NCBI RefSeq assembly: GCF_020177375.1
Contig: NZ_JAIWHV010000026.1
Span: 1-49,889 of the forward strand
Direction of reading: 5' to 3'
Source of the DNA: Saliphagus infecundisoli
GTDB taxonomy: Archaea > Halobacteriota > Halobacteria > Halobacteriales > Natrialbaceae
Length of the DNA stretch: 49,889 nucleotides
Shown here piece after piece: positions 1 through 49,889 of the stretch. The notes beneath the pieces were generated by a model. The model worked only from the letters and a program-made list of their open reading frames with translations, had not been told where the DNA came from and searched no databases. Positions within the stretch are counted from its first letter, which is position 1, and each line of letters starts with the position of its first letter. The position numbers and the translations under genes were made by a program.

Positions 1-267
1 GACGTATCTCTTGGTTCTGGGTCTATTTGCTCGCATCAGGTTGAGCTTGCGCAGTCTACACACCCCTTTCCAGTGCCCCTCGCAGTGGTCTCGCTCTCCC
101 CAGCTTTATCAACTCAGAACGCAACAGATATATTGTATTCTCTATAGGTAGTATAAAACTCTTGCTGCCATGGGGGTTCGTAGATCTCAAAGCCATTTTA
201 CCGGAATTCTACCGTAATTTGGCATCGGTAGTATTTTGCCTTGATAACCAAGCTAGATGCTATCTGC

Positions 268-1164
268 ATGTCCTCCCAGAAAGACCTGTTACTATTTGTG
301 CTATTGAGCGTTATTTGGGGGTCGGGATTTGTCATTGTTAAGACCGGCCAGCAATACTTTCCTCCCGTGTTCTATGCTGCACTTTGTTTTGACGTTACGG
401 CAATCGGTCTGTTCTTATACGTCCGGATTCAGGAGAATCAGTGGCGACCTAAGACCCGCCAATCCTGGTTCGCTATCGTAAGCATTGGCCTATTCACGAT
501 CACGATCTATAATACATTTTTCTTCATTGGACAGCGTAGTGCGCCCAGCGCAGTCGGAGCAATCCTTCTAAGTTTCATTCCTGTCCTCACTGCTATCCTC
601 GCCCGGGGTCTCGTACCTGATGAGCGGTTCACCGCTGTGGATATCGGTGGCATACTTGTAGGATTGGTTGGGGTTGGACTCATTATCCGGCCGTCACCCG
701 AGACATTGGCAACTGGCGATGTCGGTCGGCTATTGATTCTTGTGGCAGCAGCCAGCAATGCGCTTGGCGCAGTTCTCGTCCAGCGTATTGATCCACCGGA
801 ACCAACTTCAGTTATTCTTGCCTGGGCGATTCTACCTGGGGGCGTAGCCCTCCACTTGGTGAGTCTTTTTATTGTGAGAGAATTATATGAAAATATTATA
901 ATTACTCTCCATTCTGTCCTCGCTGTGGCGTACATAGCGGTCCTGGTGAACGTGATCGGTTATATAATATTCTTTACGTTGCTTAAACGCCGTGGAGCAT
1001 TTGAAGTGAGTTTAGTCAACTATCTACAGCCTATATCGGCAGCTATTATTGGGTGGTTTGTTCTAAGCGAACAGCTTGACACAATAACCATTTTTGGATT
1101 CTTCGTAATACTCGCTGGATTTGCTCTCATGAAGCGGGATCAAATCCAAACCCTACTGCATTGA
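268..1164 (+). CDS. EamA/DMT-family membrane transporter
   Basis: Protein of 298 residues with about ten hydrophobic segments arranged as two EamA repeats, the layout of the drug/metabolite transporter superfamily. The N-terminal signature is visible as LLSVIWGSGFVIVKTGQQYF. The second repeat ends with the usual helix run (VSLVNYLQPISAAIIGWFVL, then FGFFVILAGFALM). Such proteins export or import small metabolites through the cytoplasmic membrane; the substrate cannot be read from sequence. I start at the ATG at 268 (MSSQKDLLL) because the TTG at 241 only adds a short polar stretch. A TATA-like GTATAAAAC lies near 150. Codon use is more AT-rich than in most neighbours, which hints at separate origin. 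An IclR regulator follows on the same strand 139 bp later, so co-regulation is possible but unproven. Confidence 0.9.
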   Translation: MSSQKDLLLFVLLSVIWGSGFVIVKTGQQYFPPVFYAALCFDVTAIGLFLYVRIQENQWRPKTRQSWFAIVSIGLFTITIYNTFFFIGQRSAPSAVGAILLSFIPVLTAILARGLVPDERFTAVDIGGILVGLVGVGLIIRPSPETLATGDVGRLLILVAAASNALGAVLVQRIDPPEPTSVILAWAILPGGVALHLVSLFIVRELYENIIITLHSVLAVAYIAVLVNVIGYIIFFTLLKRRGAFEVSLVNYLQPISAAIIGWFVLSEQLDTITIFGFFVILAGFALMKRDQIQTLLH

Positions 1165-1239
1165 TTGTCATATAGAATAGCTGTTGTTTTCCCGAATTCA
1201 CCCTTCAATATCTATCGGAAGATATTCCAATTAACTCCC

Positions 1240-1258
1240 TGTCCATTAATAGTGGACA
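1240..1258. promoter_or_regulatory. Operator-like inverted repeat upstream of iclR-type gene
   Basis: TGTCCATTAATAGTGGACA is an almost perfect inverted repeat with 7-base arms and a 5-base centre, ending 45 bp before the ATG of the IclR-type gene. A second copy of the same architecture lies just after that gene (2099-2115). IclR proteins bind short palindromes as dimers, so autoregulation is a reasonable inference. Confidence 0.55.
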
Positions 1259-1303
1259 AGTATGTGACAAAACTGTCATAGTTCTGCAGTCGAATACGGG
1301 TTC

Positions 1304-2086
1304 ATGGGCAAGGACTCACCACGGGATAACGCCGGCAAGCGGGTTAAGTCCACATTGACGCTGTTTACTATTATTGATGCGCTGAGGGACCTCAGGACAG
1401 CTGGAGTGTCCCAGCTCGCGGAAGAACTCGACATGCCGAAAAGCACTGTACACGTCCATTTGAAGACACTTGAGGAAGAAGGATACCTGGTCAATGAGTC
1501 CGGAAAATACCGCTTCAGCTTCCGGTTTCTCGAACTCGGTGGAGAAACGAGACACCAACTCGACACCTACCGAGTGTCCCGTGCTGAGGTGGATAATCTT
1601 CCGCTGGAGATCGAGGAAGCTGCTCACTTCGGAGTCGAGGAGCGAGGGCAACGGGTACTACTTTACTCGTCGGCTCGCGGTGATGGTGTCTACGATAACT
1701 CACCCGACGGCTACTATACCCACCTCCACTGGACGGCCATGGGAAAAGCTCTGTTGGCAGAACTCTCCGACGACCGCATCGGCAACATCGTTGATGAGCA
1801 CGGCCTCCCAGAGGCGACCCAGCAAACGATAACCGATCGCGAACAGCTCTTTGAGGAGCTTGCCGAAGTTCGAAACCAAGGGTATGCAACCGAATTTGAT
1901 GAACACCGTGAGGGACTTGGAACCATCGCAGCGACGCTTGATTCGGAGAAGACCGAAGGCGGTCCTGCATCGATCGGGATTTCGGGGCCCACGCGCCGGC
2001 TTCAACGGAAAAACGCGGACGGCGAACTAATTGATGCCGTCCAGAGCGCAGTAGACGTGGTGAATCTTGAACTCGAATATTACTAA
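1304..2086 (+). CDS. IclR-family transcriptional regulator
   Basis: 260 residues, the normal length for IclR. An N-terminal winged helix-turn-helix (residues ~12-70; GVSQLAEELDMPKSTVHVHL is the recognition region) is followed by the IclR effector-binding domain (~85-255). The latter shows the family sequence HWTAMGKALLAELSDD and the late segment GLGTIAATLD. The effector domain normally binds a small carbon compound and controls an adjacent catabolic gene. The ATG at 1304 follows TTCATGG with no upstream alternative that keeps the family start. Matching inverted repeats sit on both sides of the gene, suggesting that it represses itself and something downstream, where only a decayed reading frame remains. 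Sugar-acid type genes lie elsewhere in the window (41.9-44.2 kb), but nothing in the sequence links them directly. Confidence 0.93.
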   Translation: MGKDSPRDNAGKRVKSTLTLFTIIDALRDLRTAGVSQLAEELDMPKSTVHVHLKTLEEEGYLVNESGKYRFSFRFLELGGETRHQLDTYRVSRAEVDNLPLEIEEAAHFGVEERGQRVLLYSSARGDGVYDNSPDGYYTHLHWTAMGKALLAELSDDRIGNIVDEHGLPEATQQTITDREQLFEELAEVRNQGYATEFDEHREGLGTIAATLDSEKTEGGPASIGISGPTRRLQRKNADGELIDAVQSAVDVVNLELEYY

Positions 2087-2098
2087 TTGACCTATCAA

Positions 2099-2115
2099 TC
2101 CACTAAAGGTGGACA
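2099..2115. promoter_or_regulatory. Second operator-like inverted repeat downstream of iclR-type gene
   Basis: TCCAC-TAAAG-GTGGA followed by CA. The arms, 5-base spacing and trailing GTGGACA match the repeat at 1240-1258. It begins 12 bp after the IclR stop codon and 9 bp before a GTG that opens a decayed reading frame, so it looks like an operator for a lost target gene. A terminator is less likely because no T-run follows. Confidence 0.5.
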
Positions 2116-2124
2116 AAAAAACTA

Positions 2125-2308
2125 GTGTCCGAAAAGGTTCTTAACCTTCTAGCTGAGTACGCTCTCGCCGGTGGCCTCATCGTGGTGACGAGTGAACAGT
2201 TCGCCTGTAGTAGGGGCGCCGCTAATTCACGATCCCGAGTATAGCGCCGTCAAATCACACGTATTCAAGACGCTAATCGGGTTCCGGTATGGTCGTCTCA
2301 CATCTTAG
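2125..2308 (+). pseudogene. Decayed 5' gene fragment downstream of IclR operator
   Basis: A GTG at 2125 opens a frame reading SEKVLNLLAEYALAGGLIVV that stops at 2244. A shift near 2195-2205 gives a second plausible stretch (GAPLIHDPEYSAVKSHVFKT) that stops at 2308. The two together look like the start of one frameshifted, truncated protein. I do not recognise the family. Its position right behind an IclR-type operator suggests it was the regulator's target. Confidence 0.35.
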
Positions 2309-3035
2309 ATTTCGTTCACTCATAGTAGACAGTGGAGCAGTCCTGCTCATTACACCTTCCTTCGCTGGCTGGGTTAGATAGGTCATCCCATACAGTTAGG
2401 ATAGTGTCGCCTCTTTGGTGAGACGAAAATGATTAACTTTTCGTCCTCGATAGGCGTTTATCATATACTATTTTCTGAATGAGTTACTTTTCAATTCATT
2501 TGTTCTCTCAAAGTTCATCCTCTCTCGTTCGAAGCACCGTTTGGTGTGAGTGGACGCCACCTACCCTTACATATAATACACTTTAGTTAATATATTCTGG
2601 TTTAGTAAGGGCTCAACCAATTGGGAATATGAAATGATGCGGAATTTCGACCACTTGCTGATGTCTCCATTGCCAATAGATTGTGCCGTAAGCAAAAGAG
2701 CCTATTACACTCGTACAACTGTAATTGGAAGAATGTTTTATTTTGCGATTTTGAATATCGCTTACAATAATAAGTTTTTGCAAAATAATAAATTACTCGA
2801 TCACATCATATAATAAAATATAGTTTTTCACTTGACTGACTGTGTTATGACAATACACAATGTTAAGAGGTGATGTGCTGAATTACAAATAATACAGTTC
2901 AGAGTGCCAAATCAGTAGCACCTTCGAAACTGAAAGATTCTCCTAACACAAAAATATATATGAAGTATAATTAATATTTCTCTCTCGTCCCCGTCTTTGA
3001 ACGGGTCCGCCGCGAACACAACGTCACCGCACTTC
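2309..3035. other. Gene-free AT-rich tract
   Basis: No reading frame of convincing length or composition on either strand. From about 2450 to 2985 the sequence becomes markedly AT-rich (runs such as AATATATATGAAGTATAATT) compared with flanking genes. No terminal repeats or recognised mobile-element ends were found. Confidence 0.6.
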
Positions 3036-3039
3036 AGGG

Positions 3040-3216
3040 TCATTCATCCCTACCGTCGGCAGCATGACCTCTCCACTCCTCAACGTCTTCCTCCCCCAAT
3101 TGTTTGTCCAGCTTGTCCAATGTACAGGCGGAGCAGTCCGAGTGGCTTGAGGCTTGACCCGGAGGCGGTTTATGGCGGCTGTGTGGTATCCAATTCTCGG
3201 TGCATTCATGTTTCAT
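3040..3216 (-). CDS. Possible small Cys/His-rich protein
   Basis: A 58-residue frame starting with ATG at 3216 (MKHECTENW). It carries HSRHK, a DCSAC pair and an acidic tail (LDKLDKQLGEEDVEEW). The composition is like haloarchaeal small zinc-binding proteins, but no defined motif or strong promoter supports it, and overlapping frames exist on the other strand. It could be a fragment of something larger. Treat as hypothetical. Confidence 0.3.
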   Translation of the reverse strand: MKHECTENWIPHSRHKPPPGQASSHSDCSACTLDKLDKQLGEEDVEEWRGHAADGRDE

Positions 3217-3290
3217 CGATAAAATCAAACGAGTGAATCGACTCCTGTATCTGCGACAGCTTTATCACTCAGATTGGGTGACCTAGAGAT

Positions 3291-3395
3291 ATGACTCTCG
3301 AGGAAAACATCCGAGAATTAGAGGACCGTCTCGGAATGAGCCGGAGCGAGGAAGTCCAAGAGACCGGGCGGACTGTCGCTCGCCTCCAGGACTAA
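3291..3395 (+). CDS. 34-residue small protein, possibly leaderless
   Basis: ATG at 3291 gives a 34-residue acidic, probably helical peptide (MTLEENIRELEDRLGMSRSE, then EVQETGRTVARLQD). A TATA-like TTTATCAC is centred about 27 bp upstream of the ATG, the spacing expected for a leaderless archaeal transcript. It ends two bases before the stop codon of a convergent decayed gene. It may be a genuine micro-protein or the surviving 5' end of a longer coiled-coil gene. No function is assigned. Confidence 0.4.
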   Translation: MTLEENIRELEDRLGMSRSEEVQETGRTVARLQD

Positions 3396-3397
3396 TC

Positions 3398-3655
3398 TTA
3401 CTCGAGGTCTTTGAGTTCGTCTACAAATTCGTGTTTCGTCAGTCCGTTAGCACCAAGCAACTCGGTCATTCCCGCTCGACCGACAGCGTTCTCGATGAAG
3501 TTGATCCACAGTTCTTCGTGCTGTCTTGCATACATTCTCCACTGCTCACTTTGCTGCAGATCTAACTCGTACTCCTCGATCGGGATTTCGAAGTTCTTCC
3601 TTCAGTCGGGGTTCGGCCGGCTCCTCGAAGGGTTTCAGAAGGAGTTCGGGGACTC
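3398..3655 (-). pseudogene. Frameshifted 3' remnant of an unknown haloarchaeal gene
   Basis: The minus strand reads a good C-terminus (EQWRMYARQHEELWINFIEN, then GMTELLGANGLTKHEFVDEL, stop at 3398-3400). Moving upstream, the sensible reading jumps frame near 3600: ELLLKPFEEPAEPRLKEE lies in the adjacent frame with a stop just before it. No start codon joins the pieces. The acidic helical composition shows it was coding. The family is not recognised. Confidence 0.5.
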
Positions 3656-3746
3656 AGTGAACAACTGATTCCGCCAAACCAAACAGGAAGCCCCGCCCTC
3701 ATGGAGCGAACGGCACAAGCCATTATCGAGTAGGGTAGGGTGGAAG

Positions 3747-6700
3747 TCACTCAGTCTGGTAGCCGAGTTGGTTGTACCCACTCCGGGGCGGTGTGATACG
3801 GACTTCGAACCGGGATCCAGTTTCATTCCCCTCAGCGAGCACTATTTCCCACCCGTGAGCGTCTGCGATCGCCTCGACGATCGACAGTCCAAGCCCGGTT
3901 CCGGTTTCACTTGTAGAGTATCCGCGGTCGAACACCGTCTCGTGTTCGGACTCGGGAATCCCCGACCCGTCGTCGGCGACATAAAATCCTGGCCCGTCCT
4001 CGAGTGGACCAATCTGGACCGCCGTGGCGTCACCGTGTAAAATCGCATTGTGAAAGAGGTTCTCGAAGAGCGTTCGAAGCCGCTCTTCGTCGGCCTTGAC
4101 GGTTCGGAGATCATCGACGGTCAGAGTAGTGTCCTCGGTATCGACGGTCTGCCATGCGCGTTCGGCGATGGTCTCGATATCGACCTGGATCGGATCGGTC
4201 ACTAGTTGACCCTGACGGGCGAACATGAGACACTCCTCGATCAGGTCGTCCATGCGCTCGAGGGCATCGACGATGGGCTGGGCGTGCTGGCTGTCAGTGT
4301 CCTCTCTCAGAAGTTCCAGCCGGCCGCTTGCCACGTTCAGCGGGTTGCGCAGGTCGTGGCTGACCGTACTCGCGAACTCCTCCAATCGGTCGTTTTGTTG
4401 TTCGAGGAGCTGACGCTGGGCCGCTCGCTCGCGTTCGCGTTCGGCACGCTCGAGTGCAGCCTCCACATTGGTCGCAAGTAGTCGCGCGAGTGCCTCGTCG
4501 GTGTCGTCGAACTCACCGATGGTGGTGGTGCCAACGTTCATCACACCGTACTCGCCAAGCGGGAGGATCATTTCCGACCGGATCGACGTTTCGGGGTTGT
4601 AGACGTCCGCCTCGCTGACGTCGTCGTACGTGCGTGCGTCGCCGTTGACGAACGCGTCCCACGAGAGGCTGTTGCCCGGCTCATAGGTCGGTAAGTTTCC
4701 GATCGTCGCGTCGCTGTCGTCGGTCATCGCCGTCGGACGGAGAGTCCCGGTGTCCTCGTCGTACAACCAGAGCGCACACACTGAGAGGTCAAGCACGCGT
4801 TCGGCGGTCTCGACCGCGATCGAGGCGACGGCAGCGGGCTCCGTGGCGTCCATCATCTTCCGGGTCCACTCGTGGAGGTCGGCGAGCACACGCTCGCGAC
4901 GCTTCTGTGTCGTGATATCCGTGTACACCCCGAAGGACTCGGACGCCTCGCCGTCCAGCGTCGCGTTCCGGAAGAGGAACTCGCGGTTCTCCCCATCGGC
5001 CGTCCGACGGGTGAGCTCCCGGACGATCTGTTCGCCCCCGATCACGGCGCCGTCAATGGCCGCCGCCTCCTCGTGCTTCTCGGGTGGCACCACCAGATCG
5101 TTCAGTGGCTCGCCGACCGCTGTCTCCGCGGGATAGCCGAAGGTGGCTTCGAACGCGTCGTTGATCGACTCGACAATCAGTTCACCTTCCGCATGGTCGA
5201 CGAGGACCGTCGGATCGGGGATGTTCCTGAAGAGGGTGGCAAAGCGCTCACGTTCGCGTTCGAGGGCACGCTTTCGTTCCTTTCGGTCGGTGATGTCCCG
5301 AACGACGCCCACCAGCCGGTTCTCATCGACTCTCGTAATCGAGAGTTCGTGAGGAAACGTCGTGCCGTCGGCGCGCCGCCCGATTGCCTCCCCACGCCAG
5401 AAGTCGTTCGGCCCGAACGCCGGCAGGATTTCGTTTTCGATGCGTTCGCGTTCCTTCTCGGGGTACAACGTCCGCCACGGCCGGCCGATGAGGTCGTCGG
5501 GCTCGTCGTAGTCGTGCATCGCGGCATAGGCCTCGTTGACGTACGTGAACTCGCCCTCGTCGTCGATGATAACGATCCCATCGATCGAGGTGTCCATCGC
5601 CGCAGCCTGGGTTGCCAACCGCTCCTCGCGTTGCTTGCGCTCGGTGATGTCCGTGTAGATCGCGTAGCCGGCGATCGGGTCATCTTCACCCGCCTCAGTT
5701 ATCGAGGCGTTCCGCAGGAGGAAGGTACGCCTTCCGGTCGCAGTCTCGCGCTCGATCTCCACGTTGACGGGATCACCCGCCTCTGCTTGTGCCGCAATAT
5801 CGCGATACTCCGCCATAGAGTCAGCAGGAACGATCGCCTCGGAGATCCGATCGCCGACGACCTCCGCCTCGTCATACCCGAAGATCGATTCGAACGCCGG
5901 GTTGACAGCCTGGATCCGTCCTTCTTCGCCGTCGTATTCGTATCGGTATACTGCATCCGAGATGTTCTCGAACAGCGCACTCAGCCGATCGTGCTGACGC
6001 TCGCGTTCGCGTTCGCGCTGCCTGCGCTCGGTGATGTCTTCGGAAACGAGGACGGCCCCTCGGAACTCCTCGTCGTAGGGAAGAAGGGAGATGTGAATCC
6101 GCAAAGTTCGTTCACTCGTTTCGGGAGGCGTGATTGTGATGTCATATTGGCCAGTGGTCCGGTCTGACTCCTCAGATAACAGGTCGCTCAACACCGCTTC
6201 GTAGTTGGCGATGGCAGTCTCGGGGACGATCCCTTCTTCGATCAACGAGACGAACGGGTCTCCGGTGAGGTCCGCAACGCTGTGACCGACGAGCTCGCCT
6301 GCGCGCTCGTTACACCAACTGATCGTCCCTTCGGCGTCGAGTACGTATACGCCAACCGGGGCGGCCTCAACGGCCGTCTCGTACCGTTCGAGGTCGCGTT
6401 CGTGCTCCGTGCGGTCAGTAATATCCCGGATCACACCCGATACGCCTGTGTAGGCCCCGTTGTCGGTTCGGAGTACCATATGATCCTCACAGGGGATACG
6501 CTCACCATCGGCCGTCCAGAGGTCGAACTCGAGATAGGTCTCGTCGTGATTGTCTCCCAATAGCTCACGGACGCTGTTCTCGAACAATTCAACGGTCTCG
6601 GCGTCCTTGAGAATTGAGACGTCGCTGTCGAGCAGTTCGTCTCGATCGTAGCCGGTCAGGGTCACAAACGAATCGTTGACGAAGGTGAACTCCCCCTCGC

Positions 6701-7157
6701 TATCGACCGTATAAAGAGCGTCATCGATGGTCTCGACCAGTCGTTCGTAGCGTTCGAGGCGCTGCTCGGTGCGGCGAGCTTCGATTGCGTGTTCGACTCG
6801 GTTTGCAAGTACCTCGTACTGCTCACTGCCGGCCGCCCTGTGGAGATAGTCGGTGATGCCCAGCGAAAAAGCCTCGCTAGCGATCCCCATGTGTTCTTCG
6901 TCGGTGAACAAAATAAAGGGGATTCCGGACTCGCGCTCGGCCACCGCTTTGTACAATGCCAGTCCGTTCATCACAGGCGCGTTGTGACCACTGACGACGC
7001 AGTCGATGTCGCTCTCCTCGACCAGTTCAAGTGCCGCTTCCGTCGTCGTTGCAGTCGTAGTCACGAGGGCATCGCTTGCGCGCTCGACGCATGCGGCTGT
7101 AGTGTCGGCTACGCCGGGATCGTCGTTGACGAAAAGGACGGTTGCCGTATCGTTCAT
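3747..7157 (-). CDS. Multi-PAS/GAF sensor histidine kinase with degenerate receiver domain
   Basis: 1136 residues starting at the ATG at 7157; the frame is open further upstream but that part is not protein-like. Domain order: receiver-like domain (~5-125), five PAS domains (~135-250, 260-378, 390-507, 515-625, 637-750), GAF (~757-905), HisKA (~925-985, phospho-acceptor His934 in TVSHDLRNPL) and HATPase (~1025-1125, N-box FENLFHNAILHG, G boxes DDGSGIP and GTGLGLS). It should be a soluble cytoplasmic sensor, since no membrane segments are seen. The receiver lacks the usual phospho-Asp: haloarchaeal receivers commonly read VVSDYDMPGMDG, whereas this one reads VVSGHNAPVMNG, and the conserved Lys after TDYL is replaced (LHR). 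It therefore probably acts as a pseudo-receiver. PAS domains may sense redox, light or ligands; none shows a diagnostic cofactor residue I can name. No partner regulator gene is adjacent. Confidence 0.93.
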   Translation of the reverse strand: MNDTATVLFVNDDPGVADTTAACVERASDALVTTTATTTEAALELVEESDIDCVVSGHNAPVMNGLALYKAVAERESGIPFILFTDEEHMGIASEAFSLGITDYLHRAAGSEQYEVLANRVEHAIEARRTEQRLERYERLVETIDDALYTVDSEGEFTFVNDSFVTLTGYDRDELLDSDVSILKDAETVELFENSVRELLGDNHDETYLEFDLWTADGERIPCEDHMVLRTDNGAYTGVSGVIRDITDRTEHERDLERYETAVEAAPVGVYVLDAEGTISWCNERAGELVGHSVADLTGDPFVSLIEEGIVPETAIANYEAVLSDLLSEESDRTTGQYDITITPPETSERTLRIHISLLPYDEEFRGAVLVSEDITERRQRERERERQHDRLSALFENISDAVYRYEYDGEEGRIQAVNPAFESIFGYDEAEVVGDRISEAIVPADSMAEYRDIAAQAEAGDPVNVEIERETATGRRTFLLRNASITEAGEDDPIAGYAIYTDITERKQREERLATQAAAMDTSIDGIVIIDDEGEFTYVNEAYAAMHDYDEPDDLIGRPWRTLYPEKERERIENEILPAFGPNDFWRGEAIGRRADGTTFPHELSITRVDENRLVGVVRDITDRKERKRALERERERFATLFRNIPDPTVLVDHAEGELIVESINDAFEATFGYPAETAVGEPLNDLVVPPEKHEEAAAIDGAVIGGEQIVRELTRRTADGENREFLFRNATLDGEASESFGVYTDITTQKRRERVLADLHEWTRKMMDATEPAAVASIAVETAERVLDLSVCALWLYDEDTGTLRPTAMTDDSDATIGNLPTYEPGNSLSWDAFVNGDARTYDDVSEADVYNPETSIRSEMILPLGEYGVMNVGTTTIGEFDDTDEALARLLATNVEAALERAERERERAAQRQLLEQQNDRLEEFASTVSHDLRNPLNVASGRLELLREDTDSQHAQPIVDALERMDDLIEECLMFARQGQLVTDPIQVDIETIAERAWQTVDTEDTTLTVDDLRTVKADEERLRTLFENLFHNAILHGDATAVQIGPLEDGPGFYVADDGSGIPESEHETVFDRGYSTSETGTGLGLSIVEAIADAHGWEIVLAEGNETGSRFEVRITPPRSGYNQLGYQTE

Positions 7158-7203
7158 GAAGGGAGTCACCGCTATGAGTTGCCTGGAATCTCCTTCGGAG
7201 TGA

Positions 7204-7212
7204 CATAAATAC
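7204..7212 (-). promoter_or_regulatory. TATA box of the histidine kinase gene
   Basis: On the minus strand GTATTTATG lies 47-55 bp upstream of the kinase ATG at 7157. That predicts a transcript start near 7180 and a short leader of about 20 nt. Inference from archaeal promoter spacing. Confidence 0.45.
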
Positions 7213-7442
7213 CCCCGTCGGACGACCGAGAAATGGGGCGGGGAATGCAATGACAGGACTAGACACGTGCGGTATGTGGGCGTATATTGTGAATCACTGT
7301 AGAATCGCTGAGCCTCTCGTGGGAGATGACCCGGGTGAGTGCTCACCTGATCTCCGCTCTCGCGACACTTTCATGGGAGCTGGTCCGAACCACGAAGCAT
7401 GGCCACGGCGTCGCTTACAACGGTAGCAAGGCGAAAGCCCAT

Positions 7443-7454
7443 CGGCTTTAGCCG
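7443..7454. repeat. Left-end hairpin of IS200/IS605 element
   Basis: CGGCTTTAGCCG is a perfect stem-loop sharing its core GGCTTTAGCC with the right-end hairpin. It is the expected TnpA-recognised structure. A further inverted repeat, GATGTTA-GCA-TAACATC (7511-7527), sits between it and the tnpA start. Confidence 0.6.
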
Positions 7455-7556
7455 TGGGATGAAGCCGACAACTGGGAAGCTATCCACGTACGTAGCCACG
7501 GCTGGGGTTAGATGTTAGCATAACATCTTTAGGTGAGACTCTTCTATATACTGACG

Positions 7557-7946
7557 ATGCCTCGTGGGTTCGACCGGGAGCGTACTAGCATCCACAAACT
7601 CCGGTACCACTTCATCTGGTGTCCGAAATACCGCAAGTCGGTACTCGAAGGCGAAGTACGCGACCGGTTGGACGAACTCATTGAGGAGAAAGCCGACGAA
7701 CTCGACTTGGAGATACTGGAGGTGGCGATTCGCCCCGACCACGTACACCTGTTCATCACGGGCGACCCGACGCTCGCTCCGAACAAGATAATGCAACAGG
7801 TCAAGGGATACTCCTCGCGCCACCTCCGCGACGAGTTCGACTTCGACTTGCCATCGCTATGGACGCGCTCGTACTTCGTCTCCAGCGCGGGTGACGTATC
7901 CAGCGAGGTCATCGAGGAGTACATCGACGCCCAGGCAGGTGAATAG
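7557..7946 (+). CDS. tnpA: IS200/IS605 transposase TnpA (Y1 HUH endonuclease)
   Basis: 129 residues, full length for the family. The HUH motif is H62-V-H64 (RPDHVHLFI) and the catalytic tyrosine is expected at Tyr122 (SSEVIEEYIDAQ). Conserved N-terminal strands are present (KLRYHFIWCPKYRK). The enzyme cuts and rejoins single-stranded DNA at the element ends next to their hairpins and works as a dimer. I start at the ATG at 7557 (MPRGFDRERTS); an upstream start would add seven hydrophobic residues outside the family. The stop lies 3 bp before the tnpB start, so the two are co-transcribed. All key residues are intact. Confidence 0.95.
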   Translation: MPRGFDRERTSIHKLRYHFIWCPKYRKSVLEGEVRDRLDELIEEKADELDLEILEVAIRPDHVHLFITGDPTLAPNKIMQQVKGYSSRHLRDEFDFDLPSLWTRSYFVSSAGDVSSEVIEEYIDAQAGE

Positions 7947-7949
7947 GCT

Positions 7950-9104
7950 ATGCAACGGAACGTCTCGACCACGGTGCGGGTCAAACTCCACTTGCTGACC
8001 AACAGGAAGGCTGATCTACTCGCCCGTGAGTACGAGGCGTTCCAAACCGAGGTTCACGGCGGAGACGCCGACCTCTACTCCGCGACCAAACAGCAGGCGT
8101 CAAAAGTCCAGCGACAGAAAAACCCGAACCGAGACACCGAACAGCCTGTCGTTCTCCGCAACGACGTGTTCGACGTGGCCCACGACGAAGACACGGTGCT
8201 GTCGTCGTGGTGGGTAAAAGTCCCTGTCTACGACCCCGAACGGGGACGGGGCAACTCTCTCTGGTGTCCTGCCCACGTTCCCCACAAGGATGAACAACTC
8301 GTCCGCGAGGGCGATATTCGGGACAGCGAGCTGGTGCGCCGTGACGGTGACTGGTACGTGCATCTCGTCATCAAACGGTCTGTGACCGTCCAAGACGAGT
8401 ACGACGACGTACTCGCCATCGACATGGGCGCACGGTGGGTCGCCACCTGCGCGTTCCTCTCCGACCGCAAGACCACCTTCTACGGCGAGGACGTGCGTCG
8501 CATCCGCGAGCACTACAAGCAGTTGCGGAAGTCCATCGGGAAGGCGAAACCCCGGCAGGGTCAACAGGTGGTCGAGCGTATCGGTGACGCGGAAGCGCGG
8601 AAAGTTGACGATCGCCTCCACAAGATTGCTCGGCAGATCGTGGCGGACGCCGAGGGACGGAACGCGGTTATAGTCGTGGGCGATCTTGGCGGGATTCGCA
8701 AGGACAACGACAAGGGACGGTACGTCAACGACAAGACCCACAAGATGCCGTTCGCCCGCCTCTTGAACTCCATCGAGTACAAGGCCCACGACGCAGGCAT
8801 CGACGTACAGTTGATCGACGAATACGACACGTCGAAGACGTGCAACCGCTGTGGGTGTGAAGACGTCCGTGAAACACAGGGACGCTTCGAGTGTTCCGAG
8901 TGTGGGCTGGACGACAACGCAGACAAGAACGGTGCGCTGAACATCGGTAAACGAGCCTTGGGCAAGTTCTCGAAACCGCTGTCCAAGGCGGGGGCTGTAC
9001 TGGCACAGCCCGAAACGCAGGTCATCGTCCACCGTGACGACGAACCTGCGAACCTCCCGCTAACTGTGGACTCAACCCCCAGTGGGGGAACCCCACGGCT
9101 TTAG
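7950..9104 (+). CDS. tnpB: TnpB RNA-guided nuclease of IS200/IS605 element
   Basis: 384 residues. RuvC-I Asp158 (LAIDMGARW), a zinc ribbon with Cys298, Cys301, Cys315 and Cys318 (TCNRCGC...FECSECG), and RuvC-III Asp325 (NADKNGALNI) are visible. At the RuvC-II position the sequence reads VVGDLGGIR, so the usual catalytic Glu before DL is Gly244. A candidate replacement is Glu276 in SIEYKAHDAG (inference). TnpB proteins cut DNA guided by an RNA made from the 3' end of the element, favouring element retention. The stop codon (9102-9104) lies inside the right-end hairpin, so the guide-RNA scaffold must overlap the coding 3' end. Confidence 0.93.
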   Translation: MQRNVSTTVRVKLHLLTNRKADLLAREYEAFQTEVHGGDADLYSATKQQASKVQRQKNPNRDTEQPVVLRNDVFDVAHDEDTVLSSWWVKVPVYDPERGRGNSLWCPAHVPHKDEQLVREGDIRDSELVRRDGDWYVHLVIKRSVTVQDEYDDVLAIDMGARWVATCAFLSDRKTTFYGEDVRRIREHYKQLRKSIGKAKPRQGQQVVERIGDAEARKVDDRLHKIARQIVADAEGRNAVIVVGDLGGIRKDNDKGRYVNDKTHKMPFARLLNSIEYKAHDAGIDVQLIDEYDTSKTCNRCGCEDVRETQGRFECSECGLDDNADKNGALNIGKRALGKFSKPLSKAGAVLAQPETQVIVHRDDEPANLPLTVDSTPSGGTPRL

Positions 9105-9109
9105 CCGTG
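9094..9109. repeat. Right-end hairpin overlapping the tnpB stop codon
   Basis: CACGGCTTTAGCCGTG is a perfect 16-base palindrome that contains the tnpB stop TAG. It is the expected right-end transposase recognition structure and probably part of the guide (omega/re) RNA, whose guide would be read from DNA just beyond about 9123. Confidence 0.65.
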
Positions 9110-9120
9110 CGGAGGATATC

Positions 9121-9483
9121 AGGAGACGTGTCATCTGGGCGTATCCGGCAACGACTCGACTCGTCGAAGCGTTGCAAGCGATGCATGACGAAGGGATCAC
9201 AAGCCCATCGCTTGTCGACCTCGTCGTCTGGTTGCACAGTCAACACCCGACGTTCACGATCGAACTGTTCCTCCGAGGAACTGAGGATGCCCGCCGTCGA
9301 GTATTGGACGAGAACGGTGTGTTACTGACAGAGGTGTTAAATGACGGGAGTGATTTTCACTCCCCGACAGTCTTTCAGCTGAAGGCGATGCTGTACCACG
9401 CGGGCATCCTCACCGAGCGGGGGGCAGAACCACATCGACTCGATCCGACGACTGACATCTGGGAATTGTGTGAACCTCTCTGA
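9121..9483 (+). pseudogene. 3' fragment of an unknown haloarchaeal gene at the element's right edge
   Basis: The frame continues through the element end, and from about residue VIWAYPATTRLVEALQAM onward it reads as a well-composed protein C-terminus of ~117 residues (SPSLVDLVVWLHSQHP, TVFQLKAMLYHAGIL), stopping at 9483. No start of its own is evident, so it is probably the right part of a gene cut by the IS200/IS605 insertion or an adjacent deletion. The sequence left of the element (ATG at 7326) does not obviously supply the missing part. I do not recognise the family. Confidence 0.5.
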
Positions 9484-9627
9484 TACTTGGATGGGATATA
9501 CAGGAACCTCGAGTGGCCGAACTATTGTCGCTTCAGTCGTGAATCGCTAGATACTACCTTGGTCCATCTACCGGTCAAATCTAGCCGTTAATGGCTGAAG
9601 ACCCACTATTGTTCGTCTCGAGATGGG

Positions 9628-10941
9628 TCATGAATCGGTCCCGTCCACAGAGACAATCCGTTCGTCCGCATCATCTGCTGTTTCGACCCGGACAGGGAAT
9701 TCGACGTCTTGGGCGACTGGATAGGTTTTGTAACCCAGCGTCACAGGTTTTCTCTCACCGGGACCGACAGTTACAGTGCTGGAGTCAACGATTTCTCCAC
9801 TAACGACGAGTTCGGCCTCAATTGTGGCCGTCTCCCCACCCGTGTTCTCAATGGTTGTTGTCACTGAGAGGAATTCGCCCCCCTCGACGGGATCGGACGT
9901 CTCGCGAATCGAAACGGTATGGCTGGCCTCTTTTCCGCCGGTCTCATCGTCCGCAGATGAATCGTCCTGCTCGGGGGGCATCAGCACCCACGGGTTCGCT
10001 TCAATCCCGATGTTGGATTCGGTGAGCACCCACGCATAGATGTCACAGCCGAGGCAGTGTCCATCGACTTCGATCGCTGCAGTATCCGAAGTTCCCGAAA
10101 CCGAGGAGATGCCAAGCAGATCATCGACTTGATGAAGCCACCAGATAACACGGTCGAGATCACCATCGGGGGCAGCGACGTCAAGCTCGAGATACTGAGT
10201 TCCATCGAGAACCAACTTGCCAGTGTCTGGGCGAGCAGCCTCAACTGTTGGAGGTGCGGCACCGTCTTCGTCTACAGTAATGTTCCATCGGGCCGTGCGG
10301 TTTGGCTGCTCCTCACTGACGAGTGCTGTCGCTACCTCGTAGCTTCCCTCGGACTCGAAGGATTCCCACCAGTAGTCAGCACCTACATGAGCGTGATATG
10401 TAGCCGACCAGGGCCCCATCGAGAAGCCGGTATTCTTCCCATCTCGATACCAATGAGTCGACGCTTGTCCGTCCGGGAAGACGTCATCAACCTCGAACAT
10501 GACTTGCGTCTCTGGGTGGATAGTCAGTTCTCGCCCAGGTCGAGCCGCTGAGGACTCGAGTTTGACAATCCCTTGCACCTCAACCCGGTGGGCAGTCGAC
10601 TTTCCCTCGATTTCGAATCTGATGGGGAATTCGACATCGCGCTGAACCGGGTAGGTCCGATGCTGAAAGTCGAACGTATCGCTGCCACCGGGATCAAGGG
10701 AATGGCGTCTGGTGACCTGTAGTTCGTCGCCGACATAGATCTCGATCTCCGGCCGGGTCCGCGAAGCCGATCCCGACTCAATCATCGTGGTGACCTCGAG
10801 GAGACCTCCGCCTTCGACTGGCTCGTTTGTCTCGATGACGGAAATTGAGGGCGAAACACGAGTGGTGGCACTCGTGTTTATCCCTGCTGGCAGTGCCGCT
10901 CCAACCGCGCTTACGCCCACCAGATACTGTCGGCGATCCAT
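9628..10941 (-). CDS. Secreted protein with two CARDB-like domains (Tat-type signal)
   Basis: 437 residues. The N-terminus MDRRQYLVGVSAVGAALPAG has twin arginines followed by a short hydrophobic stretch, as in haloarchaeal Tat signals. Two related beta-sandwich segments lie at each end. The first (~32-120) begins ETNEPVEGGGLLEVTT and the last (~340-435) begins ETSDPVEGGEFLSVTT. Both contain a YPV-DVEFP segment and resemble CARDB-type adhesion domains. The middle (~125-330) is another beta-rich region (DVFPDGQASTHWYRDGKN). No C-terminal membrane anchor or cell-wall signal is seen. It is probably an extracellular binding protein of unknown partner. A possible TATA (minus strand TATTTCAAT) about 30 bp upstream of the start suggests a leaderless transcript. 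It is divergent from the DUF234-type ATPase gene. Confidence 0.8.
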   Translation of the reverse strand: MDRRQYLVGVSAVGAALPAGINTSATTRVSPSISVIETNEPVEGGGLLEVTTMIESGSASRTRPEIEIYVGDELQVTRRHSLDPGGSDTFDFQHRTYPVQRDVEFPIRFEIEGKSTAHRVEVQGIVKLESSAARPGRELTIHPETQVMFEVDDVFPDGQASTHWYRDGKNTGFSMGPWSATYHAHVGADYWWESFESEGSYEVATALVSEEQPNRTARWNITVDEDGAAPPTVEAARPDTGKLVLDGTQYLELDVAAPDGDLDRVIWWLHQVDDLLGISSVSGTSDTAAIEVDGHCLGCDIYAWVLTESNIGIEANPWVLMPPEQDDSSADDETGGKEASHTVSIRETSDPVEGGEFLSVTTTIENTGGETATIEAELVVSGEIVDSSTVTVGPGERKPVTLGYKTYPVAQDVEFPVRVETADDADERIVSVDGTDS

Positions 10942-11137
10942 GCTACTTAATGACGTTCTCGATATTGAAATACCCCCTTTCGAGCATGATGGTGAGTCCT
11001 CATATCGTGAGTGTTAGCCTGAACTACGTCCGCCCTACGCGTTTCGCGCGCTAAGAGTGGGGACTCCTCGTCCAATAACGCGACTAGCGGATAGATGCAG
11101 AACCGGTCGTCAGGGCTTTGCCCGAAACGTCTAAGTC

Positions 11138-11151
11138 ATTATCTAGATAAT
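11138..11151. promoter_or_regulatory. Perfect palindrome just upstream of the ATPase gene
   Basis: ATTATCTAGATAAT is a perfect 14-base palindrome ending 13 bp before the ATG at 11165, where an operator would block transcription start. No other copy was noticed in the window. Confidence 0.4.
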
Positions 11152-11164
11152 CATTACCCAGAGT

Positions 11165-12550
11165 ATGACCTTCTACAACCGGGGCGACGAGATCAACGCA
11201 CTCCGGTCAGCGCACGAGTCGCCTGGCTACGCGTTTTTCGTCATCTACGGCCGTCGTCGAGTCGGGAAGACGGGGCTGATCAAGGAGTTTTGTGCTGATC
11301 AGCCGCATATCTACTTCTTGGCAGCACAAGAAGCCGAGGACCGCCAACGGGAGAAGTTCGTTGAACAGATCGCCGAGCATTTTGGCGATCGTGTTCCGCG
11401 TATCGACGGATGGGACGATGCGTTTGCTTACCTTGGGGAGAAACTCGACACCGAAGACGTAGTCGTCGCCATCGACGAATTCCCCTATCTCGTTGAGGAG
11501 AACGACTCGGTGCCATCATACGTTCAGGGGTTCGTTGACGAGCACCTCCACGAGACGGATTCGATGTTGATTCTGTGTGGCTCGAGCGTGAGCACGATGG
11601 AGTCAGAGGTGCTCGGTCACGAAAGCCCGTTGTACGGCCGCCGGACCGGACAACTCGACGTCAAACCGTTTTCGTTCACACAGGCACGAGAGGTCATTTC
11701 ATACGATATCGAGGAGGCGATCTGTTCATACGCGATAACCGGTGGAACGCCGATGTATCTCACTCTCTTCGATTACGATCAGTCTCTTGCTGAGAACGTC
11801 CAATCACAGATCTTGTCACCAGCTGCTATCCTGTACAATGAACCGGAATTCCTGCTTCGAACCGAACTCCGGAACCCCGCTCGGTACATGAGTATTCTCG
11901 AAGCCGTCGCATTAGGCCATACAACACCGAACGAAATCTCAGGTGCGACAGGGATCAATTCGGGACCGCTGTCGAAATATCTGCAAACACTCCGCCGTTT
12001 GCGACTCATTGATCGGGAAGTACCTGTGACAGCGTCCGGTACGAAATCGAAACGCTCGCGGTACCGCGTTGCAGACGAGTTTCTGCGCTTCTGGTTCGGA
12101 TACGTCGAGCCGAACCGCTCCAGTATCGAAGAAGCTCCGGATGTCGTTTACCAAGGAACCATTGCACCGGATCTTTCAGACCACGTTGCAGCCACATTCG
12201 AGGATATTTGCCAAGAGGTCGTCTGGGAGTTAGTCCGACGTGGCGACGTTGAGCCCTACTCGGAAGTCGGACGATGGTGGTACGGCGAGAACGAGATCGA
12301 TATCGTCGGACTCGCACCGAACGATGACCGCATCCTGTTTGCTGAGTGTAAATGGACCTCGGAGCCAGTTGGACGGTCACTCATCCGGGATCTTCGAGAA
12401 AAGGTAGCGAACGTTCGGTGGGGGCCCAGTGACCGTAAAGAACACTTCGCAGTGTTTTCCAAAAGCGGCTTTGTCGATGGGATAGATCGCGATCTCGGTT
12501 CCAAGTGGTCACTCATTAGTCTCGAGGAGATTAATCACGTGCTTTCGTAG
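11165..12550 (+). CDS. Archaeal P-loop ATPase with DUF234-type C-terminal domain
   Basis: 461 residues. Walker A GRRRVGKT (residues 29-36), Walker B VVVAIDEFPYL (~97-107) and a sensor-like LILCGSS follow the pattern of archaeal AAA ATPases fused to DUF234. A middle winged-helix region (TTPNEISGATGINSGPLSKY) precedes a C-terminal nuclease-like fold with an acidic set: GENEIDIVG, then LFAECKW, resembling the D...ExK core of PD-(D/E)XK enzymes. Family members are widespread in archaea and of unsettled role, sometimes suggested to act in defence or DNA handling. The ATG at 11165 follows a perfect palindrome that may be an operator. The gene is alone on its strand; the next genes are convergent. 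Confidence 0.88.
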   Translation: MTFYNRGDEINALRSAHESPGYAFFVIYGRRRVGKTGLIKEFCADQPHIYFLAAQEAEDRQREKFVEQIAEHFGDRVPRIDGWDDAFAYLGEKLDTEDVVVAIDEFPYLVEENDSVPSYVQGFVDEHLHETDSMLILCGSSVSTMESEVLGHESPLYGRRTGQLDVKPFSFTQAREVISYDIEEAICSYAITGGTPMYLTLFDYDQSLAENVQSQILSPAAILYNEPEFLLRTELRNPARYMSILEAVALGHTTPNEISGATGINSGPLSKYLQTLRRLRLIDREVPVTASGTKSKRSRYRVADEFLRFWFGYVEPNRSSIEEAPDVVYQGTIAPDLSDHVAATFEDICQEVVWELVRRGDVEPYSEVGRWWYGENEIDIVGLAPNDDRILFAECKWTSEPVGRSLIRDLREKVANVRWGPSDRKEHFAVFSKSGFVDGIDRDLGSKWSLISLEEINHVLS

Positions 12551-12661
12551 AGGATGCATCTAACACTCACATTCCGGTGAACGGATATCCCCTCCCAACT
12601 CATGAGACATATAGCCAGGTAGAGCAGTATATACTACAAAGGGCACCGTTTCGGATGGAGA

Positions 12662-13294
12662 TCATCGAAAGGGCGTATGTCCGTTACCAGAGAGAACGTC
12701 TGGTAGATCACTGAACGTCGAAACCCGAACGTCGGGCTCTCGGTACGGCGTCTCTTCATCGTTTTCGATCCATACCGACGTCATATCGAACGTTTCGCCC
12801 ATCATGAGGTCCTCGTTGTACTCGTCGCTGACGAAGGCAACTCGTTCATCATCTTCGGGAAGACACTCGTAGTACCCCTTTGGATGGGGTTTCGGCCGTC
12901 TCAGATCCGAGGAGACGACGAGGTCGTGAAAACAGTCGAGGACGCCATGCTCCGAGAGAACCGTCTCAATCCACGGACGAGCCATGTTCGAAAAGAGGAC
13001 GAGCGTGTGGTCGGTCGCGAGCTCCCGAAGGATGCCAACGTGTTCCTCGGGAAACTCGGGATCGAGCCATGTCTTCTCGAGGTATTCGTGACACGCCTCG
13101 TGGGAGGCTTCCGTGAGCGTCGAAAGGAGATCGACGTAGTCCGCTGTGTTCTGGACGAATCCATCACGAAATGCGAAGTAGGCAAGCCATCCAGGATAGG
13201 GATCCGTTTCGGGATCGACGTCTAGAACGTGCGCCTGTTCGCGTTCGTCACAATGTTCGACGATAACACCGCCGTAATCTAAGACGAGATACAT
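12662..13294 (-). CDS. HAD-superfamily hydrolase
   Basis: 210 residues with HAD motifs in order: motif I LVLDYGGVIVEH (Asp6 nucleophile; the second Asp is Gly, as in several HAD subgroups with DxGGV), motif II LFSNMARP, motif III RPKPHPKGY (Lys), and motif IV VSDEYNEDLM. A helical cap lies between I and II. It probably acts on a small phosphorylated or halogenated compound; the missing second Asp means phosphatase activity is not certain. It lies 29 bp downstream of an aldo/keto reductase gene on the same strand, most likely one operon. Confidence 0.85.
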   Translation of the reverse strand: MYLVLDYGGVIVEHCDEREQAHVLDVDPETDPYPGWLAYFAFRDGFVQNTADYVDLLSTLTEASHEACHEYLEKTWLDPEFPEEHVGILRELATDHTLVLFSNMARPWIETVLSEHGVLDCFHDLVVSSDLRRPKPHPKGYYECLPEDDERVAFVSDEYNEDLMMGETFDMTSVWIENDEETPYREPDVRVSTFSDLPDVLSGNGHTPFR

Positions 13295-13323
13295 TGGATC
13301 AGTGTTTCACGAAAGGAGGACGC

Positions 13324-14136
13324 TCAGAATTCAAGCTTTCGCCGGAGTTGTGAGAGGAGCCCGCCTTGAAGATCGAATATCTGCTCCATCTCGGTGGATG
13401 TCAGTTCGAAATCGAAAACGTCGAGATTGGCTGCGAGATGATCGCGTGAGGACGCCTTCGGAATCGCTGCAACCATCGGTTGCTGGATGAGCCACCGGAG
13501 TGCGACCTGTGGGGCGGATTTTTCGTACCGCTGACCGATCGTAGCGAGCGTCTCATTTCCGACGACTGACCCCTTCCCGAGTGGGCTATAGGCGGTGAGC
13601 AGCACGTCCTCACTGACACACCACTCGAGGAGATCCGACTGATCAGTCATCGGGTTGTAGGGGATCTGATTCGCCAGGATCGGTGTCTCTGAGGCTTCGA
13701 CCGCGTCTTCCAGCTGGGCAACCGAGAAATTGCTGACTCCGATGTGGCGGCCAACTCCCTCTTCCTGAAGGTGATTCAACGCCTGAACGGTCTCGGCCGT
13801 CGGGACGCTGGTGTTTGGCCAGTGGATCAACAGAAGATCGATGTAGCCGATATCGAGTTTCTCGAGGCTCTCGGTCGCCGAGGCGACCGCTTGGTCGTAT
13901 TTGAGATTGGTCTTCCAGATTTTGGTCGTCACGAACAGTTCCTCGCGATCAACGGGAGCTCCAGCGATCGCGTCCCCGACTGCGGCCTGATTGGAATAAA
14001 ACTCGGCCGTGTCAATGTGCCGGTACCCCATTTCGAGGGCGGTTTCGACGACAGAAGTGCACTCGTTCCCTCGAAGCTGATACGTACCGAGACCAATCGC
14101 GGGTACATCAACCCCTTGGGCGGTAACGTAATTCAT
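13324..14136 (-). CDS. Aldo/keto reductase
   Basis: 270 residues, typical length. The catalytic tetrad is complete: Asp42 and Tyr47 (RHIDTAEFYSN), Lys72 (VTTKIWK) and His105 (LLLIHWPN). The late segment IPKASSRDHLAANLDVFDFE matches the NADP-binding end of the family. It should reduce aldehydes or ketones with NAD(P)H in the cytoplasm. I start at the ATG at 14136 (MNYVTAQGVDVPAIGLGTYQ), because the longer frame adds 38 non-conserved residues. It forms an operon with the HAD hydrolase 29 bp downstream. The substrate is unknown; haloarchaeal homologues are often annotated as 2,5-diketo-gluconate reductase-like. Confidence 0.93.
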   Translation of the reverse strand: MNYVTAQGVDVPAIGLGTYQLRGNECTSVVETALEMGYRHIDTAEFYSNQAAVGDAIAGAPVDREELFVTTKIWKTNLKYDQAVASATESLEKLDIGYIDLLLIHWPNTSVPTAETVQALNHLQEEGVGRHIGVSNFSVAQLEDAVEASETPILANQIPYNPMTDQSDLLEWCVSEDVLLTAYSPLGKGSVVGNETLATIGQRYEKSAPQVALRWLIQQPMVAAIPKASSRDHLAANLDVFDFELTSTEMEQIFDLQGGLLSQLRRKLEF

Positions 14137-14262
14137 AGTAGGAGGACGTTCCCAATCGCAAAGAGTACCTGGGGCAGATAGCTGCTGGCACGATCGCCCG
14201 CTCAGAGACGAATGGAATCGAGACGTGTAACCAGCTGCTCGCAAAACCATACGATAGGGACG

Positions 14263-14607
14263 ATGACTGACCTCTCCAACTGGGGCGGTGGGATCGATAA
14301 CGCTGAAGCCGACTCTGACGCTGGTTTAGTGGGGGGCGAGGGTGGTGAGAGCCAAGCAGTCGATGGGAATCGCTGTCGAGCGCTCACATCGAGCGGTCAG
14401 CGGTGTCGAGAGGGTAACTCACTGGATGCAGACGGCCTATGCTCCCAGCATAGTCGGGACCCCGATGTGATTACTATCGACGATGATCCAGCCTACCTGA
14501 TCGGGGCGACGGTCGGAGATATCTGGCCGAATCCAGCAGAGAGTATCGATGGGTGGGACGAGATCAAGAGCGCACTCCAAGAGGTCAGCGACTTTCACTG
14601 GGAGTAG
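14263..14607 (+). CDS. Small protein with a Cys/His zinc-binding-like motif
   Basis: 114 residues beginning at ATG 14263 (MTDLSNWGGG). The centre reads NRCRALTSSGQRC followed by LCSQH, a C-x(n)-T-x2-G-x2-C-x(n)-C-x2-H pattern seen in small DUF5763-like domains thought to bind zinc. The tail (DDDPAYLIGATVGDIWPNPA) is acidic. Longer upstream starts would overlap the divergent reductase promoter and add unlike sequence. No function is known. It precedes an Nramp-like carrier by 115 bp on the same strand. Confidence 0.7.
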   Translation: MTDLSNWGGGIDNAEADSDAGLVGGEGGESQAVDGNRCRALTSSGQRCREGNSLDADGLCSQHSRDPDVITIDDDPAYLIGATVGDIWPNPAESIDGWDEIKSALQEVSDFHWE

Positions 14608-14722
14608 TACCCGGGATGAGCAACGGGTTGCTCAAGATCCATACTTCAATACGGGGGCGTCTATGAGTCTGATCAATAGACTGATGGAAAGCTATAGGAT
14701 GGCTCGATAAATCATCGGTGCC

Positions 14723-15982
14723 GTGGCAGAATCAGACACACATTCATCGTCCACGCTCATGAGTCAAGTTCGGGCGCTGGGGCCAGCACTGGTACTCGCT
14801 GCAGTCGTCGTCGGACCAGGGAGTATCGCCCTCTCGACGATTGCCGGGGGAACCTACGGCTATCAGTTACTGTGGGTGCCTGTCGCAGCAACAGCGTTCA
14901 TGATCACCTACGTCTGGATGTCGGCACGGGTCGGACTCGTGACCGGCGAGACGATTTTCGAAGCCGCGCGAACGAAATACGGTGATACCGTCGCGAAGCT
15001 TGCAGGTGTCTTTGGCTTTCTCACCATCCTTGCATTCCAGGCCGGGAACAATGCTGGCATCGGGTTCGCATCGGCTGCCCTGTTCGATCTGTTGGCCCCG
15101 GAACTCTGGGCCATCATCTTCACCCTGCTCGCCATCGGCTTCCTCTGGTTACCCAACCTCTACGAGAAGGTGGAATTATTGGTCCAGATCGTCGTCGGGG
15201 TAATGCTGGTCGCGTTCGTTGGGACGCTCGCGATCGTCGGCATTGATATCCCAAGCGCTTCCCAAGGGCTTGTTCCAGCGTTTCCGGATACGAACGCTGT
15301 CCTCACGTCGCTCGGACTTGCTGCAACGAATTTCTCGATTGCGGCTGCTGTCTATCAGAGTCATCTCATGAAAGAAAAGCGGTGGGGCCCTGACAGGCTT
15401 ACTGAACAGGGATTCGACAGTCTCGTCGGGATCGCACTGCTCGGGCTCATCGTCTTAGTGATTCTATTGACGAGTGCGGCTGTTATCGGCACAGGCGAGG
15501 GTGAGCCAGCTTTTAGCGCATCAGGGATGGCCGAACAGCTCGAGCCGCTTGCTGGCCCGGCGGCGTTCTATCTGTTTACGATCGGCTTTTTCTTCGCTGC
15601 GCTTTCCTCCCTCGTCGTCAATGCGCTCATCGGTGCGACACTCCTCGTCGACGGATTCGGTGGCGATGCCAGAATGGACTCAAACCAGGTGAAGTATTGG
15701 GCGATGGCTGCGATGGCGATCGGAACCGTCTCCCTTCTCGTCTCTCCTGGCTCCGGGGATCCGATCGAACTGCTACGAGCCGCACAGGCGCTTGCAGTTG
15801 TCGCGTTCCCGCTCTTGGCATTCCTGGTGGTCGATATTGCTCGCGATGAAGCGATAATGGGTGAGTACGCGAACCCGACAATAGTCAACGTCTTTGCTGT
15901 CCTTGGCTATCTCGCCATCATCGGGATCGTTCTCAACTATCTTAATGAGGTCCTGTCGTACTTCGGATACGGACTTTTCTGA
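14723..15982 (+). CDS. Nramp-related membrane transporter lacking canonical metal motifs
   Basis: 419 residues, about eleven membrane helices, alignable to the Nramp/SLC11 fold. In helix 1 the classical DPGN is replaced by GPGS (VVVGPGSIALSTIAGG...YGYQLLW), and the helix-6 MPH motif is absent (NFSIAAAVYQSHL). These residues coordinate Mn/Fe in canonical Nramps, so this protein belongs to an Nramp-related clade with another substrate. Mg-type NRMTs or other solutes are possible (inference). The GTG at 14723 is used; ATG at 14759 (MSQVRALGPALVL) is an equally good start because the first helix begins after it. No obvious operon partner. Confidence 0.85.
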   Translation: MAESDTHSSSTLMSQVRALGPALVLAAVVVGPGSIALSTIAGGTYGYQLLWVPVAATAFMITYVWMSARVGLVTGETIFEAARTKYGDTVAKLAGVFGFLTILAFQAGNNAGIGFASAALFDLLAPELWAIIFTLLAIGFLWLPNLYEKVELLVQIVVGVMLVAFVGTLAIVGIDIPSASQGLVPAFPDTNAVLTSLGLAATNFSIAAAVYQSHLMKEKRWGPDRLTEQGFDSLVGIALLGLIVLVILLTSAAVIGTGEGEPAFSASGMAEQLEPLAGPAAFYLFTIGFFFAALSSLVVNALIGATLLVDGFGGDARMDSNQVKYWAMAAMAIGTVSLLVSPGSGDPIELLRAAQALAVVAFPLLAFLVVDIARDEAIMGEYANPTIVNVFAVLGYLAIIGIVLNYLNEVLSYFGYGLF

Positions 15983-16120
15983 GCACGAACAATCGCTTAG
16001 ATTCGACGTGAGTAGATTCTCAATTCCAGGGAACTACACACCCTGCTTGTGAGTTCCCCGTCCAGTTAGACCGCCTTCCGGACGAACAGACTTATTGTCC
16101 AATATGATAGTCTGAAACTC

Positions 16121-18754
16121 ATGTCTATCAAACGGTCGAAACCGATCGATCGTCTCTACGACGATGTCGCCGACGCCGATCTCGTCGTCGTCCCCGACGC
16201 CCCGCTCGCAAGCGCGATCAACCGTCGTCTCGATCGTCCGCATTTCGGTCCGTTCGCAATCACACCGCGACGTCTCGCTGCCCGGCGCCGCGAGACCGCT
16301 GAGGACCGACTCGCCTTCCTCGAAGTAATCGAACAGACCGACCTCCCGTGGAAACAAGCCGCGTACACGATCGGTGATCTCCTCCAATGTTGGGAGTACC
16401 AGGGACACTCGAACGCCATTCTCGACTACGAGAGGTTCGATACGCCGGCCACCAGGGCAGTCGTCGACTGCGTTGGTTCCCTCGAGACGACGTCACGCAA
16501 ACTCACAGAGTATCGGATCGATCCCACAGCGTACGAGTCAATCGCCGTCGTCGGCGAGTCACAGCTAACAGCACTCGAGCGCTCGATTCTGCCCGACGAA
16601 TACGAATCAGTCGACCGATTCTGCGAGGAGACGTTCACTCTCCCGCCCGTACGCATCTTCGACTCCCCTACCGCAATCATCGATGCCGTGCTTGATCCGC
16701 TCTCGTCCGAGACCGCCGACGACGTCGCTATCGTTCTCGATTCGGGGAGCCAATACTCACCGCTTATCGAGTCGGCCCTCGAATCGGCGGGGATTCCGTT
16801 CTATGGCGGTCCTGGATTCACTGACGACCAAGACCACCGTGCCGTCATCCAGTTGCTCCGGTGTACGGTCGCCGGATCGGATACACGAATCGAGACCGTT
16901 CAGCCGCTGCTCACCTGTCTCGATACAGCGGTCGAGATCGAGCACGACGAGAAACGACTCTACGAGGTCGATGAGCCCGAATTCGACTGGCTTTGTGACT
17001 TCTGTTCGCGGGCGCCCGAACTCACGATCAGTGACGCGCTCGACGCGTACGAGGAACGAGCTGGATGCACGCTCGGGACGTTCCGTGCGGAACTCGAGCG
17101 GATCGGACTGGCAGATGAACCGATCACCGAGGCGGCTATCGATCGGCTCACGTTCTACCTCGATACGTACGAGGTCCCGATCGACCGCGAGAACGAGGGT
17201 GTGCTCCTCGCAGATGCGAAATCGGCCTCGTTCGTCGACCGGCCGGTAGTCTTCTATCTCGGCCTTGACGACGCGTGGACGCACGACTCGCCCCGACGTC
17301 CGTGGGTGGACCGTGACGAAGTGTTCGATCGCAACCTCGACGGATTCCAGTCGCTGCTCCAGAGCGGTCGTAACCAGTACTATCTCGTCCAGGACACCGC
17401 AGGCGGGTCGCCGGTCACGCCCTGTCTCTATTTCGAGGAACTTCTTGACGAGGAGTTCGATCGATTCAGCGATCTCGATGCACTCCACCACACGCGAACC
17501 TTCCGGGAGGTGAGCGACGGATTCGACAAAGAGCTGACCGACGTCCCAGCGGAGACGATCACGACGCTCAGCCAGTCGAGTCTCAACACCTACGCGAACT
17601 CGCCACGGGACTACTTTTTCGGCCGGTTGGTCGATGGCCCAGACAAGGACTACTTCGCGGAGGGGAACCTCTTCCACGACTTCGCCGAGTTCGTCGTCAC
17701 CCACCCGGAGTTCATCGATGAAGACGTCATCAAGGAGAGCGTCTCTGTCATGCTTGAGGAGACCCGCCCGTTCCACCGTGAGGTCGACATTGATATTCAG
17801 CGGACGGAGTACCGCGTCGGCCTCGATACGATCGTCGAGTACCTCCGGGAGAACGCCCCCACAGAGACTGATTTCCTTACCTCCACGAGTGGCTGGGGGA
17901 CCAATACCTTCGCCGAGTACTTCGACCGACCCGTCGATTCCCCTGTCACCGAACGGTGGTTCGAGGACGGGGCCCTTGGGATGAAGGGCAAGATCGACCT
18001 CGTGCAGTCACCCGCTCACCTCGTCGATTTCAAAAGCGGGACCCGGAAGTCCGCCTCGCAGGTGACCAAACACGCCGCCCTCGACCCCCCGTCTGATGAG
18101 CCGAACTTCCAGGCCCTGCTGTACCTCACCTACTATCGGAGCCAGCGTCCGGACGAACGCCTCGAGTTCACGTTCTTTCACTTCCTCGAAACGCTTGACG
18201 ACGTCGTCACGGGCGACGGTGCTCTCGAGGACTGCCTAACGACGATCAGCTATCGTCCGATCACCTTCGACGAATTCGTTCAGTCGAGGGTCGTCTTCGA
18301 TGAACTCTGTGAGGAGGCGGCCAATGACTGCAACAAGACGTTTTCCAAGACCAGCTACGAAACATACCTCGAGGTATTCGACGTTCATCAGATACCTCGA
18401 ACGCGCGATACCGACGAGATGGCCGAGTCGCCGTTCGGGAAGGCGTTGCTCGATCGGACGATCGATGACGTCGGCGACTACAAGTACGTGAAAAACGGCT
18501 GTACGCAGGCGTTCAGACATCTGTGCAGCTACCGCAAGGAGAACTACTTCATCGAGGATATCGACGAGTTCGAGGCATTCGTCGAGGAACAACTCGACGA
18601 TCTCAACCGGTATCGAACGGGAGAGGCCCGGTTCCCAGTGGAAGGTCGTGCCGGAGAACCGAACTACCGGTACGTCAACAATCGTGACTTGCTGTTGACT
18701 GACGAGCGAACCCCGAACGAATCCAGCGAGACGGTAGAGGGGGTGGACCGATGA
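16121..18754 (+). CDS. AddB-like protein with C-terminal PD-(D/E)XK nuclease domain
   Basis: 877 residues. The C-terminal part (~480-700) is a RecB-family nuclease: entry motif LSQSSLNTYANSPRDYFFGR (~481), GKIDLV (~622), LVDFKSG (~634) and a QALLY segment (~663). The N-terminal 480 residues resemble an inactivated UvrD-like helicase region as in AddB/RexB (AIVLDSGSQYSPLIESALES...GIPFYGG), with no Walker A motif. The CP cysteine at the nuclease entry that ligates Fe-S in AddB/Cas4 is Ser-Pro here (NSP), so no cluster is expected. Its stop overlaps the start of the helicase gene (ATGA, 18751-18754), indicating translational coupling and a stable complex. Predicted role: processing of double-strand ends for recombination or destruction of foreign DNA. 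Confidence 0.85.
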   Translation: MSIKRSKPIDRLYDDVADADLVVVPDAPLASAINRRLDRPHFGPFAITPRRLAARRRETAEDRLAFLEVIEQTDLPWKQAAYTIGDLLQCWEYQGHSNAILDYERFDTPATRAVVDCVGSLETTSRKLTEYRIDPTAYESIAVVGESQLTALERSILPDEYESVDRFCEETFTLPPVRIFDSPTAIIDAVLDPLSSETADDVAIVLDSGSQYSPLIESALESAGIPFYGGPGFTDDQDHRAVIQLLRCTVAGSDTRIETVQPLLTCLDTAVEIEHDEKRLYEVDEPEFDWLCDFCSRAPELTISDALDAYEERAGCTLGTFRAELERIGLADEPITEAAIDRLTFYLDTYEVPIDRENEGVLLADAKSASFVDRPVVFYLGLDDAWTHDSPRRPWVDRDEVFDRNLDGFQSLLQSGRNQYYLVQDTAGGSPVTPCLYFEELLDEEFDRFSDLDALHHTRTFREVSDGFDKELTDVPAETITTLSQSSLNTYANSPRDYFFGRLVDGPDKDYFAEGNLFHDFAEFVVTHPEFIDEDVIKESVSVMLEETRPFHREVDIDIQRTEYRVGLDTIVEYLRENAPTETDFLTSTSGWGTNTFAEYFDRPVDSPVTERWFEDGALGMKGKIDLVQSPAHLVDFKSGTRKSASQVTKHAALDPPSDEPNFQALLYLTYYRSQRPDERLEFTFFHFLETLDDVVTGDGALEDCLTTISYRPITFDEFVQSRVVFDELCEEAANDCNKTFSKTSYETYLEVFDVHQIPRTRDTDEMAESPFGKALLDRTIDDVGDYKYVKNGCTQAFRHLCSYRKENYFIEDIDEFEAFVEEQLDDLNRYRTGEARFPVEGRAGEPNYRYVNNRDLLLTDERTPNESSETVEGVDR

Positions 18755-21588
18755 CGACGCCGAACGATCGCCAGCGCGAACTCATCGAGAGTACCGACGG
18801 GTTGTATCTCGTTGACGCCGGCGCCGGAACGGGAAAGACGTTCACCGTCACCCGCCGCTACGCCGAGATCATCGACCAGGAGGACGTCGAACCGGAGGAC
18901 GTCCTCATGATCACGTTCACCCGGAACGCCGCCACAGAGATGAAAGACCGGGTCGTCTCCTACTGTGACTACGGTATGCGATCGTTGCGGGACGCCCCGA
19001 TCCAGACGTTCCACAGCCTCTGTCACGACATCCTCACCGAACACGGCTTCGACGCGCCGACACACCTCGGGATCGACGACGCGATCACCGACTCAACCCG
19101 CCTGCTCGAGAACGAAACGATCGAGGCGGAATACTTCCAGGAGTTCATCGCGCAGTTCAGCGACGACCATCCCGAGTACGACGATTTGTTTCGGTGTCTC
19201 TCGGATCCGACCGAGTTACTGGGACTTCTGACGAACCTCGCCTCGAAAGGGATCTTCCCGACCGCCGACGGCTGGTACCGGAACTCCAAACCACATCTCG
19301 AGGGGGACTGGGAGGCGTTTCGGGAGGCGTTCGAGGAGGTGAACGAGCCGAGAAATGAGGGAAGCAAACAATCAGTCCTACGGTCAAAGCTCAACGGATA
19401 TGGGGACAACAAGTGCTATCTTCCGGAGGCTCCCGACAAGGATGAGCTTCGGGGACCACGCGGTTCGAAGAGCGTTCCGGAGGAAGTCGCCGAGCGTGCC
19501 TTCTTTGAGGACCGCGAGCAACTCACGGCGTTCGTCCACGATGTCTATATCGAGTACCTTGAGTTCGTCCTCCGCCGGAACTACCTGAACTTCTCGTTCC
19601 TCCAGCTGTTCGCGTTCGTGCTCCTCTGTGAGGACGATGAAGTCCGGAACTCACTGGAGTTCGAGTACGTGATGATCGACGAGTTCCAGGACTCCAGCGA
19701 AATCCAGTTCAAGCTGGCGCTGTTGCTCGCGGGCACGGACAACATCTGCGTGGTCGGGGACTGGAAACAGAGCATCTACTCGTTCCAGTATGCCGCGATC
19801 GAGAATATCACCCGGTTCGAAGACCGGCTCGATCGGTTCGCGAGCGATCTAAACGACGAGACGACACGTGTCGAGTTTCCGCTCGAACCCGTCACGAGGA
19901 TCGAACTCGAACAGAACTACCGATCGACACAACGGATCCTCGACTTCGCCGAAGAGGCACTCGTCGTCCCCGGAAACGATAAGGAATCCCTCGACCGGGA
20001 ATCGATCCGTGATCGAATCGTCTCGCTGTTCTCGAACACGACTCACGAACACTCCCGTATCGAAGGGTTCCTCCACGAGGACGAACACGAGGCGGTCCTC
20101 ACGAAGATCCAGCGGATCGTCGGCAACAACGAGTACGCGATCGAAGAAGACGGAGAGCTCCGTCCCCCCGAGTACGGCGACATCGCCGTCCTAACTCGGA
20201 CTCGGGATTACGGTCGTGACCTCCTCTCGGCTGCCGACGAGCGAGCGCTGCCGATCGCCTACGAGGGCGGGATCGAAATCTTCCGAACCGATCAGGCGAA
20301 GCTACTACTCGCCTGGCTTCGTATTCTCGAATCGGATGCTGATCGGGGGTGGGCGGTGGTCCTCGAACGTGCCGGCTATACGCTCGACGAAACCGATCAC
20401 ATCCTCGAACACGAGACGTACCCGGACGAGATGATCGCGTTCCGTACCGGACTCGAGACGTGCGAGACGGCAGGGACCATCGCCCGTCGCGTGTTCGACC
20501 GGTACGGATACGACGACTCGACGGCGGACGCGCTTTTGACGTCGATCCAGTCCGTTCACGGCGAGACGACGATGACCCTTGGGGATCTGAGTCGGTTCAT
20601 CGCGAAGGGGATCGAGTCGGGAGCGACCGAGGAGGTTCACGCCGCCGCAGGGGCGAACTCGGTGACGGTCCAGACGATCCACTCGGTGAAGGGCCTCGAG
20701 CATCCGATCGTCATCCTCGCGAACATGAACGACGGAAAATTCCCATCGACGGGTGGCCACGGCAGCACGATCTCCTATTCGGAACTCACGGGGCTTCGCC
20801 AGAAGAAGTGCTACGCCGAGGCCCACGGTGTCCCTCACATCTACGACAACTGGCGAACCGACGTCCTCCGGTACTGCCAGCCGATGGAACACGACGAGGA
20901 GCGACGGCTGCTCTACGTGGCGATGACACGGGCGAAAGACCACCTCCTGTTCGCGGCTGGCGAGGAACCGAACACGTTCCTCGAGGAGCTCCCGGTCGAC
21001 GTCGAGACACTCGAACCGGAGTTCGAACCGGCGGACGAACCCGAAACGATCCAGTCCCGACTGTCGGTCTCGATTCCGGAACCGGACGGCCCGGAGGGGT
21101 ACTCGCCACACTCATTGATGGATGACGAGGTTTACGCTGACGTGACCGACGGTAGGGGAATCGATTTCGGGTCATCGGTCCATGACTTCGCGGAACGATA
21201 CGCACTCGGCGAGGACGTCGAGCCCGAATTCGACGACGAGTACAACGTCAAAGCGCTGCTCGATTCCCTCAAGGGAGAGCTCCTCGCCGAGGAGCCCGTG
21301 TATCTTCCCCTCGAAACGGACGATGGACGGATCACGTTCTCGGGAATTATCGATCTGGTTCACGTGCTACCCGATCGCGTCGAGATTATCGACTACAAGA
21401 CCGATCGTGGCCGCCATGCCCACGAGGAGTACCAAACCCAGTTGAGCGTCTACTATCATGCGCTCGACGACTGGTTCGATGACCGGGAGGTAACGGCGTC
21501 GGTGTACTACACCGCAGTGGACGAGCAGATCACGGTCAATCCTCGTTCGAAAGTGGAGCTGCTCGCTCGACGGGAAGTAGTTGTATAG
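18751..21588 (+). CDS. AddA-like UvrD/Rep helicase with C-terminal nuclease domain
   Basis: 945 residues with a full superfamily-1A set: Walker A DAGAGTGKT (residues ~22-30), motif Ia LMITFTRNAA, motif II MIDEFQDSS (~308), motif III VVGDWKQSIYSFQ, motif IV LEQNYRSTQRIL, motif V TIHSVKGLEHPIVI and motif VI RRLLYVAMTRAKDHL. A RecB-type PD-(D/E)XK domain closes the protein (FSGIIDLVHV, EIIDYKTDRG at ~879, then YQTQLSVYYHAL). This is the domain order of AddA. It is an ATP-driven DNA translocase with a nuclease, coupled by a 4-bp overlap to the AddB-like gene. The two nuclease domains would cut opposite strands at a DNA end (inferred from bacterial AddAB). No Chi-like motif can be inferred. Confidence 0.93.
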   Translation: MTTPNDRQRELIESTDGLYLVDAGAGTGKTFTVTRRYAEIIDQEDVEPEDVLMITFTRNAATEMKDRVVSYCDYGMRSLRDAPIQTFHSLCHDILTEHGFDAPTHLGIDDAITDSTRLLENETIEAEYFQEFIAQFSDDHPEYDDLFRCLSDPTELLGLLTNLASKGIFPTADGWYRNSKPHLEGDWEAFREAFEEVNEPRNEGSKQSVLRSKLNGYGDNKCYLPEAPDKDELRGPRGSKSVPEEVAERAFFEDREQLTAFVHDVYIEYLEFVLRRNYLNFSFLQLFAFVLLCEDDEVRNSLEFEYVMIDEFQDSSEIQFKLALLLAGTDNICVVGDWKQSIYSFQYAAIENITRFEDRLDRFASDLNDETTRVEFPLEPVTRIELEQNYRSTQRILDFAEEALVVPGNDKESLDRESIRDRIVSLFSNTTHEHSRIEGFLHEDEHEAVLTKIQRIVGNNEYAIEEDGELRPPEYGDIAVLTRTRDYGRDLLSAADERALPIAYEGGIEIFRTDQAKLLLAWLRILESDADRGWAVVLERAGYTLDETDHILEHETYPDEMIAFRTGLETCETAGTIARRVFDRYGYDDSTADALLTSIQSVHGETTMTLGDLSRFIAKGIESGATEEVHAAAGANSVTVQTIHSVKGLEHPIVILANMNDGKFPSTGGHGSTISYSELTGLRQKKCYAEAHGVPHIYDNWRTDVLRYCQPMEHDEERRLLYVAMTRAKDHLLFAAGEEPNTFLEELPVDVETLEPEFEPADEPETIQSRLSVSIPEPDGPEGYSPHSLMDDEVYADVTDGRGIDFGSSVHDFAERYALGEDVEPEFDDEYNVKALLDSLKGELLAEEPVYLPLETDDGRITFSGIIDLVHVLPDRVEIIDYKTDRGRHAHEEYQTQLSVYYHALDDWFDDREVTASVYYTAVDEQITVNPRSKVELLARREVVV

Positions 21589-21765
21589 TCACGTGGTCTT
21601 CTGACGTGTATGCGTCCTCCTACAGGTCCGTCGACTAATCGGTTCGATGTTTTGTAGATCAGCCGACTGAACGCGAGCCCGCCCTCGACACTATCGTAAT
21701 TGACCATCGTGTGTCCTTCAGCGGCGCACCCTGGGACCTAATACGGGAGAGTGTGAAATAATAGC

Positions 21766-22542
21766 ATGGAATCCACCCTCGACGACATTAGATTTCTCGT
21801 GGATTCAGAAAATCGAGTCGACGCGCTGACCGCGTTACGTGAGGGGCCCTGTGACCGGGACGAGCTACAAGCGACGACCGGCGCCTCCGCACCGACTGTC
21901 GGGCGCATCTTGGGAGACTTCGAGGAGCGCGGATGGGTCCGCCGCGACGGGCACGAATATGAGTTGACGAAACCCGGTGCCTATGTCGCGGAACACTTCA
22001 TGACCTTCTTCGACCGGATGCACACGGAGCGACGTCTCCGTGATATCTGGCAGTGGCTGCCGAGCGAGATGAACGGTTTTACGCTTGAGATGGTCGCCGA
22101 GGGTGTTGTGACAGTCGTTGAACCCGGCGACCCCTATGGACCGGCGAACCGTTGTGCCTCGCTGTACCGGGAGACCGATCAGCTCCGCGGGTTCGACGCC
22201 GCACTGACGGCGCCACACCACTTCGAGGAGCTCTACCATCAGGTCATCGACGGAATGGACACCAAAATCATCTTTCCACCGACGGTTTCAGAGAACATCG
22301 CGTCGACGTACCCGCAGAAAGCCAGCGAAGTGCTCGAGAGCGATTCGTTCACGCTCTGGCTACACGATGACATACCTCTGTACAGAGTCTTGATATTCGA
22401 CGACTGCATTGGAATCGGCGGCTACGACGCCGACAGCGGAGTCTTGCAGGTGTACGTGGACACCGACGCACCCGAAGCATGCGCGTGGGCGGAATCTACG
22501 TTCGAGTCGTACCGTCGGGAGGCGAGGTGCATTACCTCGTAA
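21766..22542 (+). CDS. Winged-HTH regulator with FilR1-type sensor domain
   Basis: 258 residues. The N-terminal winged helix (residues ~5-75) has ALREGPCDRDELQATTGASA as helix-turn-helix. The middle and C-terminal region (EYELTKPGAYVAEHF, then ETDQLRGFDAAL, IIFPPTVSENI, SFTLWLHDDIPLYRVLIFDD) matches the archaeal methanogenesis-regulator-like FilR1/DUF1724 domain common in haloarchaea. It is a DNA-binding transcription factor with unknown ligand. The OsmC/thioesterase operon starts 250 bp downstream on the same strand and is the likeliest local target, though no operator was identified. Confidence 0.9.
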   Translation: MESTLDDIRFLVDSENRVDALTALREGPCDRDELQATTGASAPTVGRILGDFEERGWVRRDGHEYELTKPGAYVAEHFMTFFDRMHTERRLRDIWQWLPSEMNGFTLEMVAEGVVTVVEPGDPYGPANRCASLYRETDQLRGFDAALTAPHHFEELYHQVIDGMDTKIIFPPTVSENIASTYPQKASEVLESDSFTLWLHDDIPLYRVLIFDDCIGIGGYDADSGVLQVYVDTDAPEACAWAESTFESYRREARCITS

Positions 22543-22755
22543 CAATACTGTTCCGAGTCGAACCACTCGTTCACCCGGCCGGACCGAGTCGTTCCATTTC
22601 CTTGATCAATACTTCTCACCGTCCGACGCTGCGTACGAGGCCGGGCCAAGCGGATCCACGGCGTGAAACCACGGCACGGCCTGTATCGTCCACTGGGGTC
22701 GTGTAAGATTCACCGAATAGGTATTTAGATCCTTGCACCGTCCAATACACTGGTT

Positions 22756-22794
22756 ATGAAAACCAGCAAACAAACCCGGGGTGAATCTTCGTGA
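22756..22794 (+). other. 12-codon upstream mini-ORF overlapping the OsmC start
   Basis: ATG at 22756 encodes MKTSKQTRGESS. Its TGA overlaps the GTG start of the OsmC gene (GTGA at 22791-22794). Such an arrangement could couple translation or simply mark an alternative short leader. It may be fortuitous. Confidence 0.3.
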
Positions 22795-23333
22795 TTCGGG
22801 AAACGGTCGACGTACGCGAGCGCCACCTGCCGCTGTACGACCGGTATGAGGAGGCGCCCGACGAGGCCAAGATCACTGACCGGGCGGTCGCGACCGGCGG
22901 CGTCGACGTGGACCCGTTCCACGGAACCCTCGAACCGGGAAGTCAAGATTACGGCGTCGCCTGGGAGTTCGGCATCCACCAGGCGGTCGGCGGCTTTCAC
23001 GACGCTCCGAATCCGGGAGACGTCCTCTGTGCTGCCCTCGCAGCCTGCCTGGATTCGACGATACGTATCATCGCCGGCCGACTCGGCGTGACGCTGGACC
23101 ACCTCGAAGTCGAAGTCACTGCCGACGTCGACGTCCGCGGCACGCTGGTCATCGAAGAGGACGTGCCCGTGGGCTTCCAATTGATGGAGTGCCACGTCGA
23201 CATCCGGGCTGAAGACGGGACGGATCCCGAACTCGTGGAGCAGCTGATCGAAGCCGCGGAATACAGCTGCGTGAACCTCCAGACCTTGACCTCCGGCGTC
23301 CCGGTGGAGACGACGGTCGACATGGGCCACTGA
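22791..23333 (+). CDS. OsmC-family protein
   Basis: 180 residues. The two OsmC cysteines are in place: Cys86 in GDVLCAALAACLDSTIRI and Cys160 in EYSCVNLQTLTSG. The arrangement fits a cytoplasmic thiol peroxidase reducing organic hydroperoxides. Haloarchaea carry many OsmC paralogues, so the exact substrate is open. The GTG at 22791 gives the family start; no ATG upstream in frame was seen. The thioesterase gene begins 2 bp after the stop, so the two form an operon. A FilR1-type regulator lies upstream. Confidence 0.93.
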   Translation: MIRETVDVRERHLPLYDRYEEAPDEAKITDRAVATGGVDVDPFHGTLEPGSQDYGVAWEFGIHQAVGGFHDAPNPGDVLCAALAACLDSTIRIIAGRLGVTLDHLEVEVTADVDVRGTLVIEEDVPVGFQLMECHVDIRAEDGTDPELVEQLIEAAEYSCVNLQTLTSGVPVETTVDMGH

Positions 23334-23335
23334 TC

Positions 23336-23914
23336 ATGTCGACCAAAGCTGACCCCACTGTCGAAGTCAAATTCGACCAGAAAGCGTACGAGCGTCTGTC
23401 GGCCGTTACCGACACGCCCGCCGATTTCCTCCACGAAGCAGCTATGGATCGCGTCGAGTTGGCGGAGGCAATCGCCTACACTCGAGACGAGGGATTTCAT
23501 GGCCCGAAGGGATTTGCGAAGCTGGCCGACGACACGTACCCGAATTGGCCGCTGGGCAGCGTGCTGGGGATCGAACTCGAATCGATGGGAGACGGCGAAT
23601 CGCGGTGGCGGATGGAGGTCGGGGCGGAGCACGCTAATCCGATGGGAACCATGCACGGTGGCGTACTGTGCGACATCGGGGATGCCGCCCTCAGCACGGC
23701 TTTCATGAGCACGCTCGAGGACAGCCAGCTGTTCACGACGGTCGATCTGCGAGTCAACTTTTTGCGGCCGGTGCGGACCGGCCGGCTCGTGGCCAACGGT
23801 CGCGTCATTCACCGGGGTCATACCATCGGGATGGCCGAAAGCGAGGTGACGAACGAGGACGACGAACTCGTTGCGAAACTCTCGGGTACCTGTATGACAC
23901 TCGGTGATGGATAG
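23336..23914 (+). CDS. PaaI-type hotdog thioesterase
   Basis: 192 residues. The C-terminal hotdog domain (~65-190) carries the PaaI signature HANPMGTMHGGVLCDIGDAA and later DLRVNFLRPVRTGRLVANGR. It should hydrolyse acyl- or aryl-CoA thioesters as a tetramer. The first ~60 residues (KFDQKAYERLSAVTDTPADF onward) are extra relative to a minimal hotdog protein and are of unknown function. The start two bases after the OsmC stop implies co-transcription; a joint role in clearing reactive acyl or peroxide metabolites is inference. Confidence 0.9.
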   Translation: MSTKADPTVEVKFDQKAYERLSAVTDTPADFLHEAAMDRVELAEAIAYTRDEGFHGPKGFAKLADDTYPNWPLGSVLGIELESMGDGESRWRMEVGAEHANPMGTMHGGVLCDIGDAALSTAFMSTLEDSQLFTTVDLRVNFLRPVRTGRLVANGRVIHRGHTIGMAESEVTNEDDELVAKLSGTCMTLGDG

Positions 23915-24287
23915 ATCGCATCTGGCCAGACCCTGTGAACCCTTCCGAGAATTCCTGTCTCTCGAAACCGGGTGAATCCCACCGTTCACGGCTGGCGAGG
24001 ACGTCCCTTCGCACTCGCATTGTAAACTCACTCGCCATCGGGTTCGATTTCATAGAGTGAAGGGATTTCACAGAAAATCATGCACCGTGGGGGTTCGGGT
24101 ACGCCGATATCCCAGCGATAACTTGCGGATCTGTGGGGTCCTCATTGGAACAGTGGGCGCGTGGTGACGCTGACCATCGATGGGCGCTCCATCTGAGGCA
24201 CACGGTCCGTACCAGGGCGAGGCCTGGGCTCAAATTTACGTCAGATACCGGCACTGAATACTAAGTGCTGACACAGAAAGTAACTGT
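23915..24287. other. Intergenic stretch without recognised gene
   Basis: No protein-like frame on either strand. It separates the OsmC/thioesterase operon from the broken deaminase gene. I see no mobile-element end or RNA gene in it. Confidence 0.55.
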
Positions 24288-24505
24288 ATGAACACGGACG
24301 AGGAGTATATTCGTGACGCGATCGGACTGGCACGCGAGGCGGCTTCTGACGGGAACACTCCGTTCGGATCGTTGCTCGTTGTCGGTGATACCGTCGTCAG
24401 GCGGTCGAAGAACACCACGATGACTGATAACGACATTACCGCCCATCCTGAGTTGAAACTGGCACGATGGGCAGCCCGCGAACTCGATCCCGACGACCTC
24501 GCCAA

Positions 24506-24516
24506 CTGTACGATGT
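24506..24516. repeat. Target-site duplication, left copy
   Basis: CTGTACGATGT directly before the IS4 element; an identical copy follows it at 25920-25930. Perfect 11-bp identity indicates a fairly recent insertion. Confidence 0.85.
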
Positions 24517-24601
24517 CATCCGTCTTTAGTTAGGAGACAAACCGCGTGACAGCGACGGCTTATCGAGGATACTTTTCGAGAGGAACGAGGAGGCGGCAAG
24601 T

Positions 24602-25906
24602 GTGCACCAAGACGCCTCCTCATCCCGGCTTATGCGTCGGCTCACTACACTGTTTCCCTCCGAGTTCCTCGAAGAGCACGCCGAGGAACTCGGCGTGGTC
24701 GAACGCGACCGCAGGCTCCAGATTCCAGCGTTCGTCTGGGCGCTCGTGTTCGGCTTCGCCGCAGGCGAGAGCCGAACACTCGCTGGCTTCCGACGCAGCT
24801 ACAACTCCACAGCCGACGAACCGATCTCGCCTGGTGGTTTCTATCAGCGGTTGACGCCCTCGCTCGCGGAGTACCTCCGCGACCTCGTCGAGCGCGGTCT
24901 CGACGAGGTCGCTGTTCCCAACGCTGTCGACGCTGATATCGACCGATTCAGGGACGTGATGATCGCTGATGGAACCATCCTGCGGTTGCACGAATTTCTC
25001 TCCGATGAGTACCAGGCCCGCCATGAGGAGCAGGCTGGAGCGACGCTCCACCTGCTCCACAATGCCACCGATCAGACGATCGAACGGCTCGACGTGACCG
25101 ACGAAAAAACGCACGACAGCACGTTGTTCAAGACAGGCTCGTGGCTGCAGGAGCGACTCGTTCTCCTTGACCTCGCGTACTTCAAGTACCGCCGCTTTGC
25201 GTTGATCGATGAGAACGACGGCTACTTCGTGAGTCGGTTGAAAAAGAGCGCAAACCCGGTGATAACGGCGGAGTTACGGGGATGGCGCGGCCGCGCCATC
25301 CCTCTGGAAGGCGAGCAGATCCACGATATCGTGGACGATCTCCACCGCGAGTACATCGACGTGGAGGTCGAAGCGGAATTCAAGCGAGGGCCGTACGACG
25401 GAACGCGGTCGCTGGATACGAAGCGGTTTCGCGTCGTCGGCGTCCGCAACGAGGACGCCGACGACTACCATCTCTACATCACGAATCTGCCCAGAGAGGA
25501 GTTCCTGCCGGCTGATCTTGCAACGCTGTACCGGTGTCGGTGGGAGGTGGAGTTGTTGTTCCGTGAGCTGAAGACGCAGTACGAACTTGATGAGTTCGAC
25601 ACGAGCAACCCGGCGGTTGTCGAGATTCTGTTGTACGCGGCGTTGCTGTCACTGCTGGTAAGCCGTGATCTGCTGGATCTGGTCACCGAGGAGGCTGACG
25701 ACGAGATCGTGTTCCCGCCCGAACGCTGGGCGGCGACCTTCCGGTCGCACGCCCAGCTCATCCTCCACGAACTCGGCGACCACCTCGGCTATTCGCCACC
25801 GCCGCTGTTGGATCGTCTGATCGAAGACGCACAGAAGATTCACCAAGAACGATCGATACTCCAAGAGACGCTCGCTACCGCTACACAACCGAGGTGTGAG
25901 TGCTAA
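24602..25906 (+). CDS. IS4-family DDE transposase (ISH8-like)
   Basis: 434 residues from the GTG at 24602. Catalytic residues are Asp123 (MIADGTIL), Asp190 (VLLDLAYFKYRRF) and Glu317. The IS4 signature Y-(2)-R-(3)-E-(6)-K is exact at Tyr310, Arg313, Glu317 and Lys324 (YRCRWEVELLFRELK). It catalyses cut-and-paste transposition of the surrounding element. The reading frame is uninterrupted and ends 13 bp before the right terminus, so the element may be active. Confidence 0.95.
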   Translation: MHQDASSSRLMRRLTTLFPSEFLEEHAEELGVVERDRRLQIPAFVWALVFGFAAGESRTLAGFRRSYNSTADEPISPGGFYQRLTPSLAEYLRDLVERGLDEVAVPNAVDADIDRFRDVMIADGTILRLHEFLSDEYQARHEEQAGATLHLLHNATDQTIERLDVTDEKTHDSTLFKTGSWLQERLVLLDLAYFKYRRFALIDENDGYFVSRLKKSANPVITAELRGWRGRAIPLEGEQIHDIVDDLHREYIDVEVEAEFKRGPYDGTRSLDTKRFRVVGVRNEDADDYHLYITNLPREEFLPADLATLYRCRWEVELLFRELKTQYELDEFDTSNPAVVEILLYAALLSLLVSRDLLDLVTEEADDEIVFPPERWAATFRSHAQLILHELGDHLGYSPPPLLDRLIEDAQKIHQERSILQETLATATQPRCEC

Positions 25907-25919
25907 CTAAAGACGGATG
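25903..25919. repeat. Right terminal inverted repeat of the IS4 element
   Basis: CTAACTAAAGACGGATG, the exact complement of the left end at 24517-24533; followed by the second copy of the 11-bp target duplication (25920-25930). Confidence 0.85.
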
Positions 25920-26158
25920 CTGTACGATGTATACCAGCACCGAACCATGCGAGATGTGTGCGACTGTGATTCACTATGCTGGGTTGAATCGGGTCGTCTA
26001 CAGCCGTCTCAGGAGAGGCACTTGCCGATGTACAGGAGGAAGCAAGCGGAATTTCCTGTAGAGACGTAATCCGACGCAAAGGGGGGACCACGGAGATTGA
26101 CGGCCCCGTTCTCGAAACCGAAGGAATACGCATCCACGAGGAGTTCTACAACTAGACG

Positions 26159-26373
26159 GCCTTGCTGCACGTCGATGCCGTCGCGCACAACGCAGTCATT
26201 CAAAAACAGATTCTCCACCGCGAAGAAACTCCAACATATCTCGCTGATGAGTCCCTCCTCGACCATGACAACAGTTACGTGGACCTCCCTGGGGGCTTGC
26301 CCTTGGCGTTGATCTCGATGAGGAAACACTCCGGGATGCTGATGGTGATACTGGCTGGTCGCCGCCGGATTAG
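26159..26373 (+). pseudogene. 3' relic of an enolase-superfamily (mandelate racemase/ManD-like) gene
   Basis: Reads LLHVDAVAHNAVIQKQILHR, then LLDHDNSYVDLPGGLPL. A frame change near 26300 gives LGVDLDEETLRDADGDTGWS and a stop at 26371-26373. The spacing H-x-D...N-x2-IQ...YVDLP...LGVDLDEE matches the C-terminus of sugar-acid dehydratases of the mandelate racemase/ManD type. No N-terminal half is present; upstream is the deaminase stop. It is a truncated, frameshifted remnant. Confidence 0.55.
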
Positions 26374-26507
26374 CAGCACGAAGACCGCAGCCTTGTAGAG
26401 TGGTGAGATCGCTCAGGCATGCTTATTCATCGATTCAACAGCTAGTCTTTCGGACTTTTCGATGATTGGCAAAAAGGAATATAGGTGGTGGTAGTGGTTG
26501 TCAACCT

Positions 26508-27566
26508 ATGTCGATGAAATCGTTTGTAATGAAAGGTGTCGGCGAGACTGAGATTACGGAAAAGGAATCGCCGGAGATCGGATCGATGGACGCGATTCTC
26601 AAGCCGACACAAGGGCTGATCTGCACCTCGGATTGTCATACAGTTCATGGCGCAATCGGAGAGCGAGAAAACCTTACACTCGGACACGAAGTGGTCGGTG
26701 TCGTCGATGAGGTCGGCGATTCGGTTACCGATTTTACAGCCGGCGATCGAGTCGCCGTCGGCGCGATCACACCTGACTGGAGTTCCAAGAACGCCCAGAA
26801 CGGTCATCCGTCCCAATCCAATGGTGCGTTAGGTGGGTGGAAGTTCGCCAACGTGAAGGATGGAACATTTGCCGAATCCGTTCACGTGAACGATGCGGAT
26901 GGTAACCTCGCACATATTCCTGATGGGGTTACCGATCACGAGGCGTTGTACACGACGGATATGATGACGACCGGATTTGCGGCAGCAGAGAACGCCGATA
27001 TTCCAATGGGAGGGACCGTTGCGATATTCGCTCAGGGCCCAGTCGGATTAATGGCAACAAAGGGGGCGTCGCTCCAAGGTGCAGGAGAGATCATTGCCGT
27101 TGAAACGGTCGATAAGCGACAGGACCTGGCACAAGAGTATGGCGCAGACCACGTTATCGACTTCCAGGAAACAGATCCAGTCGAGGAAATATTAGATCGA
27201 ACGAATGGTGAAGGGGTAGATGCTGCTATCGAAGCTCTTGGTACTGATCGAACTCTCCAAGACTGCATCAAGGCTGTGAAGCCGGGAGGCACTGTCTCTA
27301 ACGTAGGGTATCATGGGGACGGGGAGTTCCGGCATATCCCTCGAGAGGAGTGGGGTGTCGGGATGGCTGAGATCGATATCGTCACTGAGCTCTGTCCCGG
27401 TGGTCGACTACGGATCGAACGGCTGCTACAAATGCTGGCCAACGATCGTTTCGACCCGACGAAAATGACGACCCACGAGTTCGAGTTTGATGAGATTGAA
27501 GAGGCGTTCCGGATGATGGATGAAAAAGAGGACGGTATCATCAAACCACTCATCCATTTCGAGTAG
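26508..27566 (+). CDS. Zinc-dependent secondary alcohol dehydrogenase (MDR family)
   Basis: 352 residues from ATG 26508 (MSMKSFVMKG). It closely follows the Clostridium/Thermoanaerobacter secondary alcohol dehydrogenase pattern: GERENLTLGHE, RVAVGAITPDW, GWKFANVKDG, TTDMMTTGFA and LCPGGRLRIERLL. Catalytic zinc ligands are Cys39, His60, Glu61 and Asp151. The structural zinc loop of classical ADHs is absent, as in that subgroup. The nucleotide fold reads FAQGPVGLMA, with the first Gly replaced. At the end of strand beta-2 the NADP-binding GSR of the bacterial enzymes is VETVDK; the acid Glu199 points to NAD(H) preference (inference). It should interconvert secondary alcohols and ketones. Confidence 0.93.
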   Translation: MSMKSFVMKGVGETEITEKESPEIGSMDAILKPTQGLICTSDCHTVHGAIGERENLTLGHEVVGVVDEVGDSVTDFTAGDRVAVGAITPDWSSKNAQNGHPSQSNGALGGWKFANVKDGTFAESVHVNDADGNLAHIPDGVTDHEALYTTDMMTTGFAAAENADIPMGGTVAIFAQGPVGLMATKGASLQGAGEIIAVETVDKRQDLAQEYGADHVIDFQETDPVEEILDRTNGEGVDAAIEALGTDRTLQDCIKAVKPGGTVSNVGYHGDGEFRHIPREEWGVGMAEIDIVTELCPGGRLRIERLLQMLANDRFDPTKMTTHEFEFDEIEEAFRMMDEKEDGIIKPLIHFE

Positions 27567-27712
27567 GGGCACCCATTGTTGATTGTCGATACCTGGCGCG
27601 AGGCGCTACGTGGTATGTATACAGGATCTGGATACTGTATCCATATTCAGGATTCACCGAACACCAGAGTTCTCATTGTGGACCGGTCGCTCATCACCAA
27701 ATGGTCTGAACT

Positions 27713-28171
27713 TCACGTACGTCGCACTGCACGCTCGATCTGACTCTTCGGGAGCCACTCCTCGGCAAGCCCAACCACACCCTCCCGCTGCTCGAACGGT
27801 TCGCGGTTGTCCGCTAGCCGGTCTTCGAGCCACTCCCGACGAGAGTCATCATCGCCAGCGTTCTCGATCCCTTCCTCGAGTTGGTGGATTCGATGGGCGA
27901 GCTTCAGCAGCGGTGGAACGGCCGCTGCATCACTGAATTGGATGGCGTCGTCCGTGTCACGAGTGATCCGCCCGATGAACGCTGTCGGGGTTGCGCCATC
28001 GACGAACCCGACCTTCTGTTCGGCAAGCCACTCAGGGAGTTGCACTAAGAGTTCGTCATCCTCGAGTTGGCCCAAGAGCTGCCAGACCTGCTGTGTCGCG
28101 ACGTCGTCATCCTTCCAGTCCTCAGCGAACTGACCGTAGTCGCCGTACTCGTCGATCTCTATCTCGGTCAT
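27713..28171 (-). CDS. Conserved haloarchaeal protein of unknown function
   Basis: 152 residues, very acidic and mostly helical, no membrane segment or signal. Landmarks: MTEIEIDEYGDYGQFAEDWK, QVWQLLGQLEDDELL, AAAVPPLLKLAHRIHQLEEG and a C-terminus ending LPKSQIERAVRRT. I do not recognise a family. A TATA box (minus strand TCTTTTTAT, 28191-28199) centred ~24 bp upstream of the ATG suggests a leaderless transcript and supports the start. It is convergent with the alcohol dehydrogenase gene; a GGATAC-T-GTATCC palindrome (27630-27642) lies between them. Confidence 0.75.
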   Translation of the reverse strand: MTEIEIDEYGDYGQFAEDWKDDDVATQQVWQLLGQLEDDELLVQLPEWLAEQKVGFVDGATPTAFIGRITRDTDDAIQFSDAAAVPPLLKLAHRIHQLEEGIENAGDDDSRREWLEDRLADNREPFEQREGVVGLAEEWLPKSQIERAVRRT

Positions 28172-28190
28172 GGGACTCTCTACGGGAGAG

Positions 28191-28199
28191 AATAAAAAG
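28191..28199 (-). promoter_or_regulatory. TATA box of the 152-residue protein gene
   Basis: Minus-strand TCTTTTTAT centred ~24 bp upstream of the ATG at 28171, consistent with leaderless transcription. Confidence 0.45.
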
Positions 28200-28236
28200 A
28201 GGTGCTGGCCATGTCAACTTCGCACAGTGGATGGAC

Positions 28237-28261
28237 GGTGTTTTCCAACTCAGAAAACACC
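28237..28261. repeat. Perfect 9-bp inverted repeat between two minus-strand genes
   Basis: GGTGTTTTC-CAACTCA-GAAAACACC. It lies 129 bp downstream of the 28390-28698 gene and 66 bp upstream of the next minus-strand gene. It could be an operator for the latter or a transcript-end hairpin for the former. Confidence 0.45.
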
Positions 28262-28389
28262 GATGAGGACTCTTATCCCCTCCGTGCGAAGCTGGTCTTG
28301 CTAGCTCAGTGACCAGGAAGTGGTGCTCGGGCTGGTAAGCCACTCTCTCGTCCGGTATCCTGTCGCCTCGGAGACGGGACGATAGGAAT

Positions 28390-28698
28390 TTACAATGGCT
28401 GGTCATCAACGGAGCGGATCGTGAACTGCTCGTAGCCACCGTAGGCGATCTCGAGCGCGCCCATCCACCAATTCCAGCGTTCGATCAGCGTGGAGTCGGC
28501 GGGGGCGTCAGAGAGATGGTCGACTGCCTCGTCAACCGTTAGTTCGTGACCTCGATCGACCGCCAACTGGCCGGAATCGAGGAGATCGCGGAGCTGGCGA
28601 GTGACGATCCGGAGTTCGGCCTCGCTCCCACCGAACTCCTCTTCGAGGCGGCTCGTATCCACGTTGCCCCAGAGGGACTCACCTACTAAGGGTCTCAC
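28390..28698 (-). CDS. Small acidic protein of unknown function
   Basis: 102 residues starting at GTG 28698 (MRPLVGESLWGNVD). Helical and acidic; the C-terminal half reads DSTLIERWNWWMGALEIAYG, a tryptophan-rich segment. No membrane helix, signal or catalytic motif seen. No ATG in frame near the start. It is on the same strand as the 152-residue unknown but 218 bp apart, so probably independent. Divergent from the SDR gene, whose promoter shares the intergenic space. Confidence 0.65.
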   Translation of the reverse strand: MRPLVGESLWGNVDTSRLEEEFGGSEAELRIVTRQLRDLLDSGQLAVDRGHELTVDEAVDHLSDAPADSTLIERWNWWMGALEIAYGGYEQFTIRSVDDQPL

Positions 28699-28747
28699 GG
28701 TAATACTGGGTTTCGCGTATCTATTGCACAGCGAAGCTGGTCCATAA

Positions 28748-28755
28748 TTATTTAT
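28748..28755 (+). promoter_or_regulatory. TATA box of the SDR gene
   Basis: TTATTTAT centred 30 bp before the ATG at 28782, giving a leaderless or near-leaderless transcript. The same octamer is the TATA-like box in the two structured repeats near 39-40 kb. Confidence 0.55.
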
Positions 28756-28781
28756 GATGGTCTCTGGTACTTTCTATTGCT

Positions 28782-29531
28782 ATGTATTCGATGGATAACA
28801 AGACCGTGATCGTGACCGGGGCAAGCGGAGGGATCGGACGTGAATCAGCGCGTCGGTTCGCTGCTGAAGGGGCAAACGTAGTCGTTGCCGATGTTGCTGA
28901 GGAAGAAGGCCAGGAGACTGTCGACCTCATCGAAGAGGACGACGGAGAAGCAACGTTCATCCAAACGGACGTTTCCAGTGATGATGATGTTGCTTCGATG
29001 GTGGATGAGACCGTCGAAATCTACGGTAGCCTTGACGCTGCCCACAATAATGCGGGAATTCTCACCGAGATGGGGCCACTAACCGAGTTGGATGAATCGG
29101 ACTGGGATGCCTTGCTCGACGTGAATACCAAAGGGATCTGGCTTGGGATGAAACACGAAATCCCCGCAATGGCCGATAACGGCGGCGGATCAATCGTCAA
29201 TACTGCCTCAGAGGCGGGACTTGTGGGATTCCCAATGGCTGCGGGGTACGTCGCGAGCAAGCATGGTGTGGTTGGCCTCACCCGAACGGCGGCACTGGAG
29301 TATGCCGACGATGGGATCCGTATTAATGCGGTCTGTCCCGGGCCAATTGAGACCCCGATGACTGCGGGGTTAGAAGATGACCAGAGAGAGGCAGAGATCG
29401 CCGACATTCCAATGAGTCGAATGGGAGAGCCAGAAGAAATCGCAAATGCAGCCGTCTGGCTGTGTTCGGACGAAGCCTCCTTCGTAACGGGCCACCCGCT
29501 CTCGGTTGATGGCGGTCGAGTAACCGACTGA
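28782..29531 (+). CDS. Classical short-chain dehydrogenase/reductase
   Basis: 249 residues. Cofactor motif TGASGGIG (residues ~12-19), Asp after the second strand (VVVADVAEEEG), which favours NAD over NADP, NNAGI, then the catalytic set Ser in SIVNTASEAG and Tyr/Lys in GYVASKHG. The C-terminus FVTGHPLSVDGGRVTD is typical of the glucose/3-oxoacyl-type reductases. The oxidised substrate is not identifiable. A TATA box 30 bp upstream of the ATG supports the start. No operon partner; a DUF354 relic follows on the other strand. Confidence 0.94.
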   Translation: MYSMDNKTVIVTGASGGIGRESARRFAAEGANVVVADVAEEEGQETVDLIEEDDGEATFIQTDVSSDDDVASMVDETVEIYGSLDAAHNNAGILTEMGPLTELDESDWDALLDVNTKGIWLGMKHEIPAMADNGGGSIVNTASEAGLVGFPMAAGYVASKHGVVGLTRTAALEYADDGIRINAVCPGPIETPMTAGLEDDQREAEIADIPMSRMGEPEEIANAAVWLCSDEASFVTGHPLSVDGGRVTD

Positions 29532-29545
29532 GTACTGTCTCGTAA

Positions 29546-29761
29546 CTACCCTGCTCGCTTGAGTAGTGTCGTTTCATAGTTAAGCTGCGCCCATCCTAAT
29601 CCGAACAAACTGTTCGGCTCCTCACACAGCAATTCGTGAGGAATGCGATAGGCAGAGAGGAGGTCGCCGACTACTTCCTGTTCTTGAGCGAATACGTGAA
29701 CGGTATGTCTGGTGTTTGATAACGCATGGATAGCATGTTTAAAAGTGAGTGTTCCTGTCAT
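29546..29761 (-). pseudogene. 5' relic of a DUF354-like glycosyltransferase-type gene
   Basis: 71 residues reading FKHAIHALSNTRHTVHVFAQ, EVVGDLLSAYRIPHELLC and PNSLFGLGWAQLNYETTLL. This resembles the N-terminal Rossmann strand-helix units of archaeal DUF354 proteins (GT-B fold, UDP-GlcNAc 2-epimerase-like), which normally run ~350 residues. The extreme N-terminus (the HPAHVH part) and the entire remainder are missing, so it is a fragment. Confidence 0.5.
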
Positions 29762-29802
29762 ATTGTATCGTAATCATGATATCCATTCTTCTTGAGAAAA
29801 AT

Positions 29803-30492
29803 TCAATCAGAAAGTATTTCGGGGAGTTCAGCCAGTGAGGACAGCGTATACGTCGGCTCGATTCCGGTCGCTTCCCGATGGCGCTCGTCGGGGATCCACG
29901 CCGTATCGATTCCCAGTTCAATTCCTCCTTTGACGTCTTTGTGGAGGGAGTCACCGACTTTCAGAACCGCGTCTGTATTTGATTCAAGTCTATCGAGGGC
30001 GAGTTCGAACGGTTCTCGAGCGGGTTTGACCTGGGCGACGTCCGTTCCGTACACGATCGTATCGACGGAGGCGGCAAGCCCGGTCGCCGATATTTTGTCG
30101 ACGTGCGTCTCTGCTGGACCGTTCGTTACGATCGCGGTCGAATGATTTCTGACTGCGTCGAGGGCCGTCTGGGCCCCCGACCGGAGGGACACGGCTTGAT
30201 TGTCCAATGCTTCGTTGTATGCCTGGACCAGTTCGCTTGCGTTCACTTCGGCTCCGGTAGCGGCTGCTACGGTCTCGAATACACGTTGCTCGTATTCCCG
30301 GGCGGTCAGGCTCTCGTCCCGAACGATATCCCCTGCGAGCTCCAGCAGCTCCGGTTCACAGAAGGGTTCGACGCCTACCGTAGCGCATGCATCAGCGAAC
30401 AGATCGGCGCCGTCCTGGTCGTGTTCGACGAGGGTCCGATCCAGGTCGAAGATCACCGTGTCGTACCGAGATCGCGACGACGGTACCGTCAT
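29803..30492 (-). CDS. HAD-superfamily phosphatase
   Basis: 229 residues with complete HAD motifs: I TVIFDLDRTLVEHD, II AIVTNGPAE, III VKPAREPFE (Lys), IV VLKVGDSLHKDVKGG. A helical C1 cap lies between I and II. It is predicted to dephosphorylate a small cytoplasmic phosphometabolite. Its start overlaps the stop of the IMPase-like gene by 4 bp (30489-30492, ATGA), so it is the last gene of a three-gene operon GNAT > IMPase-like > HAD. A HAD protein is also part of the comparable operon at 34.9-36.7 kb. Confidence 0.92.
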   Translation of the reverse strand: MTVPSSRSRYDTVIFDLDRTLVEHDQDGADLFADACATVGVEPFCEPELLELAGDIVRDESLTAREYEQRVFETVAAATGAEVNASELVQAYNEALDNQAVSLRSGAQTALDAVRNHSTAIVTNGPAETHVDKISATGLAASVDTIVYGTDVAQVKPAREPFELALDRLESNTDAVLKVGDSLHKDVKGGIELGIDTAWIPDERHREATGIEPTYTLSSLAELPEILSD

Positions 30493-31322
30493 TGCCGGTC
30501 CTCCGAGACGATTTCGAGGAGGCTGTTTCGCAATTCGGGCGTCGTTGCCGCGACGAATACGTCCGGTCGTTCCGCGGTCAGTAATTCGCCTTCGGCCGCA
30601 AAGAGCTCTCCGAGGTGTTGTTCTTCGCGATCAGGTCGATAGCAGTAGATGCCGTCGAGGGTCCCCCGGGAGAGCAACGCCCAGTGAAGCGTCGGGCACC
30701 AGCTTTCGACCCGGCGTTTGCATCGGGATTCGACCGCTCGGGCGAGCGAGTCCGCTCTCTCGAGCCGTTCGGGGATTCGTTTTACGTCATGGCCGATCAC
30801 GGAGACGACCGTGGCAGTCTCCGGTGTGCGTGGTCGTCCGCTTGCCTCCACTGGCACCCCTTCGTACTGGATACCGTTGCCTGCAACAGCCACGTAGAGG
30901 TCATCCAACGGCGGAACGTAGACGACGCCGATCACTGGGCGTCCCCGAGCGAGGACCGTTATCGCCGTCGTGAACGTCGGAAGCCCGGCAACGAAGTTGT
31001 TCGTCCCGTCGAGCGGGTCGACGATCCACTCGATCTCCGACCGACCCCCATGAACGCCCGACTCTTCGGCGTATATCTCGTGCTCTGGAAACGCCTCCCG
31101 AACGATGTCGAGCACCGCTGCCTCCGACGCACGATCGGCGCCCGATTTGACGTCATGTGATAGGTAGGTCTCTCCGGTATCAGTTCCAAAGAGACGAGAG
31201 AGGCGGCCTCCCCCGGTTAGACACGCTTCGACGGCGATCGATTCGAGAGATTCCAACTCGTCGTCGCCGATGGGCGGGGCCCCCTTCCCCTCCGAGATCA
31301 TGCTCGCTCCCGGTTGGTCCAT
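30489..31322 (-). CDS. Inositol-monophosphatase-superfamily protein with altered metal site
   Basis: 277 residues. The first metal motifs are present: AEESG (Glu) and WIVDPLDGTNNFVAGLP. The second conserved block, normally WDxAAG with a metal-binding Asp, is changed to EEQHLG, and the preceding GSA-type segment is ESW. The protein may therefore have reduced or altered phosphatase activity, or bind rather than cleave. The next gene overlaps its stop by 4 bp, and its start lies 25 bp inside the upstream GNAT gene, showing tight coupling. An alternative start at residue 8 (MISEGKG) would leave almost no overlap. Confidence 0.88.
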   Translation of the reverse strand: MDQPGASMISEGKGAPPIGDDELESLESIAVEACLTGGGRLSRLFGTDTGETYLSHDVKSGADRASEAAVLDIVREAFPEHEIYAEESGVHGGRSEIEWIVDPLDGTNNFVAGLPTFTTAITVLARGRPVIGVVYVPPLDDLYVAVAGNGIQYEGVPVEASGRPRTPETATVVSVIGHDVKRIPERLERADSLARAVESRCKRRVESWCPTLHWALLSRGTLDGIYCYRPDREEQHLGELFAAEGELLTAERPDVFVAATTPELRNSLLEIVSEDRQ

Positions 31323-31924
31323 TCGGGGGCCAACAACCCGTACTGGTGAGCGTCTCTGAACGCTCCCTCTGTGAATCGGGCGTCGCGTGACGTTCCTTCG
31401 TGGACGAACCCGAGACGGGAAAGAAGGGTTCGTGATGATTCATTCCCCTCGAAGACTTCCGCTTCGACCCTGTGAAGGCGACGTTCGTCGAAGGCGTAGT
31501 CGAGCAGTAGCGACATCGATTCGGTCGCTAGTCCGTGTCCTCTGTGTTCTTCAAAGAGCCAGTAACTAACCGTTCCAGAGGTACCGTTAATGTCGAATAA
31601 ATTGATTGCTCCCGCGATAGTGCCCACATCTTCGGTGTTACTCTGGCCAGATTGTTGGGTGACTGAAGATGGGTCCCTCTGGTCCCCACGGGGTAACTCC
31701 CGGTCCTCTACTGGACAGAGGAAGAGATTGATGCTCGAGTCGTCAGGTATGACCGAGTCGACGAACTCCTCAATCCTGGACTTCGACCACGGCGCCTCAA
31801 ATCCCAACTTGCGGCGGAGCGAAGGATTGTTTCTAACGCGACCGAGTACTTCGAGATCGGGGTCGGTTCGCTCGATGGGGCGAAGTGCGACCTTCGCCCC
31901 TTCCAGAAAGACATGGCCTGGCAT
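31298..31924 (-). CDS. GNAT N-acetyltransferase (RimJ/RimL type)
   Basis: 208 residues. The GNAT core shows a VSYWLFEEHRGHGLATESMS segment (acetyl-CoA pyrophosphate loop R-G-H-G-L-A) followed by RLHRVEAEVFEGNESSRTLL and LGFVHEGTSRD, the usual C-terminal motif. A poorly conserved hydrophilic insertion (~75-98) is probably a surface loop. It should acetylate an amine on a protein N-terminus or small molecule. First gene of a minus-strand operon with the IMPase-like and HAD genes; divergent from a winged-HTH/zinc-ribbon regulator 107 bp away. Confidence 0.92.
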   Translation of the reverse strand: MPGHVFLEGAKVALRPIERTDPDLEVLGRVRNNPSLRRKLGFEAPWSKSRIEEFVDSVIPDDSSINLFLCPVEDRELPRGDQRDPSSVTQQSGQSNTEDVGTIAGAINLFDINGTSGTVSYWLFEEHRGHGLATESMSLLLDYAFDERRLHRVEAEVFEGNESSRTLLSRLGFVHEGTSRDARFTEGAFRDAHQYGLLAPEWTNRERA

Positions 31925-32031
31925 CTATGGTCTTGCCGTAGAGTCGACCGAGGGTCAACAAATCTATTTGGAGAAATTGATTTCTCGTCAGCCGTGAAAC
32001 AATCAGATTCTTCCTTCCGATACACTATACT

Positions 32032-32970
32032 ATGATCCTCTCATCGACCACCGATATGGTTCGACAGGGGTCCAATTCGAATGGTGACACCCCTTGCGAT
32101 GAGACCGAGCGAGGGGATACGTTCAGTCGGCTTGCGAACACTACACGTTTAGAAATCCTGCAGACCCTCGCTTCTAGCGAGACGCCCCTCAGTTATTCGG
32201 AGGTATTCCAGGAAGTCTCGGTGGCTGATCGTGGGAAGCTCAACTATCACCTTCGGCAGTTGGTTGCGGAGTACGTTCACAAATCCGACGAGGGATACGA
32301 ACTTACGCAGTCCGGAAAGCGAGCAGCGAACCTTCTCGCGACAAGCTCTCTCCGAGACGGAGCGAAACGATCGTTTCAACGAATCGATTCTCAGTGCGGG
32401 GTATGCGGATCCGACTCCGTCGAACTTGGATATCGAGACGGCGAGGCCATCGTTCGGTGTCTCAATTGCGATCGTCAACTGACGAACTTCGATTTCCCTC
32501 CCGCGGCGGCGACCGCTTATTCAATTGAAGAGTTCAAGGACGCGTTTGCACAGCGAACGTGGACGTATTTCGACCTTGCAGACGAGGGTATTTGCCCATT
32601 TTGCGCACACTCGATTACGTTCGAAATACGGCCATCAGCAGCGACAGATTCGGACAGCGTTCCGGCAGTCGGTACATGTTCGGAATGTCCTGCTGGAATT
32701 CGTGCGCCAGTAGGACTCTTACTATCAACCAGACCTAGAATCCAGTCTGCACTGTCGGACTCACAGGAAAAGATTTCGAGGATCCCTTTCTGGGAGTTAG
32801 AGTGGTGTACCTTCGGTAGCTCGGAGATTCAACGAACCGATCCACTCGTCGTTGAACTCGAGATAGAGATGGACGATTTATACCTCTCGGTAGAAGTTGA
32901 TTCAGATCTCACCATCAAGCGACTCCATCCTGTTCCCACATCGAGTCAGCCTAACGAATCCGGCTCGTAA
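32032..32970 (+). CDS. Winged-HTH/zinc-ribbon regulator, first divergon
   Basis: 312 residues. ArsR-like winged helix at ~30-100 (LANTTRLEILQTLASSETPL, then DRGKLNYHLRQLV). A C-terminal region follows with paired cysteines: CGVCG and CLNC, FDFPPAA, then CPFC and CSEC, suggesting two zinc ribbons. Same architecture as the protein at 36875-37777 (RLNYH, CPDC/CPDC, YAFPPGG, CPAC/CNRC), so they are paralogues. Each is divergent from a GNAT/HAD operon, which implies local control. ATG 32032 is used; ATG 32056 is also possible. No partner ligand known. Confidence 0.88.
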   Translation: MILSSTTDMVRQGSNSNGDTPCDETERGDTFSRLANTTRLEILQTLASSETPLSYSEVFQEVSVADRGKLNYHLRQLVAEYVHKSDEGYELTQSGKRAANLLATSSLRDGAKRSFQRIDSQCGVCGSDSVELGYRDGEAIVRCLNCDRQLTNFDFPPAAATAYSIEEFKDAFAQRTWTYFDLADEGICPFCAHSITFEIRPSAATDSDSVPAVGTCSECPAGIRAPVGLLLSTRPRIQSALSDSQEKISRIPFWELEWCTFGSSEIQRTDPLVVELEIEMDDLYLSVEVDSDLTIKRLHPVPTSSQPNESGS

Positions 32971-33000
32971 CCGAGTGGACCATTCGGCGTTGTCAGTCAA

Positions 33001-33266
33001 TTACGGTTCGAGGAGTTTCCATTTCCGCTTGTGGCAATCCTGGAGCTTAACACATCCCTGATCGGTGATCGCGTAGGAATTTGTTCGGCCGTCGACTTCG
33101 TCCTTCTCAATGTAGCCTGCTTCGACAAAATCGCCCAAGTTCGAGTAGAGCTGTCCGAAGGAACTGACTGATTCTGTGTGTTCTCGATTTCTTCCATGAG
33201 ATCGCTTCCACTCGGCGTCTCCATCCTGCTGAGGATGATCAACAGATCACGCTGAAAACCGGGCAA
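33001..33266 (-). pseudogene. Frameshifted PadR-family regulator
   Basis: The 5' part reads LPGFQRDLLIILSRMETPSG then MEEIENTQNQSV, the PadR start helices. Near 33160 the frame must change to continue as FGQLYSNLGDFVEAGYIEKD, DGRTNSYAITDQG and KRKWKLLEP with stop at 33001-33003. No convincing ATG begins it, and an in-frame stop lies just upstream. It is a small winged-HTH regulator gene inactivated by a frameshift. It may once have controlled the neighbouring NMO-RidA operon. Confidence 0.8.
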
Positions 33267-33380
33267 TTCAGTTAACGTACCCGCTACTCAGATCGCTGGA
33301 TGATAATTACGGCGTCATACATCTATCGCCATGAGATACGGCAAATCTACTCCTCTCCACAATTAGACGAAGAACCACGC

Positions 33381-33788
33381 TCAGGCGGAATCCGTTCCCT
33401 GTGCAACAATGAGTGCTTCAGCTTCGATCTCAACGAGCATCTCCGGTTCGATGAGTCGGGTGACCTCAACCATGCTTGTTGTGGGAGGAATATCGCCGAA
33501 CATCTCCCCATGGGCACGACGGACTTCTTCCCAGTTGTCGACGTTTGTGACGTACATCCGAGTTCGGACGACGTCATTCATCGTGGCATTCATGCGATGC
33601 AATGCGTTTTCTATGTTAGCAAGGGCCTGTACGGCCTGCTCATAGGGGTCGTCATCGCCAGTGAACTCACCTTCCTCGTTAGTCGCAGTCGTCCCTGAGA
33701 CGTGAACGTGGGAGCCGAGACGGACGGCACGTGAATATCCGACGCGCGATTCCCACTCTGTTCCGGTCGAAACGATCTGACGGTTCAT
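33381..33788 (-). CDS. RidA-family protein
   Basis: 135 residues from ATG 33788 (MNRQIVSTGTEWESRVGYSR). RidA features: VRLGSHVHVSGTTA, YEQAVQALANIENALHRMNA, DVVRTRMYVTNVDNW and TTSMVEVTRL, with the Arg of RTRMY in the active-site position. The C-terminus ends VEIEAEALIV. Members form trimers that deaminate reactive imine/enamine intermediates. The start overlaps the upstream nitronate monooxygenase stop by 4 bp (33785-33788), so the two are translationally coupled. Confidence 0.93.
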   Translation of the reverse strand: MNRQIVSTGTEWESRVGYSRAVRLGSHVHVSGTTATNEEGEFTGDDDPYEQAVQALANIENALHRMNATMNDVVRTRMYVTNVDNWEEVRRAHGEMFGDIPPTTSMVEVTRLIEPEMLVEIEAEALIVAQGTDSA

Positions 33789-34816
33789 GATTGACTTCCT
33801 GGTGCCGTCTCCGCCATTGTTTCTATCGCGTTGATCGCCTCGGCAGTGAGTCCATTGACCACGGTATCGGCAGCAGGGAGTCCGTTCACCAATCCAGCAC
33901 TCTGGCCCGTATAGAGCGCCATCGCCTCGACGTTTCCTTGTGTATCGGGTAGCGGTGGGTCGTCTCCATATCGTTCGAGAGGCTTTCCCGAAGCCGATTC
34001 GGCGATCTTTTCGGTTTCGTTCGGGCGCTGGCCCGGGGGTGGCCGTTCGGCCTGTTCCCACTGTGCAATGGTGCTATTTCGTAACGTCCGGTGGGGTGTC
34101 CCTGGCCAGCCTTTGTCGAACAGTTCAGTGTGTGCTGTCTCCGTCTCAGTAGCCTCCGTGATTCGTTGTTTGTACTGCTCGTGGGCCGCAGCTTCGTTGG
34201 TAGCGACGAATCGTGTACCCAGCCACGCTCCGGCAGCACCTAATGTAAGTACTGCTGCAATCCCACGTCCGTCGGCGATCTCGCCAGCAGCGATAACCGG
34301 TGTCTCCGGTACGGCGTCGACGACTCGCGGCACCAGCGGCAACGTGGCCACCTCGCTTTGGATGTGTCCACCTGCTTCCCAGCCCTGTGCGACGATTACG
34401 TCGACGCCAGCATCCACGGCGGCGCGCGCCGCAGCGGCGCTCCCGACTGACTGCATGACCGTCGCTTCGGCTTCATGAATACGCTCAACATATGGTTTCG
34501 CAGCGCCGAACGAAAGCGAGACAATCGGTACGCCTGCATCTAAACACACGTTCAGGTGTTCTTCCGTCGGTATTTCTGCTGTCTCTGGATCGAGTACGAG
34601 ATTTACGCCGAAGGGTTCGTCAGTTCGATTTCTTGTTTCCCGGACAACGGCTCGTGTTTCGTCTATATCGCGCCACGTTACGGCCAGCATACCCAACCCA
34701 CCAGCGTTCGAGACGGCCGCAGCCAGTTCCGGACACGTCACGCTTCCAATCGGCGCTTGGACGATCGGGGATTCAATGCTTAGTTGCGAACAGAGAGTGG
34801 TCTCAAGAACACTCAT
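33785..34816 (-). CDS. Nitronate monooxygenase / NPD-family FMN enzyme
   Basis: 343 residues, TIM-barrel flavoprotein. Family features: IVQAPIGSVTCPELAAAVSN near the start (FMN), FGVNLVLD, then VDVIVAQGWEAGGHIQSEVA with the probable catalytic His, and PVIAAGEIADGRGIAAVLTL and GAAGAWLGTRFVAT for phosphate binding. It should oxidise nitronates or related carbanions with FMN, or be a related 2-nitropropane-dioxygenase-like oxidoreductase. It is followed by a RidA gene in 4-bp overlap, which fits disposal of imine-type products (inference). Confidence 0.92.
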   Translation of the reverse strand: MSVLETTLCSQLSIESPIVQAPIGSVTCPELAAAVSNAGGLGMLAVTWRDIDETRAVVRETRNRTDEPFGVNLVLDPETAEIPTEEHLNVCLDAGVPIVSLSFGAAKPYVERIHEAEATVMQSVGSAAAARAAVDAGVDVIVAQGWEAGGHIQSEVATLPLVPRVVDAVPETPVIAAGEIADGRGIAAVLTLGAAGAWLGTRFVATNEAAAHEQYKQRITEATETETAHTELFDKGWPGTPHRTLRNSTIAQWEQAERPPPGQRPNETEKIAESASGKPLERYGDDPPLPDTQGNVEAMALYTGQSAGLVNGLPAADTVVNGLTAEAINAIETMAETAPGSQS

Positions 34817-34877
34817 TCGTAATTCATCGAATCTGAGACCTGAAAAGCGATTCTCCCCCGGTTACTATCCATATTGG

Positions 34878-35474
34878 TCATGTGGTTGCCTCGCGATATT
34901 GTCTCTGAGTGACGGTATAGCGGTGTGCATCAACTACTTTCCTGTCTCTTGGCCCCCAATTTTTCAACAACCCGTCGTACTGTCCTCCATGTGCCTTGAC
35001 ATACTTCCTAATCGCCATTTTCGAGCGTTCGTTCCCGTCTTCGTGATTGACGTGGATGAGGTCAAGGTCAAGCCGTTCGAACGCGAGGCCCATGAGAACG
35101 GCTGCGCGTTCGCTCGAATAGCCTCGACCCCAGAATCGTTTTCGCAGCCAGAGTTCGAACATGGCAGATTGCCGCTCCCATTCACATTCAAGGCGCGTAA
35201 TGCCAGCTATCTGCCCGGCACCATCCTCGCCGTCTGCAGGGCGAATCACGTAGGCTGCTTGGTCACAGTTGTCCCACCCAGATTCACACCATTCAACGAA
35301 CTCCTGTGTTTCGTGGAGCGTCTGATGGGGGTCCCACGGCATATAGCGCGTGATCTGGTTAATCGCTGGATCAGCCGAACAGATATGAAAGAGTTTCTGT
35401 AGATCGACAGTATCCGAAGACAATCGTTTGAACACGAGTCGTTCGGTCTCGATCGTTGGTGGGAACAGACTCAT
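34878..35474 (-). CDS. GNAT N-acetyltransferase (RimJ/RimL type), last of operon
   Basis: 198 residues. MSLFPPTIETERLVFKRLSS is the RimJ/RimL-type start. The acetyl-CoA loop is RKRFWGRGYSSERAAVL; the C-terminal part reads LDLIHVNHEDGNERSKMAI. Related to the preceding GNAT in the operon (FWGRGYA, HHQDGNDRSRRAV), so the pair arose by tandem duplication. The start overlaps the upstream GNAT stop by 4 bp. Substrate unknown. Confidence 0.92.
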   Translation of the reverse strand: MSLFPPTIETERLVFKRLSSDTVDLQKLFHICSADPAINQITRYMPWDPHQTLHETQEFVEWCESGWDNCDQAAYVIRPADGEDGAGQIAGITRLECEWERQSAMFELWLRKRFWGRGYSSERAAVLMGLAFERLDLDLIHVNHEDGNERSKMAIRKYVKAHGGQYDGLLKNWGPRDRKVVDAHRYTVTQRQYREATT

Positions 35475-36070
35475 TCGTCAGTTGCCTCCTGATACTGGTC
35501 GCAACTAATCGTATACCGCTGCTCATCTGCAATGTAATCGTCAATCGGGGTCCAATTTCTGAGAAGACAGTCGTGCTGGCCACCGAAGCGATCGACGATC
35601 CGTTCAACAGCACGCCGAGATCGGTCGTTACCATCTTGATGGTGTAATGCGATGAGTTCAAGATCGAGACGGCCGAACGCGAGCGGAAGAAGTGCCTCAG
35701 CACACTCGCCGGCATAACCACGCCCCCAGAACGGTCGATAGAAGATGAATCCCAGATAGCCGGTGCGACGCTCCCACTCGCAGTACAAATCCGCGATTCC
35801 GATGACTTCTCCAGTCTCATCGCTGGATGACTCCAGACGGACGATATACTGCGCGCCTTCACCGTCCTCCCAACGCGTTTCTAGCCGATCAAGTGCATCC
35901 TGCGCGTCTTTGAGAGTCGAATAGGGTGACTGTGGTATATGTTCGTAGACACCTACAGTCCGCTTCTCATCCGTTTCGATGGCATAGAGGGTTCTCGAAT
36001 CGATATTTTCATGGCAAAGCCGTTCGAGTTCGAGCCGATCAGTCCCAATTTGGGGTGAAAATAGCATCAT
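35471..36070 (-). CDS. GNAT N-acetyltransferase (RimJ/RimL type), middle of operon
   Basis: 199 residues from ATG 36070 (MMLFSPQIGTDRLELERL). A longer frame to 36142 would run into the HAD gene and is not family-like. The GNAT loop is RPFWGRGYAGECAEALL, followed by LELIALHHQDGNDRSRRAV. It lies 7 bp after the HAD stop and overlaps the next GNAT by 4 bp. Tandem paralogue of the following gene. Confidence 0.92.
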   Translation of the reverse strand: MMLFSPQIGTDRLELERLCHENIDSRTLYAIETDEKRTVGVYEHIPQSPYSTLKDAQDALDRLETRWEDGEGAQYIVRLESSSDETGEVIGIADLYCEWERRTGYLGFIFYRPFWGRGYAGECAEALLPLAFGRLDLELIALHHQDGNDRSRRAVERIVDRFGGQHDCLLRNWTPIDDYIADEQRYTISCDQYQEATDE

Positions 36071-36077
36071 GCACTCC

Positions 36078-36746
36078 TCACGATTGATCGCTTGAAAACA
36101 ATGCATGGAGCTGATCATGGAGTTCCGTTGCTCCAGCCGCAACCTGATCCGCGTTTGTTAGATCTTGCCCGTGGTTCGCTTCGGTCCGATACCCGAGACA
36201 GTACATTCCCGCTGATCGAGCCGCTTGGACGCCATGAGATGAGTCCTCAATTGCGATGCATCGTTGGGGAGCAACAGTGAGTGTATCGGCCGCATACTCG
36301 TAAATATCGGGTGCAGGCTTGCTTGCTCCGTCGATATCGTCGGCGCAAACGATCGTGTCAAAAACCCCGTCGAGACCGAAGCGATCGAGGACGAGTTGGA
36401 CCCACCGCCTCGGTGATGAAGTAACGAGCGAGATTTTCACTTCGCGTTCGCGTAGCATCTCTACCAGATCGTCGAAACCATCCACTAGAGTAGCTCGTTC
36501 GGAATAGAGGTCCTCAGCCACCTCGTCGTACAATGCAACGAACTCGCGTTTGTCTATTGTAGTTTCATACTCTTCGATCAGATATGCATACAGATCAGCA
36601 ACGTTTAATCCTGATATTTCACTCGCAGTGACCTCACCTGAGGCCGTTGTTCGTGGAAGGATGTGCTCGTTTTCGAGCGGCGCCCAGTGCCGTTCGGAGT
36701 CAACAAGAACTCCATCCATATCAAACATCACCGCGTGGATCGACAT
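36078..36746 (-). CDS. HAD-superfamily phosphatase, beta-phosphoglucomutase-like
   Basis: 222 residues from ATG 36746 (MSIHAVMFDMDGVLVDSERH). All HAD motifs are present: FDMDGV, SLVTSSPRRW, GASKPAPDIYEYAAD and CIAIEDSSHGVQAARSAGM. The C1 helical cap follows motif I. It is predicted to be a phosphatase or phosphomutase on a sugar phosphate-like compound. First gene of HAD > GNAT > GNAT and divergent from the winged-HTH/zinc-ribbon regulator at 36875. Confidence 0.92.
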   Translation of the reverse strand: MSIHAVMFDMDGVLVDSERHWAPLENEHILPRTTASGEVTASEISGLNVADLYAYLIEEYETTIDKREFVALYDEVAEDLYSERATLVDGFDDLVEMLREREVKISLVTSSPRRWVQLVLDRFGLDGVFDTIVCADDIDGASKPAPDIYEYAADTLTVAPQRCIAIEDSSHGVQAARSAGMYCLGYRTEANHGQDLTNADQVAAGATELHDQLHALFSSDQS

Positions 36747-36874
36747 ACGCCCTACTGCGCAGGCCGATGGCATAGGGATTCTGAGAACTCAATTTCTATT
36801 GGTTGGTCGACTTGTCTCATGAGGTTTGTCGAAGAAAAGCTTTAGGCGATCTGTCACGGCAGGTTTCCCAACTG

Positions 36875-37777
36875 ATGGGTTCATCGATTGAGAACGAGAG
36901 AAACGACCGACTTACACCACAGTCAGCTTTCCAGTTGCTCGGTCACGAAATTCGGATCGAAATCCTCTGGGCACTCTGGACAGCCCCTGATCATACTGCC
37001 ACCTTCTCCACACTTCGTGAGGAGGTCAGAATCGACGATAATGGCCGTCTGAACTACCATCGAGACCAACTCACTGGCCACTTCATCGAGCCGGCAGCTG
37101 ACAATGAGGGATACACTCTCCAACAAGCCGGCCTCAACGTTATCCGTGCCATCCATGCTGGTACGTTTACCGACCGCTCCAAGTTGGAGAGCGAATCAAT
37201 TGATGGGACATGTCCTGACTGTCGGTCTCAGCTCCGGTTTCGCTACGTAGACGGTATGACCAACGTCTTCTGCCCGGACTGTGAGCAGCTCTGGGACGAA
37301 TATGCCTTTCCACCTGGCGGTCTGCCGAATTGGGATGAGACCGATCTTGCTGTGGCCGGTGACGTCTGGGGACGTCACGAACTGTCTCTGGCCCAACAGG
37401 GAATGTGCCCTGCATGTGGGAGTCAGATGAGTGCTGCTCTCGTCTCTGGCTCGGATGAGTATTTTGGACATCCACTGCATGTGAGATACGAGTGCAACCG
37501 CTGTGAGTTTCATCCTCGCGCAAGCCTCGGTGAGGCCGTGCTTGGCCATCCAGCTGTTGTATCTTTGTTTCACGACCATGGTACCGATATTCGATCGGTA
37601 CCGAGATGGCAGCTCAGCTTTTGTTTCGATGATGACTATATTGAAGTCACTTCCCAGAATCCACTTCGAGGCCGAGTTTTCGTCCCCTGTGGGGATGAGG
37701 TACTCGACCTTTCGCTGGACACGACCGGAGAAGTAGTCAAAACACGGTATGTCCCGACCGATCGTATTAATCACTGA
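36875..37777 (+). CDS. Winged-HTH/zinc-ribbon regulator, second divergon
   Basis: 300 residues from ATG 36875 (MGSSIENERND). Winged helix ~15-90 (LLGHEIRIEILWALWTAPDH, DDNGRLNYHRDQL). Four cysteine pairs follow (CPDC, CPDC, CPAC, CNRC) with YAFPPGGLP between, matching the regulator at 32032. The longer frame to 36803 lacks family similarity. It lies 128 bp from the divergent HAD > GNAT > GNAT operon, its probable target. Cysteine pairs suggest zinc for folding, though metal or redox sensing is possible. Confidence 0.88.
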   Translation: MGSSIENERNDRLTPQSAFQLLGHEIRIEILWALWTAPDHTATFSTLREEVRIDDNGRLNYHRDQLTGHFIEPAADNEGYTLQQAGLNVIRAIHAGTFTDRSKLESESIDGTCPDCRSQLRFRYVDGMTNVFCPDCEQLWDEYAFPPGGLPNWDETDLAVAGDVWGRHELSLAQQGMCPACGSQMSAALVSGSDEYFGHPLHVRYECNRCEFHPRASLGEAVLGHPAVVSLFHDHGTDIRSVPRWQLSFCFDDDYIEVTSQNPLRGRVFVPCGDEVLDLSLDTTGEVVKTRYVPTDRINH

Positions 37778-37905
37778 TATTCTACACGAACCGCTCTCCC
37801 TTGGCGTCTCCACCCCCCACTGAGGATAAATAACGGATTCCATTGACCAGCAGCTGAATAAAGCTGAGACGAGTATTAGACGGGAAATTTCTGGATACAT
37901 GGCGG

Positions 37906-38184
37906 TCACTCCCGAGGAAGCGCGGTGAATCCGAGTGTCTGAAACCCGTAAGTGAGGATATGCTCGATCCTGTAATCCCGTGCCTGCAGACCGATCACGT
38001 GGTCGGTGAGGGAGATCGCTTGGTCGTCGTATTGGTGAAACTGTTCGACCGCCCGTTCGGCGAGCGACGGCTCGACGTTGAGCACGCGGAACCTGTCGGT
38101 TTCGAGTAGTCGATCGACGACATCGTGAGCGACTCGAGTCCCGGCGTGTGAGAGGAGTAGGGACACGATCTCGTCGAGTACGTA
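37906..38184 (-). pseudogene. 5'-truncated PIN-domain (VapC-like) toxin
   Basis: From TAC 38184 the frame reads YVLDEIVSLLLSHAGTRVAH, RFRVLNVEPSLAERAVEQF and QAISLTDHVIGLQARDY, ending in QTLGFTALPRE. This is the C-terminal two-thirds of a haloarchaeal PIN nuclease; the HQYDDQAISLTD segment carries a later acidic residue. A stop codon (TAG) precedes it immediately and the N-terminal LVDTN-type motif with the first catalytic Asp is missing. No antitoxin gene is adjacent. Non-functional remnant. Confidence 0.7.
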
Positions 38185-38285
38185 CTAACAGGTAGAGACA
38201 GACCCGCTCCGTGGGGCATTCTGATCGGAGGAATGCCCGGGTGTTGTAGCACCCGAGCGGGGCTGTCTTGTGGAAACCAACAGCC

Positions 38286-38798
38286 ATGACGACCAACGCA
38301 CTAGCGGACCTTGACGGTGACGCACCGACCGCCAAACGCGCCCAGTACGAAGCCTTCGAGCTCGATCTCGAAGCACCCAGCTTGCTCCGGGTGACGAACG
38401 GGAGCTACGGCGACGACGAAAAACACGAGCACACCTACCGCGTGAACATCGAGAACGGCGTTCCCACTACATGTGAGTGTCCCTCCAACACCTACCAGGA
38501 TGGCGCCTGCAAACACCACGTTGCCGTCGCGATCCGCAAGCCCGTTCTCGAGGCGGCGACCGTGGACGGCTCCCAGGATCGCGTCGCCACCGACGGTGGG
38601 GAGCTCGTCGTCGCCAGCGACGAAGGGGCAGTCCTCGAGATTAAAGGCGGAACGGGTGAGGGTTCGGCCGTGTCTTTACCTTGTGCAATATTCGGCCATC
38701 CACTCAGAAAGATGTTGCACAAGGCAAGCGAAGCCGACGCCAGCCGGCAGTCGCATCCAACCCCGTTCTCAGGAGCCGAAACCGGTCACAATCACTGA
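38286..38798 (+). CDS. SWIM zinc-finger protein, C-terminus replaced
   Basis: 170 residues from ATG 38286 (MTTNALADLDGDAPTAKRAQ). The SWIM motif is C-x-C-x(n)-C-x-H: TTCECPSNTYQDGACKHH. Up to about residue 125 (VVASDEGAVLEIKGGT) the protein looks normal. After that the frame enters a short inverted-repeat element (38679-38724) and continues with unlike sequence to the TGA at 38796. The natural C-terminus is therefore lost. SWIM domains bind nucleic acid or protein partners; whether this shortened form works is unknown. Confidence 0.65.
   Translation: MTTNALADLDGDAPTAKRAQYEAFELDLEAPSLLRVTNGSYGDDEKHEHTYRVNIENGVPTTCECPSNTYQDGACKHHVAVAIRKPVLEAATVDGSQDRVATDGGELVVASDEGAVLEIKGGTGEGSAVSLPCAIFGHPLRKMLHKASEADASRQSHPTPFSGAETGHNH
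38679..38724. repeat. Minimal remnant of the CCTTGTGCAA-ended element
   Basis: CCTTGTGCAA (38679-38688) and TTGCACAAGG (38715-38724) form perfect 10-bp inverted ends around 26 bp. The same ends bound the 158-bp element at 39718-39875. It sits where the SWIM gene loses its normal sequence, so it probably marks an internally deleted insertion. Confidence 0.55.
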
Positions 38799-38809
38799 GA
38801 GTCAATTGT

Positions 38810-39100
38810 GGACTCACTACGGTTATTTATCTTCTCAATGTGTGCTATCATGTTGCAGGGTTCGCGGTGATCATGGATTGGGGGTCTGCCCTGCATCGAT
38901 TCGGTCGGGGTGGGATCTCGTGCCGCCCGCCCGGCCACTCTGCGCGCTTCGTGCATCTCACCATACCCATTCCCGTATTGTCCCTCGGGCCCTGATACAC
39001 ACTTGCACGACCGTCGCCTCTCAGCCATACATCGGTCGTGCTGCCTGTCTGTGGCATATCGAGACGGGCGGACCCTGTACCCCGCCCGTTTCGCTCACGA
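38810..39100 (+). ncRNA. Putative structured RNA element, copy A
   Basis: 291-nt sequence similar throughout to copy B at 39964-40251, in the same orientation. It begins with CTCACTACGGTTATTTAT, a TATA-like box. Stem-loops: CAATGTG/CATGTTG (38836-38842/38849-38855), GCAGGG/CCCTGC (38855-38860/38889-38894), GGGTGG/CCGCCC (38908-38913/38923-38928), GCACGACCG/CGGTCGTGC (39005-39013/39033-39041) and GAGACGGGCGG/CCGCCCGTTTC (39061-39071/39082-39092). Each has a counterpart in copy B with compensating or wobble changes. No protein frame is clearly conserved. By TATA spacing a transcript would start near 38853, so the first stem may be promoter-proximal DNA rather than RNA. No known RNA family recognised. 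Confidence 0.55.
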
Positions 39101-39207
39101 CGGGTTTCAAGAGCACCGATGACCCTGCGATGCAATGTGGCGTGTGACGAACCTCATGACGAGGACGAAGTGGATCGTTGATCTTTGGGCGAGGATTTTA
39201 TTTCTAA

Positions 39208-39327
39208 GATGACTGGAACTTCGATGAAGGCTACATCCTGTTAGCTGCGGTACTCGCCGTCGTAATCCTTCTTACACTCCGGCTTCCCGAATCGACAACT
39301 GGAACGGCCACTGGAGGGCACAGATGA
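39208..39327 (+). pseudogene. C-terminal relic of a membrane protein
   Basis: 39 codons reading DDWNFDEGYILLAAVLAVVI then LLTLRLPEST, stop at 39325-39327. One membrane helix with a short polar tail; no start. It begins ~108 nt after the end of RNA copy A on the same strand, and ends where the PPOX relic on the opposite strand begins to look like a protein. Confidence 0.4.
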
Positions 39328-39328
39328 T

Positions 39329-39568
39329 TGAAAGCATCCGATAGGGATTATCTAGATCAGTCATACTGACCGCAATACGGGGTTCGTTTCGGGCGTTTTT
39401 CGTCTTTCGGCGCTTGCGCTCAGTATTGATCAACAACTGGTCCGCCTCCGCGTCGTAATCAATCCACACGGCTGTCGAGTGCAGTGCCTCGTCGGAGAGG
39501 ATGGTCGTCACGTGAGCAAACGTCTACTTCTCAAATAAATCCTGGAAGTCGTCCGGAATCGATGCCAT
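39329..39568 (-). pseudogene. Broken PPOX-class (F420/FMN) oxidoreductase gene
   Basis: Starts at ATG 39568 with MASIPDDFQDLFEK, then an in-frame TAG, then TFAHVTTILSDEALHSTAVW, IDYDAEADQLLINTERKRRK and EPRIAVSMTDLDNPYRML. This is the N-terminal half of a pyridoxamine-phosphate-oxidase-like, probably F420-dependent family protein (~130-150 residues normally). Homology stops after RMLSI, and the remaining codons to 39272 are unrelated. Nonsense mutation plus truncation. Confidence 0.75.
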
Positions 39569-39717
39569 ACCCCCATACACAAGACCTGCGCTGAGAAGTA
39601 TGCCCCGCGTTCGCAACCACCTCGGAGAGGTGATCGATCACGTCCAACAAGATCTACCTAATCTCCTCTAAATTCGGCGCTTTGCATCTCCGCCCGGTGC
39701 CTCGCAGACGTCCACGA

Positions 39718-39875
39718 ACCTTGTGCAACACTTTTTGGGGTTTTCAGCCACTAATGAGACACGCCGGACGGACCGATTGTCCACATTGAGGTTTCAACAT
39801 TTGTAGGGGTAGTGCAGATCACATTTTCAATGAAAACCTCAATTTTTTGAAAATCGACCGATTGTTGCACAAGGT
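39718..39875. mobile_element. 158-bp MITE-like element
   Basis: Perfect 13-bp terminal inverted repeats, ACCTTGTGCAACA (39718-39730) and TGTTGCACAAGGT (39863-39875), around an AT-richer, non-coding interior. The interior has a further inverted pair, TTGAGGTTTCAA and TGAAAACCTCAA. Too short for a transposase; probably moved in trans by an insertion sequence with the same ends, not seen in this window. No target duplication is obvious. Confidence 0.65.
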
Positions 39876-39963
39876 CAGAACGCCAGCGGCGGCTGCCTGC
39901 GGTCACGTCCGCATCTCATTAACAGGGACTTCAAAAGGTCCACAATCTCCGAAGGTCCGTCTC

Positions 39964-40251
39964 GGGCTCACTGCGGTTATTTATTGTCACCTCGTGTGTT
40001 CCCGAGGTGCAGGGTAACCATCTACCATGGGATTGGGGAACCGACCCTGCATGGACTCGACCCGGGCGGATCCTTCGTCCGCCCGGCCTGTCACTTCGCC
40101 GCGAGTGTCTCCGGCACCTATCTACTTATGCACTTCCGGGCCCTGATAGCCACTCGCACGGCCGTCGCTGATCAGCCATACACTGGTCGTGCTGCCTGTC
40201 AGAGGCACCTCGAGACGGGCGGATCCTGCACCCCGTCCGTTTCTCTCACAA
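39964..40251 (+). ncRNA. Putative structured RNA element, copy B
   Basis: 288-nt partner of copy A. TATA-like TTATTTAT at 39977-39984. Stems: CACCTCG/CGAGGTG (39988-39994/40003-40009), GCAGGGT/ACCCTGC (40009-40015/40044-40050), CCGGGCGGA/TCCGCCCGG (40062-40070/40078-40086), GCACGGCCG/TGGTCGTGC (40156-40164/40184-40192) and GAGACGGGCGG/CCGTCCGTTTC (40212-40222/40233-40243). The first stem has almost no sequence in common with copy A yet pairs fully. It ends 115 nt before the MATE transporter ATG on the same strand, so it could be either an independent RNA or a cis-acting leader. Confidence 0.55.
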
Positions 40252-40366
40252 TGCCATTAGTCTCGGAGGTGAGCCCCTGAAGAAAAGCTGGTTCCCTATA
40301 GGACGATGTATTGGTGAGTTCTGAGTTCACGAAGACGAGACGAATCCGACGCTGGAACGCTCATCC

Positions 40367-41884
40367 ATGGTGACCCGGTGGCTCTTGCCGGGTCGCGAAG
40401 AGCCTTTCGCGGGGGTAGCCGAGCGAAGAGAGTACGTAGTGTCACGTTATCCAAACCCGCTTCGACTCGTAATCCTCGCGATCGGTTTCGGGCTCGCCCG
40501 TCTCGATCTGATTGACCGTGAGCGCGCGGTTCGAACAACCGACCTCGCCTGGCCACGGATTGTTACCGGACTTGCCCGGATGTCAAAGAGCGCAATCGAC
40601 GTCGCGATGGTCGGCGTCGCCGTCGGCACGTCGGCGGTTGCAGGTGTGGGTTTTGCGGGCCCGTTCTACGGGCTTGCGTTTGTCGTTGGCGGTGGCGTCG
40701 CCGGCGGGACAATCGCTTTAGTCTCTCAACGGTATGGTGCCGATGCCCGCGAGGAACTCGGGCTGGCGGTCAGATCGAGCGCGCTGCTCGTCGTGCTCAT
40801 CAGCCTCCCGGTAACTGCGATCTTTTGGCTCTATCCCCACGAGTTGATCTCGCTGTTGAGTAGCAACGAGCGCGCAATCGAATTAGGAGCGCGGTATCTG
40901 GGGATCGTCGCGCTTGCGGTTCCCTTCGCCGGGTTGAACATCATGGGTGGGCGCGTCCTGATCGGTGCTGACGACGCCTACACCGCGATGCAGCTCCGAG
41001 CCGGTGGCGCTGTCTCAAACATCGTCTTGAACGCCGTGTTCATCTTCGGATTCGGCTGGGGAGTCGCTGGTGCCGCGTTGGGAACAGTCCTCTCGAACGT
41101 TGTCGTAACGGCCGCCTTCGCCGCCGGACTCTCGCGAGGGCGGTTTCCCGGGATCGGCGACTTCCCGGTTCGGATCGATCCGTTCGGGAGCTACGTTGAC
41201 TCCGCTACACTAAGGGACTTGGTTGAGATCGGGGCACCGGTCGGCGCACGCAACCTCGTGTGGATCGCTGCCGAGTTCCCAATGCTTGGGATTCTCGACA
41301 TCTTCGGTGAGACTACCGTCGCAGCGTTCGTCATCGCGCGGCGCATCTGGGGACTAATGAATACACCCGGCTGGGGTTTTGGCCTCGCAGCCTCAAGCCT
41401 TGTTGGTCAGCATCTCGGCGCTAACGAGGATGCAGTCGCGGAGGCCTACGGCAGGGAAATCATTCGGTTTGCGGTCGCGACATATCTCATCTCAGCCTTG
41501 ATCGTCGCTGCTCTCGCACCCGAGATCGTCGGCTTATTCGCTGACGATCCGACTAGTCCCGAGGTCCCGATCGCGGTCAGTCTCGTCTACGCGGCCTGCG
41601 TCGCGGTTATCTTTCAGGGTGTTGCAGGCGCAGCGGCTGGCCCCCTTGATGCAAGCGGTGACACGCGAGTTCCGTTCGTCAGCCAGTTCATTGGGATGTT
41701 CGGTGGCTCGATTCCCCTTGCCTATCTCGGCGCGACGACCGACCTGGGCTACTGGGGGCTCTACCTCGCGTTCCTCGCAGAAACGACCGTCCCCGCGGCG
41801 ATCAACTACCTTCGATTTCGGACCGGCAAATGGAAGGCAATCAGCGAGAGCTACCGGCCCGAGACAACCCCCGCCGACGATTAA
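40367..41884 (+). CDS. MATE-family efflux transporter
   Basis: 505 residues, about twelve membrane helices in two MATE repeats. Landmarks: LARMSKSAIDVAMVGVAVGT in helix 1-2, GGTIALVSQRYGADAREELG, the repeat-2 counterpart IARRIWGLMNTPGWGFGLAA and SSLVGQHLGANEDAVAEAYG. It exports cationic or metabolite compounds against Na+ or H+. The first ~30 residues (WLLPGREEPFAGVAERREYV) are hydrophilic and uncertain; a GTG at 40439 is an alternative start. Structured repeat copy B lies directly upstream. Confidence 0.92.
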   Translation: MVTRWLLPGREEPFAGVAERREYVVSRYPNPLRLVILAIGFGLARLDLIDRERAVRTTDLAWPRIVTGLARMSKSAIDVAMVGVAVGTSAVAGVGFAGPFYGLAFVVGGGVAGGTIALVSQRYGADAREELGLAVRSSALLVVLISLPVTAIFWLYPHELISLLSSNERAIELGARYLGIVALAVPFAGLNIMGGRVLIGADDAYTAMQLRAGGAVSNIVLNAVFIFGFGWGVAGAALGTVLSNVVVTAAFAAGLSRGRFPGIGDFPVRIDPFGSYVDSATLRDLVEIGAPVGARNLVWIAAEFPMLGILDIFGETTVAAFVIARRIWGLMNTPGWGFGLAASSLVGQHLGANEDAVAEAYGREIIRFAVATYLISALIVAALAPEIVGLFADDPTSPEVPIAVSLVYAACVAVIFQGVAGAAAGPLDASGDTRVPFVSQFIGMFGGSIPLAYLGATTDLGYWGLYLAFLAETTVPAAINYLRFRTGKWKAISESYRPETTPADD

Positions 41885-41982
41885 CAGCGTCTCCTGGTCC
41901 GAGCCGCTCCGACTCCCTTCTTCATGATAGTGGGCATCCGAATATTGAAGTACAAGCTCACTCACTGTGAGTCCGAAATACG

Positions 41983-42891
41983 ATGAAAGGCGTCCTTCCA
42001 ATCCTCTCCGCCCCATTTACCAAGTCTGGAAACATCGAGTACGACAGCGTCCGTACCCAGGTCGCCGCGTTAGCTGAGGGGGGCTGTGATGGCATCATTC
42101 TTTTTGGATTCGGGACGGAATTCTACAAACTGTCCGAGGAAGAGCGCCGCGAACTCACGCGTGTCTCCGTTGAGAGCGGTGAGGAACACGGGATTCCGAT
42201 ATACGCGTCGATCACCGACCAAGCGACGATCACGGCCGTCAAGTGGGCCAAGTGGTTCGCCGATGCGGGAGTAAAAGGGCTGATGGTGCTGCCACCCCAC
42301 ATGGCAGACCCGGATGAGGAAGCGCTATTGGAGCATCTCCAGCGAGTAGGCTCTGCGACGTCGTTACCGGTGATGGTCCAGTACGCACCCCAAAACGTGG
42401 GAGTTTCGATCAGTCCAGAGACGTTCGCACGGCTGAGCGACGAAGTACCCACGATCGAGTACTACAAAATCGAATCACAGCCGCCGGGACCGTACATCAC
42501 TGCATTACTTGAAGCGACCGACGCAGAGGTAGATGTGTTAGTCGGGTCGGCAGGACAGAAGTATATTGAGGCCCTCGATCGGGGTGCGATTGGTGTCGTC
42601 CCCAGCGGAGGGATGCACGAGATATATGTCTCTATTCAAGACCGATACGAAGCTGGTGACCGCGAAGCGGCAATCGACGTCCATAACGCTCTGCTGCCTG
42701 TATTGAACCAGTTCGTCGGCGGCGAGTCGTTCGTTCACTTTGATAAGTGGATTCAGGCCGAGCGCGGTTTCATCTCTGAGGAGGGGGCCTACGTGCGCGA
42801 ACCGACTAGCGAGCCTGATGACCACGTCGAATCGCTTTTCCGGGAACAGTACGCGCGTCTGCATGAGCGACTCAAGTCGCTAGAGGCGTAG
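41983..42891 (+). CDS. DapA/NAL-family aldolase or dehydratase
   Basis: 302 residues, TIM barrel. The Schiff-base lysine is Lys162 (TIEYYKIESQP) and the family tyrosine is Tyr134 (PVMVQYAPQNVG). The usual substrate-carboxylate GTTGE motif is changed to FGFGTEF, so it is not DapA proper. Sugar-acid enzymes of the family (2-keto-3-deoxy acid aldolases, 5-dehydro-4-deoxyglucarate dehydratase) are the best analogy. Converges with an enolase-superfamily dehydratase gene 170 bp away, which could supply its 2-keto-3-deoxy acid (inference). Confidence 0.9.
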   Translation: MKGVLPILSAPFTKSGNIEYDSVRTQVAALAEGGCDGIILFGFGTEFYKLSEEERRELTRVSVESGEEHGIPIYASITDQATITAVKWAKWFADAGVKGLMVLPPHMADPDEEALLEHLQRVGSATSLPVMVQYAPQNVGVSISPETFARLSDEVPTIEYYKIESQPPGPYITALLEATDAEVDVLVGSAGQKYIEALDRGAIGVVPSGGMHEIYVSIQDRYEAGDREAAIDVHNALLPVLNQFVGGESFVHFDKWIQAERGFISEEGAYVREPTSEPDDHVESLFREQYARLHERLKSLEA

Positions 42892-43060
42892 CTTAAGCCA
42901 CCCAATCGACGATCAACTGAGAACGTGGTCAGATGATGTTGACGCAGCACCCTCTGTCAAAATATTCATCATTATCGCTCTGATCTACCAGTGCACTATC
43001 TCCAAAACGCGGAGAGTAGATTGAAAGTCGAGCGGGCCGAGCTCCAGTCTCGTGAGGGCC

Positions 43061-44215
43061 CTAGTCTGTCCTGTGGGCGTTGATGTACTCCATATCAAGT
43101 TCGTATCCTATTCCAGACTCCTGTGGAACATGCACGTAGCCGTCGTCATCAAGGGGGTCCGGTATCGCCTCTAAGTACGGCGGCGGGGTTTCGTAGTCTA
43201 TCGTGGGTGCGAGAAGTCCCCGCTCGTAATACGTACACGTGTCAGCACTCGTTGCCGCCAGAACCTGGAGGTTGGCGAACCCACTCATATGGATTTCACA
43301 TCGCACGTTGTACGCTTCACAAATCGCGGCCATCTTGAGACAGCCGGTAATCCCGCCGCGTAACGCGTCTATCCGGACCCTGTCGGCTGCTTCCCGTGTG
43401 ATCCAATCGGCCCGGGTGAAGATGCTTCCGTCGGCAATCTCTGGTGCGAGGATCGGGATGTCGAGTTCATCGGAGAGTTTTTCGTAAGAACTGACCTGGT
43501 ACTCGTTCATTGGGTGTTCGTACCAGGCGAACCCCATCTCCTGTAGTTCTCGACCGACCTGCAATGCCTCCTCATAACTCCCGTACGTCCCCCACGGGTC
43601 ATAGAGGAGATCCATTTCGTCGCCGACCCGTTCATTGACTCGCCGGCAGGCTTCGAGGTCGTGTTCGACGTGAGAGGGCCGGCTAGGAGCGGACCTCCCA
43701 GTCTTGGGATCCCATCCATAGTACGGGTGGATCTTGTACGCGGTGTATCCCTGCTGCTGGCACGCTTCCGCGTGGTCGGCGTAATCGGAGGGTGACCCCA
43801 TATTGGGAAACGTACTCGCGTAGGCTCTGACCCGCTCCCGGCAGCCGCCGGCCAGCTTGTGGACAGGGGTGTCGAGAGCGCGGCCCTGTAGGTCCCACAG
43901 TGCGATGTCGATCACGCTGAGTGTGGTCTCGTCACGGTTGAACCCCCACATCCATCGCCAGAATTTCTCGCGGTCGAACGGGTTCTCGCCAACGAGTCGG
44001 GACTCGACGATTTGCTCTACCCGTTTCCGCTGTGTTGGGGAGAGCCCGTCGCGATCACCGTGGACGCCACCACCGAGGCAGTACCCGTCGACGCCTTCTT
44101 CCGTGCCGATCCGCGTCAGCGTTTGGGTCGTAGTCGCCGTGGTCGTCGACCCGCCACCCTCGAATTCTTCGCGCTCGAGTGTGAAGGGGATGACCTCCAC
44201 CTCCGTAATTCTCAT
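43061..44215 (-). CDS. Enolase-superfamily (mandelate racemase group) sugar-acid dehydratase
   Basis: 384 residues. N-terminal capping domain, then the barrel with the base/acid motif Lys161-x-His163 (TAYKIHPYYGWDP), metal ligands Asp206 (LLYDPWGTY), Glu233 (AWYEHPMNE) and Glu259 (LAPEIADGS), and His309 (CEIHMSGFAN) for the other face. These are the marks of acid-sugar dehydratases or racemases of the mandelate racemase subgroup; the KxH variation is a substrate clue I cannot resolve. Product would be a 2-keto-3-deoxy acid, fitting the DapA-family neighbour. A decayed piece of another family member lies at 26.2 kb. Confidence 0.93.
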   Translation of the reverse strand: MRITEVEVIPFTLEREEFEGGGSTTTATTTQTLTRIGTEEGVDGYCLGGGVHGDRDGLSPTQRKRVEQIVESRLVGENPFDREKFWRWMWGFNRDETTLSVIDIALWDLQGRALDTPVHKLAGGCRERVRAYASTFPNMGSPSDYADHAEACQQQGYTAYKIHPYYGWDPKTGRSAPSRPSHVEHDLEACRRVNERVGDEMDLLYDPWGTYGSYEEALQVGRELQEMGFAWYEHPMNEYQVSSYEKLSDELDIPILAPEIADGSIFTRADWITREAADRVRIDALRGGITGCLKMAAICEAYNVRCEIHMSGFANLQVLAATSADTCTYYERGLLAPTIDYETPPPYLEAIPDPLDDDGYVHVPQESGIGYELDMEYINAHRTD

Positions 44216-44317
44216 TGGGGCGCCCTCGACTCTTCTTCGTGGAACGAGCCGACGTTCAGAAATCGATAATTCACGCTATCGGGATTCGCAGTCTCCGACT
44301 TAAGTCTGCGGGCGCAA

Positions 44318-44439
44318 AGGATCCGTACGAGCGAACGCGATCGCTGGATACGAAGCGGTTCAGTGTCGTCTGAATACGCAACGATGACGATGACGGCCAA
44401 TTTACAGCATGAACCAATCAAAAGCGGAGTTCCTGCCGA
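44318..44439 (+). pseudogene. Relic of an IS4/ISH8-like transposase
   Basis: Reads PYERTRSLDTKRFSVV, a stop, then IRNDDDD and later AEFLP. This matches residues ~264-304 of the intact transposase at 24602 (PYDGTRSLDTKRFRVVGVRN, EEFLP). It carries stops and frame changes. It ends abruptly at CTGCCG where an IS200/IS605 end begins. Confidence 0.75.
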
Positions 44440-44480
44440 TTGACATCCTCCCCATCCTGAAGGACGAGGATTCCTCGCGC
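44440..44480 (-). mobile_element. Solo IS200/IS605-type right end
   Basis: ATTGACATCCTCCCCATCC... is the reverse complement of a haloarchaeal IS200/IS605 right end (GGGGAGGATGTCAAT); the element near 47.85 kb ends GGAGGATGTCAA. It includes a short hairpin (ATCCT...AGGAT). No transposase remains. It interrupts the IS4 transposase relic, so it arrived later. Confidence 0.6.
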
Positions 44481-44485
44481 TGGGG

Positions 44486-44501
44486 GTTCCTACGTAGGAA
44501 C
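44486..44501. repeat. Perfect 16-bp palindrome
   Basis: GTTCCTACGTAGGAAC, immediately beside the solo IS200/IS605 end and at the edge of the SDR relic. Possibly part of the lost element's internal structure. Confidence 0.45.
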
Positions 44502-44682
44502 GTTCAAGACGGACGTCACAAGTGACGACGACGTTGAGGAACTGGTTGAGACCGCAACATCAGAATATGGTGGACTAGATATTGCGTTCAACAACGCCGG
44601 TATCGGGGGAACTTTCGAAGCGACCGAAGAGATCTCAGAAGAGAATTGGCACGTGAGCGTGTCATACAATGGTTCTCAATAG
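44500..44682 (+). pseudogene. Fragment of a short-chain dehydrogenase gene
   Basis: Reads TFKTDVTSDDDVEELVETAT, then EYGGLDIAFNNAGIGGTFEA and TEEISEENWHVSV before a stop at 44680-44682. This is the SDR segment from the acidic cofactor-loop Asp (TDV) to just past the NNAG motif. The TGxxxGIG start and the catalytic Ser/Tyr/Lys part are both gone. Confidence 0.8.
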
Positions 44683-44813
44683 CTACCGTTCGAAGAGAAT
44701 AATTTGAATGAAACCCCCAACTACCGAGATCAACGGAATCAGGCACGATGTGGAAGCCGTATAATCGCCGAGTAGAGGGTGTGAGACGAATTCTATGACA
44801 TGCTATGGCAGAT

Positions 44814-46316
44814 TCAATCAGCTTCGAAAACATAGACTCTCGGTCCATTATAGTTGTACTGATCAGTAAGCGTCCGATCTTCTCTAAGCGTCTCAACGAA
44901 CGTTTTTTCATCTTCTCGGCCGGTGTTATCGACCACAAGGAAAATGCGGTCATACCCCTCTGTTTGTGCGATGATCTCATCAGGCGGCGTACTGGCCTGC
45001 ATCGCCTGATAGCCCTCAGGACTTGACTTGAGATCAGCCGGTTCGATGCCTCGGTAGTAGTTCATCGGTTTGATAATGTATTTGTCGATGACGACTACGA
45101 GATCATCGCCTGTTCGCTCACCGTCAAGGTCAGTCGTCAATGTATCCCAGTACTCGCGAACGTCGTTCGTATAATACCCGTAGAGAGGAACTGAGAAGAG
45201 GCTCATAGCCAGGAGAAGTGAGAGAAGAGCAGGGAGCCATGAGAGGTCAACGAGGTTATCAATACCTCGAGCGACTATTATGAAGAGCCCAATAGAGGCA
45301 GCGGTCATATATCTCTCGTAATATATTGGAGTGGATATATGAGAGAGAACGAATGCAACGCCGATTGTAACGCCGATTAAGAGACAGAGGAGCAGTAGCC
45401 GATCGAACTCGCTCCACCGTAGCGATACCCGATCCAAGAGATTGTCACGGTCCCAATCTATACGTATGGTAGATAACAGACCCAGGCTGCCAAAGACGTA
45501 GAGAAGAGTCCTCCCCGAACTCTCACCTTGCTCGGAAATGAACCAACGGAAGGTCCGAGATATACGAGAAAGATCTGGAGGAGTAAGCCAGGTTGTCGCA
45601 GAACCCTCGAATATTCGGAGTATCAAGAGCGCGATCCAGGGACTGATCAGCACCGCAACGGTTGCGTGAGCAGTTACCCATCGTCGAAAGCCTGGATAGA
45701 ACTCCGTTCGATTAGGGAAAAGAAATGCTACAGTCCAAAAGATTCCCTGAGCAGCGAGAACGAAAAGGCCATACACGTGTGTAAAACACATCAGCGCAGT
45801 CGTCACAGCATACCCTGCGAGTGTCAAATTATCCTGTTCACGCGAGAAGACGAGAAAAAAGTACAACGAGAGTGCGCCAAAGAAGGCAAGTTGGGCATAC
45901 ATCCGAGCTTCGTGAGCGTGGATAATATGGAATCGAGAGACGGCGAGAAGAGCAACTGCGATAAGGCCTGTCCGATGGCTGAAGAGCCGACGACCGAGGA
46001 GATACACGATCGGCAAGGTTCCGATAGAAAACAGTACTGACAGCGACCGAACTGCAGCTACCGATGTCCCGAACGCTGAAATCCAGAGGTCAAAGAACAG
46101 ATAGTAGAGTGGTGGATGGGGGTCGCTTTGTGGGAGGTCTACTGCAATCTCCCAGAGAGACCTAGTAGCAACAAGCTCGATCGTGGATGCTTCATCAAGC
46201 CAGATCGGCTCGCCTGTTACATCGTATACCCGAAGTGCCGCTCCGATTATACAGACTCCGAGTAATTGAGCAAGGTCTTCTCTCGAGAAACGTTTCCTCT
46301 CTGCCTCAAATACCAT
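44814..46316 (-). CDS. GT39-like membrane glycosyltransferase
   Basis: 500 residues, about eleven membrane helices plus a C-terminal soluble domain (~395-500). The first extracellular loop has GEPIWLDEASTIELVATRSL and SDPHPPLYYLFF, the acidic pair and HPPLYY segment of ArnT/PMT-type (GT39/83) lipid-phosphate-sugar glycosyltransferases. It would move a sugar from a dolichyl/prenyl-phosphate donor at the outer face of the membrane. More AT-rich than neighbours such as the helicase genes. No glycosylation cluster surrounds it in this window apart from the UPF0104 gene at 47.9 kb. Confidence 0.88.
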   Translation of the reverse strand: MVFEAERKRFSREDLAQLLGVCIIGAALRVYDVTGEPIWLDEASTIELVATRSLWEIAVDLPQSDPHPPLYYLFFDLWISAFGTSVAAVRSLSVLFSIGTLPIVYLLGRRLFSHRTGLIAVALLAVSRFHIIHAHEARMYAQLAFFGALSLYFFLVFSREQDNLTLAGYAVTTALMCFTHVYGLFVLAAQGIFWTVAFLFPNRTEFYPGFRRWVTAHATVAVLISPWIALLILRIFEGSATTWLTPPDLSRISRTFRWFISEQGESSGRTLLYVFGSLGLLSTIRIDWDRDNLLDRVSLRWSEFDRLLLLCLLIGVTIGVAFVLSHISTPIYYERYMTAASIGLFIIVARGIDNLVDLSWLPALLSLLLAMSLFSVPLYGYYTNDVREYWDTLTTDLDGERTGDDLVVVIDKYIIKPMNYYRGIEPADLKSSPEGYQAMQASTPPDEIIAQTEGYDRIFLVVDNTGREDEKTFVETLREDRTLTDQYNYNGPRVYVFEAD

Positions 46317-46406
46317 GGGTTAGAATAACTGTGGTTCAAAACTCCTCTATACATATCGCTTGCCCTTGAGGGCGCCTCACGGATTATACACTGAACAGGC
46401 GCAATA

Positions 46407-46426
46407 CCACGCCCTTCAGGGCGTGG
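46407..46426. repeat. Left-end hairpin of IS1341-type element
   Basis: CCACGCCCTTCAGGGCGTGG, perfect 8-bp stem with a TTCA loop; pairs in shape with the right-end hairpin. Confidence 0.7.
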
Positions 46427-46542
46427 ATACGCGCCGTCAATTGATGCAACAATCCACCGCCTATTGCGTGGCCGGATATTCTATACTGGATCGGTGATAT
46501 TATGTTCTCGTTGTCCATAACCAGTTATGGAGCCAGAAATCG

Positions 46543-47802
46543 ATGCGGATCCACCGAACATTCGAGGCGTCGATCGCTAACCCACAGCAGGTAAGTGACG
46601 ACCTCGGTCAACTTGGATGGGCTGCATCGAAACTCTGGAACGTCGGTCGCTACTACGCACACGAACAGTGGGACGAGACGGGCGAGATCCCCGATGACGG
46701 GGAACTCAAATCCGAGCTCAAAGGCCACGAACGCTATACGGATCTTCACTCTCAATCCAGTCAGCGCGTTCTCGAAGAACTCGCTGAAGCGTTCAACGGT
46801 TGGTTCGGAAAGCGTCGGAACGGCGAGAGCCGTGCCCGACCGCCCGGGTACCGCAAACGCGGCGATTCGCACCCACGTTCTACCGTGTCGTTCAAAGCGG
46901 CTGGCTTCAAGCATGATGCACAGTTCACCCGCGTTCGCCTCTCGAAAGGACGAAACCTGAAGGACCATCGCTCGGACTTCGTGCTGTGCGAGTACGGGCT
47001 ACGTCCCGACGTAGACCTCTCCGAGTGGGACATTCAACAGGTCCGGGCCGTCCACAAGTACGATGAGTGGCGGCTTCACTTCGTCTGCCGGAAGTCGATT
47101 GATCCCGAACCACCCGGTGAGGAGACTGCCGGGATTGACCTCGATATCTCGAACGTCGCCGCGCTTTCGTTCGGCGGTGAGTCGATCCTCTTCCCCGGCA
47201 ACGCACTGAAAGAGGACGAATACTACTTCGGACGAAAGAAGGCAAAATGTGCCGATAGCCGATCGAACGAGCGGCTTCGGCTGGATCGGAAGCGTACCGA
47301 ACGTCGAACGCACTTCCTCCATACGCTCTCAAAACACATCGTTGCGGAGTGCGTCGAGAGAGGTGTCGGAACGATCGTCATAGGAGACCTCGGTGGTATC
47401 CGAGACGACGAGAACGGGGACTCCCGCAATTGGGGCAAACACGGCAACCTCGATCTTCACGGGTGGGCGTTCGACCGCTTCACGTCGATACTCGACTACA
47501 AGGCGGAAGTCGAGGGGATCGACGTGACGGTGGAGTCCGAACGCGATACCTCAAAGACGTGTTCCGCCTGTGGGACGAAAAACGGCGACCAGCGCGTCGA
47601 GCGCGGGTTGTATGTCTGTGGGGAGTGCGATACGGTGGCGAACGCGGACGTGAACGGTGCGGAGAACATTCGGCGAAAAGTAACTCCAAGTCCTTCACAG
47701 GATAGGAGTAACGGCTGGTTGGCACAGCCTTCAGTCCATCTGTTCGATTGGAGCGAGGGCCGTTTCGCCCCGCGAGAACAGGTCGTGGACTGTAAACCGT
47801 AA
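46543..47802 (+). CDS. tnpB: TnpB RNA-guided nuclease (IS1341-type)
   Basis: 419 residues. RuvC-I Asp199 (AGIDLDISN), zinc ribbon Cys340, Cys343, Cys359, Cys362 (TCSACG...VCGECD) and RuvC-III Asp369 (NADVNGAENI). RuvC-II reads IVIGDLGGIR, so the canonical Glu is Gly281; Asp318 in SILDYKAEVEG is a nearby acid. N-terminal wedge region as in other haloarchaeal TnpB. C-terminal tail is long and unlike the first TnpB. Guide RNA would derive from the 3' end through the hairpin at 47825-47844. Confidence 0.92.
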   Translation: MRIHRTFEASIANPQQVSDDLGQLGWAASKLWNVGRYYAHEQWDETGEIPDDGELKSELKGHERYTDLHSQSSQRVLEELAEAFNGWFGKRRNGESRARPPGYRKRGDSHPRSTVSFKAAGFKHDAQFTRVRLSKGRNLKDHRSDFVLCEYGLRPDVDLSEWDIQQVRAVHKYDEWRLHFVCRKSIDPEPPGEETAGIDLDISNVAALSFGGESILFPGNALKEDEYYFGRKKAKCADSRSNERLRLDRKRTERRTHFLHTLSKHIVAECVERGVGTIVIGDLGGIRDDENGDSRNWGKHGNLDLHGWAFDRFTSILDYKAEVEGIDVTVESERDTSKTCSACGTKNGDQRVERGLYVCGECDTVANADVNGAENIRRKVTPSPSQDRSNGWLAQPSVHLFDWSEGRFAPREQVVDCKP

Positions 47803-47824
47803 TATCCCAACGGCGGTCGGGATT

Positions 47825-47844
47825 CCACGTCGTTTACGGCGTGG
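47825..47844. repeat. Right-end hairpin of IS1341-type element
   Basis: CCACGTCG-TTTA-CGGCGTGG (one G-T pair) followed by GAGGATGTCAA. Probable end of the guide-RNA scaffold and transposase recognition site. Confidence 0.7.
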
Positions 47845-47928
47845 AGGATGTCAATGAGTAAGCTACTCCACCCTTCCGTGCTCGGGCCGACAGGATCCCT
47901 CAAGACGAAATCATACCTCTTCCCTCGC

Positions 47929-48906
47929 TTAGTTTTTCGTTGATCGAGTGGCCTTATACGTAAGGAACACCGCTGTGCCGAGCACTGCGGCATACCATAG
48001 CGTTCCCACGCGAATAATAATTGTTGCAGCCGCCGCGATGGCTTCGGGATAGCCGAACGTAACAAGCACGCCGACCATTGATGCTTCGGTCGCCGCAAGC
48101 CCTCCTGGAAGCATCGACACCGCACCGATAACCGATCCGAGGCCAAAGACGAACAAACCGATCACGACGGTGGCCTCAACGCCGAAACTTTCGAGTACTA
48201 TCCAGAGCGCAACACCCTCGAATCCCCATGCCATGAGACTGAATAGCGTTGAGACGGCCAATGGCCGAAACTGGAAGAGGCGATACGCATTCTCGTAGAA
48301 CTGCTCTAGCTCGGTCGCATACTCGCCAATGATCGGTGCTGATTCGAGCCGTCGGAAGATCGCCAGACACCCGCGTCGCCACTGGAGCAGACCGATCCCA
48401 GCCGCAATTATGCTGAGAATGACGAGAATCGGAAGGGACGAGCGGCTGTAGACGACCAATCCGAGTGCAGCCATTGCGCTGAGTGCAATAAGGTCCGTGA
48501 TGCGTTCGGCACCGACGACCGAGGTTGTCTTGCTTGCGGGAACGCCTCGCTTGTCCCGGAGGAACCAAGCCTTCCACACCTCGCCGGCCTTTCCCGGCGT
48601 GATGACCATCATCAAGCCGCTGAAGAAGGTAATCATACTCGCACCGATTGGGACGGTCACGTCAAGATACCGAAGATAGTAGTGCCATTTAGCGAATCGA
48701 AACCCGTAACCGACTGTTGTCAGACCGAGAACAACTCCAAACGTCTCTGGATTCAGGGCGGCAAGGGCGCTCTTCACGTCGGACAGATCCGTGTAGGCGG
48801 CGAGCCCGAGAAAGACAATGACCGAGAGCAGTGCCGTCAGCCAGAGTCCATGATTGTGAATAATCTCTCGACCCCGACTGGCAACAGCGTTATCATTCGC
48901 CGTCAT
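47929..48906 (-). CDS. UPF0104/AglD-like membrane protein
   Basis: 325 residues from ATG 48906 (MTANDNAVASRG). About eight membrane helices in the pattern of the LPG-synthase-TM/UPF0104 family. Visible motifs: FAKWHYYLRYLDVTVPIGAS, MVITPGKAGEVWKAWFLRDK and GAERITDLIALS, then SMLPGGLAATEASMVGVLV near the end. Archaeal members include AglD, linked to the final mannose of S-layer glycans; the related bacterial domain flips or modifies lipids. The start overlaps the upstream PHP gene stop by 4 bp (48903-48906). The longer frame to 49179 merely reads through that gene. Confidence 0.9.
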   Translation of the reverse strand: MTANDNAVASRGREIIHNHGLWLTALLSVIVFLGLAAYTDLSDVKSALAALNPETFGVVLGLTTVGYGFRFAKWHYYLRYLDVTVPIGASMITFFSGLMMVITPGKAGEVWKAWFLRDKRGVPASKTTSVVGAERITDLIALSAMAALGLVVYSRSSLPILVILSIIAAGIGLLQWRRGCLAIFRRLESAPIIGEYATELEQFYENAYRLFQFRPLAVSTLFSLMAWGFEGVALWIVLESFGVEATVVIGLFVFGLGSVIGAVSMLPGGLAATEASMVGVLVTFGYPEAIAAAATIIIRVGTLWYAAVLGTAVFLTYKATRSTKN

Positions 48907-49580
48907 GGGAACCGCCCCGACGCGAGATTCGTGATGTGACTGGAAGCAGTACGGAACTGATGGAGTTTCGTCGCAACGTGGCCCGAGAGGTACCGCCCAC
49001 GTCCTTCTGGTCGTGTACGTCCATCGCGCACGGCGTTCACAATTGATCCGTCGCCTTCGATCGTGGTGTACGCGCGCCCGACTTCTATCGGGAAGTGAGC
49101 GTCGCTCCCGCCGGTGGCCGGCAGGTCGTAGGCGGTTGCAAACGCCGCCGCGCGTTCGTTGAATCGTCGACGGATGCACCGGGAATTGACTGTCTCTACC
49201 CCATCGATGGCATCGGCTAGGGCTTTGAGATCCGTCTGATAGTACTGTCGCAGCGAGTCGAACGGGTGTGAAAGGACAGCTGCGCCACCCTGATCATGGA
49301 CATGATCAACCACCGTCAATGGGTCAGCCTGCGGTGGTGGTTCCGCAATATCAAGCGCGAGGAGATGGCCTTCGGTCGTCGTTACTTCAACTGCAGAGAT
49401 TACATCGAGGGCGTCCGGTGCAGCCTCTCGAACGGCCTTGACGTTAGCCACCGTGTCGTGATCGGTGATGGCGATTCCGTCGAGTCCGGCATCGACCGCC
49501 GCAGCGACGACTCGTTCGGGTGGCGTACTCGAGCAAGGCGAAGCGTTCGTGTGGACTTGAAGATCGAATCGGCGTATCAT
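48903..49580 (-). CDS. PHP-domain phosphoesterase
   Basis: 225 residues. PHP motifs: I DLQVHTNAS, II GIAITDHDT, III AVLSHPFDS and IV GGSDAHFP, with the histidines and aspartates for a trinuclear metal site. Glu in ISAVEVTTTEGH also fits. It should hydrolyse a phosphate ester; small PHP proteins in archaea act on nucleotides or histidinol-phosphate-like compounds. Translationally coupled (ATGA) to the UPF0104 gene, and preceded by a short membrane-peptide remnant. Confidence 0.93.
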   Translation of the reverse strand: MIRRFDLQVHTNASPCSSTPPERVVAAAVDAGLDGIAITDHDTVANVKAVREAAPDALDVISAVEVTTTEGHLLALDIAEPPPQADPLTVVDHVHDQGGAAVLSHPFDSLRQYYQTDLKALADAIDGVETVNSRCIRRRFNERAAAFATAYDLPATGGSDAHFPIEVGRAYTTIEGDGSIVNAVRDGRTRPEGRGRYLSGHVATKLHQFRTASSHITNLASGRFP

Positions 49581-49611
49581 GGTGATCCCGGCGTGGAACG
49601 AAACAGAGCGG

Positions 49612-49737
49612 TCACGTGATCATCTCGATGAAATGGACCGGAACTTGATAAAGGACCGCGATAGCAAGGAGCCCCCAGATCGCGAGATTAGCGAGAAACG
49701 GAGGGTCACTGAAGAGGAACTTTGGATCACAGCCCAT
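49612..49737 (-). pseudogene. Possible C-terminal remnant of a UbiA-like prenyltransferase
   Basis: From ATG 49737 the frame reads MGCDPKFLFSDPPFLANLAI then WGLLAIAVLYQVP and stops at 49612-49614. The pattern SDPPFLANLAIWGLLAIAVLY recalls the last helix of UbiA-type enzymes such as decaprenyl-phosphate phosphoribosyltransferases (weak resemblance from memory). It stays open ~24 codons upstream without a start or earlier helices. It could also be a genuine 41-residue membrane peptide co-transcribed with the PHP gene 31 bp downstream. Confidence 0.35.
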
Positions 49738-49855
49738 CTGAGAGGTATGAATAAGAAAATGGGTAGTTGGATAGCGACCTTCCGTCAGACCGATTTCGTA
49801 GCAGTCTCATGAGTGGTCTCTCAATGGTGAACCAACTGTGGCGCTGGGGATTGGC

Positions 49856-49886
49856 GGATCGCCGGAATCGATAGATTCCGCGATCC
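49856..49886. repeat. Long stem-loop at the window end
   Basis: GGATCG-(C)-CGGAATC, loop GATA, GATTCCG-CGATCC: 13 paired bases with one bulge. It may be a mobile-element end or transcript-end structure; the window stops before its context is clear. Confidence 0.5.
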
Positions 49887-49889
49887 GTA

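Follow-up and report, generated by a model that had tools for sequence, protein, structure and literature searches.

A previously undescribed multicopy family of structured RNA units of about 90 nucleotides in Saliphagus infecundisoli, read as putative small RNA genes

The stretch of DNA analysed here (the window, 49,889 nucleotides) is contig C18 of the 4.53 Mb genome of Saliphagus infecundisoli, which is assembled in 76 contigs. It contains two diverged copies, A and B, of a sequence of about 290 nucleotides, and these raise the question of what is being repeated. An earlier note had taken them to be two copies of a single structured RNA with five stems, a candidate for a new RNA of haloarchaea. 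The repeat was borne out by alignment, as A and B are 71–73% identical over about 290 nucleotides, on the same strand and end to end (E ~1e-33). Of the overall reading, a structured non-coding RNA outside Rfam stood, whereas one RNA of 290 nucleotides and a haloarchaea-wide spread did not.

A protein-coding function was considered and rejected. Differences between A and B are spread evenly over the codon phases (24–34%) and the indels measure 2, 4 and 1 nucleotides, and both patterns argue against translation, in agreement with the lack of protein-type conservation noted before. Stops and unit lengths also differ across frames and copies. The units are intergenic and non-coding, as independently transcribed small RNAs (sRNAs) of haloarchaea are. 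A scan of Rfam 15 at gathering and relaxed thresholds gave nothing at the locus (best chance match 11.5 bits against a threshold of 48), so that the statement that no known RNA family is present also holds.

Searches of the same genome revealed a larger family. BLASTn identified a third full copy (C29a), a lone 5′ half (C25) and fragments of the 3′ half, and C29c and C26b came from a pattern search. R1, a covariance model built on the 3′ half (7 sequences, 79 positions), recovered the known units together with two that had not been used in training, C19 (39.8 bits) and C24 (35.2 bits). A second subtype adjoins known units at C19, C27 and C26, and C27 also has a third (20.7 bits), which was recognised by eye in C26 as well. 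Trained on type 2 only, model R3 led to a new locus, C10 (66 bits), and cross-detected untrained type-1 units at about 25–37 bits; models from one subtype (R1, R3) hence detect other subtypes and new loci. The model of the 5′ half (R2) matched its four training members only. In total, at least 21 units are present at about 10 loci on nine contigs of this genome, some of them in arrays of two or three.

Starts of tandem units lie about 150–195 bp apart (about 150 bp in the pairs of A and B). The order is types 3-2-1 in C27, types 2-1 in C19, and a hybrid unit followed by types 3 and 2 in C26. Copies A and B are tandem pairs as well, with 5′ units starting at 38854 and 40008 and 3′ units at 39005 and 40156. 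Since 3′-type units are found solo or paired with type-2 or type-3 units in other arrays, and a 5′-type unit stands solo at C25, each copy of 290 nucleotides is to be regarded as two units. One multi-domain RNA per copy, of which the solitary 3′ units would be fragments, is thus improbable. Both halves are indeed kept in the same order and spacing in A, B and C29a, and the best promoter-like sequence, TTATTTAT, precedes the 5′ half. However, every unit has its own box and its own P6 or P2 hairpin, and the 5′ and 3′ units are similar in plan.

Units of types 1–3 follow one plan, with a YTATW-like box about 30 nucleotides upstream, a hairpin P4, a small P5, a P6 and a T-rich tail. P4 has 9–12 bp and reads GCACG...CGTGC in nearly all of them, P5 is not clearly a hairpin in types 2 and 3, and the GC-rich P6 has 6–11 bp, with a short, TTTC-like tail behind it in most units. 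In the type-5 (5′) units there are two hairpins, P1 and P2. Loop sequences are kept inside subtypes and differ between them (AAGGCACA or AGCCATAC in type 1, CCGTTCCC in type 2 and CATGGGATTGGGGAACCG in type 5), whereas stems are held by pairing only.

All units of the window lie on the forward strand. In copy A, position analysis places the TATA-like TTATTTAT (38823–38830) at −31 of the type-5 unit with its hairpins P1 and P2 (38854–38934; 66.7 bits with R2 as a training member), which folds weakly (z −0.01) and is possibly decayed. A GTATTG box (38975–38980) lies at −30 of the type-1 unit, a predicted RNA of about 90 nucleotides (39005–39096) composed of P4 (39005–39013/39033–39041), P5 (39042–39056), P6 (39061–39071/39082–39092) and a TTTC tail. 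It scores 65 bits with R1, where it was a training member, and 31 bits with R3, where it was not. In copy B, TTATTTAT (39977–39984) again lies at −31 of the type-5 unit (40008–40086; 97.2 bits with R2 as a training member, z −1.88), so that the common TATA-like box reported previously is present in both copies. This unit consists of P1 (40008–40015/40044–40051), the conserved loop and P2 (40062–40070/40078–40086). A TTATGC box (40126–40131) lies at −30 of the type-1 unit (40156–40247), likewise a predicted RNA of about 90 nucleotides, with P4 (40156–40164/40184–40192), P5 (40193–40207), P6 (40212–40222/40233–40243) and a TTTC tail; it reaches 63.4 bits with R1 (training member) and 24.8 bits with R3 (outside training).

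Four of the five stems proposed earlier are supported by the further copies: P1 (TGCAGGG), P2 (GGGTGG/CCGCCC against GGGCGG/CCGCCC), P4 (GCACGACCG/CGGTCGTGC against GCACGGCCG/TGGTCGTGC) and P6 (GAGACGGGCGG with either CCGCCCGTTTC or CCGTCCGTTTC). The first stem pairs in A (CAATGTG/CATGTTG) and B (CACCTCG/CGAGGTG) and fails in the third homologue, C25, where the corresponding positions read CCCTCCG/CCAAGTG and only 4 of 7 pair. The fourth homologue, C29a, was also checked for it, and homology starts there only at GTGCAGGGT. In B, this stem (39988–39994/40003–40009) straddles the predicted start site: its 5′ arm falls after the TATA box and before P1 begins. The first stem is therefore unsupported.

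Covariation in the stems, as claimed from two copies, proved significant when compared with shuffles, with slid partners and with a null that allows for the tree. In 16 aligned units, 90% of cells are paired compared with 81% after shuffling and 35–46% with slid partners, and 13 of the 23 pairs are changed on both sides. The covariation score is 0.327 against 0.171 in shuffled alignments, and none of 500 shuffles reaches any observed measure. As the units are related, substitutions were also placed randomly along the inferred tree. Against this null the covariation score (0.313, mean 0.153) was reached in 0 of 1000 trials and the number of cells changed on both sides (27 compared with 11.9) in 4 of 1000, whereas the number of pairs changed on both sides (11 compared with 7; 54 of 1000) is not extreme alone. 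These figures come from an alignment fitted to the model, and, with every unit taken from a single genome, the units are phylogenetically independent to a limited degree only. Covariation beyond shuffling and phylogeny, as is characteristic of a conserved structured RNA, was found. Folding of single units points in the same direction: 12 of 18 units tested have z between −2.3 and −4.65 compared with shuffles, and pairing beyond chance in the two copies is seen in the 3′ units of A and B (z −4.65 and −3.14 against dinucleotide shuffles). Some units look decayed or fold poorly, namely the A 5′ unit, C19 type 1 (z −0.51), C26 type 3 (z 0.06) and C24, in which P6 is broken. The units are a previously undescribed family of structured RNAs of about 90 nucleotides, new to Rfam.

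The next question is whether the units are genes of their own. A YTATW-like box is conserved 31–26 nucleotides upstream of the first hairpin, and the spacer is largely unconserved. Its summed information is 4.18 bits, and the largest value in 2000 shuffles was 1.79. The spacing is that of an archaeal TATA box. In haloarchaea the consensus is TTWT for TATA, at about 27–30 nucleotides before the start, and CGAAA for BRE (PMC4983044). The TTATTTAT of the A and B 5′ units contains the TTWT motif, the boxes of types 1–3 (CTATTG, CTATAAT, CTATTT) are only a loose fit, and a CGAAA BRE was not seen at the boxes of the units. We regard the units, with a probability of roughly 60%, as a lineage-restricted family of multicopy sRNA genes that would be independently transcribed and would probably act in trans. 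In C29a, the onset of homology (C29, about 1740–1750) nearly coincides with the predicted start of the RNA, and the promoter region before it is unrelated, which could reflect a replacement of the promoter or, possibly, an RNA-mediated insertion.

The main rival is an element that acts in DNA, such as a non-autonomous mobile or REP/MITE-like repeat, in which the hairpins would serve recombination, transposition or protein binding and transcription would be incidental. It is considered unlikely. Dispersed intergenic copies limited to loci of 53–63% GC, the abrupt start of homology in C29a and the absence of the family from relatives speak for it, as do palindromes of the form CCTTGTGCAAC-N-GTTGCACAAGG beside A, B, C25 and C29b. 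However, no terminal inverted repeats or target duplications were found at the unit ends when units and flanks were read, which argues against a MITE or an IS-derived element, and some loci were duplicated along with a neighbouring gene. On the given strand, there are 33 G.U wobble pairs compared with 14 A.C mismatches, and this excess favours an RNA of that strand over a hairpin in DNA only. The units share with REP and MITE repeats that they are dispersed, palindromic, intergenic and present in many copies per genome, and differ from them in their length of about 90 nucleotides, in having three hairpins in a set order, in a box at a constant distance upstream and in wobble pairs specific to one strand. 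Thus, wobble pairs and box weaken the DNA-level reading, while palindromes and dispersed copies keep it alive.

The palindrome is a repeat separate from the RNA unit. In the window, a 46-bp copy, CCTTGTGCAAT-N24-GTTGCACAAGG (38679–38724, no strand assigned), precedes the A 5′ unit by about 130 bp, and the same arms with an interior of 134 bp (39719–39874, no strand assigned) stand at a like distance of about 130 bp before the B 5′ unit. With spacers of 23–26 nucleotides, CCTTGTGCAAC-N(23-26)-GTTGCACAAGG occurs in 28 exact-arm copies in this genome, compared with none for a control with the reversed pattern; the total length is near-constant and the interior mostly variable. It may be a REP-like repeat, a miniature transposon or a protein site. 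G137, a genome from a different family within the order, has 26 copies, and the others of the 61 genomes searched have none. Most palindromes stand without RNA units, which argues against the DNA-level reading. One palindrome precedes the type-5 start by about 130 bp in each of A, B and C25, and another follows the C29b unit at a short distance. This proximity exceeds the expectation from their frequency, but the arrangement in A, B and C25 is a single one that was duplicated.

The Rfam model sot0042 (sense overlapping transcript) matched elsewhere in the window, at 47678–47845, with 111 bits. This likely omegaRNA covers the 3′ end of an ORF (46543–47802) that looks like a TnpB-type transposase. 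The omegaRNA/sotRNA of IS200/IS605 elements (RF02656 sot0042) resemble the present family as haloarchaeal structured RNAs linked to mobile parts. In contrast to these, no unit overlaps tnpB or matches the Rfam model, and the units have a terminator-like 3′ hairpin, so that an identity with omegaRNA/sotRNA was rejected.

Beyond this genome, no member was accepted, and the expectation of an RNA shared across haloarchaea was not confirmed. Accepted matches came from this genome only when 125 genomes of the family were searched with BLASTn and R1 and 392 genomes of the order with R1. The large searches used strict filters, with few candidates scored per genome and one genome per species, and covered genomes other than metagenomes. 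A pattern that describes most type-1 units had no archaeal match among 84,980 species; its eight bacterial matches (best R1 score 18 bits) were taken as chance, and a viral one (R1 only 12 bits) was not credible. Two further patterns had no match in viral sequences. BLASTn of plasmids and phages gave only a 36-nucleotide match in Streptomyces (E 0.01), also attributed to chance, and nothing credible came from plasmids, phages or viral contigs overall. In G137, which shares the palindrome, one R1 match of 24.7–26.6 bits lies inside a glycoside-hydrolase-like gene and was regarded as chance, which means that isolated matches near 25 bits are not trustworthy; matches of 16–24 bits in this genome (C66, C12, C14, C60 and C28:14675) were not accepted. 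In relatives, homologues of the C26/C10 HTH gene had no RNA beside them in a search guided by synteny. Among the genomes searched, the family is confined to one sequenced species.

The genomic setting points to accessory DNA, as loci with units have 53–63% GC and several larger contigs sampled have 62–70%. C29 encodes a ParA-like gene, and at least this contig may be a plasmid. No common theme was seen among neighbouring genes at the loci examined (A/B, C27, C10, C26, C24, C29a and C29c), which encode a SWIM protein and a MATE transporter at A/B, a GYD protein and a DedA-like protein at C27, HTH regulators at C10, C26, C24 and C29c, and a ferritin-like protein at C29a. The same small winged-HTH gene is convergent with a type-2 unit at C10 (4801–5183) and C26 (9854–10387), and C24 and C29c adjoin similar genes of the bacterio-opsin-activator type, so that segmental duplication accounts for part of the spread. 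The type-2 unit and the winged-HTH gene might be a functional pair. A role as cis-acting elements in the 3′ or 5′ UTRs of neighbours (terminators, processing sites or riboswitch-like leaders) would account for the position of B about 120–200 nucleotides upstream of the MATE transporter gene and for two units downstream of similar HTH_10-type regulators. This is very improbable, as the downstream genes are of no common class, several units (C10, C26) converge with their neighbours, and a leader or tail would not usually come in arrays of two to three units.

Multicopy sRNA families are known from bacteria, such as Qrr in Vibrio and LhrC in Listeria. Similar to these, the present family comprises several paralogous short RNAs with a 5′ hairpin, a terminator-like 3′ hairpin, own (here predicted) promoters and loops kept inside subtypes; it differs in being archaeal, without sequence relation, more numerous, more diverged and arranged in tandem arrays. 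Haloarchaea commonly have short RNAs that are intergenic and carry their own promoters, as in the Haloferax volcanii catalogue (PMC4983044) and the example of sRNA132 (PMC6560208). The units resemble them in being intergenic and short with promoters predicted, and are distinct as a paralogous, covarying family of one sequenced species.

For the family of trans-acting sRNA genes, the following course is proposed. Each unit of types 1–3 would be a transcription unit of its own, in which the TATA-like box about 30 nucleotides upstream would start transcription at the first base of P4. The predicted product of about 90 nucleotides would carry P4 with its subtype-specific loop at the 5′ end, the small P5 and the GC-rich P6, and P6 with the short T-rich tail would probably end or stabilise the transcript. 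Tandem and segmental duplication has multiplied the units into arrays. The most likely role would be regulation in trans by multicopy sRNAs, with putative targets and perhaps a protein partner; the constancy of loops inside subtypes and their difference between subtypes is as expected if loops read different targets. A wider and tentative view, held with considerable doubt, is that of a new archaeal class of expanding, tandemly arrayed regulatory sRNAs on low-GC accessory DNA of one haloarchaeal lineage, in which loops would diversify on a kept scaffold, as a regulatory network or as the RNA-level partner of a mobile or conflict system.

To our knowledge, few families of structured small RNAs have been described in archaea, and fewer with many paralogues per genome. 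With its 21 or more diverged units, this one genome provides an internal alignment, from which structure, boxes and loops can be read without other species. That the family is confined to one sequenced species illustrates how young or how mobile families of this kind can be, and, if expressed, the family would be a test case for how archaeal sRNA families arise, multiply and change targets.
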